Shown one piece after another: positions 1-64,000 of a stretch of 64,000 nucleotides of DNA. Positions within the stretch are counted from its first letter, which is position 1. Each line of letters opens with the position of its first letter. Below the pieces are notes generated by a model. The model made no database searches. It saw only the letters and a program-made list of their open reading frames with translations, and had not been told where the DNA came from. A program made the position numbers and the translations under genes. Source of the stretch: Streptococcus oralis (GTDB lineage Bacteria; Bacillota; Bacilli; Lactobacillales; Streptococcaceae); NCBI RefSeq assembly GCF_016028255.1, contig NZ_CP065707.1, forward strand, positions 496,001-560,000, read 5' to 3'.

Positions 1-13393: not shown

Positions 13394-14431
13394 ATGAAAG
13401 CATACACAGAGCGTGTATTTGGAAATCATGAGGGTAAGGATGTCTTGGCCTATCGCTTTGAGACTGACAGTGGCTACCAACTAGAAATCATGACCTATGG
13501 TGCGACCATCTTGCGCTATGTCACACCTGACAAGGCTGGAAATTTTGCCAATGTTATCTTGGGCTTTGATGATTTTGATAGCTATGTAGGCAATAGTCCC
13601 AAGCATGGAGCAAGTGTAGGTCCTGTAGCGGGCCGTATTGCAGGTGCGACATTTGAGCTTAATGGCCAGACCTATAATCTTGAAGTCAACAATGCCAGCA
13701 ACTGTAACCACAGTGGTTCAACAGGTTGGGATTCAAGCTTGTTTGAATTGGTAGAGGTGAGCGCCCATGGCTTGACCCTCTACACAGAGCGTACAGATGG
13801 GACAGGAGGATTCCCTGGTAATCTCAAGATATGGATCAGCTATCATTTGGAAGAAACTGGTGCTTACGAAGTCAGCTATAAGGTGACGACAGATCAGGAT
13901 ACGCTTGTCAATCCCACTAATCACAGCTACTTCAACTTGTCTGGTGATTTCACGCAGACAATTGACCGCCATGTCTTCCAACTAAATACGGAGGGCATTT
14001 ACCCAATCGCTCCAGACGGAGTTCCGGCTAAGACTCCAGATGCTACTCGTGATGTAGTGAAACATATCTACAATGGAGCTTTGTTGAAGGACATCTTTGA
14101 AGAGGAAGATGAGCAAATCCAGTTGGTATCTGGTTTGGATCACCCATTTGCCCTTCCTGCCGGTCATGACAATGCTGGTTTCCTTTATGACCAAAACTCA
14201 GGTCGTTTCCTGCTGTTCAAGACAGAGGCCCCTTGCTTTGTGGTCTACACAGCAAACTTTGTGGATGAGAGTGTCATCATCGGAGGCCAGCCAATGGTGC
14301 AACACAATGGTATTGCCCTTGAAGCGCAAGCTTTACCAGATGCCATTCACAGCGACCTCAAAGACCAAGTCATTCTCAAAGCAGGGGAAACTTTCACCAG
14401 CAAAACTCGCTACGAGCTTGTTGTAAAATAA
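13394..14431 (+). CDS. galM: Aldose 1-epimerase (galactose mutarotase)
   Basis: Interconverts alpha and beta anomers of galactose/glucose, feeding beta-galactose released by galactosidases into catabolism. Start chosen at the ATG at 13394 with AAAGGAGA upstream; the longer frame from 13334 has no ribosome site. The 345-aa length is typical. Family motifs include the histidine in NPTNHSYFNLSGD (catalytic acid region) and the glutamate in NGIALEAQALPDA (catalytic base region). It is the last gene of the glycan operon and is followed by a terminator. Confidence 0.93.
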   Translation: MKAYTERVFGNHEGKDVLAYRFETDSGYQLEIMTYGATILRYVTPDKAGNFANVILGFDDFDSYVGNSPKHGASVGPVAGRIAGATFELNGQTYNLEVNNASNCNHSGSTGWDSSLFELVEVSAHGLTLYTERTDGTGGFPGNLKIWISYHLEETGAYEVSYKVTTDQDTLVNPTNHSYFNLSGDFTQTIDRHVFQLNTEGIYPIAPDGVPAKTPDATRDVVKHIYNGALLKDIFEEEDEQIQLVSGLDHPFALPAGHDNAGFLYDQNSGRFLLFKTEAPCFVVYTANFVDESVIIGGQPMVQHNGIALEAQALPDAIHSDLKDQVILKAGETFTSKTRYELVVK

Positions 14432-14433
14432 AA

Positions 14434-14458
14434 AGAAGAGCTGGTTTCTAGCTCTTTT
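14434..14458 (+). terminator. Terminator after galM
   Basis: The arms agagct/agctct around a short loop are followed by TTTT directly after the galM stop. It marks the boundary between the glycan operon and the minus-strand immunity cluster. Confidence 0.7.
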
Positions 14459-14509
14459 GAGTTCCGTGCTGTTGTATTGACCTTAGAGGCAGTTTGGTCA
14501 GTACATGGC

Positions 14510-15067
14510 TTATTTTTCTTTTTTCTGTTTCTCGATTCTCTCTAACATTCTGTTTTTACGCTCCTCCAGTTCTTGGATTTGCTTGAGCAAAAGATCTGAA
14601 AAGTCACTATCAAGCTCTTCAGCCTCTCCACTACTATACCAATCTAAGGCGACAATGTGATTATTTTTATCAAAGCAGAAAATCATATCTCCATCACCGA
14701 TGATAGACAGAAAAGGGATATAATCTACAAAGCCTAGTTCATGTAATTCTTTGGTCTTCAGTCGAATGTCTAGAAAATCAGGTATCTCATTTGCAATACC
14801 GTAAACCTTAATACCACGACAGAATGTCCAAAATGGGGCGACATCAAATGCTTTGGCTCTTGGCCACAGTTCCTCCCTAACTTCCATATAGAGTCCGCCT
14901 AGGGGTGACATGGTAAATTCTCTAAAGTCGTCTGGAAGACTGATTTGATACAGTTTTTCAAAATCTTCTATATCCTGTTCGGAGGGTTCATTTCCCATGC
15001 AGGCTACAACTTGGTAGGTTTTAGAATCATAATGATGAAAATAATCATAGACTTTTTCTAGTGACAT
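14510..15067 (-). CDS. SMI1/KNR4 (SUKH) family protein, probable immunity protein
   Basis: 185 aa with a SUKH-like core: an N-terminal helix, EQDIEDFEKLYQISLPDDFREF (the family's LP-x-D/E-F/Y signature) near residue 36-56, then GGLYMEVRE and SIIGDGDMIFCFD. The C-terminus is a charged helix. SUKH proteins are best known as immunity proteins against contact-dependent or secreted toxins, and it stands in a row of similar genes. No toxin gene lies beside it. The target is unknown. Confidence 0.75.
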   Translation of the reverse strand: MSLEKVYDYFHHYDSKTYQVVACMGNEPSEQDIEDFEKLYQISLPDDFREFTMSPLGGLYMEVREELWPRAKAFDVAPFWTFCRGIKVYGIANEIPDFLDIRLKTKELHELGFVDYIPFLSIIGDGDMIFCFDKNNHIVALDWYSSGEAEELDSDFSDLLLKQIQELEERKNRMLERIEKQKKEK

Positions 15068-15079
15068 GGTTACACCTCT

Positions 15080-15802
15080 CTATCCTAGGTAAATATATTC
15101 GACAACTAAATCACAAAGCCGATTATCCTTATCATAGCCAAAGTAGACGGGATAGACTCCGTCTCCAAAACCTGATTGGATCATCGGAATGCTTAGGTCA
15201 GTGTTGGGGATTTTAAAATTAATCCAATCCCCGCCCTCACGTTGATAAAGGGGATTGTCTATGGCATTTTGGGCAAAAACTGCTGCAAAGAAATCATCGT
15301 AGATATTTTTGTCAGGATTTTCTTTATACCAATTGTCTTCAAAATCGCAGTAGGCATTCTTGGTGTCAACGTCCACTATTGTTGCCAGACCTGCGTCAAC
15401 TGCAAATCCAAAATAAGAGTCTTTTTCAACAGTGTCTATATCTTCATCACCAGTCAGTGCTTCATAGTAGATGACTGGCACTTGATCTGTAAATTGGATT
15501 CTCGTTGCTACATACCTGTAGTGATCTTCTTCTAACTTGGCTACTAAGGTTTTTATTCTATATGTTCCTTTGGGAACAGATTGTAAGTAGGGCTTTTCCT
15601 CTCTACGGAGCCAGACCAAAGGATCGCGAACCAGAATTTCTCCGCTAGGGAAAGTCACTTTCCCCATATCCAAAACAAAAATTTCTGCACCCTGTATTTC
15701 TTTCCTATCAAAATAGTCTGCATAATTGATAGACGAAGTGAGCAGGTGTTTTATTTCTTGGTATTTCTGTAACCACTCTTGTGAAGTTTGTATTTTTTCC
15801 AT
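15080..15802 (-). CDS. DUF4241-type protein, immunity-like
   Basis: 240-aa soluble protein. The order FPSGEILVRDPL, VPKGTYRIKTLVA, FGFAVDAGLATIVD, FGDGVYPVYFGYD and a C-terminal VVEYIYLG resembles DUF4241 proteins (recognised from memory). It begins 12 bp upstream of the SUKH gene and is probably co-transcribed with it. Biochemical role is unknown; the company it keeps suggests toxin immunity. Confidence 0.65.
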   Translation of the reverse strand: MEKIQTSQEWLQKYQEIKHLLTSSINYADYFDRKEIQGAEIFVLDMGKVTFPSGEILVRDPLVWLRREEKPYLQSVPKGTYRIKTLVAKLEEDHYRYVATRIQFTDQVPVIYYEALTGDEDIDTVEKDSYFGFAVDAGLATIVDVDTKNAYCDFEDNWYKENPDKNIYDDFFAAVFAQNAIDNPLYQREGGDWINFKIPNTDLSIPMIQSGFGDGVYPVYFGYDKDNRLCDLVVEYIYLG

Positions 15803-15897
15803 AAACAGCTCCTTTCTAAATCTTTTATTTTAGGTTGGTACTTTCTGAGTTAGAGAATTGTGTACTCATTATCATTTTTCCTACAAATGCATTCATT

Positions 15898-16488
15898 CTA
15901 TGCTTTTATTTCCCTAATGATCGAAAAGATTAGGTCTTTAAGACTTTCTGCGACATACACAACTTCATCAGGATCATGAATATAGCAAAGAATCTGACCT
16001 TCTTTTCCTTCTTTGTCAGGATCAAAATCCAGCATCAGGAAACAGCTGTCACAATATTCGGCAAAAGGAATCCATCTTTTATTAAAAAGGTAGGGTTTTA
16101 TCCTGCTATCTTTCATTTTTTCAATATCTTCACCTGTAAAATACTCAGGAAATTCAGTCAAGAGTGTGTCTCTGTTTTGAAAATAGTGTTTAGTTTTTTC
16201 GATTGCCTGCAGGCTCAGCAAGCAAAATGCCATGTCTCTTTCATCTACAAGGCAAGGCAGAATACTGAGATAGTTACTCCCGTTTTTATAGTTGTAAAGC
16301 TCTTTTACATCATCAGGCAGAGTTATCTCAAATTTCTCTTCCAATGCTGCTATTTCTTCCTCAGAAGCGCCGGATATCTCCTGATAATCGTCCAGATATT
16401 CTTCCTCCACAGGATCATCCAAATCCCATTCTTCAAAGTTTTCGCAAATGTACTCTTCTATCTTTTTTATCTCATTCCTTATCTGCAT
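15898..16488 (-). CDS. Second SMI1/KNR4 (SUKH) family protein
   Basis: 196 aa. The SUKH signature is clear: EEEIAALEEKFEITLPDDVKELYNYKNGSNYLSILPC (starting about residue 39; only its pattern matters here), with the LPDD and a following aromatic. WIPFAEYCDSCFLMLDFDPD is the second typical block. It is not closely similar to the SUKH gene at 14510, so the two probably answer different toxins. AT-rich compared with the flanking housekeeping genes. Confidence 0.75.
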   Translation of the reverse strand: MQIRNEIKKIEEYICENFEEWDLDDPVEEEYLDDYQEISGASEEEIAALEEKFEITLPDDVKELYNYKNGSNYLSILPCLVDERDMAFCLLSLQAIEKTKHYFQNRDTLLTEFPEYFTGEDIEKMKDSRIKPYLFNKRWIPFAEYCDSCFLMLDFDPDKEGKEGQILCYIHDPDEVVYVAESLKDLIFSIIREIKA

Positions 16489-16512
16489 ACCATCCGCCCT
16501 TTAGTCTGTTAA

Positions 16513-17585
16513 TTACAGCTCTCCTTCAATAATTTGTTGCATATATGCTGGCATATCATTTACAAATTCCGCAAAACTGCACATATCTTTCAACTCTTCA
16601 TGCTCTATATCATAGGAAGCTACCTTCTTTGTTTTAGGATTCCATACAATATAGATATGGTCATAACCTCCCGTCTGTTTAGAAATACGTAGGACTTTCT
16701 GTCTGCCTTTTTTCATCGGAACAGTATTGATTAAAGAAAAAAACTCTATCCATTTAAAATCACAGTCATTAAGTTCAAAATGTAATTCCTCGCTTTGAAG
16801 AAAATCAATGACCACCTTAGGCAGTTTAAATGGCTTCAGTTCATCCAGTTTATTTTGTAAACTGTGGTATTCTTCAGGCTCTAACTGCTTAAAATAGTCA
16901 GCCATCTCTTCATCGCCATTTTCAAGTGCGATGCTGTATGGACGCATACCGCCTTTTTCGGTTATTGTTACATCTGCTCCATTTTCCACAAGATATTGAC
17001 ACATTTTCAAATCAACATACCTAGCGGCTACACATAGCGGAGTTGGTTTAAAAGGATAGACCGTATCAGGGGCATTGTAGTTAATATTAACTCCGTTCTT
17101 TATAAAGAAATCAAGCACATCATAATTTTTGTCTGAAACCGCACTGCGAAATGCCTGTCCGCCGTATTTTTCTACCCTATGACCTAACTCGTGGATAAGA
17201 GGCAGGTTCTCGTATTTTTTCCATATAAAGCCTGTTCAAAGGCTTCTGTTTTTACCTCATTTACACAGTTCACCTTTGCGCCATGTTCTACCAGATACCT
17301 GATAATAGCTTCGTCACAATACCTTACGGCAAGCAGAAATGCTGGATTGCCTTTTACATTCAGATTGACGCCCTTTTCCACCAGCCATTTTAGAGAGTCA
17401 AAACCTTCCATAATCAAAGCGATGTCTAAAGGTGACAAAGTGGTATACTTACCTATTTTTATACCCTTTTCAATATCCCATCCCTTTGAAAAATACTCAT
17501 CTAATGCCGATGTATTTCCATTTATAATATCATTTACAATTTGTGGAACAGATTTAAAATTTCCTATATCTTTTAATTTGACCAT
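16513..17585 (-). pseudogene. Ankyrin-repeat protein split by a frameshift in an A6 run
   Basis: Two minus-strand frames (17184-17585 and 16513 up to about 17215) join into one ankyrin protein of about 357 aa when one base is added in the A6 run at 17215-17220 (plus-strand T6). The bridge then reads YENLPLIHELGHRVEKYGG and continues into an ankyrin repeat without a stop. Repeats such as FLLAVRYCDEAIIRYLVEHGA and PLCVAARYVDLKMCQYLVENGA are visible on both sides. In the upstream frame the site reads GGA AAA AAT, i.e. the heptamer A AAA AAT. Broken gene, phase-variable gene and programmed -1 frameshift are all possible. Confidence 0.75.
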
Positions 17586-17610
17586 TTTAAGTCTCCTACA
17601 GATTATGTAC

Positions 17611-18675
17611 TCATCTGTTATAATTTATTTCCCCTAAAGGAAGCGGATTAGGATTTAAGCTTACCCAGAGAACTGAAAGTTCACACAAACGTTCAATTAT
17701 AGTATCTTCATCACTGCCTTTTGCACGGATGCTGGAAATCAGTTCCTTAGTTTCTTCCAGTTCTTCTTCGGAAAGCGGTGTGCCTGAAGCGAAATGATTT
17801 GGCAGGGCTTTAAGCATGTTCCGGTAGTGTTTATCCCAGTTGACACCGCCATTTCTATAGAGCTCATCCTGTACGCGCCCTGTTATACGGATCACTTCGC
17901 CTTGTACAGTTTTCGCTGGCCCACTTGAAGGAATCAACATCTCCCAAAGTTCATCGTATTGCTTTTGCCAAGGACCATCTTCTACAATAATAGGAGAAAC
18001 TCCGTCATGTACCTTGCGTTTCGGAGCAGGCTTTACATCAAACAGTGCATAGAGTCTCTCAAGCCCTGCTTCTGTTTCAGTCAAGTAATCTTTATTAAAG
18101 TTTTCTCTGTGAAATTCAAAATCCTTTCCGATTAGTTCGACTCTTTCTGCCATATCAGGAGTTACCTCAGCGCCCGCCTTTATGAGCATTTCTGCAATTT
18201 CTGCTACCTGTGCAATATTAATCTGCCTACAAGTAGCAAGGGCTTCAGCTAAAGGAGTTCGTCCCATAACAGTTTTGGGATTAACATCTGCACCTTTTTC
18301 AATCAAAAAACTGACTATCTTAGGTCGGAAAAACCTTGCTGCCGTATGTAGAGGTGTACTCCCATATGTATCAGTTTTTTGTATATCTCCGCCTAATTCA
18401 TATAGCAGTTTTACAGTATCTCTCCCCAAAGTGGCATGTGTATATAATGGTGTACGCCCATAATAATCAGGAGTATTTACATCTAAACCCTGTTCCACCA
18501 GCCAGATAACAAGCTCATCAGGAACACCTCCAAAATGAAGTGCCGTATTTAAGCTGTATCTGCCGTCATGAGCAGTAAGCTCACATTTATCATATACGGC
18601 TTTAAGAGCTTCAATATCTCCTGCTGTAATCAGTTCATCAAAATTTTTAGGTAAGGTCACTCTTTTTTTGGACAT
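17611..18675 (-). CDS. Ankyrin-repeat protein
   Basis: 354 aa, with about four ankyrin repeats in residues 1-170: NTALHFGGVPDELVIWLVEQG, TPLYTHATLGRDTVKLLYELG, TPLHTAARFFRPKIVSFLIEKG and TPLAEALATCRQINIA. The C-terminal half (about 200-354) has no repeat I recognise; it ends with an acidic helical stretch. No signal or membrane segment. It is the upstream neighbour of the split ankyrin gene, with a 25-bp gap. Family function is protein binding; in this cluster an immunity or antitoxin-like role is inferred. Confidence 0.75.
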   Translation of the reverse strand: MSKKRVTLPKNFDELITAGDIEALKAVYDKCELTAHDGRYSLNTALHFGGVPDELVIWLVEQGLDVNTPDYYGRTPLYTHATLGRDTVKLLYELGGDIQKTDTYGSTPLHTAARFFRPKIVSFLIEKGADVNPKTVMGRTPLAEALATCRQINIAQVAEIAEMLIKAGAEVTPDMAERVELIGKDFEFHRENFNKDYLTETEAGLERLYALFDVKPAPKRKVHDGVSPIIVEDGPWQKQYDELWEMLIPSSGPAKTVQGEVIRITGRVQDELYRNGGVNWDKHYRNMLKALPNHFASGTPLSEEELEETKELISSIRAKGSDEDTIIERLCELSVLWVSLNPNPLPLGEINYNR

Positions 18676-18720
18676 TGTTCTTCTCCTTTAATATAAAACC
18701 AACATTTGCATTTTATATTT

Positions 18721-19128
18721 CTAAACCCACTTAAGCCCATTAACATTTTTAAGAATCATAGATCTTCCATCGTAGTCATTTTTTAACTCGATTTCTTTTT
18801 CCTTGACCGAAATGTTGTTGTACCAGTGATCTAAGCTGGCATATTTTCCTGTATGGATATTGATAAGCATACTTGTTATAGGATTCCAAGTCCCTTTCTT
18901 TACTGTTTCTGCAAGCAAATAATAGGCATCTAAAAATATGAGATTTCTTCCATACATCCAAAATGGAAGCTGAATATTTAACAAAGGCAATTTTGCAGAA
19001 AAAATATCATCTCCACGTGGTGGCACGGTTTCATAATGAAATTCTATCTCACTCCCATAATATGCTATCGTTGCTCCTTCGCAACCGATGCTTTGAGGAA
19101 TCCCCTCCTCAGCTACTAAAAATTCCAT
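18721..19128 (-). CDS. Uncharacterised 135-aa protein in the immunity cluster
   Basis: I do not recognise a family. It is soluble and beta-rich, with a Trp-rich end (HWYNN, NGLKWV) and no signal peptide. It is the first gene of the minus-strand cluster 14.5-19.1 kb, with a plausible GGAG ribosome site. Size and context resemble single-domain immunity proteins. Confidence 0.6.
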   Translation of the reverse strand: MEFLVAEEGIPQSIGCEGATIAYYGSEIEFHYETVPPRGDDIFSAKLPLLNIQLPFWMYGRNLIFLDAYYLLAETVKKGTWNPITSMLINIHTGKYASLDHWYNNISVKEKEIELKNDYDGRSMILKNVNGLKWV

Positions 19129-19179
19129 TGGCTTCTCCTTATGTTGTAATTGGATGAACTCTGACCAGACTCTCCACGT

Positions 19180-20412
19180 TTACAACCAGACTGTAAAGGT
19201 AATCACCTGCTTTTTATAGCTGACAAAGATTTTTCCTCTAAACAGGCTGACAAGGTGTTGAGCCATAGAGAGGCCAATGCCATACCCAGAGGTGGTTTGG
19301 TTATTGTGTGATGTTTCGGCGCGATAAAAGCGGTCAAAGAAGCGTTTAATATTGGCAGGCTGCCCATCCTTGTAGTCGTTAGACACAGTGATACAGGTGC
19401 GCTTGCGTAGGAGATAGGCCTTGCGTTTGAGAGCTAGACGGATGGTGCCTGCTGGATCACAGTATTTGCGGGCATTATCGAGTAAAATACTGAGTAATTC
19501 GTAAAATTCCTCCTGAGAAACTTTTTCTATGATATCTGCTTCAATCAGGCTTTCAAATTTTTTATCCTCTTTGGTAAAGAGAGGAGCAAAGTCTGAGGCG
19601 ACCTTTTCAGCGATGACGGAGATGTTTTGAGGAGCTAGTTTGATATCTTCTTGCTCCTCGAGCCGAGCAAGTCGGATCAGTCTTCCAATCAAGTGGTTGA
19701 GACGCTCGGTCTGTTCCTTGGTACTGATGCTCCACTCGGTCTCTCCTTCCATGAGTTCCTGAAGCTCGGTATTGGCTGAGATGATAGCCAGCGGTGTTTT
19801 GAGTTCATGACCTGCATTAGTGATAAACATCCGTTGTTTCTCATAGTTTTTGACGAAGGGACGGATAACAATCCCAGAAATCAAGGTAAAGAGCAGAGCA
19901 AGGAGAAATAGGCTAGCCAGTGATAACCAGATAGAGACTTGAAAGAGGGTGTCCCGTTCGCGAATGTAGTTGGTAGCTTCAAAGAAGACTAGGAGCTTAC
20001 CCGAAGCTGTCTGACTAATCTGGTAGGTGAAGTAGCGCCCGTTGCGGGTAATCGTGCCATAGGTTTCCTGTTTTTTAAGAATTTTCTGGAGAAAATCTCT
20101 GACGTCTGCTTCGGTCAGTGATTGGACATTGCCCAGAGAAATAGTGTAGTCATTCCCCTTTTCTCTGACAGAGAAATACTGAAAATTGTAGATAATCCCT
20201 TCCTGAATGTTCTTTTTGGTGAAACTTTCCTTGATTTCATCTGTGATTGGGAGTTCGCCTTCATTTTTAGACAAGATGGAGAGGACGGTTTGGATATTAT
20301 CCTCTGTCTGAGTATAGACGATGCTATTCATCAAGACCAGAAAAAATGCAAGAATCAGAGCGATGGCAGCAGTGGCTGTGACAATAAACTTGATGCGTAG
20401 TTTTCGAAACAT
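19180..20412 (-). CDS. relS: RelS-type sensor histidine kinase
   Basis: 410-aa membrane kinase. A TM helix lies at about 10-32, an extracytoplasmic sensor at about 33-157 and a second TM at about 160-185. The H-box NAGHELKTPL has the phosphorylated His at 202, with N and G boxes (LLDNARKYCD, SGYGIGLSMAQHL). It abuts its response regulator directly. The triple relP-relR-relS order matches the S. mutans relPRS operon, where the two-component system controls a small alarmone synthetase. Name rests on that synteny. Confidence 0.8.
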   Translation of the reverse strand: MFRKLRIKFIVTATAAIALILAFFLVLMNSIVYTQTEDNIQTVLSILSKNEGELPITDEIKESFTKKNIQEGIIYNFQYFSVREKGNDYTISLGNVQSLTEADVRDFLQKILKKQETYGTITRNGRYFTYQISQTASGKLLVFFEATNYIRERDTLFQVSIWLSLASLFLLALLFTLISGIVIRPFVKNYEKQRMFITNAGHELKTPLAIISANTELQELMEGETEWSISTKEQTERLNHLIGRLIRLARLEEQEDIKLAPQNISVIAEKVASDFAPLFTKEDKKFESLIEADIIEKVSQEEFYELLSILLDNARKYCDPAGTIRLALKRKAYLLRKRTCITVSNDYKDGQPANIKRFFDRFYRAETSHNNQTTSGYGIGLSMAQHLVSLFRGKIFVSYKKQVITFTVWL

Positions 20413-21087
20413 CTAGTCTCCTCCTATCAGTTGGAAAGGCCCTTCTGCCGGCCCAAGTATTTGTAAGCTAGACTGGACACTTTGGAGTTTTTGGCGTAGG
20501 TAGGAAATATAGAGAAAAACGAGCTCGTGATCACTTTCTTCTAGCTCATCTGGCCAGACTTGCTCTAGTAGTTGTTGACAACTGAGGGTCTGGTTAGCAT
20601 GCTGGATAAGGAGGGTCAAGAGTTGAGTCTCCTTTTTCCCTAAACGAATGCTGTTTGTAGCAGCTAATTCTTGTTCGTTAATATCCAAGCGAGTATTTCC
20701 TAATTGGACCGTATCTGGGGTATAGTCCTCCAGACGGCGGGCAGTAGAACGGAGTCTAGCCAATAGTTCCTTGAGAGAGAAGGGTTTGGTCAAGTAGTCG
20801 TCGGCACCTGCATCGAGTCCGGTTACACGGTCATCTACTTCCGCCATGGCTGTCAGCATGATGACGTGGGTCGTATTGCCCAACTGGCGGATTTCTTTGA
20901 GGGCTTCGATTCCTGTCTTGATCGGCATCATGATGTCAAAAATCATGAGGTGATAGTGGTTAGTTGTAGCTTTTTCGACAGCATCTTGTCCATTAAAAAC
21001 AGAATCAATGCTATAGCCTTCGCGTTCTAAAGCAACAGTGATGACGCGATTTAGTTGAGCTTCATCTTCGGCAAGTAGGATTTTCAT
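20413..21087 (-). CDS. relR: RelR-type OmpR-family response regulator
   Basis: 224 aa. Receiver domain with the phospho-acceptor Asp in MIFDIMMPIKTG and Lys in DDYLTKPFSLKELL. The C-terminal winged helix (about 130-220) is shorter than usual for OmpR. The stop codon directly abuts relS. It lies 9 bp downstream of the RelP gene, so all three share a transcript. Confidence 0.85.
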   Translation of the reverse strand: MKILLAEDEAQLNRVITVALEREGYSIDSVFNGQDAVEKATTNHYHLMIFDIMMPIKTGIEALKEIRQLGNTTHVIMLTAMAEVDDRVTGLDAGADDYLTKPFSLKELLARLRSTARRLEDYTPDTVQLGNTRLDINEQELAATNSIRLGKKETQLLTLLIQHANQTLSCQQLLEQVWPDELEESDHELVFLYISYLRQKLQSVQSSLQILGPAEGPFQLIGGD

Positions 21088-21096
21088 AGGTTCTCC

Positions 21097-21717
21097 TTAG
21101 TCTTGGTCAGATCGCTGAATCAAATCACGGATGGTCTGCATGGTCAAGTCGCATGAAGCAAGCTCATCGGCACAACGTTTGAGCTCGCGCGTGATTCGTT
21201 CAGGATTTTGGATGTTTTTCTTGTACTTCATCTGGTGCTCAAGGCTGGCCCAGGAATCCATGGCAATCGTGCGTAGCTGGATCTCGATAAAGTAGGTACC
21301 TTGGGCATTCCCCAGACAGTCTGGGTAGGGGGTAGTCACCTCGAGAATCAGATGATAGGAACGGTAGCCATTAGGTTTGACCTGACGGATATAGTCTTTC
21401 TCTTTGAAAATATGGATGGTGGGTATCTGACGAATATACTCTACGATGCGGTAGATATCATCTGTAAAGCCTGTGATGATCCGAACACCGATAGCATCTC
21501 GGATTTCTTTGAGAGCGGATTGACTCGTCTGAGGAAGGCCTTTGCGTTGGCATTTTTCACGCATACTTTTTTCTGTTTTGATGCGTGCATGCAAATGCTC
21601 ATATAGTTTGAGGGAGGTTTCTTTTTTGTAATTAGCTGCGGCTTCTTCCATATCTTGAATAAAGGTCTGCAAGATAGTGGGTAAGTAGACTTCGCAAGGG
21701 CCATAGATAGAGTTCAT
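21097..21717 (-). CDS. relP: Small alarmone synthetase RelP ((p)ppGpp synthetase)
   Basis: RelA/SpoT-type synthetase domain without a hydrolase domain, making (p)ppGpp from ATP and GDP/GTP. Motifs: SMREKCQRKG, IRDAIGVRIITGF, KPNGYRSYHLILEV and FIEIQLRTIAMDSWASLEHQMKYK. The start is placed at the MNSIYGP methionine (21717, 206 aa). In-frame ATGs at 21729 and 21759 exist but lie within a hairpin-bearing leader and no start has a strong ribosome site. Neighbouring relR and relS identify the relPRS arrangement. Confidence 0.85.
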   Translation of the reverse strand: MNSIYGPCEVYLPTILQTFIQDMEEAAANYKKETSLKLYEHLHARIKTEKSMREKCQRKGLPQTSQSALKEIRDAIGVRIITGFTDDIYRIVEYIRQIPTIHIFKEKDYIRQVKPNGYRSYHLILEVTTPYPDCLGNAQGTYFIEIQLRTIAMDSWASLEHQMKYKKNIQNPERITRELKRCADELASCDLTMQTIRDLIQRSDQD

Positions 21718-21740
21718 AGGCTGGTCCATTCTAAGAATAA

Positions 21741-21807
21741 CTCGTATTGCTACGAGCATAGATTCTAATAGTATTTGTCATTCTATTATACCATGAAAGC
21801 GATAGCA
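21741..21807 (-). promoter_or_regulatory. relPRS promoter, leader hairpin and cre-like box
   Basis: On the minus strand an extended -10 TGGTATAAT lies at 21785-21793. A 13/14 cre match (tgaaagcgatagca, 21794-21807) abuts it upstream. Downstream of the expected start site ctcgta-ttgc-tacgag forms a 6-bp hairpin in the leader. CcpA control of alarmone synthesis is a reasonable inference. Confidence 0.6.
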
Positions 21808-21843
21808 GGGTGAGATTCTATTGATAAAGAGGGAACGAGAATT

Positions 21844-21872
21844 TTGACAAAGGAGTCCATTAGAGATATAAT
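21844..21872 (+). promoter_or_regulatory. Consensus promoter of the CstR-like gene
   Basis: TTGACA (21844-21849), a 17-bp spacer and TATAAT (21867-21872), both perfect hexamers. It is divergent from relP. No TACCC/GGGTA palindrome is seen here, so autoregulation through the same operator as at 26778 is not apparent. Confidence 0.85.
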
Positions 21873-21899
21873 GAAGAAAAATCGACCAAGGATAAGAAG

Positions 21900-22157
21900 A
21901 TGACAAACTCAAAGTATATTACACGCCTGAAACGTTCAGAGGGGCAGTTGCGTGGAATTCAAAAGATGATCGATGAAGATCGTGATTGTGCAGATATCAT
22001 TACCCAGTTGACAGCGGTTCGTTCGAGTGTGGAGCGCGTGATTGAGATGATCATTACCGAGAATCTCACAGCCTGTATCAACCAACCCCTAGACGACCCT
22101 GAGGCTCAAAAAGAACGCTTAGAAAAGGCTGTTCAGTACCTAATCAAACGAAAATAG
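21900..22157 (+). CDS. cstR: CsoR/FrmR-family repressor, CstR-like persulfide sensor
   Basis: 85-aa all-helical DUF156 repressor. The two conserved cysteines are present (C30 in EDRDCADI, C59 in NLTACI). The His four residues before the second Cys, which copper-sensing CsoR uses as ligand, is replaced by Asn (N55). A Cys-Cys site with no His is the signature of CstR, which senses persulfides and polysulfides. A rhodanese/CoA-disulfide-reductase operon with a matching operator type lies 2.5-5 kb away. Name is inferred from these residues and that context. Confidence 0.75.
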   Translation: MTNSKYITRLKRSEGQLRGIQKMIDEDRDCADIITQLTAVRSSVERVIEMIITENLTACINQPLDDPEAQKERLEKAVQYLIKRK

Positions 22158-22209
22158 TAGTTCTCTATGTGATAGAACAAGATAAGAAAGTAGATCACAG
22201 GTGGGAAAG

Positions 22210-23523
22210 ATGACAAAAGAAGAACGAGCAGAAAAATGGTTTCAGAATATTCCTGAAGCAGAAGCCATTCCTATGCAAACTAAAATGGAGATCTGTAGTC
22301 AGGTAGCGAAACGAATGGCGCTTATATGGCTTGGCCTACTTGGTGGGGAATGCTTGTTCCTATTCTGGGTCACTGGGGGCGAACTTTTTAATCAAGTAGC
22401 GGACTTTCTAAATCAGCTATCAGAAGGGAGCCCCACAAAAAATCGATATAAGGGTCTCGCACTTGCAGGTACTCTTATTTGTCTGCCTGTCTTGATCTTT
22501 CCTAGTGTTGTTGCCCATTTCTTTAGACAAGGTTGGATTCAAAAAGAAGCTGAAAAGGTTGTCAAAGAGATGGCCCCTGTTACAAGTGATCAGCCTTATC
22601 TAGCAGGAGATGAGGGATCAGATTTTGCGAGTATTTCCGGAAGAATCTTTGCGGATTGGGTGCTAGATGATGGTGAGAAGGAACAAAATGGCTTTGAACT
22701 TGAAGAAGTATGGCAGCAACTGGCAGCTGTCCAAGATGGTGATAGGGATTTTCTCACTTTAATACCTCAGCAACCAGTTAAACTAAAGGGGAGTCAGCAT
22801 GTATCGGATTTTGTACAGGTTTGTCAGGATGAAGATTCGGACGGTTTTCATTTTGAGATCAGTGTTGCCGATGCTGAACGGATCGACGAAAATGTAATCT
22901 ACGAAAAAAATGAGCTGAGCAAGAAAGAAACTCAAGACATTCTTCGGGCATATTTGGAGAACAGAGTCACACCAGACCTAGAAGACTGGGAAATTGTACT
23001 AGATATGCGGACAGATGAGCAGAAAAATATCGCAATCTATCAAGAAATAACCCAACTGCTAACAGATGATAGTGAGGTACGATCTCGTTTGACTTCCTGT
23101 TTTGAATCACCGAAAGCCTATTTCAAGCAGTATGCAGAGAGATATGACGAGCGGGGTATAGGAGAAGAAGCCAATGAAGCTACTATAAAATGGCTTGCTA
23201 TTGCTGATGAACTACTTGCTGTGGATGCAGTGGTTGAGTTAGACTGGAAGACAGATAAGGAAGAATTCTTGTACCAACTAGAGCCTCTGGCAGCTAAACA
23301 AACTCTTGATTTGGAGGAGAATTGGTTCGACGAGGATGATGACATCCCTACTTGGTGTAAGATTTTGGATGAAAGATGGGTTGGACACGATTTCTGTCTT
23401 GCTTGTATGGATATTAATAGCGATAGTTATGTGCTATTTATCTGCAAGAGGGATATTCTGGAAAAATTAGTCACCTTGAGTCACACAATCAATCAGCGTT
23501 TCGGCCATGCAAAAAATATGTAA
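22210..23523 (+). CDS. Membrane protein with C-terminal DUF6630-like domain
   Basis: 437 aa from the ATG at 22210 (AGGTGG upstream; the GTG at 22201 has no ribosome site). Two hydrophobic segments lie at about residues 38-57 and 85-107, followed by a long acidic cytoplasmic region. The C-terminal 130 residues (IKWLAIADELLAVDAVVELDW onward, with WCKILDERW and CLACMDINSDSYVLFIC) resemble DUF6630 proteins from memory. Function is unknown. It may form an operon with the small gene at 23555. Confidence 0.55.
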   Translation: MTKEERAEKWFQNIPEAEAIPMQTKMEICSQVAKRMALIWLGLLGGECLFLFWVTGGELFNQVADFLNQLSEGSPTKNRYKGLALAGTLICLPVLIFPSVVAHFFRQGWIQKEAEKVVKEMAPVTSDQPYLAGDEGSDFASISGRIFADWVLDDGEKEQNGFELEEVWQQLAAVQDGDRDFLTLIPQQPVKLKGSQHVSDFVQVCQDEDSDGFHFEISVADAERIDENVIYEKNELSKKETQDILRAYLENRVTPDLEDWEIVLDMRTDEQKNIAIYQEITQLLTDDSEVRSRLTSCFESPKAYFKQYAERYDERGIGEEANEATIKWLAIADELLAVDAVVELDWKTDKEEFLYQLEPLAAKQTLDLEENWFDEDDDIPTWCKILDERWVGHDFCLACMDINSDSYVLFICKRDILEKLVTLSHTINQRFGHAKNM

Positions 23524-23554
23524 TTGCTAGTGTATTTTAAGGAGGTAATTCAAG

Positions 23555-23824
23555 ATGACTTTTGTGTTTAAGGATGCACCCAACACAGCCTGTATCGTTT
23601 GTCACCATGTCTTGACTGGGAAAAATCCGATTACCTTTATCTCCCACGATGAAGAAGACGGTATGTGGCAATTTCTATGTTCAGAAGACCACAGTAGAGA
23701 GGACGCACGCCTCATTTCCCTAGCTGAAGCATTTAAACTAGATGCATCTATCGGACAAGTCGCGGATATGCCTTGTGGCTACGCGGTGGAAAGAAAAGAT
23801 GGGCTTGCTGGCTGGAAATCATGA
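23555..23824 (+). CDS. Small uncharacterised protein with a CxxCHH motif
   Basis: 89 aa with a strong ribosome site (AAGGAGGT). It has CIVCHHVL near the N-terminus (C13, C16, H17, H18), WQFLCSEDH and MPCGYAVERK. The Cys/His spacing could bind metal, but the pattern also resembles DUF2185-like immunity domains; I cannot decide. It follows the DUF6630 gene by 31 bp. Confidence 0.6.
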   Translation: MTFVFKDAPNTACIVCHHVLTGKNPITFISHDEEDGMWQFLCSEDHSREDARLISLAEAFKLDASIGQVADMPCGYAVERKDGLAGWKS

Positions 23825-23924
23825 CCTTCCTAACAGTTGGAGTTCTGTCTAAGATAACTTGTATGAAAATTAAAGAAATCTAGAGAGGCTTAGATGGAAA
23901 TTGGAAGAAAATGCATTCCAATGG

Positions 23925-23960
23925 TATAATTAAAGGTAGCAAGACAAGTTAAAGGAGGCC
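23925..23960 (+). promoter_or_regulatory. Extended -10 promoter and ribosome site of the YbaK-type gene
   Basis: TGGTATAAT ends at 23930 and AAAGGAGG lies at 23951-23958, both close to consensus. It starts an independent transcript for the gene at 23966. Confidence 0.7.
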
Positions 23961-23965
23961 AGCAA

Positions 23966-24454
23966 ATGGAAGCATACGAAAAAGTAGTAGAAATGCTAAA
24001 TGGGCTAGATATTCCCTTTGAAATCGTGGAGCACGAGCCAGCCTTTACAACGGAGCAGGCCGACAGCTTTATCGAAGGGATCGAAGGCGTCCGTACCAAG
24101 ACTATGTTTCTCACCAACAAAAAGAAAACAGCCTATTATCTCGTGATTATGGATGATAAGAAACGTTTGGATATGGACCTCTTGAAAGACTTGGTAGGAG
24201 CCAATAGAATCCGTATGGCTTCCTCTGAGAGCTTGTTTGAAAAAATGAGCTTGCCCGCAGGCGTTGTATCTCCATTTGGCTTGCTGAACAATACTGATAA
24301 GGACATTCAAGTTTATTTCGACAAAGAAATCATGTCTGAAAAACGGATGAGTTTTCACCCCAATACCAACGAGAAAACCCTCTTTTTGGACACGACAGAT
24401 ATACTCAAATTCCTAGAAGCTATTGGCTATGAGGTTCATATCATCGAGTTATAA
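23966..24454 (+). CDS. YbaK/ProX-type aminoacyl-tRNA deacylase
   Basis: 162-aa trans-editing domain protein related to the INS domain of ProRS. The ProX/PrdX group hydrolyses mischarged Ala-tRNA(Pro). Visible features: VEHEPAFTTEQA near residue 22, the Lys in KTMFLTNKKKTAYYLVIMD and LPAGVVSPFGLLN around 95. Length fits the family. Start supported by AAAGGAGG. A terminator follows, convergent with the minus-strand sulfur operon. Confidence 0.82.
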   Translation: MEAYEKVVEMLNGLDIPFEIVEHEPAFTTEQADSFIEGIEGVRTKTMFLTNKKKTAYYLVIMDDKKRLDMDLLKDLVGANRIRMASSESLFEKMSLPAGVVSPFGLLNNTDKDIQVYFDKEIMSEKRMSFHPNTNEKTLFLDTTDILKFLEAIGYEVHIIEL

Positions 24455-24463
24455 ATATTAAAG

Positions 24464-24497
24464 AAACCGACTAAGTTCATCTTAATCGGTTTTTTTG
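24464..24497 (+). terminator. Terminator of the YbaK-type gene
   Basis: The arms aaaccgactaag/cttaatcggttt (one mismatch) are followed by T7. It lies 2 bp from the stop codon of the opposing rhodanese gene and its A-rich left flank may also serve the other strand. Confidence 0.8.
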
Positions 24498-24498
24498 A

Positions 24499-24795
24499 TT
24501 ATTCTACCTCACCTGGCCAGTGGTTCATACCACCTTCTACGTTGATAACGGTGAGGCCTTGGGCGCTGAGAAATTGACAGGCAGAGGCAGAACGCACTCC
24601 ACCTTGACAGATGACATGGTATTCATGGGCAGGTTTGAGTTCTTTGTAGCCTTGCTCCAAGGTACTTAACGGAAGATTTTTGGCACCTGGTGCATGTCCT
24701 GCTTGGAATTCATGTACTTCACGGACATCGATAAGATCTAGATTTTCATGTTGATATTTTTCATAAAAGTCAGCCATGCTGATATTAGTTACCAT
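24499..24795 (-). CDS. Single-domain rhodanese (sulfurtransferase)
   Basis: 98-aa rhodanese with an active-site loop CQGGVRS (Cys63), N-terminal LIDVREVHEFQAGHAPGA, and no inactive second domain. It moves sulfane sulfur between persulfide carriers. The start (AAGGAG 6 nt upstream) overlaps the end of the CoA-disulfide reductase gene by 11 bp, so translation is likely coupled. It is the last gene of the CstR-type operon. Confidence 0.9.
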   Translation of the reverse strand: MVTNISMADFYEKYQHENLDLIDVREVHEFQAGHAPGAKNLPLSTLEQGYKELKPAHEYHVICQGGVRSASACQFLSAQGLTVINVEGGMNHWPGEVE

Positions 24796-26440
24796 ATTCT
24801 ACTCCTTCTGGGTTAGCCATTTTGTATAGTGAATAAGCGCCGTCAAGGTTTTGGACGGTAAATCCTGCTTGTTTGAGGATACGCTCTGCGATATAGCTGC
24901 GCAAACCACTGTGGCAGCTAACGATGTAGGCTTGGTTCTTGTCCAGTTCGTCCAAGCGTTCCCGTAGTTCGTTTAGGGGGATGTGGATGGTGTCGACTTT
25001 GAGTCGACCACTTTGGAATTCGCCACTGGTCCGCACGTCTAGGAATTTCTTTCCTTTAGCTAGTTCGTCTTCGAGCTGGTACCATTGAACGTTGTCGCTG
25101 AGACCTTCAATAAGGTTCAAGGCTGCGTAACCCAGCATATTGACGGGATCCTTGGCAGAGCCAAATGGTGGCGCATAGGTAAACTCTAACTCTGGTAAGT
25201 CAAAGACGGTGAGATTTCCCTTGATAGCAGTTGCCAGGATATCGATTCGCTTGTCAACACCTTTCTTCCCGACTCCTTGGGCACCGTAGATTTTTCCAGT
25301 GGTTGGGTCAAAGAGGAGCTTCAAGGTCATATCAGTAGCGCCTGGATAATAACCAGCATGGTCTTTCCCACTGACATGAAGGGCCTTGTAAGGAAGTTGA
25401 TTCATGCTAAGACTACGTTCGCTGAGACCAGTCGAAGTAGCTGTCATATCAAAGGCACGAACGATAGCAGTGCCGATACTGCCCTTGTTGGTACGACCGA
25501 GTCCTGCGATGACGTCCGCTACTTGTCGTCCTTGACGATTAGCAGGAGAAGCGAGAGAGATGAGGGCATCTTGGCCAGTAATCTCTTGCTTGACGACGAT
25601 GGCATCTCCAACTGCAAAAATATCTTTTTGACTGGTTTCGTAATGTTCATCGACCAGAATCCCACCACGAAGTCCCAGTTTAATCCCCGCAGCTTTAGCC
25701 AATCCGTTTTCAGGTTGAACACCGACAGATAAGATAGTGAGGTCAGAAGCGATCTTTTGCCCGTTTTCGAGAATGATGACTTTTCCTTGGTCTTCAAATC
25801 GAGTCGCAGACTGAGAAGTGATAATGCGAACGCCGTTTTTGACCAATTCTGCTTGGACAAAGGCTGCCATTTCGTGATCTAATGGTGGCAAGACATGGGG
25901 TGCTTTCTCAACGATAGTAACTTGCAATCCACGTTTCGCCAGGTTTTCAGCCATTTCAAGCCCGATAAAGCCTGCACCGATAACGACAGCTTCTTTTGGA
26001 TGATTGTCCAAGGCTGCCATAATTTCATCAAGATCGGGAACGTTGCGGAGTGTGAAGGCATTTTCAGCTTCTGCTAACCCTTCAATGGCAGGAACAAAAG
26101 GTTTGGCTCCTGGGGAGAGGATCAGTTTGTCGTAGCTCTCTGTGAATTCCTGTCCATCATGTCGCACAGTCACCGTGTGTTCTTTTGGCGAAATCTGGAT
26201 GACTTCATGAAATGGTCGCACATCAAGATTAAATCGCGCTTTGAGACTTTCAGGGGTTTGGACCAATAAACTATCACGGTTTGCAATTTCTCCTGAAACA
26301 TAGTAAGGAAGTCCGCAGTTTGCAAAGGAAACAAAGGGACCTTTCTCAAAAATAGTGATTTCAGCGTCTTCCATGAGACGTCTGAGACGGGTTGCTGCTG
26401 ACATACCGCCTGCAACTCCTCCGACAATGATAATTTTCAT
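24785..26440 (-). CDS. CoA-disulfide/persulfide reductase fused to rhodanese
   Basis: 551 aa. An FAD/NAD(P)H disulfide reductase (about 1-445) has the FAD motif GGVAGGMSAATRLRR and redox Cys42 in SFANCGLPYY, the single-cysteine site of CoA-disulfide reductases. A second dinucleotide fold starts at VIGAGFIGLEMAENL (about 153). A C-terminal rhodanese (about 455-551) has loop CHSGLRS (Cys509). Such fusions reduce CoA persulfide and, in Enterococcus faecalis, belong to the CstR regulon. The neighbouring rhodaneses support that role here. Confidence 0.9.
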   Translation of the reverse strand: MKIIIVGGVAGGMSAATRLRRLMEDAEITIFEKGPFVSFANCGLPYYVSGEIANRDSLLVQTPESLKARFNLDVRPFHEVIQISPKEHTVTVRHDGQEFTESYDKLILSPGAKPFVPAIEGLAEAENAFTLRNVPDLDEIMAALDNHPKEAVVIGAGFIGLEMAENLAKRGLQVTIVEKAPHVLPPLDHEMAAFVQAELVKNGVRIITSQSATRFEDQGKVIILENGQKIASDLTILSVGVQPENGLAKAAGIKLGLRGGILVDEHYETSQKDIFAVGDAIVVKQEITGQDALISLASPANRQGRQVADVIAGLGRTNKGSIGTAIVRAFDMTATSTGLSERSLSMNQLPYKALHVSGKDHAGYYPGATDMTLKLLFDPTTGKIYGAQGVGKKGVDKRIDILATAIKGNLTVFDLPELEFTYAPPFGSAKDPVNMLGYAALNLIEGLSDNVQWYQLEDELAKGKKFLDVRTSGEFQSGRLKVDTIHIPLNELRERLDELDKNQAYIVSCHSGLRSYIAERILKQAGFTVQNLDGAYSLYKMANPEGVEYGN

Positions 26441-26460
26441 TGACTTTCTCCTTTATGCTT

Positions 26461-26766
26461 CTAGATGACCTTACCTGTCCAAGCACTCATACCGCCTCGG
26501 ACATTGATGACATCGTAGCCTTTTTTCTTAAGCTTTTTCGCAGCTAGTTTGCTTCGTACACCAGAATGACAAATGACATAGAGTGTTTCTTTTGTCGCTG
26601 GTGTGTAAGAACCGATTTCCGTTAAAGGAACATTTTTTGCATTTTTGATATGACCTCTACGGAATTCCATAGGCGTCCGAACATCTAGTAGCTGAATTGG
26701 TTCTCTGAGTTTAGCTTCTAACTCGCTGGTAGAAATACTGTCAATTTTTGTAAATAAGTGAAACAT
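26461..26766 (-). CDS. Single-domain rhodanese, first gene of the operon
   Basis: 101 aa from the ATG at 26766, which has GGGAGG upstream; a GTG two codons earlier (26772) overlaps that site. Rhodanese loop CHSGVRS with Cys66, preceded by LLDVRTPMEFRRGHI. It is the promoter-proximal gene, 20 bp before the CoA-disulfide reductase. The mRNA start lies beside a CsoR/CstR-type palindrome. Confidence 0.9.
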   Translation of the reverse strand: MFHLFTKIDSISTSELEAKLREPIQLLDVRTPMEFRRGHIKNAKNVPLTEIGSYTPATKETLYVICHSGVRSKLAAKKLKKKGYDVINVRGGMSAWTGKVI

Positions 26767-26777
26767 AGGCACCTCCC

Positions 26778-26826
26778 AATATACCCTTATGGGGTATATT
26801 AAACCATGAAGTCAAGCTTTTGTCAA
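26778..26826 (-). promoter_or_regulatory. Promoter with CsoR/CstR-type operator for the sulfur operon
   Basis: On the minus strand TTGACA (26821-26826), a 17-bp spacer and an extended -10 TGG-TTTAAT (26798-26803). A perfect inverted repeat, aatataccc and gggtatatt separated by 5 bp (26778-26800), overlaps the end of the -10. TACCC/GGGTA half sites of this spacing are characteristic of CsoR/CstR operators. This site is the best candidate target of the repressor encoded at 21900. Confidence 0.8.
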
Positions 26827-26942
26827 GCAAGTTGTTTTGAGTTGGGATGGGGAATGGTTTCGAGAGTCTAGAAAGCAGGCCATTCTTGACCTTTCAAAGG
26901 CTTTTTGATATGATGGGGCCAAAGTAAGTATGAGGTGATAAG

Positions 26943-27500
26943 ATGACTAGCGAATACCAGAAAATGATAGCAGGGGAGCCTTACCGTCCGTCGGACCCAG
27001 AGTTACGGACCTTGGCGCAGGCTTCTCGCCAAAAACAGGCTGCCTTTAACCGAGAAGAAGATCCCTTGAAGGGTGCGGAGATTATCAAGACTTGGTTTGG
27101 TTCAACTGGGCAAAATCTCTATGTCAATCCACGTCTGGTGGTCGATTATGGGGTCAACATCCATCTAGGGGAAAATTTTTATTCTAATTGGAACTTGACC
27201 ATGCTGGATGTTTGTCCGATTCGCATCGGGAACAACGCCATGCTTGGCCCCAACTGTCAGTTTTTAACCCCACTCCATCCACTGGATCCGCATGAACGCA
27301 ATTCAGGGGTCGAATACGGCAAGCCCATCACCATCGGAGATAATTTCTGGGCTGGAGGTGGCGTCATTGTCCTTCCTGGAGTGACACTGGGTAATAATGT
27401 CGTCGCTGGAGCAGGGGCCGTGATTACCAAGTCCTTCGGCGACAATGTCGTCCTAGGTGGCAATCCTGCGCGTGTTATCAAGGAAATCCCTGTGAAATAG
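26943..27500 (+). CDS. Maltose/galactoside O-acetyltransferase (left-handed beta-helix)
   Basis: 185-aa hexapeptide-repeat acetyltransferase that transfers acetyl from CoA to a sugar hydroxyl. The N-terminal Maa domain (EYQKMIAGEPYRPSDPEL) is followed by LbH repeats: LGENFYSNWNLTMLD, IRIGNNAMLGPNCQF with the active-site His in LTPLHPLD, and ITIGDNFWAGGGVIVLPGV. A single gene, closed by a terminator. Confidence 0.88.
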   Translation: MTSEYQKMIAGEPYRPSDPELRTLAQASRQKQAAFNREEDPLKGAEIIKTWFGSTGQNLYVNPRLVVDYGVNIHLGENFYSNWNLTMLDVCPIRIGNNAMLGPNCQFLTPLHPLDPHERNSGVEYGKPITIGDNFWAGGGVIVLPGVTLGNNVVAGAGAVITKSFGDNVVLGGNPARVIKEIPVK

Positions 27501-27506
27501 AAGTGA

Positions 27507-27533
27507 AAAGGAACAGCTAGGGCTGTTCTTTTT
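27507..27533 (+). terminator. Terminator after the acetyltransferase
   Basis: gaacagc-tagg-gctgttc with perfect 7-bp arms and T5. The remaining gap to 27792 (about 260 bp) shows no gene; a promoter for the following lipoprotein must be there but I could not fix it. Confidence 0.85.
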
Positions 27534-27792
27534 ATGAGTTTTAGTCTTATAAATTTTTCTTCTTTTTGGCTTTCTTGGTCAAGGAGACATCGCACTGGGG
27601 AATCTTGGTTTAAAAAATCTATTAAAGGTAGTCCAGAGTTCAAAAATTGTTTTTAGCAGTCCTTTCTAAAAAATTACTAGGCGAAATCTAATCCAAACTA
27701 AATTTAAGGAAACTTTCAGAAAAGTTTTAGTTTTGTTTCAGAAATCTTCTGTAGACTGTCTAGCTATATCATACGAAGAAGAGGAAAAAGGT

Positions 27793-29028
27793 ATGAAATC
27801 AAAAAAATGGTCCCTACTCGTAACGAGTTTAACGGCAATGGTACTGATGGCAGCATGTGCCCAGTCAACAACTACATCCAATACCAATGCAACGACAAAT
27901 AGTGCCACAACAACTGCAACAAAGACAAACCAATCTTCCTATTTTACAGAGAAGGACTATGATACTTCTTATGATGAAAGTACAGCTTCTAAGATTGAGC
28001 TATCTGGCTCATCAGCAAACGTCTCTGGAGATGGGGTGACAGTCTCTGAATCAACAGTGACCATCACAAAATCTGGAACCTATGTAATTTCAGGTCAGTC
28101 TGACGGAGTGCAGATCAAGATCGAGGCAGATAAGTCTGCAGATGTTCATCTAGTCCTAAAAGGTGCGACCATGACCAATACCAATGCAGCGATATCTGCG
28201 ACATCAGCTGGCCATGTCTACTTGACTCTAGCAGAGGGGACCACCAACAGTTTCTCTGACTCAAGCTCTAACAGCGACGAAAAAGCAGACGCAGCTCTTT
28301 TTTCTAAGGTGGATTTGACCATCAACGGGAAAGGAACTCTCAATGTAGATGGCAAGAAGAACAATGGTATCAAGGCCAATGACACCCTCCACATCACGGG
28401 TGGCACCTATAACATCACAGCAGTTGGCGATGCCTTTAATGTCAATGATGAACTCAATATCACTGGTACGACCATGACTATCGATGCCAAGGAAGATGGC
28501 GTAAAGGTGGACAATGACGAGGATACTTCAGTCGGAACCATGTACCTATCCAACAACAACATCACCGTTACAGCAGGAGATGATGGCATCCACGCATCAG
28601 GTGATTTGGTTATCGATAGTGGTACCTATACCGTCAAGAATTCGACAGAAGGACTTGAAGGTAAGTCGATCACTATCAACGGTGGGGACATTACCATCTA
28701 CTCAACAGATGATGGAGTCAATGCAGCTAATAAAAACGCCCAACAGAGTGAAATCTTCTTTACCATGAACGGTGGGAACCTGACAGTAGAAGTCGGTCAA
28801 GGAGACACAGATCCAATTGACTCAAACGGCAATATCACGGTCACAGGCGGAACCATTAAAATGACTGGTCAAACAGGTTTTGACTTCGATGGAACTGCGA
28901 CCTACACAGGTGGAGATATCTATCTCAATGGTGAAAAACAAACGGAAATTGTCAACTCTATGCCTGGAGGCGGTGGACCAAATGGAGGCCCTCAAGGCGG
29001 AGGTCCAGCCCCTGGCGGACAAGGATAA
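27793..29028 (+). CDS. DUF4353-type carbohydrate-binding-like lipoprotein
   Basis: 411 aa from the ATG at 27793 (GAGGAAAAAGG upstream). Lipoprotein signal with lipobox LMAAC (Cys about 22), a Thr/Asn-rich linker, then a long beta-solenoid-like region of short repeats (VHLVLKGATMTNTNAAI, NNGIKANDTLHITGG, GIHASGDLVIDSG). Such repeats mark the family sometimes named carbohydrate-binding domain-containing. The C-terminus is Gly/Pro-rich (PGGGGPNGGPQGGG). Ligand is unknown. Confidence 0.75.
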   Translation: MKSKKWSLLVTSLTAMVLMAACAQSTTTSNTNATTNSATTTATKTNQSSYFTEKDYDTSYDESTASKIELSGSSANVSGDGVTVSESTVTITKSGTYVISGQSDGVQIKIEADKSADVHLVLKGATMTNTNAAISATSAGHVYLTLAEGTTNSFSDSSSNSDEKADAALFSKVDLTINGKGTLNVDGKKNNGIKANDTLHITGGTYNITAVGDAFNVNDELNITGTTMTIDAKEDGVKVDNDEDTSVGTMYLSNNNITVTAGDDGIHASGDLVIDSGTYTVKNSTEGLEGKSITINGGDITIYSTDDGVNAANKNAQQSEIFFTMNGGNLTVEVGQGDTDPIDSNGNITVTGGTIKMTGQTGFDFDGTATYTGGDIYLNGEKQTEIVNSMPGGGGPNGGPQGGGPAPGGQG

Positions 29029-29035
29029 AAAAGAA

Positions 29036-29067
29036 TCTCCTTTCTCGAAAGAGAAGGGAGACTTTTT
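29036..29067 (+). terminator. Terminator after the DUF4353 lipoprotein
   Basis: tctcctttctc-gaaa-gagaagggaga stem (one wobble), then acttttt. Confidence 0.8.
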
Positions 29068-29154
29068 GTGTTGTTACTGGAGGAAATGTAAAGATAACTC
29101 CTTGACACTCCGTCAGCTTTTGATACAATAGTACAAAATTACAGGAGGTGGGCT

Positions 29155-29919
29155 ATGATTCAGAAACATGCAATTCCCATTTTAGAGTTTGATGACAATC
29201 CCCAGGCGGTCCTTATGCCAACACATGAGGGGCTAGATTTAAAGTTGCCAAAGAAGTGTATCTATGCGTTTTTGGAGGAAGAGATTGACCGCTATGCTCA
29301 GGAAGTAGGCGCGGACTGTATTGGTGAGTTCGTTTCGGCCACCAAAACCTATCCAGTATATGTCATCAACTACAAGGGTGAGAGGATTTGTCTGGCTCAA
29401 GCGCCTGTTGGTTCTGCTCCAGCGGCCCAGTTTATGGATTGGTTGATTGGCTATGGTGTGGAGCAAATCATTTCCGCTGGAACCTGTGGCGTCCTAGCCG
29501 ATATAGAGGAAAATGCCTTTCTCGTCCCTGTTCGCGCTCTGCGAGATGAGGGGACCAGCTACCACTATGTAGCGCCTTCTCGTTATATGGAGATGCAGAT
29601 TGAGGCTGTCTCTGCCATTGAGCAAGTTTTGGAGCAAAGAGGCATTCCTTATGAGGAAGTTATGACTTGGACGACAGATGGTTTTTACCGAGAGACGGCT
29701 GAAAAGGTTGCCTATCGCAAGGAAGAAGGCTGCGCTGTTGTGGAAATGGAGTGCTCGGCTCTTGCGGCAGTGGCTCAGCTACGTGGGGTTGTCTGGGGAG
29801 AATTGCTCTTTACCGCAGATTCCTTGGCAGATCTGGACAACTACGACAGTCGTGACTGGGGCTCTGAAGCTTTTGATAAGGCACTCGAACTCTGTCTTGC
29901 CATTGTGCACCACATGTGA
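29155..29919 (+). CDS. Nucleoside phosphorylase (NP-I family)
   Basis: 254 aa, uridine/purine nucleoside phosphorylase superfamily, cleaving nucleosides with phosphate to base and ribose-1-phosphate. Features: APVGSAPAAQFMDWLIGYGV, the phosphate-site motif ISAGTCGVL, and VVEMECSALAAVAQ, which holds the ribose-contacting Met-Glu. The base specificity cannot be read from sequence alone. It precedes ktrB by 33 bp and may be co-transcribed. Confidence 0.85.
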   Translation: MIQKHAIPILEFDDNPQAVLMPTHEGLDLKLPKKCIYAFLEEEIDRYAQEVGADCIGEFVSATKTYPVYVINYKGERICLAQAPVGSAPAAQFMDWLIGYGVEQIISAGTCGVLADIEENAFLVPVRALRDEGTSYHYVAPSRYMEMQIEAVSAIEQVLEQRGIPYEEVMTWTTDGFYRETAEKVAYRKEEGCAVVEMECSALAAVAQLRGVVWGELLFTADSLADLDNYDSRDWGSEAFDKALELCLAIVHHM

Positions 29920-29952
29920 GTGCTCTTACTGTTTTTATGGTAGAATGTAGTT

Positions 29953-31332
29953 ATGTTATTCAAATCTTTTTTGGAAAAAATCAAGACGATACTGGGACGC
30001 TTGTCGCCAGCCCGTCGCATCTTTTTAAGTTTTGCCCTAGTGATCTTCTTAGGTTCGCTTCTTTTAAGTCTTCCCTTTGTGCAAGCAGGAACGTCACAAG
30101 CGACCTACTTTGACCATCTCTTTACGACTGTGTCTATGGTCTGTGTGACAGGGCTCTTTACCCAGCCAGTAGCCTCTACTTACAATATCTGGGGCCAGTT
30201 GATCTGTATGATTTTGATCCAGATCGGTGGTTTAGGCCTTATGACCTTTATCGGAATCTTTTATATCCAAGGAAAACAAAAGCTCAGCCTTCGTGGCCGT
30301 GAGACTATTCAAGAAAGCTTTAGTTATGGGGAAACTCAGTCTCTAAAGGATTTCATCCGCTCAATCTTTCTGACGACTTTTATGGTGGAAGGAATTGGTG
30401 CCTTTCTCTTGAGTTTTCGCTTTATCCCCGAATTTGGCTGGGGGCGAGGGATATTAACCTCTATCTTTTTGGCTGTTTCAGCTTTCTGTAATGCTGGATT
30501 TGATAATTTTGGAAGTACGAGTTTGGTAGCCTTTCAAACGGACCCCTTGATCAATCTAGTGATTGCAGGATTGATTATCACGGGGGGGCTAGGATTTATG
30601 GTCTGGTTTGACCTAGCGACCCAGTTTGGGAAGAAGAAAAAACGCCGTCTGCGTTTCCATACCAAGTTGGTTCTCTTTTTAACGGCGGGAATTTTGCTCT
30701 TTGGAACAGTATCGACTCTCTTAATTGAGTGGAATAATCCTGGAACGATTGGAAATCTCAGCGCTCCAGAGAAACTGCTGGTCAGCTTTTTCCAGACCGT
30801 CAGCATGAGAACGGCAGGCTTTGCTTCAATTGACTACACCCAGGCTCGACCAGTTACCTTACTGATCTACATCTTGCAGATGTTTCTGGGAGGGGCACCT
30901 GGAGGGACAGCAGGGGGGCTCAAGATTACGACCTTCTTTGTCTTGTTGGTCTTTGCTCGCAGTGAATTATTGGGCTTGCCTCATGCCAATGTGGCTCGGA
31001 GGACTATTGAACCCCGAACCGTGCAAAAATCTTTCAGTGTCTTTATTATCTTCTTGCTAACATTCTTGCTGGGCTTGATCCTACTAGGGATAACAGCAGA
31101 AGGAAATCCGCGCTTTATTTACCTCATGTTTGAGACCATTTCAGCCCTTGCGACAGTTGGAGTGACGGCAAACTTAACGCCGGAGTTAGGTAAGTTAGCC
31201 CTCAGTATCGTTATGTTGTTGATGTTTATCGGCCGTATTGGTCCCTTGACACTACTGGTCAGTGTAGCGGAATACCAGCCAGACAAGAAAGATACGATTC
31301 ACTATATGAAAGCAGATATCACTATCGGATAA
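29953..31332 (+). CDS. ktrB: K+ uptake channel subunit, TrkH/KtrB family
   Basis: 459-aa membrane protein with four pore-loop repeats; visible selectivity regions include TVSMVCVTGLFTQPVAS, SAFCNAGFDNFG, TVSMRTAGFASIDY and SALATVGVTANLTPELG. It forms a potassium/sodium-coupled channel gated by the following KtrA subunit. The 13-bp spacing to that gene supports an operon. Confidence 0.93.
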   Translation: MLFKSFLEKIKTILGRLSPARRIFLSFALVIFLGSLLLSLPFVQAGTSQATYFDHLFTTVSMVCVTGLFTQPVASTYNIWGQLICMILIQIGGLGLMTFIGIFYIQGKQKLSLRGRETIQESFSYGETQSLKDFIRSIFLTTFMVEGIGAFLLSFRFIPEFGWGRGILTSIFLAVSAFCNAGFDNFGSTSLVAFQTDPLINLVIAGLIITGGLGFMVWFDLATQFGKKKKRRLRFHTKLVLFLTAGILLFGTVSTLLIEWNNPGTIGNLSAPEKLLVSFFQTVSMRTAGFASIDYTQARPVTLLIYILQMFLGGAPGGTAGGLKITTFFVLLVFARSELLGLPHANVARRTIEPRTVQKSFSVFIIFLLTFLLGLILLGITAEGNPRFIYLMFETISALATVGVTANLTPELGKLALSIVMLLMFIGRIGPLTLLVSVAEYQPDKKDTIHYMKADITIG

Positions 31333-31345
31333 GAAAGGAAGAACG

Positions 31346-32011
31346 ATGTCAGATCGGACAATTGGAATTTTAGGCTTGGGAATTTTTGGGAGCAGTGTTT
31401 TGGCTGCTCTAGCCAAGCATGACATGAATATCATTGCTATTGATGACCACGAGGAACGCATTAACCAATTTGAACCTGTGCTGGCGCGTGGGGTAGTTGG
31501 GGATATCACGGATGAAGAACTCCTTCTATCAGCGGGGATTGACACCTGTGATACCGTAGTTGTCGCAACGGGGGAAAATTTGGAGTCCAGTGTTCTTGCG
31601 GTTATGCACTGCAAGAGTCTAGGGGTGCCAACCGTTATTGCCAAGGTCAAAAGTCATACAGCTAAAAAGGTTCTAGAAAAAATTGGGGCAGACGCAGTCA
31701 TCTCACCAGAGTTTGAAATGGGGCGCTCATTGGCACAGACCATCCTCTTTCATAACAGCGTAGACGTCTTTCAGCTGGACAAGAATGTATCGATTGTCGA
31801 GATGAAAATCCCCCAATCATGGGTAGGTAAAAGTCTCAGTCAGTTGGATTTACGTGGGCGATACAACCTCAACGTACTTGGCTTTCGTTCCTACGAAAAT
31901 GCTCCTCTGGATGTCCAATTCGGACCCAATGACCTCTTGCAGGCAGATGCCTATATCATGGCTGTCATTAATAACCAACATCTGGACACCCTAGCTGAAC
32001 TGAGTGAGTAG
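31346..32011 (+). CDS. ktrA: K+ uptake regulatory subunit, TrkA/KtrA family
   Basis: 221-aa RCK protein. An N-terminal Rossmann fold (GILGLGIFGSSVLAAL) binds nucleotide, and a C-terminal RCK_C domain follows (about 135-221). In other Firmicutes such subunits sense ATP/ADP or c-di-AMP and gate KtrB. Confidence 0.93.
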   Translation: MSDRTIGILGLGIFGSSVLAALAKHDMNIIAIDDHEERINQFEPVLARGVVGDITDEELLLSAGIDTCDTVVVATGENLESSVLAVMHCKSLGVPTVIAKVKSHTAKKVLEKIGADAVISPEFEMGRSLAQTILFHNSVDVFQLDKNVSIVEMKIPQSWVGKSLSQLDLRGRYNLNVLGFRSYENAPLDVQFGPNDLLQADAYIMAVINNQHLDTLAELSE

Positions 32012-32071
32012 GAGAGGAAGGGTACTCTCTTTACAAATAATTAACGAGTCAATATAAGTATTTTATAAGAG

Positions 32072-32110
32072 GGATTTAAGAAAAATTTTAACTTTTTCTT
32101 AATCCTTTTT
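32072..32110 (+). terminator. Terminator after ktrA
   Basis: The stem ggatt(t)aagaaaaa/tttttcttaatcc with one bulged T is followed by T5. It separates the ktr operon from the adhesin gene, whose -10 (TATACT, 32124-32129) lies just downstream without a good -35. Confidence 0.75.
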
Positions 32111-32166
32111 AATTTTAGGAGATTATACTAGAGTCATCAAAAAAAGAAAACTCTAAGGAGAATTCT

Positions 32167-33807
32167 ATGAAATTCAATCCAAATCAGAGATATACTCGTT
32201 GGTCTATTCGCCGTCTCAGTGTCGGTGTTGCTTCAGTTGTTGTGGCTAGTGGCTTCTTTGTCCTAGTTGGTCAACCAAGTTCTGCACGTGCTGATGTCGT
32301 CAATCCGACTCCTACCCAAGTCGTGCCAGACGCTGCTTCGGTGAGTGAAAAGAGCGACTTACCAGCAGAGGTTCTCAAAAAAGCAGTCGATGTAGCTCTT
32401 CCTTCAGAACAGTCTATTCCAACACCTAAAGCAAGTGTGGATACGACAAGCTCTTCAGAGAAAGCGGATGTGACTGCTAAAGACCAAGTAGTAGCACCAA
32501 AAGAAGAAGTGCAAGCACAACCTGACTCTAAGAAAGAAACAGAAGATGCGATTAAACCTGTGGAAAGTCCTGTGTCTACAGTTTCTGGACAAGAGCGTGA
32601 AGCCAGTGAAGCACAAGCACCGACCACTCCAGCTGAAGTTCAAAAAGGTGTAGCTGACAATACCAAAGACACAGTAGATGTCCCAGCTTCTTACTTGGAC
32701 AAAGCTAACTTCCCAGGACCATTTACAGCGGGTGTCAACCAAGTCATTCCATATGAATTCTTCGCTGGTGACGGCATGTTGACTCGCCTGATCTTGAAAG
32801 CCTCTGATAAGGCTCCATGGTCAGACAACGGCTCAGCTAAAAATCCAGCTCTCCCACCAGTAGAGAAATTGGGCAAAGGCCTTTACTTCTACGAAGTGGA
32901 TTTAGCAGGCACCCAAGGAAAATCAGATAAAGAGTTGCTTGACCTTTTGAAACAAAATGGTACACAAAGCTATAAGGCAACCATCAAAGTGTACGGTGCA
33001 AAAGACGGCAAACCTGACTTAACTAACCTCGTAGCGACTAAAGATTTGACTGTTAATTTGAATGGTTTGACCACACCAAATCAGGTTAAAGAGTCTGTTG
33101 TTAACAATGTCAAAGACATGATTGATGTTCCAGCTAGCTACCTTGATAAGGCTAAGGTTCCTGGACCTTTCTTGGCCGGTGTCAACCAAGTTATTCCATA
33201 CGAAGCTTTTGGTGGAGATGGTATGTTGACTCGCCTCTTGTTAAAAGCTTCCGACAAAGCCCCATGGTCAGACAACGGAATGGCTAAAAATCCAGCTCTA
33301 TTGCCACTTGAAGGCTTGGCTAAAGGCCAATATTTCTACGAAGTGGATTTGAATGGCAATACGGTTGGCAAAGATGGTCAGGCCTTGCTTGAGCAACTTC
33401 GAGCTAACGGAACCCATACGTATCTAGCTACTGTTAAAGTTTATGGCGCTAAAGACGGCAAACCTGATTTGACCAATCTGATTGCTACTCGTCAAGTAAC
33501 GATTCAGCTTCGTGGAAAAGAAATGGCGACAATACCATCTCAACAAGGTCAGATGAATACGAAGCCTTCTGAAACAGGCTCTACAGGTACGACTGAGGGT
33601 ATGATGGGTACAAATCACCATATGTCAGATATGAAAGTAGATCAACCAGCTTCTAGCCCAATGGCTAATATGATGAAAAAAGATGATAAAGCGATGTTAC
33701 CAAATACTGGGGAAGCTAAAACAGCTACAGCTGGGCTTGGTATCTTTGGTCTAGCCTTGGCAGGTCTTGTTGGACTTTTGGGTTTGACAAGCAAACGAGA
33801 AGATTAA
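32167..33807 (+). CDS. pavB: PavB/PfbB-like surface adhesin with two SSURE repeats
   Basis: 546-aa LPXTG protein. Signal of YSIRK type (RWSIRRLSVGVAS, residues 11-23), acidic/Pro linker to about 155, two repeats of about 145 aa (157-300 and 306-450; each has DVPASYLDKA, AGVNQVIPYE and KASDKAPWSDNG), then LPNTG at 511-515. SSURE repeats bind fibronectin and plasminogen. Two repeats is few compared with pneumococcal PavB as I recall it. The segment at 479-510 is rich in Met and His. TCS08 genes follow, as in pneumococcus. Confidence 0.88.
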   Translation: MKFNPNQRYTRWSIRRLSVGVASVVVASGFFVLVGQPSSARADVVNPTPTQVVPDAASVSEKSDLPAEVLKKAVDVALPSEQSIPTPKASVDTTSSSEKADVTAKDQVVAPKEEVQAQPDSKKETEDAIKPVESPVSTVSGQEREASEAQAPTTPAEVQKGVADNTKDTVDVPASYLDKANFPGPFTAGVNQVIPYEFFAGDGMLTRLILKASDKAPWSDNGSAKNPALPPVEKLGKGLYFYEVDLAGTQGKSDKELLDLLKQNGTQSYKATIKVYGAKDGKPDLTNLVATKDLTVNLNGLTTPNQVKESVVNNVKDMIDVPASYLDKAKVPGPFLAGVNQVIPYEAFGGDGMLTRLLLKASDKAPWSDNGMAKNPALLPLEGLAKGQYFYEVDLNGNTVGKDGQALLEQLRANGTHTYLATVKVYGAKDGKPDLTNLIATRQVTIQLRGKEMATIPSQQGQMNTKPSETGSTGTTEGMMGTNHHMSDMKVDQPASSPMANMMKKDDKAMLPNTGEAKTATAGLGIFGLALAGLVGLLGLTSKRED

Positions 33808-33837
33808 GATTCAAATCACTTAAACATTAGAGAAAAT

Positions 33838-33865
33838 AGTGTTATACTAAAGCAAGTATAACACT
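33838..33865. promoter_or_regulatory. 11-bp-arm palindrome between pavB and rr08
   Basis: agtgttatact (33838-33848) and agtataacact (33855-33865) are perfect arms around a 6-nt loop, followed by gttttta. It can end pavB transcription. It also contains a TATACT hexamer (33843-33848), so it could be an operator/promoter for rr08-hk08. Confidence 0.7.
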
Positions 33866-33887
33866 GTTTTTATCGAAGGAGTGTCAG

Positions 33888-34586
33888 ATGAAAAAGACAA
33901 TTTTGCTGGTTGATGATGAAATAGATATTCTAGATATTCAAAACCGTTATCTTATACAGGCAGGTTACGATGTTTTGGTCGCCCATGATGGTAAGGAGGG
34001 ATTAGAGCTTTTCAGAAAAAAATCTATCGACCTCATTATCACAGATATCATGATGCCCAATATGGACGGGTATGATTTTATCAGTGAAGTTCAGTATATC
34101 GCTCCGGATCAACCCTTCCTCTTTACAACTGCTAAGACAAGCGAACAGGATAAGATTTATGGATTGAGTTTGGGGGCAGATGATTTTATAGTCAAACCCT
34201 TTAGCCCACGCGAATTGGTTTTAAGAGTGAATAATATCTTGCGTCGCCTTAGCCGTGGAGGAGAGACCGAACAGATCGAGTTTGGTGACTTGGTAATCAA
34301 CCATGTGACTCATGAGGTTCGCATTGGGGAGCAACCTTTGGAATTGACAGTAAAATCCTTTGAACTTCTATGGATATTAGCCAGCAATCCCGAGAGAGTC
34401 TTTTCAAAGACGGAACTTTACGAGAAGGTATGGCAGGAGGACTATGTAGATGATACCAATACACTCAATGTTCATATCCATGCTTTGAGGCAAGAGTTGA
34501 CCAAGTATACAAATTCAAATGCTCCTGCTATCAAAACTGTCTGGGGTTTGGGTTATAAGATGGAAAGACCAAGAGGTAGAAAATGA
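33888..34586 (+). CDS. rr08: Response regulator of TCS08 (OmpR family)
   Basis: 232 aa. The receiver has Asp in DLIITDIMMPNMDGYDF and Lys in DDFIVKPFSPREL. The winged helix (about 130-230) includes LTVKSFELLWILASNPERVFSK and DTNTLNVHIHALRQEL. It overlaps the kinase gene by 4 bp. In pneumococcus this system controls pavB and pili; the same neighbour order holds here. Confidence 0.9.
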   Translation: MKKTILLVDDEIDILDIQNRYLIQAGYDVLVAHDGKEGLELFRKKSIDLIITDIMMPNMDGYDFISEVQYIAPDQPFLFTTAKTSEQDKIYGLSLGADDFIVKPFSPRELVLRVNNILRRLSRGGETEQIEFGDLVINHVTHEVRIGEQPLELTVKSFELLWILASNPERVFSKTELYEKVWQEDYVDDTNTLNVHIHALRQELTKYTNSNAPAIKTVWGLGYKMERPRGRK

Positions 34587-35617
34587 AATTAAAAAACTAT
34601 ATTTTAGTGGGGTATCTAGTGTCGACTCTACTAACGATTTTGGTCGTTTTCTGGGCAGTCCAACGAATGTTGATTGAGAAAAGTGAAGTTTACTTTCTCG
34701 TTGGAATAACCTTGATTGCTAGTTTCATTGGCGCTGCAGTGAGCATCTTTCTTTTGTCGCCAGTGTTCTCTTCTCTGAAACATTTGAAAAAACAAGCTCA
34801 GGATATAGCAAGCAAGGATTTCAGCACAGAAATTGAAACCAAGGGACCATTAGAATTTCAAGAGCTGGGCCAGGCTTTTAATGACATGTCCCACAATTTG
34901 CAAGCTACCTTTCAATCACTTGATGAGAGCGAGCAAGAAAAGAGAATGATGATTGCGCAGCTCTCTCACGATATTAAAACTCCCATTACCTCCATTCAGG
35001 TTACTGTGGAGGGAATTCTAGATGGAGTGATCAAGGAAGAGGAGCGGCTCCACTACTTAACCACGATTGGTCGGCAAACCGAGCGTCTAAACAAGCTAGT
35101 GGAGGAGTTGGATGTTTTGACTCTCAATACACAACCTCAAGAAACTGCTGATGAAGAAGTCGAAGAGGTCTTTTTAGATCAGTTGCTGATTGAGTCAATG
35201 AGTGAATTTCAACTCCAGATTGAACAAGAGGAGCGAGATGTTTACATTCAAGTATCACCTGAGTCGGCGAAAATCAAGAGCCATTCTGACAAACTTTCTC
35301 GCATTCTGGTCAATTTGTTAAACAATGCCTTTAAATATTCAGAACCAGGAACCAGAATCGAGGTTCTTGCCCAATTAACAGAACAAGAGCTGAGAATCAG
35401 TGTGAAAGACGAGGGTCAGGGAATCCTTCCTGAGGATTTGGAAAAAATCTTTAAACGACTTTATCGTGTAGAAACTTCGCGCAATATGAAGACGGGTGGG
35501 CATGGCTTAGGTCTTGCGATTGCACGAGAACTAGCCCATCAGCTTGGTGGCGAAATCACAGCAGAAAGTCAGTATGGCTTAGGAAGCAAGTTTACATTCA
35601 GCCTCAATTTGAAATAA
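34583..35617 (+). CDS. hk08: Sensor histidine kinase of TCS08
   Basis: 344 aa. Two TM helices (about 5-25 and 35-60) with a very short external loop, which suggests intramembrane sensing. HAMP region, H-box QLSHDIKTPITSI, N-box LVNLLNNAFKYSE and G-box TGGHGLGLAIARELA are all present. The stop is followed by a strong terminator. Confidence 0.9.
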   Translation: MKLKNYILVGYLVSTLLTILVVFWAVQRMLIEKSEVYFLVGITLIASFIGAAVSIFLLSPVFSSLKHLKKQAQDIASKDFSTEIETKGPLEFQELGQAFNDMSHNLQATFQSLDESEQEKRMMIAQLSHDIKTPITSIQVTVEGILDGVIKEEERLHYLTTIGRQTERLNKLVEELDVLTLNTQPQETADEEVEEVFLDQLLIESMSEFQLQIEQEERDVYIQVSPESAKIKSHSDKLSRILVNLLNNAFKYSEPGTRIEVLAQLTEQELRISVKDEGQGILPEDLEKIFKRLYRVETSRNMKTGGHGLGLAIARELAHQLGGEITAESQYGLGSKFTFSLNLK

Positions 35618-35665
35618 AGGCGTAGTAAGTGGTAAGAGTTTTTAGATTGAATCAAATTTTCCTGT

Positions 35666-35697
35666 GAGGGAGAACAGAAATGTTCTCTCTCTTTTTT
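35666..35697 (+). terminator. Terminator after hk08
   Basis: gagggagaac/gttctctctc arms (10 bp with a wobble) and T6. It marks the left edge of the accessory region. Confidence 0.85.
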
Positions 35698-35723
35698 ATT
35701 TGCTGAGAAATGGGGGATTTGAT

Positions 35724-36233
35724 ATGGAACGAGTAGGACGTCAGGAATTACTAGAACAATTATTAAATTATGAACCATTAGGATTTATTGATCCATTCTC
35801 AGATCTTGGGGAGTTTGATTCTCTCCAGAAGAAATTTAAACAGCCTGTTAAAGAGCTAGTGAATCGATATTCAGGACAACCTTACAGCTTGGTCTGGCAA
35901 CATAAAATTATGGAAATGCGGAAGTTGTTTATTGCCTATCAGATAGCATTAAATGAAGAAGATAAGCAGATTAACTTTCAGCGAAGAACAAGAAGCGAAG
36001 AGTCCAAAGAACATGCTAATGCTATTGTAACAACCTATTTGAAGTTAGGATTTAGTTTTAAAGAGATTGAGAAGCGTGTTTCTTTATCTTACAAACAACT
36101 TCGTAGAGGATGGAGAAGAAGTGACCATGTAATGACAAGTAGTCCTGAATTTTATAGTAAACAGGACTTATCTGAAGGTTACTGTTTACCGAGTAAAAAG
36201 TTGCCTAAAAGCATGAGAATCAATGAGGAATAG
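35724..36233 (+). CDS. Uncharacterised accessory protein with C-terminal HTH-like end
   Basis: 169 aa from the ATG at 35724, which has GGGGGA upstream. It is basic, with a helix-turn-helix-like stretch TTYLKLGFSFKEIEKRVSLSY near residue 107-127. No firm family. First gene of the element, overlapping the frame of the Rep-like gene by a few codons before its true start. Confidence 0.6.
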   Translation: MERVGRQELLEQLLNYEPLGFIDPFSDLGEFDSLQKKFKQPVKELVNRYSGQPYSLVWQHKIMEMRKLFIAYQIALNEEDKQINFQRRTRSEESKEHANAIVTTYLKLGFSFKEIEKRVSLSYKQLRRGWRRSDHVMTSSPEFYSKQDLSEGYCLPSKKLPKSMRINEE

Positions 36234-36261
36234 TTATAATTTCCCAAATATTAGGAGAAGT

Positions 36262-37755
36262 ATGAAGTTACAAGAATACTTTAGCTTAATCACAAAAAAC
36301 GGATTAAGAACACAAAAATTTAAGAATAGCCATCTACAACTCATCTCTTCAGCTGAAGAGGGAAGACGAGGCTCTGTATTTGCTTATCGTTCAAAAGCGA
36401 ATATGGTGAAGGCACGTGGTGTTGTTTTAACCTCTATCGAATCATTGCTGGAGAACCAGGATCAGTTTACACACTGGACTCCTAATGTATATTGCTACGG
36501 AAGCTATAGTGATGCTGGTAGACGGATTACACGTGGGCACTCTGAAGATAATCTTAGACAGATTAACACATTCTACATTGACTTCGATATTACCTCTGCA
36601 GCTGAAGAAATGACGACAGGAGATATTTTAACCGCTTCTCTGGAGCTAGGTTTTATGCCAACGTTGATTCTAAAATCTGATAAGGGATTTCAAGCCTATT
36701 TTGTCCTCTCAGAATCGGCTTATGTTACAGCTCATTCCCAATTTCGAGTGGTAAAGGTGGCCAAAGCAATCTCTCAAAATTTGAGAAATTACTTTGCTCA
36801 AACTTTACCAGTAGATATGACCTGTAACCATTTTGGAATTGCTCGGATTCCTCGAACTGATAATGTTGAATTTTTTGAAGCTGACTATACCTATTCGTTC
36901 CAGGAGTGGTTAGATTGGTCGATGAAGCAATCAGATCTTCCCTTCCCAAGTAAAAAGCCCAATTTGACGGTTATTTCAGGTTCTGAAGGGGTGAAACAGA
37001 TTGATGAACCTTGGTATCAATTGCTGATGAGAGAAGGGAATATCAAAGGTGGAAAAGCCTTGATGGGAAGAAACAACGTTCTTTTCACGCTGGCTTTAGC
37101 CAACTTCTCTTCAGGAATCGATCAGGAAGAGTGTGAGGAGGTTCTTTCTAACTTTAATGCAAGTTTAGACGAACCACTCTCTTCAGCTGAATATCATAAG
37201 ATTATCACAAGCGCCTACTCAGGAAAATATGAAGCTGCTAGTCGTGACTATGCGATGACTTTATGTAAAGCATGGGTTAACCAGGAACTCAAGGCTTCAG
37301 ATCTCTTTGTGAAGCAACGTTGGTACAAGTTTAAGAAGAAACGTGCAGACAGAAAGAATAGTCATTATTCCGAGTGGGAAGACGATATTATGTTTTACAT
37401 CACAGAGAGAACGAATCAAGATCAAACTATTTTAAAAGTGACACAAAAAGACTTACAGATTGCTCTTGGAATTGCCAGTTCTAGCTTAAAAATCGTTCTA
37501 CGTAGACTGGTAGAGAAGCATAAAATTTTTTTACAAGTTAAAAAAGGGCGAGGAGGGGGATTAATATTAGCCTCTATTCGAATGATAATCTTAACAACTA
37601 TGCAAAAGAAACAAGATGCTAAAAAGGCCTATTTAGATACCCTTACGCATCTTTTGAAGATACCTAGAAAGATTATCAACCAAACTATTTATCATGTACA
37701 GGAGGGCTTAAAACATGTCGTACAAGGAGAATTATTTGAGGAGGATGTGGGATAA
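36262..37755 (+). CDS. Primase-like replication protein of a mobile element
   Basis: 497 aa from the ATG at 36262 (AGGAG 6 nt upstream). An archaeo-eukaryotic-primase-like core with a D-x-D metal motif (FYIDFD, D107/D109) and GIARIPRTDN. A PriCT-type helical domain follows (NVLFTLALANFSSG onward, about 265-330). The C-terminal end has a winged-helix-like region. Proteins of this layout replicate ICEs, plasmids and satellites. Function inferred from motifs. Confidence 0.65.
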   Translation: MKLQEYFSLITKNGLRTQKFKNSHLQLISSAEEGRRGSVFAYRSKANMVKARGVVLTSIESLLENQDQFTHWTPNVYCYGSYSDAGRRITRGHSEDNLRQINTFYIDFDITSAAEEMTTGDILTASLELGFMPTLILKSDKGFQAYFVLSESAYVTAHSQFRVVKVAKAISQNLRNYFAQTLPVDMTCNHFGIARIPRTDNVEFFEADYTYSFQEWLDWSMKQSDLPFPSKKPNLTVISGSEGVKQIDEPWYQLLMREGNIKGGKALMGRNNVLFTLALANFSSGIDQEECEEVLSNFNASLDEPLSSAEYHKIITSAYSGKYEAASRDYAMTLCKAWVNQELKASDLFVKQRWYKFKKKRADRKNSHYSEWEDDIMFYITERTNQDQTILKVTQKDLQIALGIASSSLKIVLRRLVEKHKIFLQVKKGRGGGLILASIRMIILTTMQKKQDAKKAYLDTLTHLLKIPRKIINQTIYHVQEGLKHVVQGELFEEDVG

Positions 37756-37820
37756 AAGTAGGAAAAAATTTAATAGCCAGACTGCCATTACATTATATCT
37801 ATGATACTGGAGGGAAAAGA

Positions 37821-38369
37821 ATGAATAAAAAAGAGTGTCGTCGATGGACACAAGAAGAAATAGACTATGTAAGAATGTTTGCAGAAGATCCTGACGGCGA
37901 CAATTGTATTACCGTAGCGATGTATCTAGGAAGAACTGCATCTGCAGTTAGAGGGAAAGTTCATCAATTGAGAAAAGAGGGAACTCAAACTAAACTATTG
38001 GATAAATGGTCCGACTGGGAAATTAATGCTTTAAAAAGAATGAGTGGGAAAATGACTGTGAAAGAACAAGCTAGGTTACTTGGTCGTTCTTATCATTCTG
38101 TGTGTCATAAAAGGAGTGATTTAGGGATACCTAATGTGCCTAGTCAGTATGGGAAAGAGATTAGAAAGTTGGCGAATCAAGGTTTATTTAGGAAAGAAAT
38201 TGCAAGGAAATTGAGATTGAACTACTCTTCGCTTTGTCATTATATTACACGTGAGGGAATTCCTTGTGTGGTGGATGAAGAGGGGCGTTTACAAGGTATA
38301 ACAGACAAGATAAAGTATCATAATCAATTGATGTCTTGGGCATTTTATAAGGAGGGTAAAAATGGATAA
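37821..38369 (+). CDS. DNA-binding protein with SANT/Myb- and HTH-like repeats
   Basis: 182 aa. Two related blocks, RRWTQEEIDYVRMFAED...YLGRTASAVRGKVHQLRKEG and DKWSDWEINALKRMSG...LLGRSYHSVCHKRSDLG, look like SANT/Myb-type modules. A third HTH (LFRKEIARKLRLNYSSLCHYI) follows. Likely a regulator or accessory DNA-binding factor of the element. Overlaps the next gene by 8 bp. Confidence 0.6.
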   Translation: MNKKECRRWTQEEIDYVRMFAEDPDGDNCITVAMYLGRTASAVRGKVHQLRKEGTQTKLLDKWSDWEINALKRMSGKMTVKEQARLLGRSYHSVCHKRSDLGIPNVPSQYGKEIRKLANQGLFRKEIARKLRLNYSSLCHYITREGIPCVVDEEGRLQGITDKIKYHNQLMSWAFYKEGKNG

Positions 38370-38565
38370 ATGGCTAATCTTCAGTTTTTATAATGGTGAT
38401 TTTATTCGTCACGATGATGTGATAGTAGTATTTGAAACAAAAGGTCTAGCTCGTCAATTTTTAGATCATTATCAGAAGCCCAAACAAAAAGAGACGGCGA
38501 CTAACTATAAATACTACGATGCACCATTTCGATTTGTGAAGGAGGGGGATTATGGAGTGTTGTAA
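38362..38565 (+). CDS. Small hypothetical protein of the element
   Basis: 67 aa, no recognised family. AAGGAGGG precedes the start. Overlaps both neighbours by a few bases, so it is part of a coupled string of genes. Confidence 0.6.
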   Translation: MDKWLIFSFYNGDFIRHDDVIVVFETKGLARQFLDHYQKPKQKETATNYKYYDAPFRFVKEGDYGVL

Positions 38566-38914
38566 AATTATTCGAGGTTATTATTTGACTGGATTAGGAC
38601 AGGAAGAATTGGCTTATTATTTCAAGGTGACGGAGGAACAATTTGAGGATTTAAATTTAAAAGTTGGCGATATTATGATAACTTTTTATCAGAATCAGGA
38701 AGTAATAACGAGTATTCCTGCTTTAGTAAGAGTAGCGTCATTGATAACTGATAAAACAATTGTAACTCAATATCTGAATTCTGAAAAAATAGATGGTTTT
38801 CCAATGTTGCCAATTGTTGAGAAGTATAAAAATTTTGATCCGATAGTTTTTAAACATATTATGGAAATGTATCAAAATATGAAAGAAGAAATCACACAGT
38901 TGAAATTAAAATAA
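38552..38914 (+). CDS. Hypothetical protein of the element, DUF5839-like
   Basis: 120 aa. YYFKVTEEQFEDLNLKVGDIMITF suggests a small beta-barrel of the DUF5839 kind often found in Gram-positive conjugative elements, but this is from memory and uncertain. Preceded by GGAGGGGG; overlaps the 67-aa gene. Confidence 0.55.
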   Translation: MECCKIIRGYYLTGLGQEELAYYFKVTEEQFEDLNLKVGDIMITFYQNQEVITSIPALVRVASLITDKTIVTQYLNSEKIDGFPMLPIVEKYKNFDPIVFKHIMEMYQNMKEEITQLKLK

Positions 38915-38933
38915 AAAAATAAAGGAGAGAAAA

Positions 38934-39176
38934 ATGGAATTAATTTTTAGAATTTTTGAAGCACTATTGTATAGTTTTGTAATGACACTCCTAGCATGGC
39001 TTTTAATTTATCCAATCTGTTACATACAGCTTCAATCATCTTCAAAGAAAAATAAAGTCAGGTTGTTTCCAGCTTCAGTTGCGGGTGTAATTTTATTCTT
39101 GTCTATTGCTCCTAAACGAGTCACAATCCTATCCGTAGAAGAGAGAAAACAACTTAAAAAGAATATAAAAAAGTAA
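38934..39176 (+). CDS. Small membrane protein of the element
   Basis: 80 aa with one long hydrophobic helix at about 8-33 and a second at about 48-60, and a Lys-rich tail. AAAGGAGAG upstream. No family recognised. Confidence 0.6.
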   Translation: MELIFRIFEALLYSFVMTLLAWLLIYPICYIQLQSSSKKNKVRLFPASVAGVILFLSIAPKRVTILSVEERKQLKKNIKK

Positions 39177-39471
39177 TAAAATTAGGCAGTTTAGAACCAT
39201 ATATTTTACAGAAATTAGGAGAAAAGTTGATGTTTATAAGTGTGTTTTAGTGTGTGTATGATGTGGGAGGGGGCAATTTGTAAGTATGTAAAAGTAGGCG
39301 AAGCCGAGAAAATTGGGGACACTAGAAACGTTGATACTATCAACTTATCACAGGATGTGGTAACAGTTTCCCTTATGCTCTTTTATTAGATATAGGAGAG
39401 GAAAAAGATAGGCAATTTGCCTGGTCAAAATATGGTCAAATTTCCCCCTGCTTCACTCTATAAAAATTAAT
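39177..39471 (+). other. Gene-free stretch with palindromes and repeats, possible oriT
   Basis: No ORF of note. It contains gttgata-c-tatcaac (39330-39344), aggcaa-t-ttgcct (39410-39422) and two copies of tggtcaaa 11 bp apart (39422-39429, 39433-39440), followed by a run of C. It lies directly upstream of small proteins that look like relaxosome accessories. This arrangement resembles a transfer origin. No nick site can be assigned. Confidence 0.4.
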
Positions 39472-39489
39472 TTGGAAAATGGTGTGTTT

Positions 39490-39930
39490 ATGGATAATTG
39501 GAAAACGATGTTAGAAGTTGCGAAAGAGTTGGGGATTACAAAAAGTTTAGTTAGATATCACCGTCAAAAATTGGAGGATATTGATATCAAAAAACAAGGT
39601 GGTGTAACATACATTTCCCCTCAGGGTGTTATGAAAATAAAGAGCTTTTTACGGTCAACGGATTACGATGAAAGCTTTGAAACAATAGTTAAAAATCAAC
39701 TCAGTTTGATTCAAGAATTATTAATGAGTCGGACAGAGTTGTATAGAGAAAATACTAGAGATACTATTGAACAATTTCGAGAATTTTTAATTCGTTCACC
39801 AGATAGTTTAAAAGTTTTACATGAATTGGAGGAACGGTCAAAAGGAACGCCAGAGAATGAGTTTTATTTCGTACTTGCAGATTATATTGAATTGAAAAGT
39901 AAGAGGCATTATGATTTTTTGGTGGAGTAG
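39490..39930 (+). CDS. MerR-like HTH protein of the element
   Basis: 146 aa from the ATG at 39490; TTG and GTG alternatives upstream lack a ribosome site. The N-terminus reads as an HTH (MLEVAKELGITKSLVRYHRQKL, about 5-26) followed by a helical region. Likely a DNA-binding accessory protein or regulator beside the presumed oriT. Confidence 0.6.
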   Translation: MDNWKTMLEVAKELGITKSLVRYHRQKLEDIDIKKQGGVTYISPQGVMKIKSFLRSTDYDESFETIVKNQLSLIQELLMSRTELYRENTRDTIEQFREFLIRSPDSLKVLHELEERSKGTPENEFYFVLADYIELKSKRHYDFLVE

Positions 39931-39946
39931 AAAGGATGGATAATAA

Positions 39947-40282
39947 ATGACTAACGGAAAACGAAGTGAGTTAAAAATTCGTGGATTAACTCAACTGGAA
40001 ATTGATTATTTAAAATCACTTGCTAAAAAGAAAAAAGCAAAATCTTTTAATGAGTTTTTACTTCAGATTTTGCGTGAAAAAATTGAATTTGGGAGATTCA
40101 ATAGAGCTCAAGAATTATATGTAGCTCATTTGGAAAATATGAAATTAGCTTCAGACCATATTAAAAACCAAGTTCAAAAACAAACAGAACAATTAGATAG
40201 TTTCAACGAAAAGATCGATTGTTATGGCGATCATATTTCACGTTGGCTAGAGTATGAAGGGGAGGTAGAATGTGATGACTAA
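39947..40282 (+). CDS. Small MobC-like accessory protein
   Basis: 111 aa. ELKIRGLTQLEIDYLKSLAKKKKAKSFNEFLLQILREKI (from about residue 6) has the pattern of a ribbon-helix-helix protein; a coiled-coil-like C-terminus follows. Similar proteins assist relaxases at oriT. No relaxase gene remains in the window. Confidence 0.5.
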   Translation: MTNGKRSELKIRGLTQLEIDYLKSLAKKKKAKSFNEFLLQILREKIEFGRFNRAQELYVAHLENMKLASDHIKNQVQKQTEQLDSFNEKIDCYGDHISRWLEYEGEVECDD

Positions 40283-40586
40283 AGATTTACTTATTCGCAA
40301 TATACCAGAAGATATGTTTATTCAGCTACATATGATGAAAAAGGAACAAAATTTTCCTTCTTTCAATGCGTTTATGTTAGCTCAGCTGGAAAAAATTTGT
40401 CAATTAGATGGCTTGAATTTATATGACAATGCCTTTTCTAAGAGTTTGACTGAAATTAAGGAACAGCAGAACAAAATTTTAGAGTTATTAATAAAAAATG
40501 AGATAACTATTTTGGGAGTTAGTGGGAAACAAGAAATAGTCGAAGAGCTGACAGTTAGCTGGTTAAATCGTGTTATGAAGGAGTGA
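40275..40586 (+). CDS. Second small RHH-like accessory protein
   Basis: 103 aa from the ATG at 40275 with GGGGAGG upstream. LLIRNIPEDMFIQLHMMKKEQNFPSFNAFMLAQLEK resembles the preceding protein and other ribbon-helix-helix proteins. Overlaps that gene by 8 bp. Confidence 0.5.
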   Translation: MTKDLLIRNIPEDMFIQLHMMKKEQNFPSFNAFMLAQLEKICQLDGLNLYDNAFSKSLTEIKEQQNKILELLIKNEITILGVSGKQEIVEELTVSWLNRVMKE

Positions 40587-40645
40587 TTTTAGGCTAAAAG
40601 TTTGGTATAATAAAGCAAGTAAAACAGGAATAAAGGAGATCATCT

Positions 40646-41167
40646 ATGATGAAACAGAAATTGATGCTTATTTTAGGAGTTCTTGGCCTCTGTATTGCTA
40701 TCTTAACAGCTTGTTCAGGTAAAACTTCACAAAATGCAGACGGCACACCTAGCACCTTAAAAAGTCGTTATTTGGGGTATTATCGATCTGATACAGATAA
40801 TGCGACATATTTTGATGAAACAACTAATGAGTTTGATTTTGATGTGAATAAGAGTACAATTTCAGACGGAACTGAAATTGAATCTCATATCAAAACATAT
40901 CAAGTATTGTCTGAGGATGAGCTAGCTTCTAACTTTAAAGGTCAAGCTGAAAAAAATAAGGGAGAGATAAAAAATACAGATACTGCTGTTTTCTATATTG
41001 GTTTGATAAGTGATGATAGAAATGGAAATAAAGACGGTAAAATTTCAGTAGATGAGCAACGTTCGGTATATCAAATTATTTTGAGTAATAACGGTAATAG
41101 TATTAAAATTCTTTCGTTGGGTGATGATTGGGATCAGTTTGCTTTTACCGGAACAGCTAAAGACTAG
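40646..41167 (+). CDS. Lipoprotein of the element
   Basis: 173 aa with a lipoprotein signal (LGLCIAILTAC, lipid-accepting Cys about residue 23). The mature part carries DRNGNKDGKISVDEQ, an EF-hand-like Asp-rich loop. No family identified. A terminator follows. It may act in surface exclusion or mating, but this is inference from location. Confidence 0.6.
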   Translation: MMKQKLMLILGVLGLCIAILTACSGKTSQNADGTPSTLKSRYLGYYRSDTDNATYFDETTNEFDFDVNKSTISDGTEIESHIKTYQVLSEDELASNFKGQAEKNKGEIKNTDTAVFYIGLISDDRNGNKDGKISVDEQRSVYQIILSNNGNSIKILSLGDDWDQFAFTGTAKD

Positions 41168-41173
41168 TATTTT

Positions 41174-41200
41174 AAAGGAGCTTACTGGCTCCTTTTTTTT
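41174..41200 (+). terminator. Terminator after the lipoprotein gene
   Basis: aaggagc-ttactg-gctcctt stem with T8. Confidence 0.88.
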
Positions 41201-41269
41201 GTTTGTCCCTTTAATACAAGATATTTCATTATCTATTATGCTAGAAATAAAAACCGTAGGGAGAATATA

Positions 41270-43342
41270 ATGAAATATGATAATTTTTCAGATTTAATGT
41301 CAAGATTCGATAACTTACATAACAAGATTCCAATAACAGATGAACGTTCGGCTCCTTTAGTTGAATTTTATAAGTATTGGAGCAATTACCTGGAACCAAC
41401 ACCAGCTTATTTAGCGTTTTTATCTAGTTTATGGGGCTCTTTGGCTAAAGGGCTGTATTTTATAACTGCTAGTCTAGAACATGTTTTTAACAATTTATTT
41501 AAGCTTTTTGGACTTTTCGGATATCTGGGGGATCAGAAGACAGTAATTGGTCAATTTTTTTACTGGTTTCAGGTAATTGGAACTTCTCTGTTTGCCTTAA
41601 TACTCGTTGTATCAGCTGTTACAGGAGTTTTTACAAAACCAGTTAAATATAAAAATGTAATCTTAAATTTTTTGATGGTGACCCTAGTATCTTCAGCTTT
41701 ACCGTTGGCTTTAACGACAATATCTACGGCTATTTCTGAAGATGTGCAGAGTGTTCAGAAAGTAGAGAGTGCCTCAGGAGACAATTCAAAGTATTTCTCT
41801 TCTCTAGCTATTCAACCTATGAAAAATAATGTTGTAGATTTGAAAGTTTTAATTGATAAGGATTTTTCAACAGAACTTTTCCCAATGGATGACTATGGAT
41901 TTATTAAACCTATCCAGGAAGGCTCGACTCCTCTTAATAATATTACAGATAGTCCAGATAAACGTGATACCTCTGATTTTGCTTCACGAATTGATTTTAG
42001 TGCCACATTTGGAGCGACTGATACAGTTCTATTAGATGCTCTTGAGACAAAACAAAAAGGATTAAAAGGACTCTTTCTTCATCAATTAAATGCAACTCAA
42101 AATGGAATTTTAACTGTTGATGAACATCGCTTTGTAAAGGGATTAAATGCTTTTGAACCAGTGTATATGCGTTATAAAGTCAATTGGATTGGGATGTTTG
42201 CTCAGTACTTTATTTTGATTATTCTTTTAACGAGTATGGCCATTAAACTCGTAAAATCTATTTTTGATATTCTTATTGAAGCACTTATTTCACCTCTAGT
42301 CGGTTATACTTCACTTTCTAACTCTAAAAAATATAAGGAATTATTAAGAACAATTGGCGGTGCTGGAGCAGGTATCTTCTTTGAGGTTATTATTATGCGT
42401 GTAACGCTTGAGATTTTCCGAGATTTACCAGTTCTCTCTGTCTCAGCTGTGGCGAAGCTTTCTGGAGGATTCTTTGAAGGCCTTAATAGTTGGGAACAAA
42501 TGATAGCGGCCTGTGTAGTTTATGTTGGAGTATTCTTTGCATCAATGCAAGGAGTGGCCATGATTGAACGTTGGCTTGGAGTTTCAACCGGTCATAGTGA
42601 AACAGCTCAACAACTGCTCGGTGCTATGATGATGGGCAATGCCTTTGCGGCTGGAGCAGGTGGTGTCTTTAATGGGGGTATGGCACTTGGTCAATTTGGT
42701 ATGGATATGGCACAAAAAGCTCCAGATGCCTTATCTAAAGGAAGCCAGATCCTAGGGAATAGCCTTGCCAGAACTGGAGGTGGTATTCAAGGTGCTTGGA
42801 ACTCTGTAAAAGACCAGGGCTTGATGAATGCGGCCAAAGGTGGTGTAAGCAATATGGTTGATTTGGCAGAATGGAAAACTTTTGAAGCCATGCAAAATAC
42901 GAAAGGGGCAGTAGGCAACGTTTTAAATAACCTAGATGATAAGGCCGTCTCTGCTCAAAATGCGACCTATAACGCTCTGAAAAATGATGCTGTTCCTGGA
43001 ATTGGTCAGCCTGGCCCAATTGATATTCCTGAACCTCCAATCGATCCAGGAACAACGGATGCACCTATTGTCGATCCAACTTCTTCAGCTGAAGGAATGG
43101 AGTCCCCAATTCAAGATCCAAATTCACCTGCAGAGTCCCCAATTCAAGATCCAAATCCACCTGCAGAGGCACCAGTTTCAGAATCGACACAACCACCAGC
43201 ACAGCCTGATTCTTCTCAACAAAAATTTCAACAGAGCATGAATCAAATGAATTACATGAACCAACAAATGCAACAAGCAGGACAGCGTATGCAGGGGGGA
43301 CGTCATATCACAGGTGCTGAGAGTGAAGAAGATGATAATTAA
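41270..43342 (+). CDS. VirB6/TrbL-like conjugation membrane protein
   Basis: 690 aa. Several TM helices (about 100-125, 130-155, 310-330, 355-385, 405-430), Gly/Ala-rich region with amphipathic stretches (480-560), then a Pro-rich tail (PIQDPN repeats, QPPAQPDSSQQ) and a Met/Gln-rich end. This layout matches VirB6-type inner-membrane channel proteins of Gram-positive conjugative elements. VirB4, VirD4 and relaxase genes are absent, so the module is incomplete. Confidence 0.6.
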   Translation: MKYDNFSDLMSRFDNLHNKIPITDERSAPLVEFYKYWSNYLEPTPAYLAFLSSLWGSLAKGLYFITASLEHVFNNLFKLFGLFGYLGDQKTVIGQFFYWFQVIGTSLFALILVVSAVTGVFTKPVKYKNVILNFLMVTLVSSALPLALTTISTAISEDVQSVQKVESASGDNSKYFSSLAIQPMKNNVVDLKVLIDKDFSTELFPMDDYGFIKPIQEGSTPLNNITDSPDKRDTSDFASRIDFSATFGATDTVLLDALETKQKGLKGLFLHQLNATQNGILTVDEHRFVKGLNAFEPVYMRYKVNWIGMFAQYFILIILLTSMAIKLVKSIFDILIEALISPLVGYTSLSNSKKYKELLRTIGGAGAGIFFEVIIMRVTLEIFRDLPVLSVSAVAKLSGGFFEGLNSWEQMIAACVVYVGVFFASMQGVAMIERWLGVSTGHSETAQQLLGAMMMGNAFAAGAGGVFNGGMALGQFGMDMAQKAPDALSKGSQILGNSLARTGGGIQGAWNSVKDQGLMNAAKGGVSNMVDLAEWKTFEAMQNTKGAVGNVLNNLDDKAVSAQNATYNALKNDAVPGIGQPGPIDIPEPPIDPGTTDAPIVDPTSSAEGMESPIQDPNSPAESPIQDPNPPAEAPVSESTQPPAQPDSSQQKFQQSMNQMNYMNQQMQQAGQRMQGGRHITGAESEEDDN
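43100..43165 (+). repeat. 33-bp tandem repeat, two copies, in the VirB6-like gene
   Basis: Two units (43100-43132, 43133-43165) differ at one visible base and encode ESPIQDPNSPA / ESPIQDPNPPA. A slippage-prone Pro-rich linker. Confidence 0.85.
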
Positions 43343-43423
43343 TGTTGACGTTTTTTTAAAAAAATGGCAAACTACTAACATTGTATTTGTTTGTTAGATT
43401 TAATAGTTCGTATCTATATCTTT

Positions 43424-43451
43424 AACTCCTGATTTATGTCAGGAGTTTTTT
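43424..43451 (+). terminator. Terminator after the VirB6-like gene
   Basis: aactcctga-tttatg-tcaggagtt, perfect 9-bp arms with T6. Confidence 0.92.
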
Positions 43452-43491
43452 GTAGAATTAAAATAAATTTGCCTAAAGTTCTACCTGACTT

Positions 43492-43511
43492 GTACAATAG
43501 CTCTATTGTAC
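43492..43511 (+). promoter_or_regulatory. Palindrome directly upstream of the transposase ribosome site
   Basis: gtacaatag-ct-ctattgtac, 9-bp perfect arms, ends 1 nt before the AAAGGAGG site. It could form a hairpin that limits translation from read-through mRNA, as in several insertion sequences, or be an operator. Confidence 0.55.
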
Positions 43512-43529
43512 TAAAGGAGGTTGTGGCAG

Positions 43530-44840
43530 GTGCTAGATGAACGTTTATTCAAGGAAAATTTATTAGAGAGTAGCGGTAAAGATTTTTTAAATTGGATAAA
43601 ATCTTATGATGATTCACAAGTGCCTATCATGAAGCGAAGAGGTTATACCTGTATTCATTCAATGGAGCGAACAGTAGCTTTTACATTTGGGGAATTTACT
43701 TTTAGGAGAAGGCGTTGGAAAAAAGGAGATAAGTGGATAATTCCTGTTGATGATAAATTGGGTTTAGAGAGAAATACTAGGTATTCCAGAGAATTTATGT
43801 ACCAAATAGCTAAATTATCTACTATGATGTCTTATGGAAAAGTGATACAAGTGATTGAAATGACTTATAATATTGTAATTACAAAACCTACAGTCGTTAA
43901 GGCAGTTAAACTATGTGCTGATTTGTTGAGGAAACAGGAAAGTTACCAGTCTTATCAAGAATCAAACGAAATAAAAGAGAAAGTAGATGTCATCTACGTA
44001 GAGGGAGATGGTGTAATGGTAAAATCAAGTGATAAAAATCTAAATAATCGCCGTATTGATCTTTCTCATTTTGTCGTACATACAGGAAGTAAAAAGATAG
44101 GGAGTAAGAGATTTGAACTGCAAAACAAAAAGGAATTTATTTCACCCAAAAATCGTTTAGTGAGAGAGCAGGTAATAGACTATTTAACTAATACTTTCGA
44201 GATTAGTAAAGAAACTATTTTTGTCACTAATTCAGATGGAGGGCATGGCTATACACCGTATGTCTTTAAAGAAATGGCAAAGATACTCAGAGTAAGTCGC
44301 CATGAGCATTTTTGGGACGAATATCATCTTAATCATAGTTTAAAGAGCTTTTTCAATTCTTATCCATCAGAGCTTTTAGAGAAAGCATTTCAAGCGATTC
44401 AAAGGCATGATAAAAGTTTATTACGTAGTGTTTTAGATACGACAGAGGCTTTAATAGAGACTCAGGAAGAGATAGAACAGTTCTATAAATTTAAACGGCG
44501 CCTTCTTCAAAATTTTCAATATACCAAGCCTGCAGAATTGAGAGGCCTTTCACATTCTGGAATAGGTATAATGGAAAGTCAGCATCGTAAAATTACTTAC
44601 CGTATGAAGAGAGGTGGAAAATATTGGACAGAAAAAGGAGCAGAAGCAATGAGTAAAATGATACTCTTGGCTGATAAAGACGAACTTCGGGAATTATTAT
44701 TGGGGTCTTGGATTGTTGACTATGATCAAATTCAAGAGCAAAGAGGGCTATCTGGTGGGGAGGTTAGACGCTTAGAGTCTAAAAAAACAAGTCAATATAT
44801 GCCAACTGGGAAAATTACCTGGAAGAAATTTAAACCCTGA
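43530..44840 (+). mobile_element. ISLre2-family transposase (UPF0236)
   Basis: 436 aa, GTG start at 43530 with AAAGGAGG 9 nt upstream (a TTG at 43521 is too close). Features of the family: RGYTCIHSMERTVAFTFGEFTFRRRRW, VIYVEGDGVMVKS, FVTNSDGGHGYTPYVF, HFWDEYHLNHSLK and the C-terminal MESQHRKITYRMKRGGKYWT. The gene is intact. I could not find terminal inverted repeats or a target duplication, so the IS ends are not assigned. Confidence 0.85.
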
Positions 44841-44852
44841 TATTTAGAAATA

Positions 44853-44881
44853 GTTGCACCAGGGGATAAAACGTGCTATAA
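44853..44881 (+). promoter_or_regulatory. Plus-strand promoter downstream of the transposase
   Basis: TTGCAC (44853-44858), 17-bp spacer and TGC-TATAAT (44876-44881). It points into the region of the small RNA candidate and would produce RNA antisense to it. No ORF follows. Confidence 0.5.
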
Positions 44882-44897
44882 TGATATCAAATTTAAG

Positions 44898-44993
44898 CAA
44901 ATAAAAAAGCCGTAAGGACTGCAATCCTTACGGCACCGAGTAAGTAAAAACCGAAAGAAGAAATTTTATTTCCCCAACTTACTCAGTCTACAT
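44898..44993 (-). ncRNA. Candidate small RNA, about 95 nt
   Basis: On the minus strand TTGACA (45022-45027), 17 bp and TAACAT (44999-45004) predict a start near 44992. The RNA would form a 10-bp stem (ctgagtaagt/acttactcgg) around an AU-rich loop, then a perfect 10-bp stem (gccgtaagga/tccttacggc, 44909-44934) with T6 as terminator. No ORF with a ribosome site fits. The layout of promoter, two stems and terminator is that of a stand-alone sRNA. Confidence 0.6.
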
Positions 44994-45132
44994 ACTCTAT
45001 GTTAAAGCATAATGAGCAGAATGTCAAGACTGGGACAAGGGAAATCCTAGTTTTTTTTCTTGCTTGGGGGTCTCTCTCATAGGGTTTGAGGTTTTCTAAA
45101 AAATTTTACCACTTACAAAGGCGTAAAATCCC

Positions 45133-45320
45133 TTTACAAATCTAGCTTTTCATGGTACAATAGCCTTTGTGTGAAATAGCAGCAGGAAAGCATGAAGCTC
45201 GTCAACAGGTGTCTTATGACAAGTAACCTTGGCTGTTTAGGCGAAGGGCATCTGCACGAATCAGGGCTTTCTAAGTGACTATTTCCACCGAAATATTATT
45301 TATATCAGGAGGACATACAT
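45133..45320 (+). promoter_or_regulatory. rpsD promoter and structured leader
   Basis: TTTACA (45133-45138), 17 bp, TGG-extended TACAAT (45156-45161). About 150 nt of untranslated, GC-richer leader follows before the AGGAGG site at 45309. Its length and content suggest a structured mRNA leader through which S4 represses its own synthesis, as known for rpsD in Bacillus. The stretch 45030-45130 contains a T8 run but no clear feature. Confidence 0.6.
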
Positions 45321-45932
45321 ATGTCACGTTATACAGGACCATCTTGGAAACAAGCTCGTCGCCTTGGCCTTTCACTTACAGGTACAGGTAAAGAATTGGC
45401 ACGTCGTAACTACGTACCAGGTCAACACGGACCAAACAACCGTTCTAAATTGTCAGAATACGGTTTGCAATTGGCTGAAAAACAAAAACTTCGTTTCACT
45501 TACGGTGTAGGTGAAAAACAATTCCGTAACTTGTTCGTACAAGCTACAAAAATCAAAGGCGGAATCCTAGGTTTCAACTTCATGCTTCTTTTGGAACGTC
45601 GTTTGGATAACGTTGTTTACCGTCTTGGTCTTGCGACTACTCGTCGTCAAGCTCGTCAATTCGTAAACCACGGTCACATCCTTGTTGACGGAAAACGCGT
45701 TGATATCCCATCATACCGCGTAACTCCAGGTCAAGTGATCTCAGTTCGTGAAAAATCATTGAAAGTTCCAGCAATCCTTGAAGCTGTTGAAGCAACTCTT
45801 GGACGTCCAGCATTCGTATCATTCGACGCTGAAAAATTGGAAGGTTCATTGACTCGCTTGCCAGAACGTGACGAAATCAACCCAGAAATCAACGAAGCAC
45901 TTGTCGTTGAATTCTACAACAAAATGCTTTAA
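45321..45932 (+). CDS. rpsD: 30S ribosomal protein S4
   Basis: 203 aa, the primary 16S rRNA-binding protein of the small-subunit body. Starts [27 protein letters not shown]4 RNA-binding domain includes [34 protein letters not shown]. Codon use is strongly biased as expected for a ribosomal gene. Monocistronic, own leader and terminator. Confidence 0.98.
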
Positions 45933-45953
45933 TTTTAAGAAATATCTTACAGA

Positions 45954-45977
45954 AAGCCTACAACAGTGGGCTTTTTG
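45954..45977 (+). terminator. Terminator after rpsD
   Basis: aaagcc/ggcttt stem with T5, 22 bp past the stop. Confidence 0.75.
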
Positions 45978-46020
45978 CTTTGTCTTAAAACGTTGATTTC
46001 TGGGTTTGCTTAGATATTTG

Positions 46021-46561
46021 CTAGATTGATTTCATTGCTGCTTCAAAGAATGAGACGGCTTTTTTTGCATTCTCTTTTGAGAGGTGGCTATATATATCCA
46101 TGGTCATGCTGATTTGCGAGTGACCTAGGCGGTGCTGAAGCTCCTTGTAAGGTATGCCAGAGTTAAGCAGTAAACTAGCGTGGGTATGACGGAAACCGTG
46201 AAAGCCAATGTTAGGAACGCTAGCACGTTTGAAGTGGGTTCTTAACCTGGTTTGTAAGGTTCGATTATTAGGGTACTCATGTATGAAGTCAGAAAAGACC
46301 ACCGTTTCAGTACGTCCAAGTTGCCAAGCCTCTTTTACTTGTCTACGTTTGTACTGTTTCAGCATGCTAACAGTTGCTTGATCTATATCTATATCTCGAT
46401 AACTAGACTTTGATTTTGGGCTATTGATTTCTTGCTTATAGTTTAGAGTCTTTGTGACGTGGATAACTGCATTATCTAAGTTTATATCAGACCAGGATAG
46501 GGCTAAAGCTTCATTGATACGATAATCGACTTCTATATACCAAAAATACCTATCGAGTAAC
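46021..46561 (-). pseudogene. Tyrosine integrase, C-terminal catalytic fragment
   Basis: The longest ATG-started frame is 114 aa (46021-46365), but the same frame is open upstream to about 46561, giving about 180 aa of integrase catalytic domain. It holds the first Arg region (YRINEALALSW), HGFRHTHASLLL (His-x-x-Arg), RLGHSQ and the nucleophile in MDIYSHLS. The N-terminal arm- and core-binding domains are missing and replaced by AT-rich DNA, so this is a remnant of an integrated element next to rpsD. Confidence 0.85.
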
Positions 46562-46609
46562 TATCAAGTCAGCGCGAATCAAATACTTTCGCTTCTTTCT
46601 TATGGTAAG

Positions 46610-46638
46610 TTGAATTAATAAAATAATTATGATATTCT
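46610..46638 (+). promoter_or_regulatory. Candidate promoter of the AAA+ cluster
   Basis: TTGAAT (46610-46615), 17 bp, TATTCT (46633-46638), about 100 bp before the first gene. The rest of 46562-46741 is AT-rich filler with a weak tagaaaatt/aattttttcta hairpin. Confidence 0.5.
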
Positions 46639-46741
46639 TTTTCTATAAGGAAAAAATTAAAATGATTATAAGATAGTTTATTTAGAAAATTAGTCAAAAT
46701 TTTTTCTAATTAATTTGGAAATCATTAACAAGGGGGATATT

Positions 46742-48463
46742 ATGGCTGAAAGAATAATACATCAAGCTGATCTTCGTGCTATCGAGAATAATTTGCGCTC
46801 TATCCATGAAGGATTACGAACAATTGATGCTAGAGTTGATGTAGCAAACGAAAATCTTCAAATCGTGTACGATGAAATTGGTAGTTTAGCACAAGAATTT
46901 CATGAATTTGTGAATATCCAACAAAAAGCTAATAGATTAGGACAAGCTGAAACTCGACTGGTAAAAATACGTCAGGAAATTGAGAAGAAATACGGACATT
47001 ATGATATTGTTCGTCGTACTACCACAGGGATTTTACAAGCTGATGATTTAGGAATTGTCAAAAAAGAAACAATCAGCACTGCAACAGAAGAACTAATGAT
47101 ATCAACTCCAGGCTACTGGCTTGCTCCATGCTTGGTTGCATTAGCAGCATGGATAAATAATCAACCCGAGTTAGCTGAAAAAGCAGTCAAGGAAGGGCTT
47201 AAACGAAACGATGAAAAAACCTCCCTTTTCTTTGCCTTAATTTGTAGAAGAGCTAACAGAAAGAACGCATGCCTTAAGTGGACTCAACGTTATCTAGCTA
47301 ATCAAGATGAAGAAAATCTTGATAGAAATTCTATAATTATCTTAGATGCTTTTGCGAGCGGCCTTTTAGGAGCCGATACAGAAGGAGTCATATCACGTCA
47401 GATGAATGAGTGGCTCAGTCGACTTGAAGATAAACCAGGTTTTACTGAACGACAAACAGAACAATGGTCCGAAGCGATTAATCTGAAAAGAACTAAATTA
47501 GACGAAAATTTATATCCTAATTTGAGGAAATATAGTAGTAGTTGGCCTGTTCTTGAGGATATCTTAGAAGGAGCTTATCTTCATGAACAAATATTAAACT
47601 ATCTAACTGATATTTTTGAGAAAAAAGGGTCTACAGAAAGCGTCAAAGAACAATTAGATGATATTTTAGACACACTTGTGACTGATTTTGATAACGAGGA
47701 ACTAGCTCTTCGAAAACAAGAAAAATTCGAGCAGTTTGTGGTTGACTTTGGAGGAGATGACAACCGTGCTCATCAAAACATGGATATTGAGGTGACTGCA
47801 TTTGAAACCCATAAAGACTTCACCCAGTTGCTTACCGATGCAGCAATGAAACCCGAATCTTCTCACTCAAGTATATCAACCCAAAAATTTGCATTGGCTC
47901 TTTCTCGTGATTGGGTAACAAACGCTTATAATGACGTTACTGCAAAAAATCGCATGAAGATTCCTTACGAAATTGAAATTAATGTGGATACTTTTAATGA
48001 TAAATCAACAGATGGCCAAAACGAAAACGAGTTGATTGAAAAATTCAATTCTCAGATTGACTCTGAAAAAGAACAAACTTTGTCAAACTACTTCCCAAGT
48101 TTATTTGATAAATTCCTTTTGTATGGTGGTATAGCTATCGGAGTAATCGGTTTAATGATGATTTTTGGGAATATTTTCTTAGGTTTAATAGCTATTATAG
48201 CAGGGATTGTTATGGTTCTTAAACATAAATCTAATATTGAAAACATTGAAACGAATCGCAAGAAAATTGAAGAACAATACGAGAATAAAAGAGTAAATGG
48301 TGAACAAATTATAAGAGCTACTCTGGCTGAAATTGTAGACTTTAGAATTGAATTCGCAGAGAAAGATGCTGAAAGCACTAAAGTTCTTGATTTCCTCGAA
48401 CAAATAAGACCTGAACAATATGTAAACAAGTTGGCATCATCTAATAGAAAGATTAAAATTTGA
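46742..48463 (+). CDS. Coiled-coil, two-TM protein of the AAA+ cluster
   Basis: 573 aa from the ATG at 46742 (AAGGGGGA upstream; an earlier in-frame start at 46715 lacks one). Residues 1-90 are helical and coiled-coil-like; 115-290 is helical and could be TPR-like (YWLAPCLVALAAWINNQPELAEKAVKEGLKR). Two TM helices lie at about 457-493 (GGIAIGVIGLMMIFGNIFL and a following Ile-rich stretch), then a coiled coil to the end. No family recognised. It would place the system at the membrane. Followed 13 bp later by a small gene with GGAGGT. Confidence 0.7.
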   Translation: MAERIIHQADLRAIENNLRSIHEGLRTIDARVDVANENLQIVYDEIGSLAQEFHEFVNIQQKANRLGQAETRLVKIRQEIEKKYGHYDIVRRTTTGILQADDLGIVKKETISTATEELMISTPGYWLAPCLVALAAWINNQPELAEKAVKEGLKRNDEKTSLFFALICRRANRKNACLKWTQRYLANQDEENLDRNSIIILDAFASGLLGADTEGVISRQMNEWLSRLEDKPGFTERQTEQWSEAINLKRTKLDENLYPNLRKYSSSWPVLEDILEGAYLHEQILNYLTDIFEKKGSTESVKEQLDDILDTLVTDFDNEELALRKQEKFEQFVVDFGGDDNRAHQNMDIEVTAFETHKDFTQLLTDAAMKPESSHSSISTQKFALALSRDWVTNAYNDVTAKNRMKIPYEIEINVDTFNDKSTDGQNENELIEKFNSQIDSEKEQTLSNYFPSLFDKFLLYGGIAIGVIGLMMIFGNIFLGLIAIIAGIVMVLKHKSNIENIETNRKKIEEQYENKRVNGEQIIRATLAEIVDFRIEFAEKDAESTKVLDFLEQIRPEQYVNKLASSNRKIKI

Positions 48464-48476
48464 GGAGGTAATTGAC

Positions 48477-48653
48477 ATGGATGAAAAATATAAAGGCGAT
48501 AGTAAGCTATCATCTAATAACACCACTCCATTTAAGAGCATTAATACTGAAGAAGATATCACTGAAGAACCTATGAGCGTGTTTGCTGAGGGACTCCCTT
48601 CATGGGATATTGTGCCCCCACAATTGCTAGTCAGAAGGAAACGGCAAAAATAA
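48477..48653 (+). CDS. 58-aa protein with a C-terminal WDIVPP...RRKR motif
   Basis: Short gene with a GAGGAGGT ribosome site 9 nt before the ATG, stop overlapping the next start (TAATG). The N-terminus is polar and acidic (TEEDITEEP). The C-terminus reads GLPSWDIVPPQLLVRRKRQK, which looks like a conserved docking peptide rather than random sequence. I recall similar W-D-x-x-P-P...R-R ends in small proteins beside AAA+ conflict-system genes, but cannot verify this. Overlap with neighbours and the ribosome site argue strongly that it is real. Confidence 0.75.
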   Translation: MDEKYKGDSKLSSNNTTPFKSINTEEDITEEPMSVFAEGLPSWDIVPPQLLVRRKRQK

Positions 48654-49117
48654 TGAATAAACCACAAACATATGCAGAATGGGTAAACGTCTTAACTGTT
48701 TTTAAAAACAAAGATGATGATGAAACAGTTTTAAAAATGATGAAATCTGGAACTATCGAATGGCAATACGGTGTGGCAGAACGTTTCTCTACAAAGTTAA
48801 TTGACGCTGTTAATTACCGTATGAATGTAGCTTCAGATAAGTTTCAAAATGATTTACTAAAATCCCAAGGATACGAGGGAGCTATTATTCAAGCAATTCT
48901 TTCTTTGAGAAAAGAAATGACGTTCTTAGCTGAAGCAATCAATCTTCCTGTAATTCCGGATAAAGAGCGACAACACTACCTAAATCTCGTTATAGAACAA
49001 GCTAATAGTATGCAAAAATCTTTAGAAGAATCTGCAAAACAGGACCGAAGCGGGAAAATGTCAAGTATTATTAGAAATCATAAAATTAATTCTTTTTTAA
49101 ATAAAGGTGAACAGTAA
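48653..49117 (+). CDS. Uncharacterised 154-aa protein of the AAA+ cluster
   Basis: The start at 48653 overlaps the preceding stop by one base; a longer frame from 48602 would run through the small gene. All-helical, polar, no signal or TM. WVNVLTVFKNKDDDETVLKMMKSGTIEWQYGVAERF near the N-terminus may be a family core. The stop abuts the ATPase start, so all four genes appear translationally coupled. No function recognised. Confidence 0.75.
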   Translation: MNKPQTYAEWVNVLTVFKNKDDDETVLKMMKSGTIEWQYGVAERFSTKLIDAVNYRMNVASDKFQNDLLKSQGYEGAIIQAILSLRKEMTFLAEAINLPVIPDKERQHYLNLVIEQANSMQKSLEESAKQDRSGKMSSIIRNHKINSFLNKGEQ

Positions 49118-50695
49118 ATGAGCAATATAGTAAAAAGCAAAGAACTTCTTACGAGATATTCACTTGCAAGAATTCCTTTTATTGCTATCAATACCATTGA
49201 GCCAAGTAGAACATTAGATATGTTAAAGGAAATATCTGAAGAATTACAACTTCCGTTCAACGTACATACTCTCACCAAAGGTGTGTATGATCTTAGTTCT
49301 GGTAAGAATGTTAACGATGATAAATCTGTTTATGGTGCAATAGATTACATGACGGACCAAATGCAAAAGAAACAATACCAAACTATTGTACTGACAGAAG
49401 TTCCGGATCTTAGTAATGAAAATAGCGATTCTAAACAAGTCTTAGCACTGGTCAATCTAGCCAATGAAACTGGAGGCGTTGTAATAGTTTTTACCAATAC
49501 CCCTATTTGGAATCAACTTCAACGGCAAGGTATGACAGTAAAAATAGATTTACCTAACGAAGAAGAAATGTACTCAATAATTCAAGAGTACATTGACGAC
49601 TATAGAAACGATATCCAGATTGAATGGGACAACTCCGATATTCGAGAAGCTGCAGCAGCTCTCAATGGGGTAACTAGAATTGAGGCGGAGAACGTTATCG
49701 CTGCTTTGATTGCAAATAAGTGCATAAGAAAATCTGATTTAGATGAGATAAGATTTGCAAAAGATCGCCTATTCTCTGATATCTCTGGTCTAGAAAAAAT
49801 CGTTGTAGATGATTCTGTAAAGGATGTCGGAGGACTTGAAGGATTAAGGAAGTGGCTTGATGAAAAGAAAGAATTGCTAACTCCCGAAAAGAAAGATATG
49901 TTACGTGAGAAAGGATTGCAGCCACCTAGAGGAATACTCCTAGTAGGTGTCCCTGGATGCGGAAAATCTTTATCTGCTAAATCAATTTCCGCTAACTGGA
50001 AACTCCCATTATATCGTTTAGATTTTGCAACGGTTCAAGGAAGTTATGTAGGTCAGTCTGAACAGCAACTCAAAGATGCTCTAACTACCGCTGAGAATGT
50101 ATCTCCATGTATTTTATGGATTGATGAAATAGAAAAAGGACTATCAGGAGCTACTGGAGGCGCTAATGATGGCGGTGTATCTACTCGTATGGTTGGTCAA
50201 TTCTTATTCTGGATGCAAGAATGCAAAAAACAAGTTTTTGTAGTTGCAACAGCTAATGATGTATCTATGCTTCCATCAGAACTTCTCCGTCGAGGAAGAT
50301 TTGATGAGTTATTCTTTGTTGATCTACCTACTGCAGATGAGCGTAAAGAAATACTTGCTTTGTATTTTAAAAAATACTTAAGTCTAGAATTTGAAGGAGA
50401 TTTTTCTGATAATATCATTCAAATAAGTGATGGTTTCACTGGTGCGGACTTAGAATCGACAGTTAGAGATTTAGCTTACCGAGCTATCGCTAATAACAAT
50501 TTTATTCTCAATGAAGAGAATATCATGAATGCTTTCAATAATGTAGTCCCACTCTCTCAAACTAGCCCAGAAAAAATTGAGGCTATTAGAGATTGGGGGA
50601 AAGAAAGAGCTGTTCCTGCATCTGGAAAACCAATCGGTGGAGAGGGACTTGTTCATAAACAAAGTGGACTTAAAACAAGAAAAGTACTTGTTTAA
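49118..50695 (+). CDS. Ycf46-like AAA+ ATPase
   Basis: 525 aa. The N-terminal 210 residues match the inactive nucleotide-binding-like half of Ycf46 proteins ([41 protein letters not shown]). A helical linker ([19 protein letters not shown]) leads into a classical AAA module: Walker A GVPGCGKS (277-284), Walker [11 protein letters not shown] with D336/E337, sensor-1 Asn380 in ATANDV and Arg fingers in LLRRGRFD (about 390-395). All catalytic residues are present. It is the probable motor of the cluster, remodelling a target protein or complex. Confidence 0.85.
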
Positions 50696-50710
50696 TAAGT
50701 TCATTATTTG

Positions 50711-50750
50711 GACACGGTAACTGTAATCTCAGTTTCGTGTCCATTTTTAT
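50711..50750 (+). terminator. Terminator after the AAA+ ATPase
   Basis: ggacacg/cgtgtcc outer arms with inner aactg/cagtt, then attttta. It suggests a main four-gene transcript; the gene at 50843 may have its own promoter or rely on read-through. Confidence 0.75.
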
Positions 50751-50842
50751 AATTCCTTAAATGAAGATCTATTCTAAGAGTACCATTAAAAGGAATCTTA
50801 AACTGCAAAATATAACTTATAACACAATTAGGAGAAAAATAG

Positions 50843-51325
50843 ATGCCTAAACCAATGTTAAATCCATACCAATCCCAAAAACAAACACAAGCAAGCCATA
50901 TCATGACTTCTAACTTAAAACAACCACAGATAGATAAATTGAGTTTAGATAGGCTTCTAAGAAAATCACGGTCTAAAGAATATATGGATACTATTCATCA
51001 ACTAGATGCAGGAGGACATGTTCATAATAAAAAGGAAGTAAATGAAATTATTAATACAATTAAGTCAGAATTCCCAGATGTGGATATTAATGGAATTCTC
51101 CTAGGTTTTGTAGCAAAATGTTATTTAGGGGCACCTTATGAAGCGCACACCCTAGACTTAGTTGGAGAAATCATTGAGCATTATAAACGAGGAGAGACAT
51201 TACCTGGTGGGCTCGATAAAGCCAAAAGCATTGCTTTACATGGAGGATATGATTTTATCGAAGTTTATACAGATTGTTGTCGAGCAATTAGCTCAAATGG
51301 TTCCGTATCAGTTATAAAAGATTAA
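50843..51325 (+). CDS. Uncharacterised 160-aa protein downstream of the AAA+ ATPase
   Basis: TAGGAGA precedes the ATG. N-terminal 40 residues are polar and Gln/Pro-rich; the rest is helical with VNEIINTIKSEFPDVDINGILLGFVAKCYLGAPYEAHTLDL and GGYDFIEVYTDCCRAI. No family recognised. It is the last plus-strand gene before the AbiF region and is tentatively counted in the same system. Confidence 0.65.
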   Translation: MPKPMLNPYQSQKQTQASHIMTSNLKQPQIDKLSLDRLLRKSRSKEYMDTIHQLDAGGHVHNKKEVNEIINTIKSEFPDVDINGILLGFVAKCYLGAPYEAHTLDLVGEIIEHYKRGETLPGGLDKAKSIALHGGYDFIEVYTDCCRAISSNGSVSVIKD

Positions 51326-51536
51326 TTATGTATAGAACAGTAACATATGGCATACAGAGAATTTCATAAATAATTGGTAATTAACCTAAAAGGATACTAT
51401 TAGGTAACAGGAAAAATTCATCTCGATGTTAAAACGACTACTGTATTATCTTTGTAATATAGTAAAATTATCAGGAATCGCTTGGAATAATTAATTTGTT
51501 TTTCTCTATATAATAAGAATTAGTGGCATGAAAGGA

Positions 51537-51665
51537 TAGCTATATAGTAGGACACAAAATATCTATTACCAACCAACGCGCTACTTAGCTAGTGGGGGGA
51601 CATTCGGCGGTTTCGCCTATTCTCTTTTATAACTAAGCCCATAGAAATAAATCTAAGGTTTTTTT
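51537..51665 (+). ncRNA. Structured intergenic element, possible AbiF-associated RNA
   Basis: The 500-bp gap between the cluster and abiF has no ORF but is structured. tagcta-tat-agtag (51537-51550) pairs with ctact-tagcta (51581-51591), enclosing an unpaired accaaccaacgcg stretch. ggcg-gttt-cgcc (51607-51618) is a stable tetraloop hairpin. A T8 run (51659-51666) could end a plus-strand RNA, and a TATAAT lies at 51509-51514 upstream without a good -35. AbiF-family genes are known to have an adjacent structured RNA. Strand and limits are uncertain. Confidence 0.5.
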
Positions 51666-51702
51666 GTGCACTTATATTGTATGCTCAAGATTTTAAAAAT
51701 AC

Positions 51703-51737
51703 AAAAAAATGACTTCTGAAATAAATTCACAAGTCAT
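51703..51737 (-). terminator. Terminator of the AbiF gene
   Basis: On the minus strand atgacttgtgaa/ttcagaagtcat (one mismatch) around tttat is followed by T7. A second inverted repeat, agtatag/ctatact, lies between it and the stop codon. Confidence 0.85.
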
Positions 51738-51826
51738 CTAGTATAGTCTCTAATAATCTATACTGCAATCGATAAGAGAATTATATCACTTTATCTCAGT
51801 TTTTGTCAAGTAGAATAAATAAAAAG

Positions 51827-52789
51827 TCACACATAATTATTAATACTATTTATTTTATGATATATATTCGTTCCAAGGATTCTATTAAATTCGCTCCTTG
51901 GAATTTCATTATTTAAATTATCTACAATCTGTTTAAAATCTCTGATTAATCTTCTTAATTCTGTTTTTGAATAACCAAATCCTTTTAAGTACATAACTAA
52001 AAGCATAAAATAATCTACAATTGAATTAAACATTATATTTTGAATTCTATATCTTAAGTTTATATCATTTAATAGCGTTCGATTAATGTTACGTTTCTTA
52101 AAACGAGTATCAAAAATAATATGATTATGTGCGATCGCATTTCTCAATTCGTTTAAAATAAATATATGATTTGTCAGATGACTTGCATTGGTATCCATAG
52201 CATCATAGATTCCAAGTATATTAAGTACATTTTTTCGGTAATCTCTATGCATTTGCTCAACGAAATCGCCAAGTTTCCCAAATGATAAAATTTCAAATAC
52301 TATCCACAAAGGGATCTGATCTCCCGAATTAATTTTATTAGTGACCATTTTATTTTTATTATAGTTCATATGAATACTCGTATGAACATTTTTTTGAAGA
52401 TTCAAACGTTTTTTGAGCATATCCGTTCTCTGATTAGAAGCAAAATGCATACAGTCGGTCAATTTGTTAATATATATGTCTTCGAATATTGGATCACTAT
52501 TACTTACCAGTTCATCTAAAATATAATTTTTAATATGTGTTTCACAAGAGACTAAAGGCGAGAATAATAAATCTTTTAAGGCTGTGTCAAAGTTATAAAT
52601 AGCTACAATTTCATCAAAGTTACTAAAGTTGAATAAATTTTGCCTAGATTTATAAAAACGATATCCTTTATAGCCATGGTAATAACCCATTCTAAGTAAA
52701 TATTTTTTATGTTTAGAACCATATATAGTAATTCCATGGTTATTTCTTATATGCCTCATTAAACTATTGGTTGATTGACCGTTCACCAT
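51827..52789 (-). CDS. AbiD/AbiF-type abortive-infection protein (Abi_2, HEPN)
   Basis: 320 aa. Abi_2 features: YLLRMGYYHGYKGYRFY (about 30-46), FDEIVAIYNFDTALKDLLFSPL and IPLWIVFEILSFGKL. The HEPN ribonuclease motif R-x4-H is RNAIAH (R216-H221) in ILNELRNAIAHNH. Proteins of this family cleave RNA and stop phage growth, and some are held in check by a neighbouring structured RNA. No TM segments. AT-rich relative to the flanking ribosomal genes, consistent with transfer. GGAG lies 9-10 nt before the start. Confidence 0.88.
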   Translation of the reverse strand: MVNGQSTNSLMRHIRNNHGITIYGSKHKKYLLRMGYYHGYKGYRFYKSRQNLFNFSNFDEIVAIYNFDTALKDLLFSPLVSCETHIKNYILDELVSNSDPIFEDIYINKLTDCMHFASNQRTDMLKKRLNLQKNVHTSIHMNYNKNKMVTNKINSGDQIPLWIVFEILSFGKLGDFVEQMHRDYRKNVLNILGIYDAMDTNASHLTNHIFILNELRNAIAHNHIIFDTRFKKRNINRTLLNDINLRYRIQNIMFNSIVDYFMLLVMYLKGFGYSKTELRRLIRDFKQIVDNLNNEIPRSEFNRILGTNIYHKINSINNYV

Positions 52790-52843
52790 TTAAAATTACT
52801 CCATTCCTTTAACTTTGCTTTCGATAAAATTAATTTCATTATA

Positions 52844-52887
52844 ATAAAACACCCCAAGTTAGGTTTTTCTGTCTAACTTTTGAGGTG
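52844..52887 (-). terminator. Terminator of rpmF-rpmG
   Basis: On the minus strand cacctcaaaagttag and ctaacttggggtg pair with one small bulge around a 7-9-nt loop, then gttttatt. The stem sequence resembles ends of IS3-type elements that recur in mitis-group genomes, so it may be a co-opted remnant. Confidence 0.65.
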
Positions 52888-52933
52888 CAGTTCAAATCAG
52901 CGTTTTTCTTATGTATTGATTCGTATTGAATGC

Positions 52934-53083
52934 TTACTTAACTTCTGTAAACACAACGTGTTTGCGAAGTTTTGGTGAGTATTTCTTCAATTGAAGACGG
53001 TCTGGAGTGTTACGTTTGTTTTTAGAAGTAAGGTACAAGCGTTCACCAGATTCTTTGTGTTCAAGTGTAATATTTACGCGCAT
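52934..53083 (-). CDS. rpmG: 50S ribosomal protein L33
   Basis: 49 aa: starts [20 protein letters not shown] and ends in HVVFTEVK. No zinc-binding CxxC pairs, so it is a C-minus L33 paralogue. GGGAGA ribosome site. It lies 15 bp downstream of rpmF in one transcript. Its 3' end faces the accessory island; rpmG ends are known integration sites for streptococcal elements. Confidence 0.95.
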
Positions 53084-53098
53084 GGTATCTCCCTTCTA

Positions 53099-53281
53099 TT
53101 ATTCAGCTGATGCAGCCTTAGCGATTTTACGTCCTTTGTAGTATCCTTTAAGTGATACGCGGTGAGAACGTGAGTAATCTCCAGTAGTTTCGTCAAAGTT
53201 TACAGATGGAGCTGTTACTTTGTAGTGTGTACGACGTTTGTTTTTCTTCGCTTTTGAAGTGCGACGTGCAGGTACTGCCAT
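53099..53281 (-). CDS. rpmF: 50S ribosomal protein L32
   Basis: 60 aa: [20 protein letters not shown] at the N-terminus and a basic C-terminus; this form also lacks the zinc cysteines. AAAGGAG before the ATG. The promoter on the minus strand is TTTACT-17-TATCCT around 53335-53365. Confidence 0.96.
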
Positions 53282-53392
53282 TTTGATTTCTCCTTTAGGT
53301 ATTTAAATTCGATTCAATCTAGTGATTTTCATCAACCATACTAGGATAACACATTTTTTTTGTAAAGTAAAGTTACTTGACAAAAAAAGATG

Positions 53393-53428
53393 AAAAAATT
53401 CTCCTGTCCGATCTAGCAGACAGGAGAA
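53393..53428 (-). terminator. Terminator of the RHH/SPFH operon
   Basis: On the minus strand ttctcctgtc and gacaggagaa form perfect 10-bp arms followed by T6. Confidence 0.9.
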
Positions 53429-53432
53429 GGTG

Positions 53433-53633
53433 TTAAATATCAATCTCAAATGGTTCGTCAATGGTTTCCGATACGTATTTTCCGTCTTTCTTCCGTTGCT
53501 TGACACACTCTGTAAGGAGATATTCGATTTGCCCATTGACTGAACGAAAGTCGTCTTCTGCCCATGATGCGAGTGCAGCATATAACTTATTCGAGAGTCG
53601 AAGGGGGATTTGCTTTTTTTTAGCTTCTGCCAT
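53433..53633 (-). CDS. Arc-type ribbon-helix-helix DNA-binding protein
   Basis: 66 aa. [20 protein letters not shown] is a beta strand plus helix of the RHH fold, and [17 protein letters not shown] is the second helix. Acts as a dimeric repressor or partner protein. It is placed 2 bp after the SPFH gene, so they are one operon; it could repress that operon through the palindrome at 54664. Confidence 0.75.
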
Positions 53634-53635
53634 TT

Positions 53636-54643
53636 CTAATAAAGGCTTCCTGTATTGACAATTGGTTGTGCATCATGATTGCCACAGAGAACGACTAAGA
53701 GATTTGAAACCATGGCAGCTTTTCGTTCTTCGTCAAGCTCTACCAATTCTCCTTCATTGAGACGTTCTAGTGCCATTTCAACCATTCCTACAGCGCCGTC
53801 TACAATCATCTTACGTGCATCGATAATAGCAGATGCTTGTTGACGTTGAAGCATGACGGCAGCAATTTCTGGTGCATAAGCTAGGTAAGTAATACGTGCT
53901 TCAAGGATTTCCAAGCCAGCATCTTCAACACGACTTTGAATTTCTTCACGAATACGGTTAGCTACAATTTCGCTAGAGCCACGGAGACTTCCTTCATCTG
54001 CTTGTCCATCCCCTGTAGTATCTACATTAGGAGACACATCGTAAGGATAGATGCGGACAATATTACGAAGGGCGCTATCACATTGCAATGAAAGATATTC
54101 TTTGTAGTTATCAACGTTGAAGACTGCCTTAGAGGTATCGACTACACGCCAAGTAACGGCAATTCCGATTTCCACAGGATTTCCTAGACAATCATTGATT
54201 TTTTGACGAGAATTGCTCAAGGTCATAACCTTGAGGGAAATCTGTTTCTTGCCAATTTCAAGATTTACATCATTGCCATTTGATGATTTCATCCCTGAAA
54301 AAGGAGATTTCGTGCTAACGTCCCCACTTTGTCCAAGTCGAGTGTGATTTGCAGGGTTAACTGCTACGCTGAAGGGATTGACAAAGTAAAAACCAGGTTC
54401 TTTGATGGTACCTGTATAGTTACCAAAGAGTGTCAGAACCAGAGCTTCCTGAGGTTTGACAACTTTTAAACCAGCATGAGCTAGTGCTGTAATTATGCTT
54501 AGTACAAGTCCGATAATAATTCCAAAAACATTTTCCGAATCAGCACCCATTATAAATATAAAGATACCAAGTACGAGTGTCAACTCAATGAGAATCAATG
54601 CGAATACACCATTTGGTTTTGAATTGATTAGTTTTTCAGTCAT
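53636..54643 (-). CDS. SPFH/Band 7 domain membrane protein
   Basis: 335 aa. An N-terminal hydrophobic region (two segments about 12-34 and 36-58) precedes a Band 7 domain ([31 protein letters not shown] onward) with the [37 protein letters not shown] helix. Such proteins form oligomeric scaffolds in membrane microdomains. AGGAGGT ribosome site. In operon with the RHH gene. Confidence 0.87.
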
Positions 54644-54663
54644 AAGAATGACCTCCTGTTATA

Positions 54664-54701
54664 TGATATCTAAATGATATCACTTTAATTTATAAAGTCA
54701 A
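54664..54701 (-). promoter_or_regulatory. SPFH operon promoter with palindromic operator
   Basis: On the minus strand TTGACT (54696-54701), 16 bp, TATCAT (54674-54679). tgatatc-taaat-gatatca (54664-54682) is a perfect palindrome across the -10, a typical repressor site. Confidence 0.7.
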
Positions 54702-54791
54702 GAAATAAATGTAACATTTTTAAAGAAAATATTGCTGTATAGAATTTTCTGAAAATTCAAGAATTTTATTCTGTTCTTCATGCGGAAATTG

Positions 54792-54800
54792 TGCTATAAT
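54792..54800 (+). promoter_or_regulatory. ilvD extended -10 promoter
   Basis: TGC-TATAAT, 28 bp before the start codon; GGGAGGG is the ribosome site. No leader peptide or T-box fits in the short leader. Confidence 0.75.
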
Positions 54801-54827
54801 AGTAAAAACTGAAACGGGAGGGATAAG

Positions 54828-56531
54828 ATGACTGAATTAGATAAACGTCACCGCAGTAGCATTTATGACAGCATGGTGAAATCACCTAACCGTGCTATGC
54901 TTCGTGCGACTGGTATGACAGATAAGGACTTTGAAACACCGATTGTGGGAGTGATTTCAACTTGGGCGGAAAATACACCATGTAACATTCACTTGCATGA
55001 TTTCGGGAAACTGGCTAAAGAAGGTGTCAAATCTGCTGGCGCCTGGCCTGTACAATTTGGAACCATTACCGTAGCAGACGGGATCGCCATGGGAACGCCT
55101 GGTATGCGTTTCTCTCTAACATCTCGTGACATCATCGCGGACTCCATCGAGGCGGCTATGGGTGGTCACAACGTCGATGCCTTTGTCGCTATCGGTGGCT
55201 GTGACAAGAACATGCCTGGTTCTATGATTGCCATTGCCAACATGAATATCCCAGCTATTTTTGCCTATGGTGGTACCATTGCACCGGGTAATCTTGATGG
55301 CAAAGATATTGACTTGGTTTCTGTTTTTGAGGGAATCGGGAAATGGAACCACGGTGACATGACAGCTGAGGACGTGAAGCGTCTTGAATGTAATGCCTGC
55401 CCTGGCCCTGGTGGCTGTGGTGGTATGTATACAGCTAATACCATGGCGACTGCTATCGAAGTTCTCGGTATGAGTTTGCCAGGATCTTCATCTCACCCAG
55501 CTGAATCAGCTGACAAGAAAGAAGATATCGAAGCAGCAGGACGAGCTGTTGTCAAGATGCTGGAGCTTGGTCTCAAACCATCAGATATCTTGACTCGTGA
55601 AGCTTTTGAAGATGCCATTACAGTAACCATGGCTCTCGGTGGGTCAACCAATGCCACTCTTCACTTGCTTGCCATTGCCCATGCGGCTAATGTTGACTTG
55701 TCACTTGAGGACTTCAATACAATCCAAGAGCGTGTACCTCACTTGGCCGACTTGAAACCTTCTGGTCAGTATGTCTTCCAAGATCTCTACGAAGTCGGTG
55801 GTGTGCCTGCTGTTATGAAGTACCTGTTGGCAAATGGTTTCCTTCACGGAGACCGCATTACATGTACTGGTAAGACTGTCGCTGAAAACTTGACCGACTT
55901 TGCAGACCTCACACCAGGTCAAAAAGTTATCATGCCACTTGAAAATCCAAAACGTGCGGATGGTCCGCTTATCATCTTGAACGGGAACCTTGCCCCTGAT
56001 GGAGCGGTTGCCAAGGTATCAGGTGTGAAAGTGCGCCGTCACGTTGGACCAGCTAAGGTATTTGACTCTGAAGAAGATGCTATTCAGGCCGTTCTGACAG
56101 ATGAAATCGTTGATGGCGATGTTGTCGTTGTTCGTTTTGTTGGACCTAAGGGTGGTCCTGGTATGCCTGAGATGCTGTCACTTTCATCCATGATCGTTGG
56201 TAAAGGTCAAGGAGACAAGGTTGCCCTCTTGACAGACGGACGCTTCTCTGGTGGTACTTATGGTCTGGTTGTTGGACATATCGCCCCTGAAGCTCAGGAT
56301 GGTGGACCGATTGCCTACCTTCGTACAGGTGATATCGTTACGGTTGACCAAGATACCAAAGAAATTTCCATGGCCGTATCCGAAGAAGAACTTGAAAAAC
56401 GCAAGGCGGAAACAACCTTGCCACCACTATACAGCCGTGGTGTCCTCGGTAAATATGCCCACATCGTATCATCCGCTTCTCGCGGAGCCGTGACAGACTT
56501 CTGGAATATGGATAAGTCAGGTAAAAAATAA
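54828..56531 (+). CDS. ilvD: Dihydroxy-acid dehydratase
   Basis: 567 aa. Dehydrates dihydroxy-acids in valine, leucine and isoleucine synthesis. Fe-S ligands are expected in [20 protein letters not shown] and [19 protein letters not shown], and [10 protein letters not shown] and [11 protein letters not shown] are family motifs. Full length. Single gene with own promoter and terminator. Confidence 0.97.
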
Positions 56532-56540
56532 ACTCAAAAA

Positions 56541-56565
56541 GCAAGCCATTTCGGCTTGCTTCTTT
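56541..56565 (+). terminator. Terminator after ilvD
   Basis: gcaagcc-atttc-ggcttgc with TTCTTTT. Confidence 0.85.
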
Positions 56566-56592
56566 TCATCTTCAAAAGTGATTTGCCTGCTT

Positions 56593-56705
56593 ATACTCAA
56601 TAAAAATCAAAGAGCAAACTAGAAAGCTAGGCGCAGGTTGCTCAAAGCACAGCTTTGAGGTTGGAGATAAAGCTGACGTGGTTTGAAGAGATTTTTGAAG
56701 AGTAT
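56593..56705. repeat. RUP-like interspersed repeat
   Basis: 113 bp bounded by atactc (56593-56598) and gagtat (56700-56705), with the internal words aaaatcaaagagcaaact and gctgacgtggtttgaagag that I recall from pneumococcal RUP elements (non-autonomous relatives of IS630-Spn1). Its right end reaches the stop codon of the minus-strand SufT-like gene. Identification from memory of the consensus. Confidence 0.65.
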
Positions 56706-57046
56706 TAACGGGGTGGCAGTCCAAGGGCGATACGGCCGTAGCGACTGATTCGTGTAATCTTCCAAGCGGGTGACCAAGTGACTTCAACCTTGACATCTTC
56801 GATACCCTCGATTTGTTTGAGACCTGCCACGATTTCGATAGGCAAACTTTCGGCACAATCGCAGGCAGTATCCGTGAAAGTCATGACAATCTTGCAGAGA
56901 CCTGTTTCATCCAGATTGATTTCATAAATCAGCCCTAGATTGTACACATCCAATTCCACATCTGTATCAAAAACCTTCTCTAGTTTTTCGATAATTTGGT
57001 CTTGCAAGGCCAAAGCGCGGTCATTGATTTTGATATCGTCTCTCAT
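56705..57046 (-). CDS. SufT/PaaD-like MIP18-family protein (DUF59)
   Basis: 113 aa. DVELDVYNLGLIYEINL, MTFTDTACDCAESLP with the conserved Cys, and VKVEVTWSPAW are hallmarks of the MIP18 family, involved in iron-sulfur cluster maturation. Placement beside ilvD, an Fe-S enzyme, fits. A RUP-like repeat touches the 3' end and has probably supplied the stop region. Confidence 0.88.
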   Translation of the reverse strand: MRDDIKINDRALALQDQIIEKLEKVFDTDVELDVYNLGLIYEINLDETGLCKIVMTFTDTACDCAESLPIEIVAGLKQIEGIEDVKVEVTWSPAWKITRISRYGRIALGLPPR

Positions 57047-57169
57047 AACAGTCCCTCCACCTGATAAATATCCTCTATTTTCTCATAATTCTGACAATTT
57101 GGCAAGTTTTTGATGAATTTTCTGAAAAGTATGATAGAATAAAGAAAATGATCAATCAAGGGGAAGTCT

Positions 57170-58021
57170 ATGGAGCAGATTGGAACAGTCTTTAGACAAT
57201 TACGAGAGTCAAGAAATATCTCGCTGAGACAAGCAACTGGGGGACAATTTTCGCCGTCCATGTTGTCCCGATTTGAAACAGGTCAGAGTGAACTTTCGGT
57301 GGGAAAGTTTCTGTTTGCCCTAGAAAATATATCTGCCAGTGTAGAGGAAATCCTCTTTCTGGCGAGAGGTTTTCAGTATGATACAGATTCTGAGTTGAGA
57401 AAAGAAATCACAGATATCTTGGATCCAAAGAACATAGCACCTCTCGAGGACTTGTATCGCAAGGAATATCAAAAGCATGCCCATTCTCAAAACAAACAGA
57501 AACATATTCTAAATGCCATTATGATCAAGTCTTATATGAAGAGCGTTGATGAAACAGTAGAGTTAACGGCAGAGGAAGGGAAAGTCCTTCATGATTACCT
57601 GTTTTCTACCGAGATTTGGGGAATCTATGAACTCAATTTGTTCTCAGTCAGTTCTCCTCTCTTATCTATTCCTCTTTTTACTAGATATGTACGAGAAATG
57701 GTCCGCAAATCTGATTTTCTAATGGAAATGTCTGGAAACCGAAACCTTTTTCACACCATGCTATTGAATGGTTTTTTAGCCAGCATTGAGTGTGAAGAAT
57801 TTACCAATGCTTATTATTTTAAACGTGTTATCGAAGAGCATTTCTACAAGGAAAACGAGACCTATTTCCGAATTGTCTATTTGTGGGCAGAAGGTCTCCT
57901 TGATAGCAAGCAAGGCAGAGTCAAGGAAGGACAAAAAAAGATGGAAGATGCTGTCCATATTTTTGAGATGCTTGGCTGTAACAAATCTGCCGAATACTAC
58001 AGAAAAGCAACAGATTGTTGA
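57170..58021 (+). CDS. Rgg/MutR-family transcriptional regulator
   Basis: 283 aa. N-terminal XRE HTH (GTVFRQLRESRNISLRQATGG, SPSMLSRFETGQSELSVGKF) and a C-terminal helical-repeat peptide-binding domain. Rgg proteins respond to short hydrophobic peptides. I looked for a peptide gene beside it and found none convincing. The downstream MFS gene is the nearest candidate target. GGGGAA ribosome site. Confidence 0.88.
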   Translation: MEQIGTVFRQLRESRNISLRQATGGQFSPSMLSRFETGQSELSVGKFLFALENISASVEEILFLARGFQYDTDSELRKEITDILDPKNIAPLEDLYRKEYQKHAHSQNKQKHILNAIMIKSYMKSVDETVELTAEEGKVLHDYLFSTEIWGIYELNLFSVSSPLLSIPLFTRYVREMVRKSDFLMEMSGNRNLFHTMLLNGFLASIECEEFTNAYYFKRVIEEHFYKENETYFRIVYLWAEGLLDSKQGRVKEGQKKMEDAVHIFEMLGCNKSAEYYRKATDC

Positions 58022-58049
58022 ATATCTGCAAACTAAGAAAATAATTTAA

Positions 58050-58116
58050 AATTTGAAGCGATAGAACTCTTGTCCTCTCTCATGTCATCAAAGAGATTTT
58101 ATCGTTTTTTTAGCTT
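58050..58116 (+). terminator. Terminator-like hairpin after rgg
   Basis: The imperfect arms cgata...ctctt and aagag...tatcg are followed by T7. The MFS promoter (-10 TATACT near 58170) follows. Confidence 0.5.
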
Positions 58117-58220
58117 TTTTTGTGTGTTGCATATATTCAAAAGTTTACCCTTTCAAATTTCTAAGTGCTATACTATAGTCATACTTCATATAGGGATTAG
58201 AACAAGAAGGGAGATTATCT

Positions 58221-59468
58221 ATGAAACTATTGTTTAGAAATCAAGCTTATCGACTCTTGACTTTGTCACGATTCTTCAATGCTTTTGGTGCTTCGATTTT
58301 TAACCTGGTATTTATCGTCTATGCATCGACCTTGCCACAAGCCTCTTTTGCTGTTGCTATGGCGAATATTGTCATGATTCTTCCGACTCTCTTTACAGTT
58401 TTTGTAGGGATTCGGGCAGATTACACGAGGGACAAGGTCAAATGGATGACCTATAGCGGTTTGTTTCAGGCTCTTCTCTTTTTCCTAGCAGCTTTGGTAC
58501 TTGGTCAAGCCAGTCTCTTTGCCTTTTCCAGCCTGTGTTTGATTAATGTCATCAGTGATGTGATCAGTGATTTTGCAGGTGGTTTGCGCATGCCTCTTAT
58601 TAAGGAAAAAGTGGCTGAAAATGATCTGATGGAGGCTTATTCTTTTTCCCAGTTTATCACCTATATTTCAGCTATTGGTGGTCAAGCTTTCGGAGTCTGG
58701 CTCTTAGGTCTATCGGTCAATAATTTTTCTCTCGTTGCGGGAATCAATGCCTGTTTTTTCCTAGTATCAGCCGCTATTCTCTTTTTAGGAAGAAGCAAAT
58801 TGGGCCTGTCAATTTCATCTCCTGATGGTGAAATCTTAAAAAATGAGAAGCTTTCTATCAAAGACCAGTTTCTATCAATTTACCGAAATTTACGTCTCGT
58901 TTTTCTAAAAAGTGGACAGAAAAACTTTGGTTTCATGATCTTTGCTGTCTTGCTTATCAATGCTTTGGGTGGCGCTTTGGGAAGCATTTATAACATCTTC
59001 TTTTTGAGTCATTCTCTCTTGAATTTTTCTTACACAGAGGCACTATTTATCGAGCAAGTCTGTGTTTTATTAGCTATCATCATCAGTAGCCTTACGGGCA
59101 ATGATTATTTTGGGAAGCAGTCCTTGCCTAGATTGATGATGTGGGCGACATTAGGAGTCAGTCTAGTTGGTCTGGCTAACTTATTCAATCAAGTCGTGCT
59201 TGGTTTGCTATTCCTCTTTTTAACCTTGTATGTGTCTGGTAAAGTGTCCCCAAAGATTAGTGCCATGCTCATGAAAAATCTAGCTCCAGATGTTCTAGCT
59301 CGTACCAGTAATTTTTTAGGTTTATTGTTTACCTTATCAGTACCTCTTGGTACAGCCTGTTTTTCACTTGTAGCCGTATGGGATATGCAGTTGACTTGGA
59401 TCTTATTTGTTGTCCTTTCTTTGCTGGCTATTCTTCTGACAAGTCTGAATCTCAAAAATGATATTTGA
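58221..59468 (+). CDS. MFS transporter
   Basis: 415 aa with 12 predicted hydrophobic helices and the loop 2-3 signature GIRADYTRDKVKWM. Resembles macrolide-efflux (MefA-like) MFS proteins in topology, but the substrate is unknown. AAGGGAGA ribosome site. Likely controlled by the adjacent Rgg (inference). Confidence 0.82.
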   Translation: MKLLFRNQAYRLLTLSRFFNAFGASIFNLVFIVYASTLPQASFAVAMANIVMILPTLFTVFVGIRADYTRDKVKWMTYSGLFQALLFFLAALVLGQASLFAFSSLCLINVISDVISDFAGGLRMPLIKEKVAENDLMEAYSFSQFITYISAIGGQAFGVWLLGLSVNNFSLVAGINACFFLVSAAILFLGRSKLGLSISSPDGEILKNEKLSIKDQFLSIYRNLRLVFLKSGQKNFGFMIFAVLLINALGGALGSIYNIFFLSHSLLNFSYTEALFIEQVCVLLAIIISSLTGNDYFGKQSLPRLMMWATLGVSLVGLANLFNQVVLGLLFLFLTLYVSGKVSPKISAMLMKNLAPDVLARTSNFLGLLFTLSVPLGTACFSLVAVWDMQLTWILFVVLSLLAILLTSLNLKNDI

Positions 59469-59545
59469 ATCCTAATTTTTTTCTCACTGTTTTAATCCCT
59501 CTATTTATGGTAAAATAAGACTATTAAGTTTAAAGAGGATTCCCT

Positions 59546-60826
59546 ATGAAATTACAAAAACCAAAAGGAACGCAGGATATTTTACCTGCTGAGTCTGCCA
59601 AGTGGCAGTACGTTGAGGGCTTTGCCCGTGAAATTTTCAAGCGCTATAACTATGCAGAAGTACGCACGCCTATTTTTGAGCACTACGAGGTTATCAGCCG
59701 CTCTGTCGGAGATACAACGGATATCGTAACCAAGGAAATGTACGATTTCTATGACAAGGGTGACCGCCACATTACCCTCCGTCCAGAAGGAACTGCTCCC
59801 GTTGTTCGTTCCTATGTGGAAAATAAACTCTTCGCCCCAGAAGTGCAAAAGCCAAGCAAGTTTTACTACATGGGCCCAATGTTTCGTTATGAGCGTCCAC
59901 AGGCAGGGCGTTTGCGCCAGTTCCACCAGATTGGGGTTGAGTGTTTTGGCTCTAGCAATCCAGCTACCGATGTGGAAACAATCGCTATGGCAGCCCATTT
60001 CTTGAAAGAAATCGGCATCCAAGGTGTCAAGTTGCACCTCAACACTCTTGGCAATCCTGAGAGCCGCGCGGCCTATCGCCAAGCCTTGATTGACTATTTG
60101 ACACCGCTTAAGGAGACCTTGTCTAAGGACAGCCAACGTCGCTTGGAGGAAAATCCTCTTCGTGTCTTGGACTCTAAGGAAAAAGAAGACAAGGTGGCAG
60201 TAGAGAATGCGCCGTCTATCTTGGACTTCCTTGATGAAGAAAGCCAAGCTCATTTTGATGCTGTGCGTCAGATGTTGGAAAATCTTGGAGTAGACTACAT
60301 CATCGATACCAATATGGTGCGTGGTTTGGACTACTATAACCACACGATTTTCGAGTTTATCACAGAGATTGAGGGCAATGACCTGACAGTCTGTGCGGGT
60401 GGTCGCTACGATGGCTTGGTTGCTTACTTTGGTGGCCCTGAAACTGCTGGATTTGGTTTTGGACTTGGTGTAGAGCGCCTGCTTCTCATTCTTGAAAAGC
60501 AAGGTGTGTCCCTCCCTATTGAAAACGCCCTAGATGTTTATATCGCAGTCTTGGGAGAAGGAGCAAATGTCAAAGCCCTAGAACTAGTACAGGCTCTTCG
60601 TCAACAAGGATTCAAAGCAGAGCGTGATTACCTCAACCGTAAACTCAAAGCTCAGTTCAAGTCGGCCGATGTCTTTGCGGCTAAGACCCTCATCACTCTA
60701 GGAGAGAGCGAAGTCGAAAGCGGACAAGTGACGGTTAAGAACAATCAAACACGAGAAGAAGTGCAAGTGTCACTTGAGGCAATCAGCCAAAACTTCTCAG
60801 AAATCTTTGAAAAATTGGGCTTTTAA
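59546..60826 (+). CDS. hisS: Histidyl-tRNA synthetase
   Basis: 426 aa, class II synthetase. Motif 1 region near [18 protein letters not shown], motif 2 in [21 protein letters not shown], HisA/B motifs [14 protein letters not shown] and [10 protein letters not shown], motif 3 in [13 protein letters not shown], and a C-terminal anticodon domain. Preceded by a TGG-TAAAAT extended -10. No T-box leader fits in the short gap. Confidence 0.97.
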
Positions 60827-60840
60827 TGACAGATAAACTG

Positions 60841-60868
60841 GTCAGGATCTTATTCCTGACTTTTTTCT
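60841..60868 (+). terminator. Terminator after hisS
   Basis: gtcagga-tcttat-tcctgac, perfect 7-bp arms with T6. Confidence 0.9.
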
Positions 60869-60894
60869 TTTGCAAAATGACAAAAATCATAAAC

Positions 60895-60939
60895 TTTTTG
60901 ACAAATATACTTGTCAAAAAGAAAAAGATGTGCTACAAT
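60895..60939 (+). promoter_or_regulatory. Promoter with 10-bp-arm operator for the XRE/ABC operon
   Basis: tttttgacaa (60895-60904) and ttgtcaaaaa (60911-60920) are perfect inverted arms 6 bp apart. The right arm holds the -35 TTGTCA (60911-60916); 17 bp later comes TGC-extended TACAAT (60934-60939). A repressor bound here would block RNA polymerase. The small XRE protein encoded by the operon is the obvious candidate. Confidence 0.75.
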
Positions 60940-60975
60940 GTAAGCAAGTTAAGAGTAAAGGAGAAAGGAACGATT

Positions 60976-61290
60976 ATGTGGGCATTAGGATTTGTACCTC
61001 TTGTGATTATGTATTATATATACCATTCCCAAAAGGTCAAGAAATTAGAGAATAAAATCAAAAGAATTGAGCAAAAAGAGAAAGGAAATATAGAAATGTC
61101 AAGAATTTTAAAAGAATTGATTGGGAAAAAACCAACAATCGTTGGACAATTATTTGGAACAGACAACTGGGAAGTTGTGGATGTTGATGAGGAATGGGTC
61201 AAGCTACGCCGTGTTGATAAAAAGGGAAAAGAAAAATTTAAACTACAACGTATTGAGGATATCCAAACCGTTGAATTTGGCGGAAAGTAG
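60976..61290 (+). CDS. Small membrane-anchored protein, first gene of the operon
   Basis: 104 aa from the ATG at 60976 (AAGGAGAAAGG upstream; the longer frame from 60826 starts inside hisS). One N-terminal TM (about 3-16), a Lys/Glu coiled-coil segment, then a small soluble domain (GQLFGTDNWEVVDVDEEWVKLRRVDKKGKEKF) of beta character. No family recognised. Confidence 0.7.
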   Translation: MWALGFVPLVIMYYIYHSQKVKKLENKIKRIEQKEKGNIEMSRILKELIGKKPTIVGQLFGTDNWEVVDVDEEWVKLRRVDKKGKEKFKLQRIEDIQTVEFGGK

Positions 61291-61299
61291 GTCTGTGAC

Positions 61300-61506
61300 A
61301 TGCAACTTAAAAATCGTTTAAAAGAGCTTCGGGCTCGCGATGGTCTCAATCAAACCGAACTAGCCAAGCTAGCAGGGGTTTCCCGACAGACCATCAGTTT
61401 GCTAGAGAGGGATGAATACACTCCGTCCATTGTAATCGCCCTGAAGATTTCACAGATATTCAATGAACCAGTCGAGTCGGTATTTCGTATAGAGGAGGAT
61501 GAGTGA
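61300..61506 (+). CDS. XRE-family repressor, YozG-like
   Basis: 68 aa, essentially one HTH domain: RLKELRARDGLNQTELAKLAGVSRQTISLLERDEYTPSIVIALKISQIF. Such stand-alone regulators usually control neighbouring small membrane protein and ABC genes. Stop overlaps the next start (TGATG). Likely binds the palindrome at 60895. Confidence 0.9.
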   Translation: MQLKNRLKELRARDGLNQTELAKLAGVSRQTISLLERDEYTPSIVIALKISQIFNEPVESVFRIEEDE

Positions 61507-61694
61507 TGAACAAGTATAAAGTGATTTATTATATGAGTGTTTTTGCCTTTATTGTGAATGCTTTCGCTATGATTGGAACATTATTCGGTTGGTTTTATTT
61601 TGTTGAAAGTAAGTATTTGTTTTGGATTAATTTAGTTCTCTTGTCCATTTTCAATTGGTTAAAGAAGAAGGAGAAAAATGATGAACAAGTATAA
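61506..61694 (+). CDS. Small two-TM protein, copy 1
   Basis: 62 aa from the ATG at 61506 (AGAGGAGG upstream), starting MNKYKVIYYMSVFAFIVNAF with two hydrophobic helices and a Lys-rich tail. Its first 28 nt are identical to those of the next gene, which it overlaps. No function recognised; YozG-linked DUF2975-like or immunity-type membrane proteins are similar in size. Confidence 0.75.
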   Translation: MNKYKVIYYMSVFAFIVNAFAMIGTLFGWFYFVESKYLFWINLVLLSIFNWLKKKEKNDEQV

Positions 61695-61878
61695 AGTGAT
61701 TTATTATGTAGTTGCCATAGCCCTATTAGTCAGCGTATTTCTACTGATTGGGATGGACCTAGGCTGGTTTAATCTGTATCAAAGCGACCAATTTATTTGG
61801 GTCTACTTTGCTCTCATCCCAGTAATTGAATGGATTGAAAAGAAAGCAAACAATTTAGCAAGTGAAAAAGGAGAATGA
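61681..61878 (+). CDS. Small two-TM protein, copy 2
   Basis: 65 aa (an ATG at 61678 is equally possible). MNKYKVIYYVVAIALLVSVF and a second TM, FIWVYFALIPVIEW, then a charged tail. It is a tandem paralogue of copy 1, diverged after the shared start. AAGGAG just upstream. Overlaps the PspC-like gene region by a few bases depending on start choice. Confidence 0.75.
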   Translation: MNKYKVIYYVVAIALLVSVFLLIGMDLGWFNLYQSDQFIWVYFALIPVIEWIEKKANNLASEKGE

Positions 61879-61880
61879 AT

Positions 61881-62231
61881 ATGAAAAAGTTTTTAGCAGA
61901 TTTTCAAGTAGATACTGAACATAAAGAACTTGCAGGTGTTTGTGCAGGTTTAGGAAATTATTTTAACATTCAAGCCAATATCGTTCGTTTGGTGACAGTC
62001 TTGTTGTTTCTCTCTTCTACGGAGATTGGGATTATAACAGTAACTCTCTATGCCTATCTAGCGGGTTGGCTTGGGAATGAACCCTTGGGAGATGGAGCAA
62101 AAAAAGCTAGAAATCAAGCTATTCTCTTACTTGCTGTTTGTTTGATTTTGGTGTCACTTGGAACAGAAGGCTTAACAGCTATTTATGAATCAGGGAAAGC
62201 ATTTGGTCAGTGGTTAGTTGGATTGGTTTAG
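61881..62231 (+). CDS. PspC-domain membrane protein
   Basis: 116 aa from the ATG at 61881 (GGAG 8 nt upstream; ATG at 61875 is too close to it). PspC core: ELAGVCAGLGNYFNIQANIVRLVTVLLFLSS, with AYLAGWLGNEP and a second hydrophobic segment near the C-terminus. PspC proteins sense or buffer envelope stress. Confidence 0.85.
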   Translation: MKKFLADFQVDTEHKELAGVCAGLGNYFNIQANIVRLVTVLLFLSSTEIGIITVTLYAYLAGWLGNEPLGDGAKKARNQAILLLAVCLILVSLGTEGLTAIYESGKAFGQWLVGLV

Positions 62232-62244
62232 AGAAAGGATGAAT

Positions 62245-62946
62245 ATGAAAAAGAAACATTTATTAATTTTGTTGGGGAGTTTACTGTTAGGTGTTTTATT
62301 GGGAATGATCGGTACTGGTTTTGCTAGTCTTCGTTCAGAAATTTCTCAAGATCAAGTACTGTTTGTTTTAGATACCTTCTTTTTCTGGCTTGGAATTATT
62401 TCAACAATTTTAGCTCTTTATTTTACCAGAATGAGTCGTAAAGCCTACAATAACTACCAAAGAGAAGAAGACGATGAACAAAGTGAACAAGACTATATTA
62501 GGATGTATCGTTTCTTAGATTATGGTACAGTGGCTAACAGTATTTTGCTAATTAGTATGTTATTCAGCTTAGTTGCTATGTTTCCTGAGTTTAGATTATC
62601 TTTATCTCCTTTTCTCTTAGCCATACTTGTAATTTTTGTGGGTAGCTATTGCTTCAACACGACTAGCTTGATCCGTAATTATAAACTTTCTATCATGGCA
62701 ACCCCTAAGGAAATGTTAGAATTCCTAGATACTTATGATGAGGGAGAAAAACAAGCAGAAATGGAAGAAGCTTACTTAATCTTGCTCAAGATTAATCAGA
62801 CGATCTTGCCAGCTATCTACATTCTCTTGATGGTTTTATCACTGGTGTTAGGTGAAGTACAGTTGATTGCTTTAATTATAGCGGTTGCTATTCATATTTA
62901 TATCAACCTTGCACAATTACGCAAAACAAAACGTTACTTTAAGTAA
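62245..62946 (+). CDS. DUF3169-type membrane protein
   Basis: 233 aa from the ATG at 62245 (AAAGG upstream; ATG at 62239 also possible). About five to six TM helices with an acidic loop (REEDDEQSEQDYIRMYRF). DUF3169 proteins commonly accompany XRE regulators and ABC exporters in Firmicutes. Function unknown. Confidence 0.75.
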   Translation: MKKKHLLILLGSLLLGVLLGMIGTGFASLRSEISQDQVLFVLDTFFFWLGIISTILALYFTRMSRKAYNNYQREEDDEQSEQDYIRMYRFLDYGTVANSILLISMLFSLVAMFPEFRLSLSPFLLAILVIFVGSYCFNTTSLIRNYKLSIMATPKEMLEFLDTYDEGEKQAEMEEAYLILLKINQTILPAIYILLMVLSLVLGEVQLIALIIAVAIHIYINLAQLRKTKRYFK

Positions 62947-62957
62947 AAGGAGTTTTT

Positions 62958-63782
62958 ATGATTCGTGTTGAAAATGTAAGCAAAAGTTTTGGGAGCAAAA
63001 AAGCTCTTCATCAGATTTCTTTTGAGATTAAGGAAGGTGAAATCTTTGGTTTTCTTGGACCTTCTGGCTCAGGTAAAACAACTATGATCAATGTTCTGAC
63101 GGGGCAGTTAGCTGCAGATCAGGGGGAGACCGTTCTTCTAGGAAAGTCCTCTCGAAATTTGACTTCAAATGATTTGGAACAAATCGGTATTGTTAGTGAT
63201 GGCAGTGGCTTTTATGAAAAGATGAGCCTCTATAAAAATCTGCTCATTTATGCAAAATTATACGGTCTTAAAGCTTCTAGAGTAGATACAGTACTTGATC
63301 AAGTTGGGTTATCAGATGCTAAAAACCTTATCGCAGAAAAATTATCTACAGGAATGAAACAACGAATGTTCTTGGCTCGTGCCCTTCTGAATGCTCCTAA
63401 AATTCTCTTTCTAGATGAGCCAACAAGTGGTCTTGATCCTACCACCTCAAAATCAATTCATGTTCTCTTACAGGAACTGAAGCAGGCTGGGACAACGATC
63501 TTCTTAACAACCCACGATATGAATGAAGCAACCTTGCTTTGTGACCAGCTCTCTCTTTTAAATAAGGGAAACTTGATTGAGTATGGCAGTCCACAAGAGA
63601 TTATTCAAAAGTACCATGAGGATAAAAAGGTTCGTTTACGTTACCAAGATGGACGCGAACAAGTGGTTCCTTTTGAAGAATTGCCTCATTTGAATACGAC
63701 AAATCTAATAGCTGTTCATTCTTGTGAACCGACTTTAGAAGAAATCTTTATTAGATTGACAGGAGAAAAGTTAGATGTTTAG
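62958..63782 (+). CDS. ABC transporter ATP-binding protein
   Basis: 274 aa. Walker A GPSGSGKT, signature LSTGMKQRMFLARAL, Walker B ILFLDEPTSGLD and the switch His in TTHDMNE. A C-terminal extension of about 55 residues follows. It works with the permease that overlaps its end. Substrate unknown; the type resembles antimicrobial-peptide or bacteriocin export/resistance systems. Confidence 0.92.
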   Translation: MIRVENVSKSFGSKKALHQISFEIKEGEIFGFLGPSGSGKTTMINVLTGQLAADQGETVLLGKSSRNLTSNDLEQIGIVSDGSGFYEKMSLYKNLLIYAKLYGLKASRVDTVLDQVGLSDAKNLIAEKLSTGMKQRMFLARALLNAPKILFLDEPTSGLDPTTSKSIHVLLQELKQAGTTIFLTTHDMNEATLLCDQLSLLNKGNLIEYGSPQEIIQKYHEDKKVRLRYQDGREQVVPFEELPHLNTTNLIAVHSCEPTLEEIFIRLTGEKLDV

Positions 63783-64000
63783 AAAATTAAATGCCCTTCT
63801 TTGGTTAAGGTTACAAGTTCTTATTAGTAATTCAACGTTACTAGCGACATTATTGATGCCCTTTGGTATTGCTATCCTATATAATGAGTTCTTAAACAAG
63901 AGTGGAGAACTGACTATGTTTCTTCTCTCTACGAGTTTGACGATGGTCTTGAGTATGGGAAGTGGTTATATGGTATCGATTATGATGGCTGAGGACAAGG
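63775..64000 (+). CDS. ABC transporter permease, cut by the window end
   Basis: ATG at 63775 overlaps the ATPase stop by 8 bp. MFRKLNALLWLRLQVLISNS followed by hydrophobic segments; about 75 residues visible, no stop before the edge. Partner of the preceding ATPase. Confidence 0.8.
   Translation, partial: MFRKLNALLWLRLQVLISNSTLLATLLMPFGIAILYNEFLNKSGELTMFLLSTSLTMVLSMGSGYMVSIMMAEDK

Follow-up and report, generated by a model that had tools for sequence, protein, structure and literature searches.

The Iet defence system pairs the ATPase IetA with the subtilase IetS. The FtsH ternary conflict systems (MoxR-vWA subsystem 3) were described by Kaur et al. (2020; PMC7159879) as combining system-specific alpha-helical proteins with a classical-clade AAA+ ATPase in which the N-terminal AAA half is inactive and the second one active. 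Among the ATPases covered by a PSP survey (PMC11237479) are Vps4-like ones that have a TPR/6TM partner; the survey also describes a protein with two AAA copies, the N-terminal one inactive. Here we analyze five genes, A to E, found in a window of 64,000 nucleotides of the Streptococcus oralis genome (contig NZ_CP065707.1, positions 496,001 to 560,000). The A-E module resembles the FtsH ternary systems in its AAA+ ATPase and its system-specific helical proteins. It has neither vWA nor MoxR; what recurs in their place is the E protein along with a scaffold and a linker protein of zinc-ribbon type. No vWA was matched in A-E with Pfam at E<=1, and AAA models were hit by D alone, PF00004 being the best of them. 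Among the papers listed by full-text searches of openly licensed PMC papers we recognised no prior description of A-E.

All five genes lie on the + strand, with start codons chosen by rule: gene A at 46742..48463 (573 aa, counted from its ATG, in an ORF open from TTG 46715), gene B at 48477..48653 (58 aa), gene C at 48653..49117 (154 aa, counted from its ATG at 48653, in an ORF open from 48602), gene D at 49118..50695 (525 aa, an AAA+ ATPase) and gene E at 50843..51325 (160 aa). The original prediction, made from the letters of the window, placed this cluster correctly and read its junctions correctly: A and B are 13 bp apart, B and C overlap by one base (TAATG), and C and D abut with no gap. 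Its 3' end can be refined: E starts 147 bp 3' of the end of D, beyond a terminator-like hairpin with a T run (50709..50748, + strand; -21.9 kcal/mol, fold z -5.45, equally stable shuffles 0/200). A consensus scanner that accepts only loops of 3-8 called no terminator in this gap.

D is the only one of the five proteins that passes a Pfam cut-off (PF00004, 3e-29 at residues 273-402), confirming the AAA+ ATPase that had been claimed. The motifs of its active module, RRGRFDE included, are invariant in seven aligned sequences; the N-terminal half is without a Pfam match, and the C-terminal tail is TRKVLV. D is like the Ycf46/SpoVK-type AAA+ ATPases, phage and plasmid copies included, through its nearly full-length match to phrog_8638 (8e-106 over 9-502); the Ycf46 label itself derives from the original prediction and one database source label. 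D-like copies of about 30% identity occur in phages and conjugative plasmids, and a distant Treponema relative of D sits among VgrG/baseplate genes. Where copies of D reach 51-74% identity, in Fusobacterium, Comamonas and Komagataeibacter, they are accompanied by A, B, C and E, and each of these three genera has all five genes together; the Geminocystis and Treponema stretches, in which D is at 34-36%, yielded none of the other four. D also resembles the ATPase core of IetA (PADLOC, 2e-34), but it scores 91 bits against a cut-off of 510 for NCBIfam NF042959 (IetA), and no Pfam match to a subtilase was found in A-E.

Searches of Pfam, NCBIfam and PADLOC gave no meaningful family match for the other four proteins; with PADLOC 2.0.0 models at E<=1 the only hit was Cas5 to A (E 0.017). 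Yet their relatives are numerous and cross phyla, with 3029 relatives of A among 7998 candidates scored in the protein database and 1921 of E among 7841. In protein A an N-terminal coiled coil is combined with TPR-like helical repeats, a pair of adjacent hydrophobic segments (454-472 and 474-492) and a long C-terminal helix with the end SNRKIKI. The protein is modelled as a helical scaffold, partly TPR-like, with a hydrophobic hairpin, and is probably membrane-anchored. In the original wording A was a "membrane-tethered sensor"; the model and the hydrophobic segments point to the tether, and the sensor role is putative. B is a linker protein with the conserved end GLPSWDIVPPQLLVRR. The B of the window had no match among Pfam, NCBIfam, PADLOC and PHROG-type profiles; its relatives range from 57 to 338 aa, and many of the Clostridia forms start with an N-terminal CxxC...CxxC that is zinc-ribbon-like. 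For C there was no Pfam match at cut-off, and PDB profiles gave weak, partial annexin matches only; long C proteins were seen at two loci (L080 and L081). E has a low-confidence head starting MPKPMLNP, followed by an alpha+beta domain with no clear known fold. An apparent E fusion of 627 aa (L088) has an extension that may be a chance open frame.

The five families were matched together, far above chance, at 74 of the 80 species-level loci to which gene A led (any + strand match per family, so loci with split genes count), in the order ABCDE (n=43) or EABCD (n=31). Five of the six loci short of five families stop at a contig end. We found neither a failure of the genes to co-occur elsewhere nor an ATPase confined to housekeeping contexts; one of the 80 loci (L044) has A alone. 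Spacing of <=40 bp was observed in 67/72 loci for A-B, 70/72 for B-C and 63/71 for C-D. The module is present in 6 of 284 genomes in a genus survey and in 2 of 398 in a phylum survey, the window's own included in both, and a single scan of viral contigs with A returned one relative (L094), which has all five genes. In the midpoint-rooted D tree, which excludes D pieces <450 aa, the EABCD loci form one clade (31/31, support 1.0). A Lachnospiraceae MAG is the partner of the streptococcal clade (support 0.957), a pairing that fits horizontal transfer. Loci L141 and L142 were left out of the analysis. These results support A-E as a recurrent, mobile five-gene system in at least four phyla.

The window's copy occupies a variable island flanked by rpsD and rpmF, next to an integrase remnant and an Abi_2 gene. 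Pfam bears out the neighbours S4 (rpsD), L32 (rpmF) and an integrase C-terminal piece. The supposed AbiF gene is of Abi type (Pfam Abi_2), but PADLOC assigns it to AbiD rather than AbiF. It is present in locus L014 and its stretch is unaligned in L015, so Abi_2 is no fixed part of the module. The phage-type integrase C-terminal remnant beside rpsD (46021..46365, - strand; PF00589 2e-15, profile 81-171 of 172) represents associated mobility outside the core; it shares 71% DNA identity over 205 bp with the integrase gene of Javan368. In a comparison with six relatives, one shows both flanks, and about 1 kb replaces about 7 kb between rpsD and rpmF. No exact direct repeats of at least 12 bases were found between window positions 45861-46100 and 51301-53700. 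The module also stands at the end of the satellite-phage record Javan368, where 8844-14257 aligns to window 45918-51325 (97%). That the module is satellite cargo of Javan368 is weakened by two features of the record: the aligned part includes the integrase remnant, and the intact integrase is at the end opposite the module. The record thus seems to show an intact satellite placed in tandem before an older island. The streptococcal copy consists of the core only, on an island.

A short R/K-x-hydrophobic-hydrophobic peptide is found on nearly all D tails and E heads. In 77 loci selected for having both A and E, the strict motif occurs on the D tail in 44/44 ABCDE and 28/32 EABCD loci, and on the C tail in 28/33 EABCD loci, where the C relatives usually end in RR-x-I-L. 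On the E head it was counted in 24/33 EABCD and 2/44 ABCDE loci; control rates were 18/953 for C-termini and 34/953 for N-termini. The low ABCDE count is attributable to the start-codon rule, which trimmed the heads, and the E heads were therefore rechecked with a looser pattern (71/77), for which the control rate is also higher (102/953).

The best functional clue for A-E is a HerA/toxin form in Clostridia that was invisible to the original prediction. A HerA ATPase (close HerA, E=0) stands directly before A in 7 of 33 genomes tested, and among the 33, polymorphic-toxin-like genes occur only in those seven. A toxin pre-domain was detected in 6/7 close-HerA genomes vs 0/26 others; in the seventh, L035, the toxin-like gene has an FDDC-type head and no pre-toxin domain. 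The toxin-like proteins have an acidic head with F-[DE]-D-C repeats and, L035 excepted, a common pre-toxin region, and their C-terminal domains differ: L024 ends in Gln_amidase (4e-15), and L025, L034 and L036 contain HExxH. A SUKH gene (2e-9) adjoins the toxin-like gene of L035 and a 244-aa family adjoins the related toxins of L036 and L118; the small genes beside the toxin-like genes of L024, L025, L034 and L036 gave no convincing Pfam match. Most of the toxin-like genes are accompanied by such small, immunity-like genes, which have a putative protective role. A zinc-ribbon membrane protein of about 300 aa has a D-like peptide, R-[KER]-[IV]-L-[LIV], in 8/8 cases. Polymorphic toxin systems with FtsK/HerA motors, e.g., T7SS, as presented in PMC3482391, resemble the HerA loci in being found in Firmicutes, in a shared pre-toxin region with varied C-terminal domains, in a SUKH immunity-type gene and in a HerA/FtsK-superfamily ATPase. 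Unlike T7SS, the HerA loci gave no WXG/LXG match when six of their toxin-like proteins (L024, L025, L034, L035, L036 and L119) were scanned with Pfam, and they have F-[DE]-D-C heads and a DUF87-type HerA paired with the A-E core. Most A-E loci have neither close HerA nor toxin-like genes. Eight genomes around G474 were surveyed for D, HerA and the toxin domain, with an uninformative outcome for HerA and toxins. Ahead of A in L042, a frame of 147 aa clusters with HerA, but the genome yielded no match to HerA at 1e-60.

The company kept across distant bacteria, with toxin-like neighbours in some Clostridia, makes A-E look like an undescribed conflict machine. We tentatively favor, at somewhat below even chances, a horizontally mobile, membrane-tethered AAA+ machine that would handle client proteins in conflicts. 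A would be the membrane scaffold, D the motor, and B, C and E adaptors. The end peptides of D and E, and of C in EABCD loci, may dock on a common hub, for which the TPR-like repeats of A are a candidate, and the ATP-driven motor, working at the membrane's inner face, could extract, unfold or load clients. In the seven Clostridia genomes, where the core is preceded by a HerA-type ATPase and by a zinc-ribbon membrane protein bearing a similar peptide, it would handle toxins. A broader proposal, which we put on the unlikely side, takes A-E for the general core of a membrane-machine class that would be new, reading the R/K-x-hydrophobic-hydrophobic peptide on clients and using a Ycf46-type motor; with HerA it would be an undescribed polymorphic-toxin delivery system in Clostridia, and the core-only forms on islands and plasmids would serve other effectors. 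If A-E handles clients, its peptide signal, scaffold and motor are each testable by deletion, most easily in the small streptococcal copy with its culturable commensal host; toxin delivery by the HerA form, if real, would be an additional route of this kind in Firmicutes.

A rival reading, in the sense of the original prediction, is anti-phage or anti-satellite defence, in which the scaffold would sense infection and the AAA+ motor act on a phage or host target. We consider this rather unlikely. In its favor are the sporadic occurrence of the module, its island setting with an integrase remnant and an Abi_2 gene as neighbours, the likeness of D to IetA over the ATPase core and the Javan368 record. 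Against it, Abi_2 is not conserved with the module, and A, B, C and E have no convincing PADLOC match. Nearest-neighbour scans covered 119 of 136 listed ORFs, with nine loci dropped (four streptococcal, four annotated records and L092). Among the PADLOC matches listed at E<=1e-10 (25 of 57 families), HerA/mad8-type ATPases (up to 8 ORFs) were the only recurrent ones, next to single matches to mREase_IV, mad6, PD-T4-6 and an IetA type. HerA aside, so few matches make no defence-island pattern, and the case for a setting "as defence islands do" is weak. Phage-tail structural genes, as a contractile injection system (eCIS/PVC) would have nearby, were not found among the Pfam families listed (25 of 103) for the same 119 neighbours. 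The toxin and immunity-like pairs of the HerA form would suit intercellular competition more than infection sensing.

The zinc-ribbon proteins that recur beside A-E, some with YARHG, SH3_3 or NADase_transloc domains, are consistent with an accessory envelope-maintenance machine, by analogy with the PspA/Snf7 partners of AAA+ ATPases or Vps4, that would remodel membrane complexes under stress. The adjacent hydrophobic segments and coiled coils of A and the architectures in the PSP survey would fit it as well; it is nevertheless improbable, given that A-E gave no Pfam match to PspA or Snf7 (E<=1) or to band-7, that the module is rare and not core, and that the HerA form has toxin-like genes. We also give a low probability to HerA, the membrane protein of about 300 aa and the toxins being a delivery system of their own, with no more than its location in common with A-E in a few Clostridia. 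The coupling of close HerA with toxin-like genes (6 or 7/7 vs 0/26) and the absence of both from most A-E loci agree with such a separation, but the D-like peptide of the membrane protein argues against it, as do three features of the loci: the distance from the HerA end to the longest A frame is -22 to +3 bp at all seven, the toxin-like genes lie between D and E at five, and another contig of the L048 genome has a toxin-like gene, a small gene and E in that order.

The five plus-strand genes at 46742-51325 of the window, here called A (putative scaffold), B (linker), C, D (AAA+ ATPase) and E, were found at the places and with the junctions that the original prediction had given them; its observation is confirmed, and the extent is larger than it had seen. 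The D-E gap is 147 bp long and contains a stable hairpin followed by a T run. A tblastn search with D located the module in Javan368, a satellite-phage record from S. oralis, and in less similar form in records of Fusobacterium vincentii, Comamonas antarctica, and Komagataeibacter nataicola (D identity 74, 54, and 51%, respectively). Co-occurrence of the five genes elsewhere, on which the prediction depended, was borne out, with A-E each matched in every one of these records by BLAST against their ORFs; B gave the weakest match of the five outside Streptococcus (E 9e-8 to 0.008). The nearest named module copies are from S. oralis and S. infantis. When genome contigs were scanned with an A alignment, 94 relatives were obtained; the best 80 were retained, and iterated profiles detected all five families in 74 of these loci. 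Five of the six misses stop at a contig end, and at the sixth (L044) A is the only one of the five, the sequence continuing for 10 kb after it. Gene order is ABCDE in 43 loci and EABCD in 31. Judged by record title, the hosts are mostly Clostridia MAGs, together with Streptococcus, Paenibacillus, one Bifidobacterium, and many Proteobacteria, and at several loci one gene is broken into pieces (for example L039, L054, L067, L073, and L089). A-E is a conserved unit.

The AAA domain in D is the sole family within A-E to reach a curated Pfam cut-off. For A, B, C, and E no convincing match was found in Pfam, PADLOC, NCBIfam, or PHROGs, the best weak one being A to phrog_33640 (E 5e-4) across a hydrophobic stretch. 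The structure model of A (pLDDT 82) is almost entirely helical. Long helices at the N-terminus are followed from about residue 85 by helical repeats, and a beta hairpin (411-422) comes before the hydrophobic helices (about 454-492) and a long final helix. D keeps Walker A, Walker B, and an RRGRFDE stretch in 7/7 aligned members. B is for the most part linker, starts with CxxC...CxxC in many Clostridia, and has invariant P, W, P, and R in its end (27 aligned). E contains an alpha+beta domain and has 14 invariant columns, the start Met among them (69 sequences). A short peptide recurs at the protein termini and may serve as a docking peptide. The D C-terminus reads R-x-[VL]-[LI], and this strict motif is present in 44/44 D tails of ABCDE loci and 28/32 of EABCD loci. 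In EABCD loci it also occurs in 28/33 C tails, 24/33 E heads, 15/33 A tails, and 5/33 B heads; the counts for ABCDE loci are 0/43 for C, 0/44 for B heads, and 3/44 for A (shuffled mean 5.6), where A tails commonly read RRI[KR]. Compared with the D tails and the EABCD termini, matches were much rarer in the controls, which were shuffled termini and a set of 953 flanking ORFs (18 matches at the C-terminus and 34 at the N-terminus). By a looser pattern allowing MPRPIL-type heads, 71 of 77 E heads match, versus 102 of the 953 controls.

A-E is accessory and mobile. D was detected at E<=1e-60 in 6 of 284 genus genomes and at E<=1e-120 in 2 of 398 phylum genomes, both counts including the window's own. 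A D tree (79 tips, midpoint-rooted) places the EABCD loci in a single clade (31/31) and groups the streptococcal copies with L018 from a Lachnospiraceae MAG (support 0.957), L017 being next (support 0.408). The window's copy of the module occupies the rpsD-rpmF interval with an integrase remnant adjoining, as predicted, and an Abi_2 gene adjoins it as well; an HXXEE-family gene takes the place of the latter at L015 (14917-15435), the Abi_2 gene being present in the window and L014. Among six relatives compared by short loci, L124 is the only one with both flanks, which stand ~1 kb apart versus ~7 kb in the window. The GC content of the module is 0.353 against 0.412 for the remainder, yet 18 of 119 window stretches are lower still. 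The module flanks at the S. infantis locus L049 gave no alignment with the rpsD site of the window. A ~60-base stretch at 52891-52951 of the window has three similar copies in L049, of which two precede the module and one follows it. The Javan368 record (L008, 8844-14257) holds the five genes and the integrase remnant, and it probably runs past the intact satellite into an adjacent older island that carries them. Shortly before rpsD lies a UPF0236 gene (43521-44840, Pfam 3e-24), a transposase-like family. A 690-aa ORF (41270-43342) has several hydrophobic stretches and is Pro-rich at its end; on visual inspection it resembles a transfer gene from an integrative element. Just beyond the island is a Band-7 (SPFH) gene (53636-54643) adjoined by a small RHH-type gene.

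Seven Clostridia loci (L024, L025, L028, L034, L035, L036, and L048) carry an 886-892-aa HerA/DUF87 ATPase immediately before A, with 61-81% identity to a reference. Before this ATPase comes a zinc-ribbon protein of ~300 aa that contains one or two hydrophobic segments; counted together with its counterpart at L030, this protein has R-[KER]-[IV]-L-[LIV] in 8/8 cases. Toxin-like proteins with F/Y-[DENSQ]-[DEN]-C repeats are encoded within the D-E interval in L024, L025, L034, L035, and L036, and in the stretch after D in L048. Their repeat-bearing head is mostly acidic, and repeats exceed all 500 shuffles in 6/7 proteins; the seventh (L119), whose start lies inside its contig, has none in the available stretch. 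The C-terminal end in L024 is a papain-fold glutamine deamidase domain (Pfam 4e-15), HExxH is present in L025, L034, and L036, and the L035 protein, whose gene is adjoined by a SUKH gene (2e-9), has an end that reads as HNH-like with no Pfam match. A pre-toxin region of ~80 residues is common to 6/7 of the proteins, L035 being without it. Close HerA occurs in 7 of 33 genomes carrying A or A-E, and the pre-toxin domain in 6/7 of these versus 0/26 others (Fisher p 6e-6, or 2e-7 with L035 counted, the genomes not being independent); a more distant HerA was seen in another six of the 33, all without the domain. Two pre-toxin matches are on separate contigs. L119, with the order toxin-like gene, small gene, E, seems to continue the L048 locus beyond its contig break. 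L118, from the L028 genome, appears to be an orphan pair. L030 has the zinc-ribbon protein, yet its genome has distant HerA only; after E it encodes a 1132-aa protein (6758-10156) that combines two AAA modules with an M41 peptidase domain.

The A-E gene set is absent from the family libraries searched (Pfam, PADLOC, NCBIfam, and PHROGs), D itself being a member of a known ATPase family. We rate A-E as a new kind of system because every known system tested misses at least one defining feature, the polymorphic-toxin label excepted, which suits the HerA-linked genes but not the A-E core. No recognised description of the set came up in searches of openly licensed PMC papers, and a prior description may exist elsewhere.

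The defence-island setting that had been proposed did not hold in general when 119 neighbouring ORFs were compared with PADLOC and Pfam, streptococcal loci being left out. At 1e-10, HerA/mad8-type ATPases accounted for up to 8 ORFs, and the other PADLOC families were single matches (25 of 57 families listed). At 1e-6, the Pfam families were zinc ribbons (13), DUF87 (7), MFS (4), YARHG (4), and NADase_transloc, SH3_3, M48, GntR, and glycosyltransferase (2 each), the rest being mostly single (25 of 103 families listed). One protein cluster was seen in nine loci (L021, L024, L027, L028, L037, L053, L054, L055, and L060), many members near the module, and the four scanned have a zinc ribbon plus NADase_transloc (two), a weak lectin match or YARHG.
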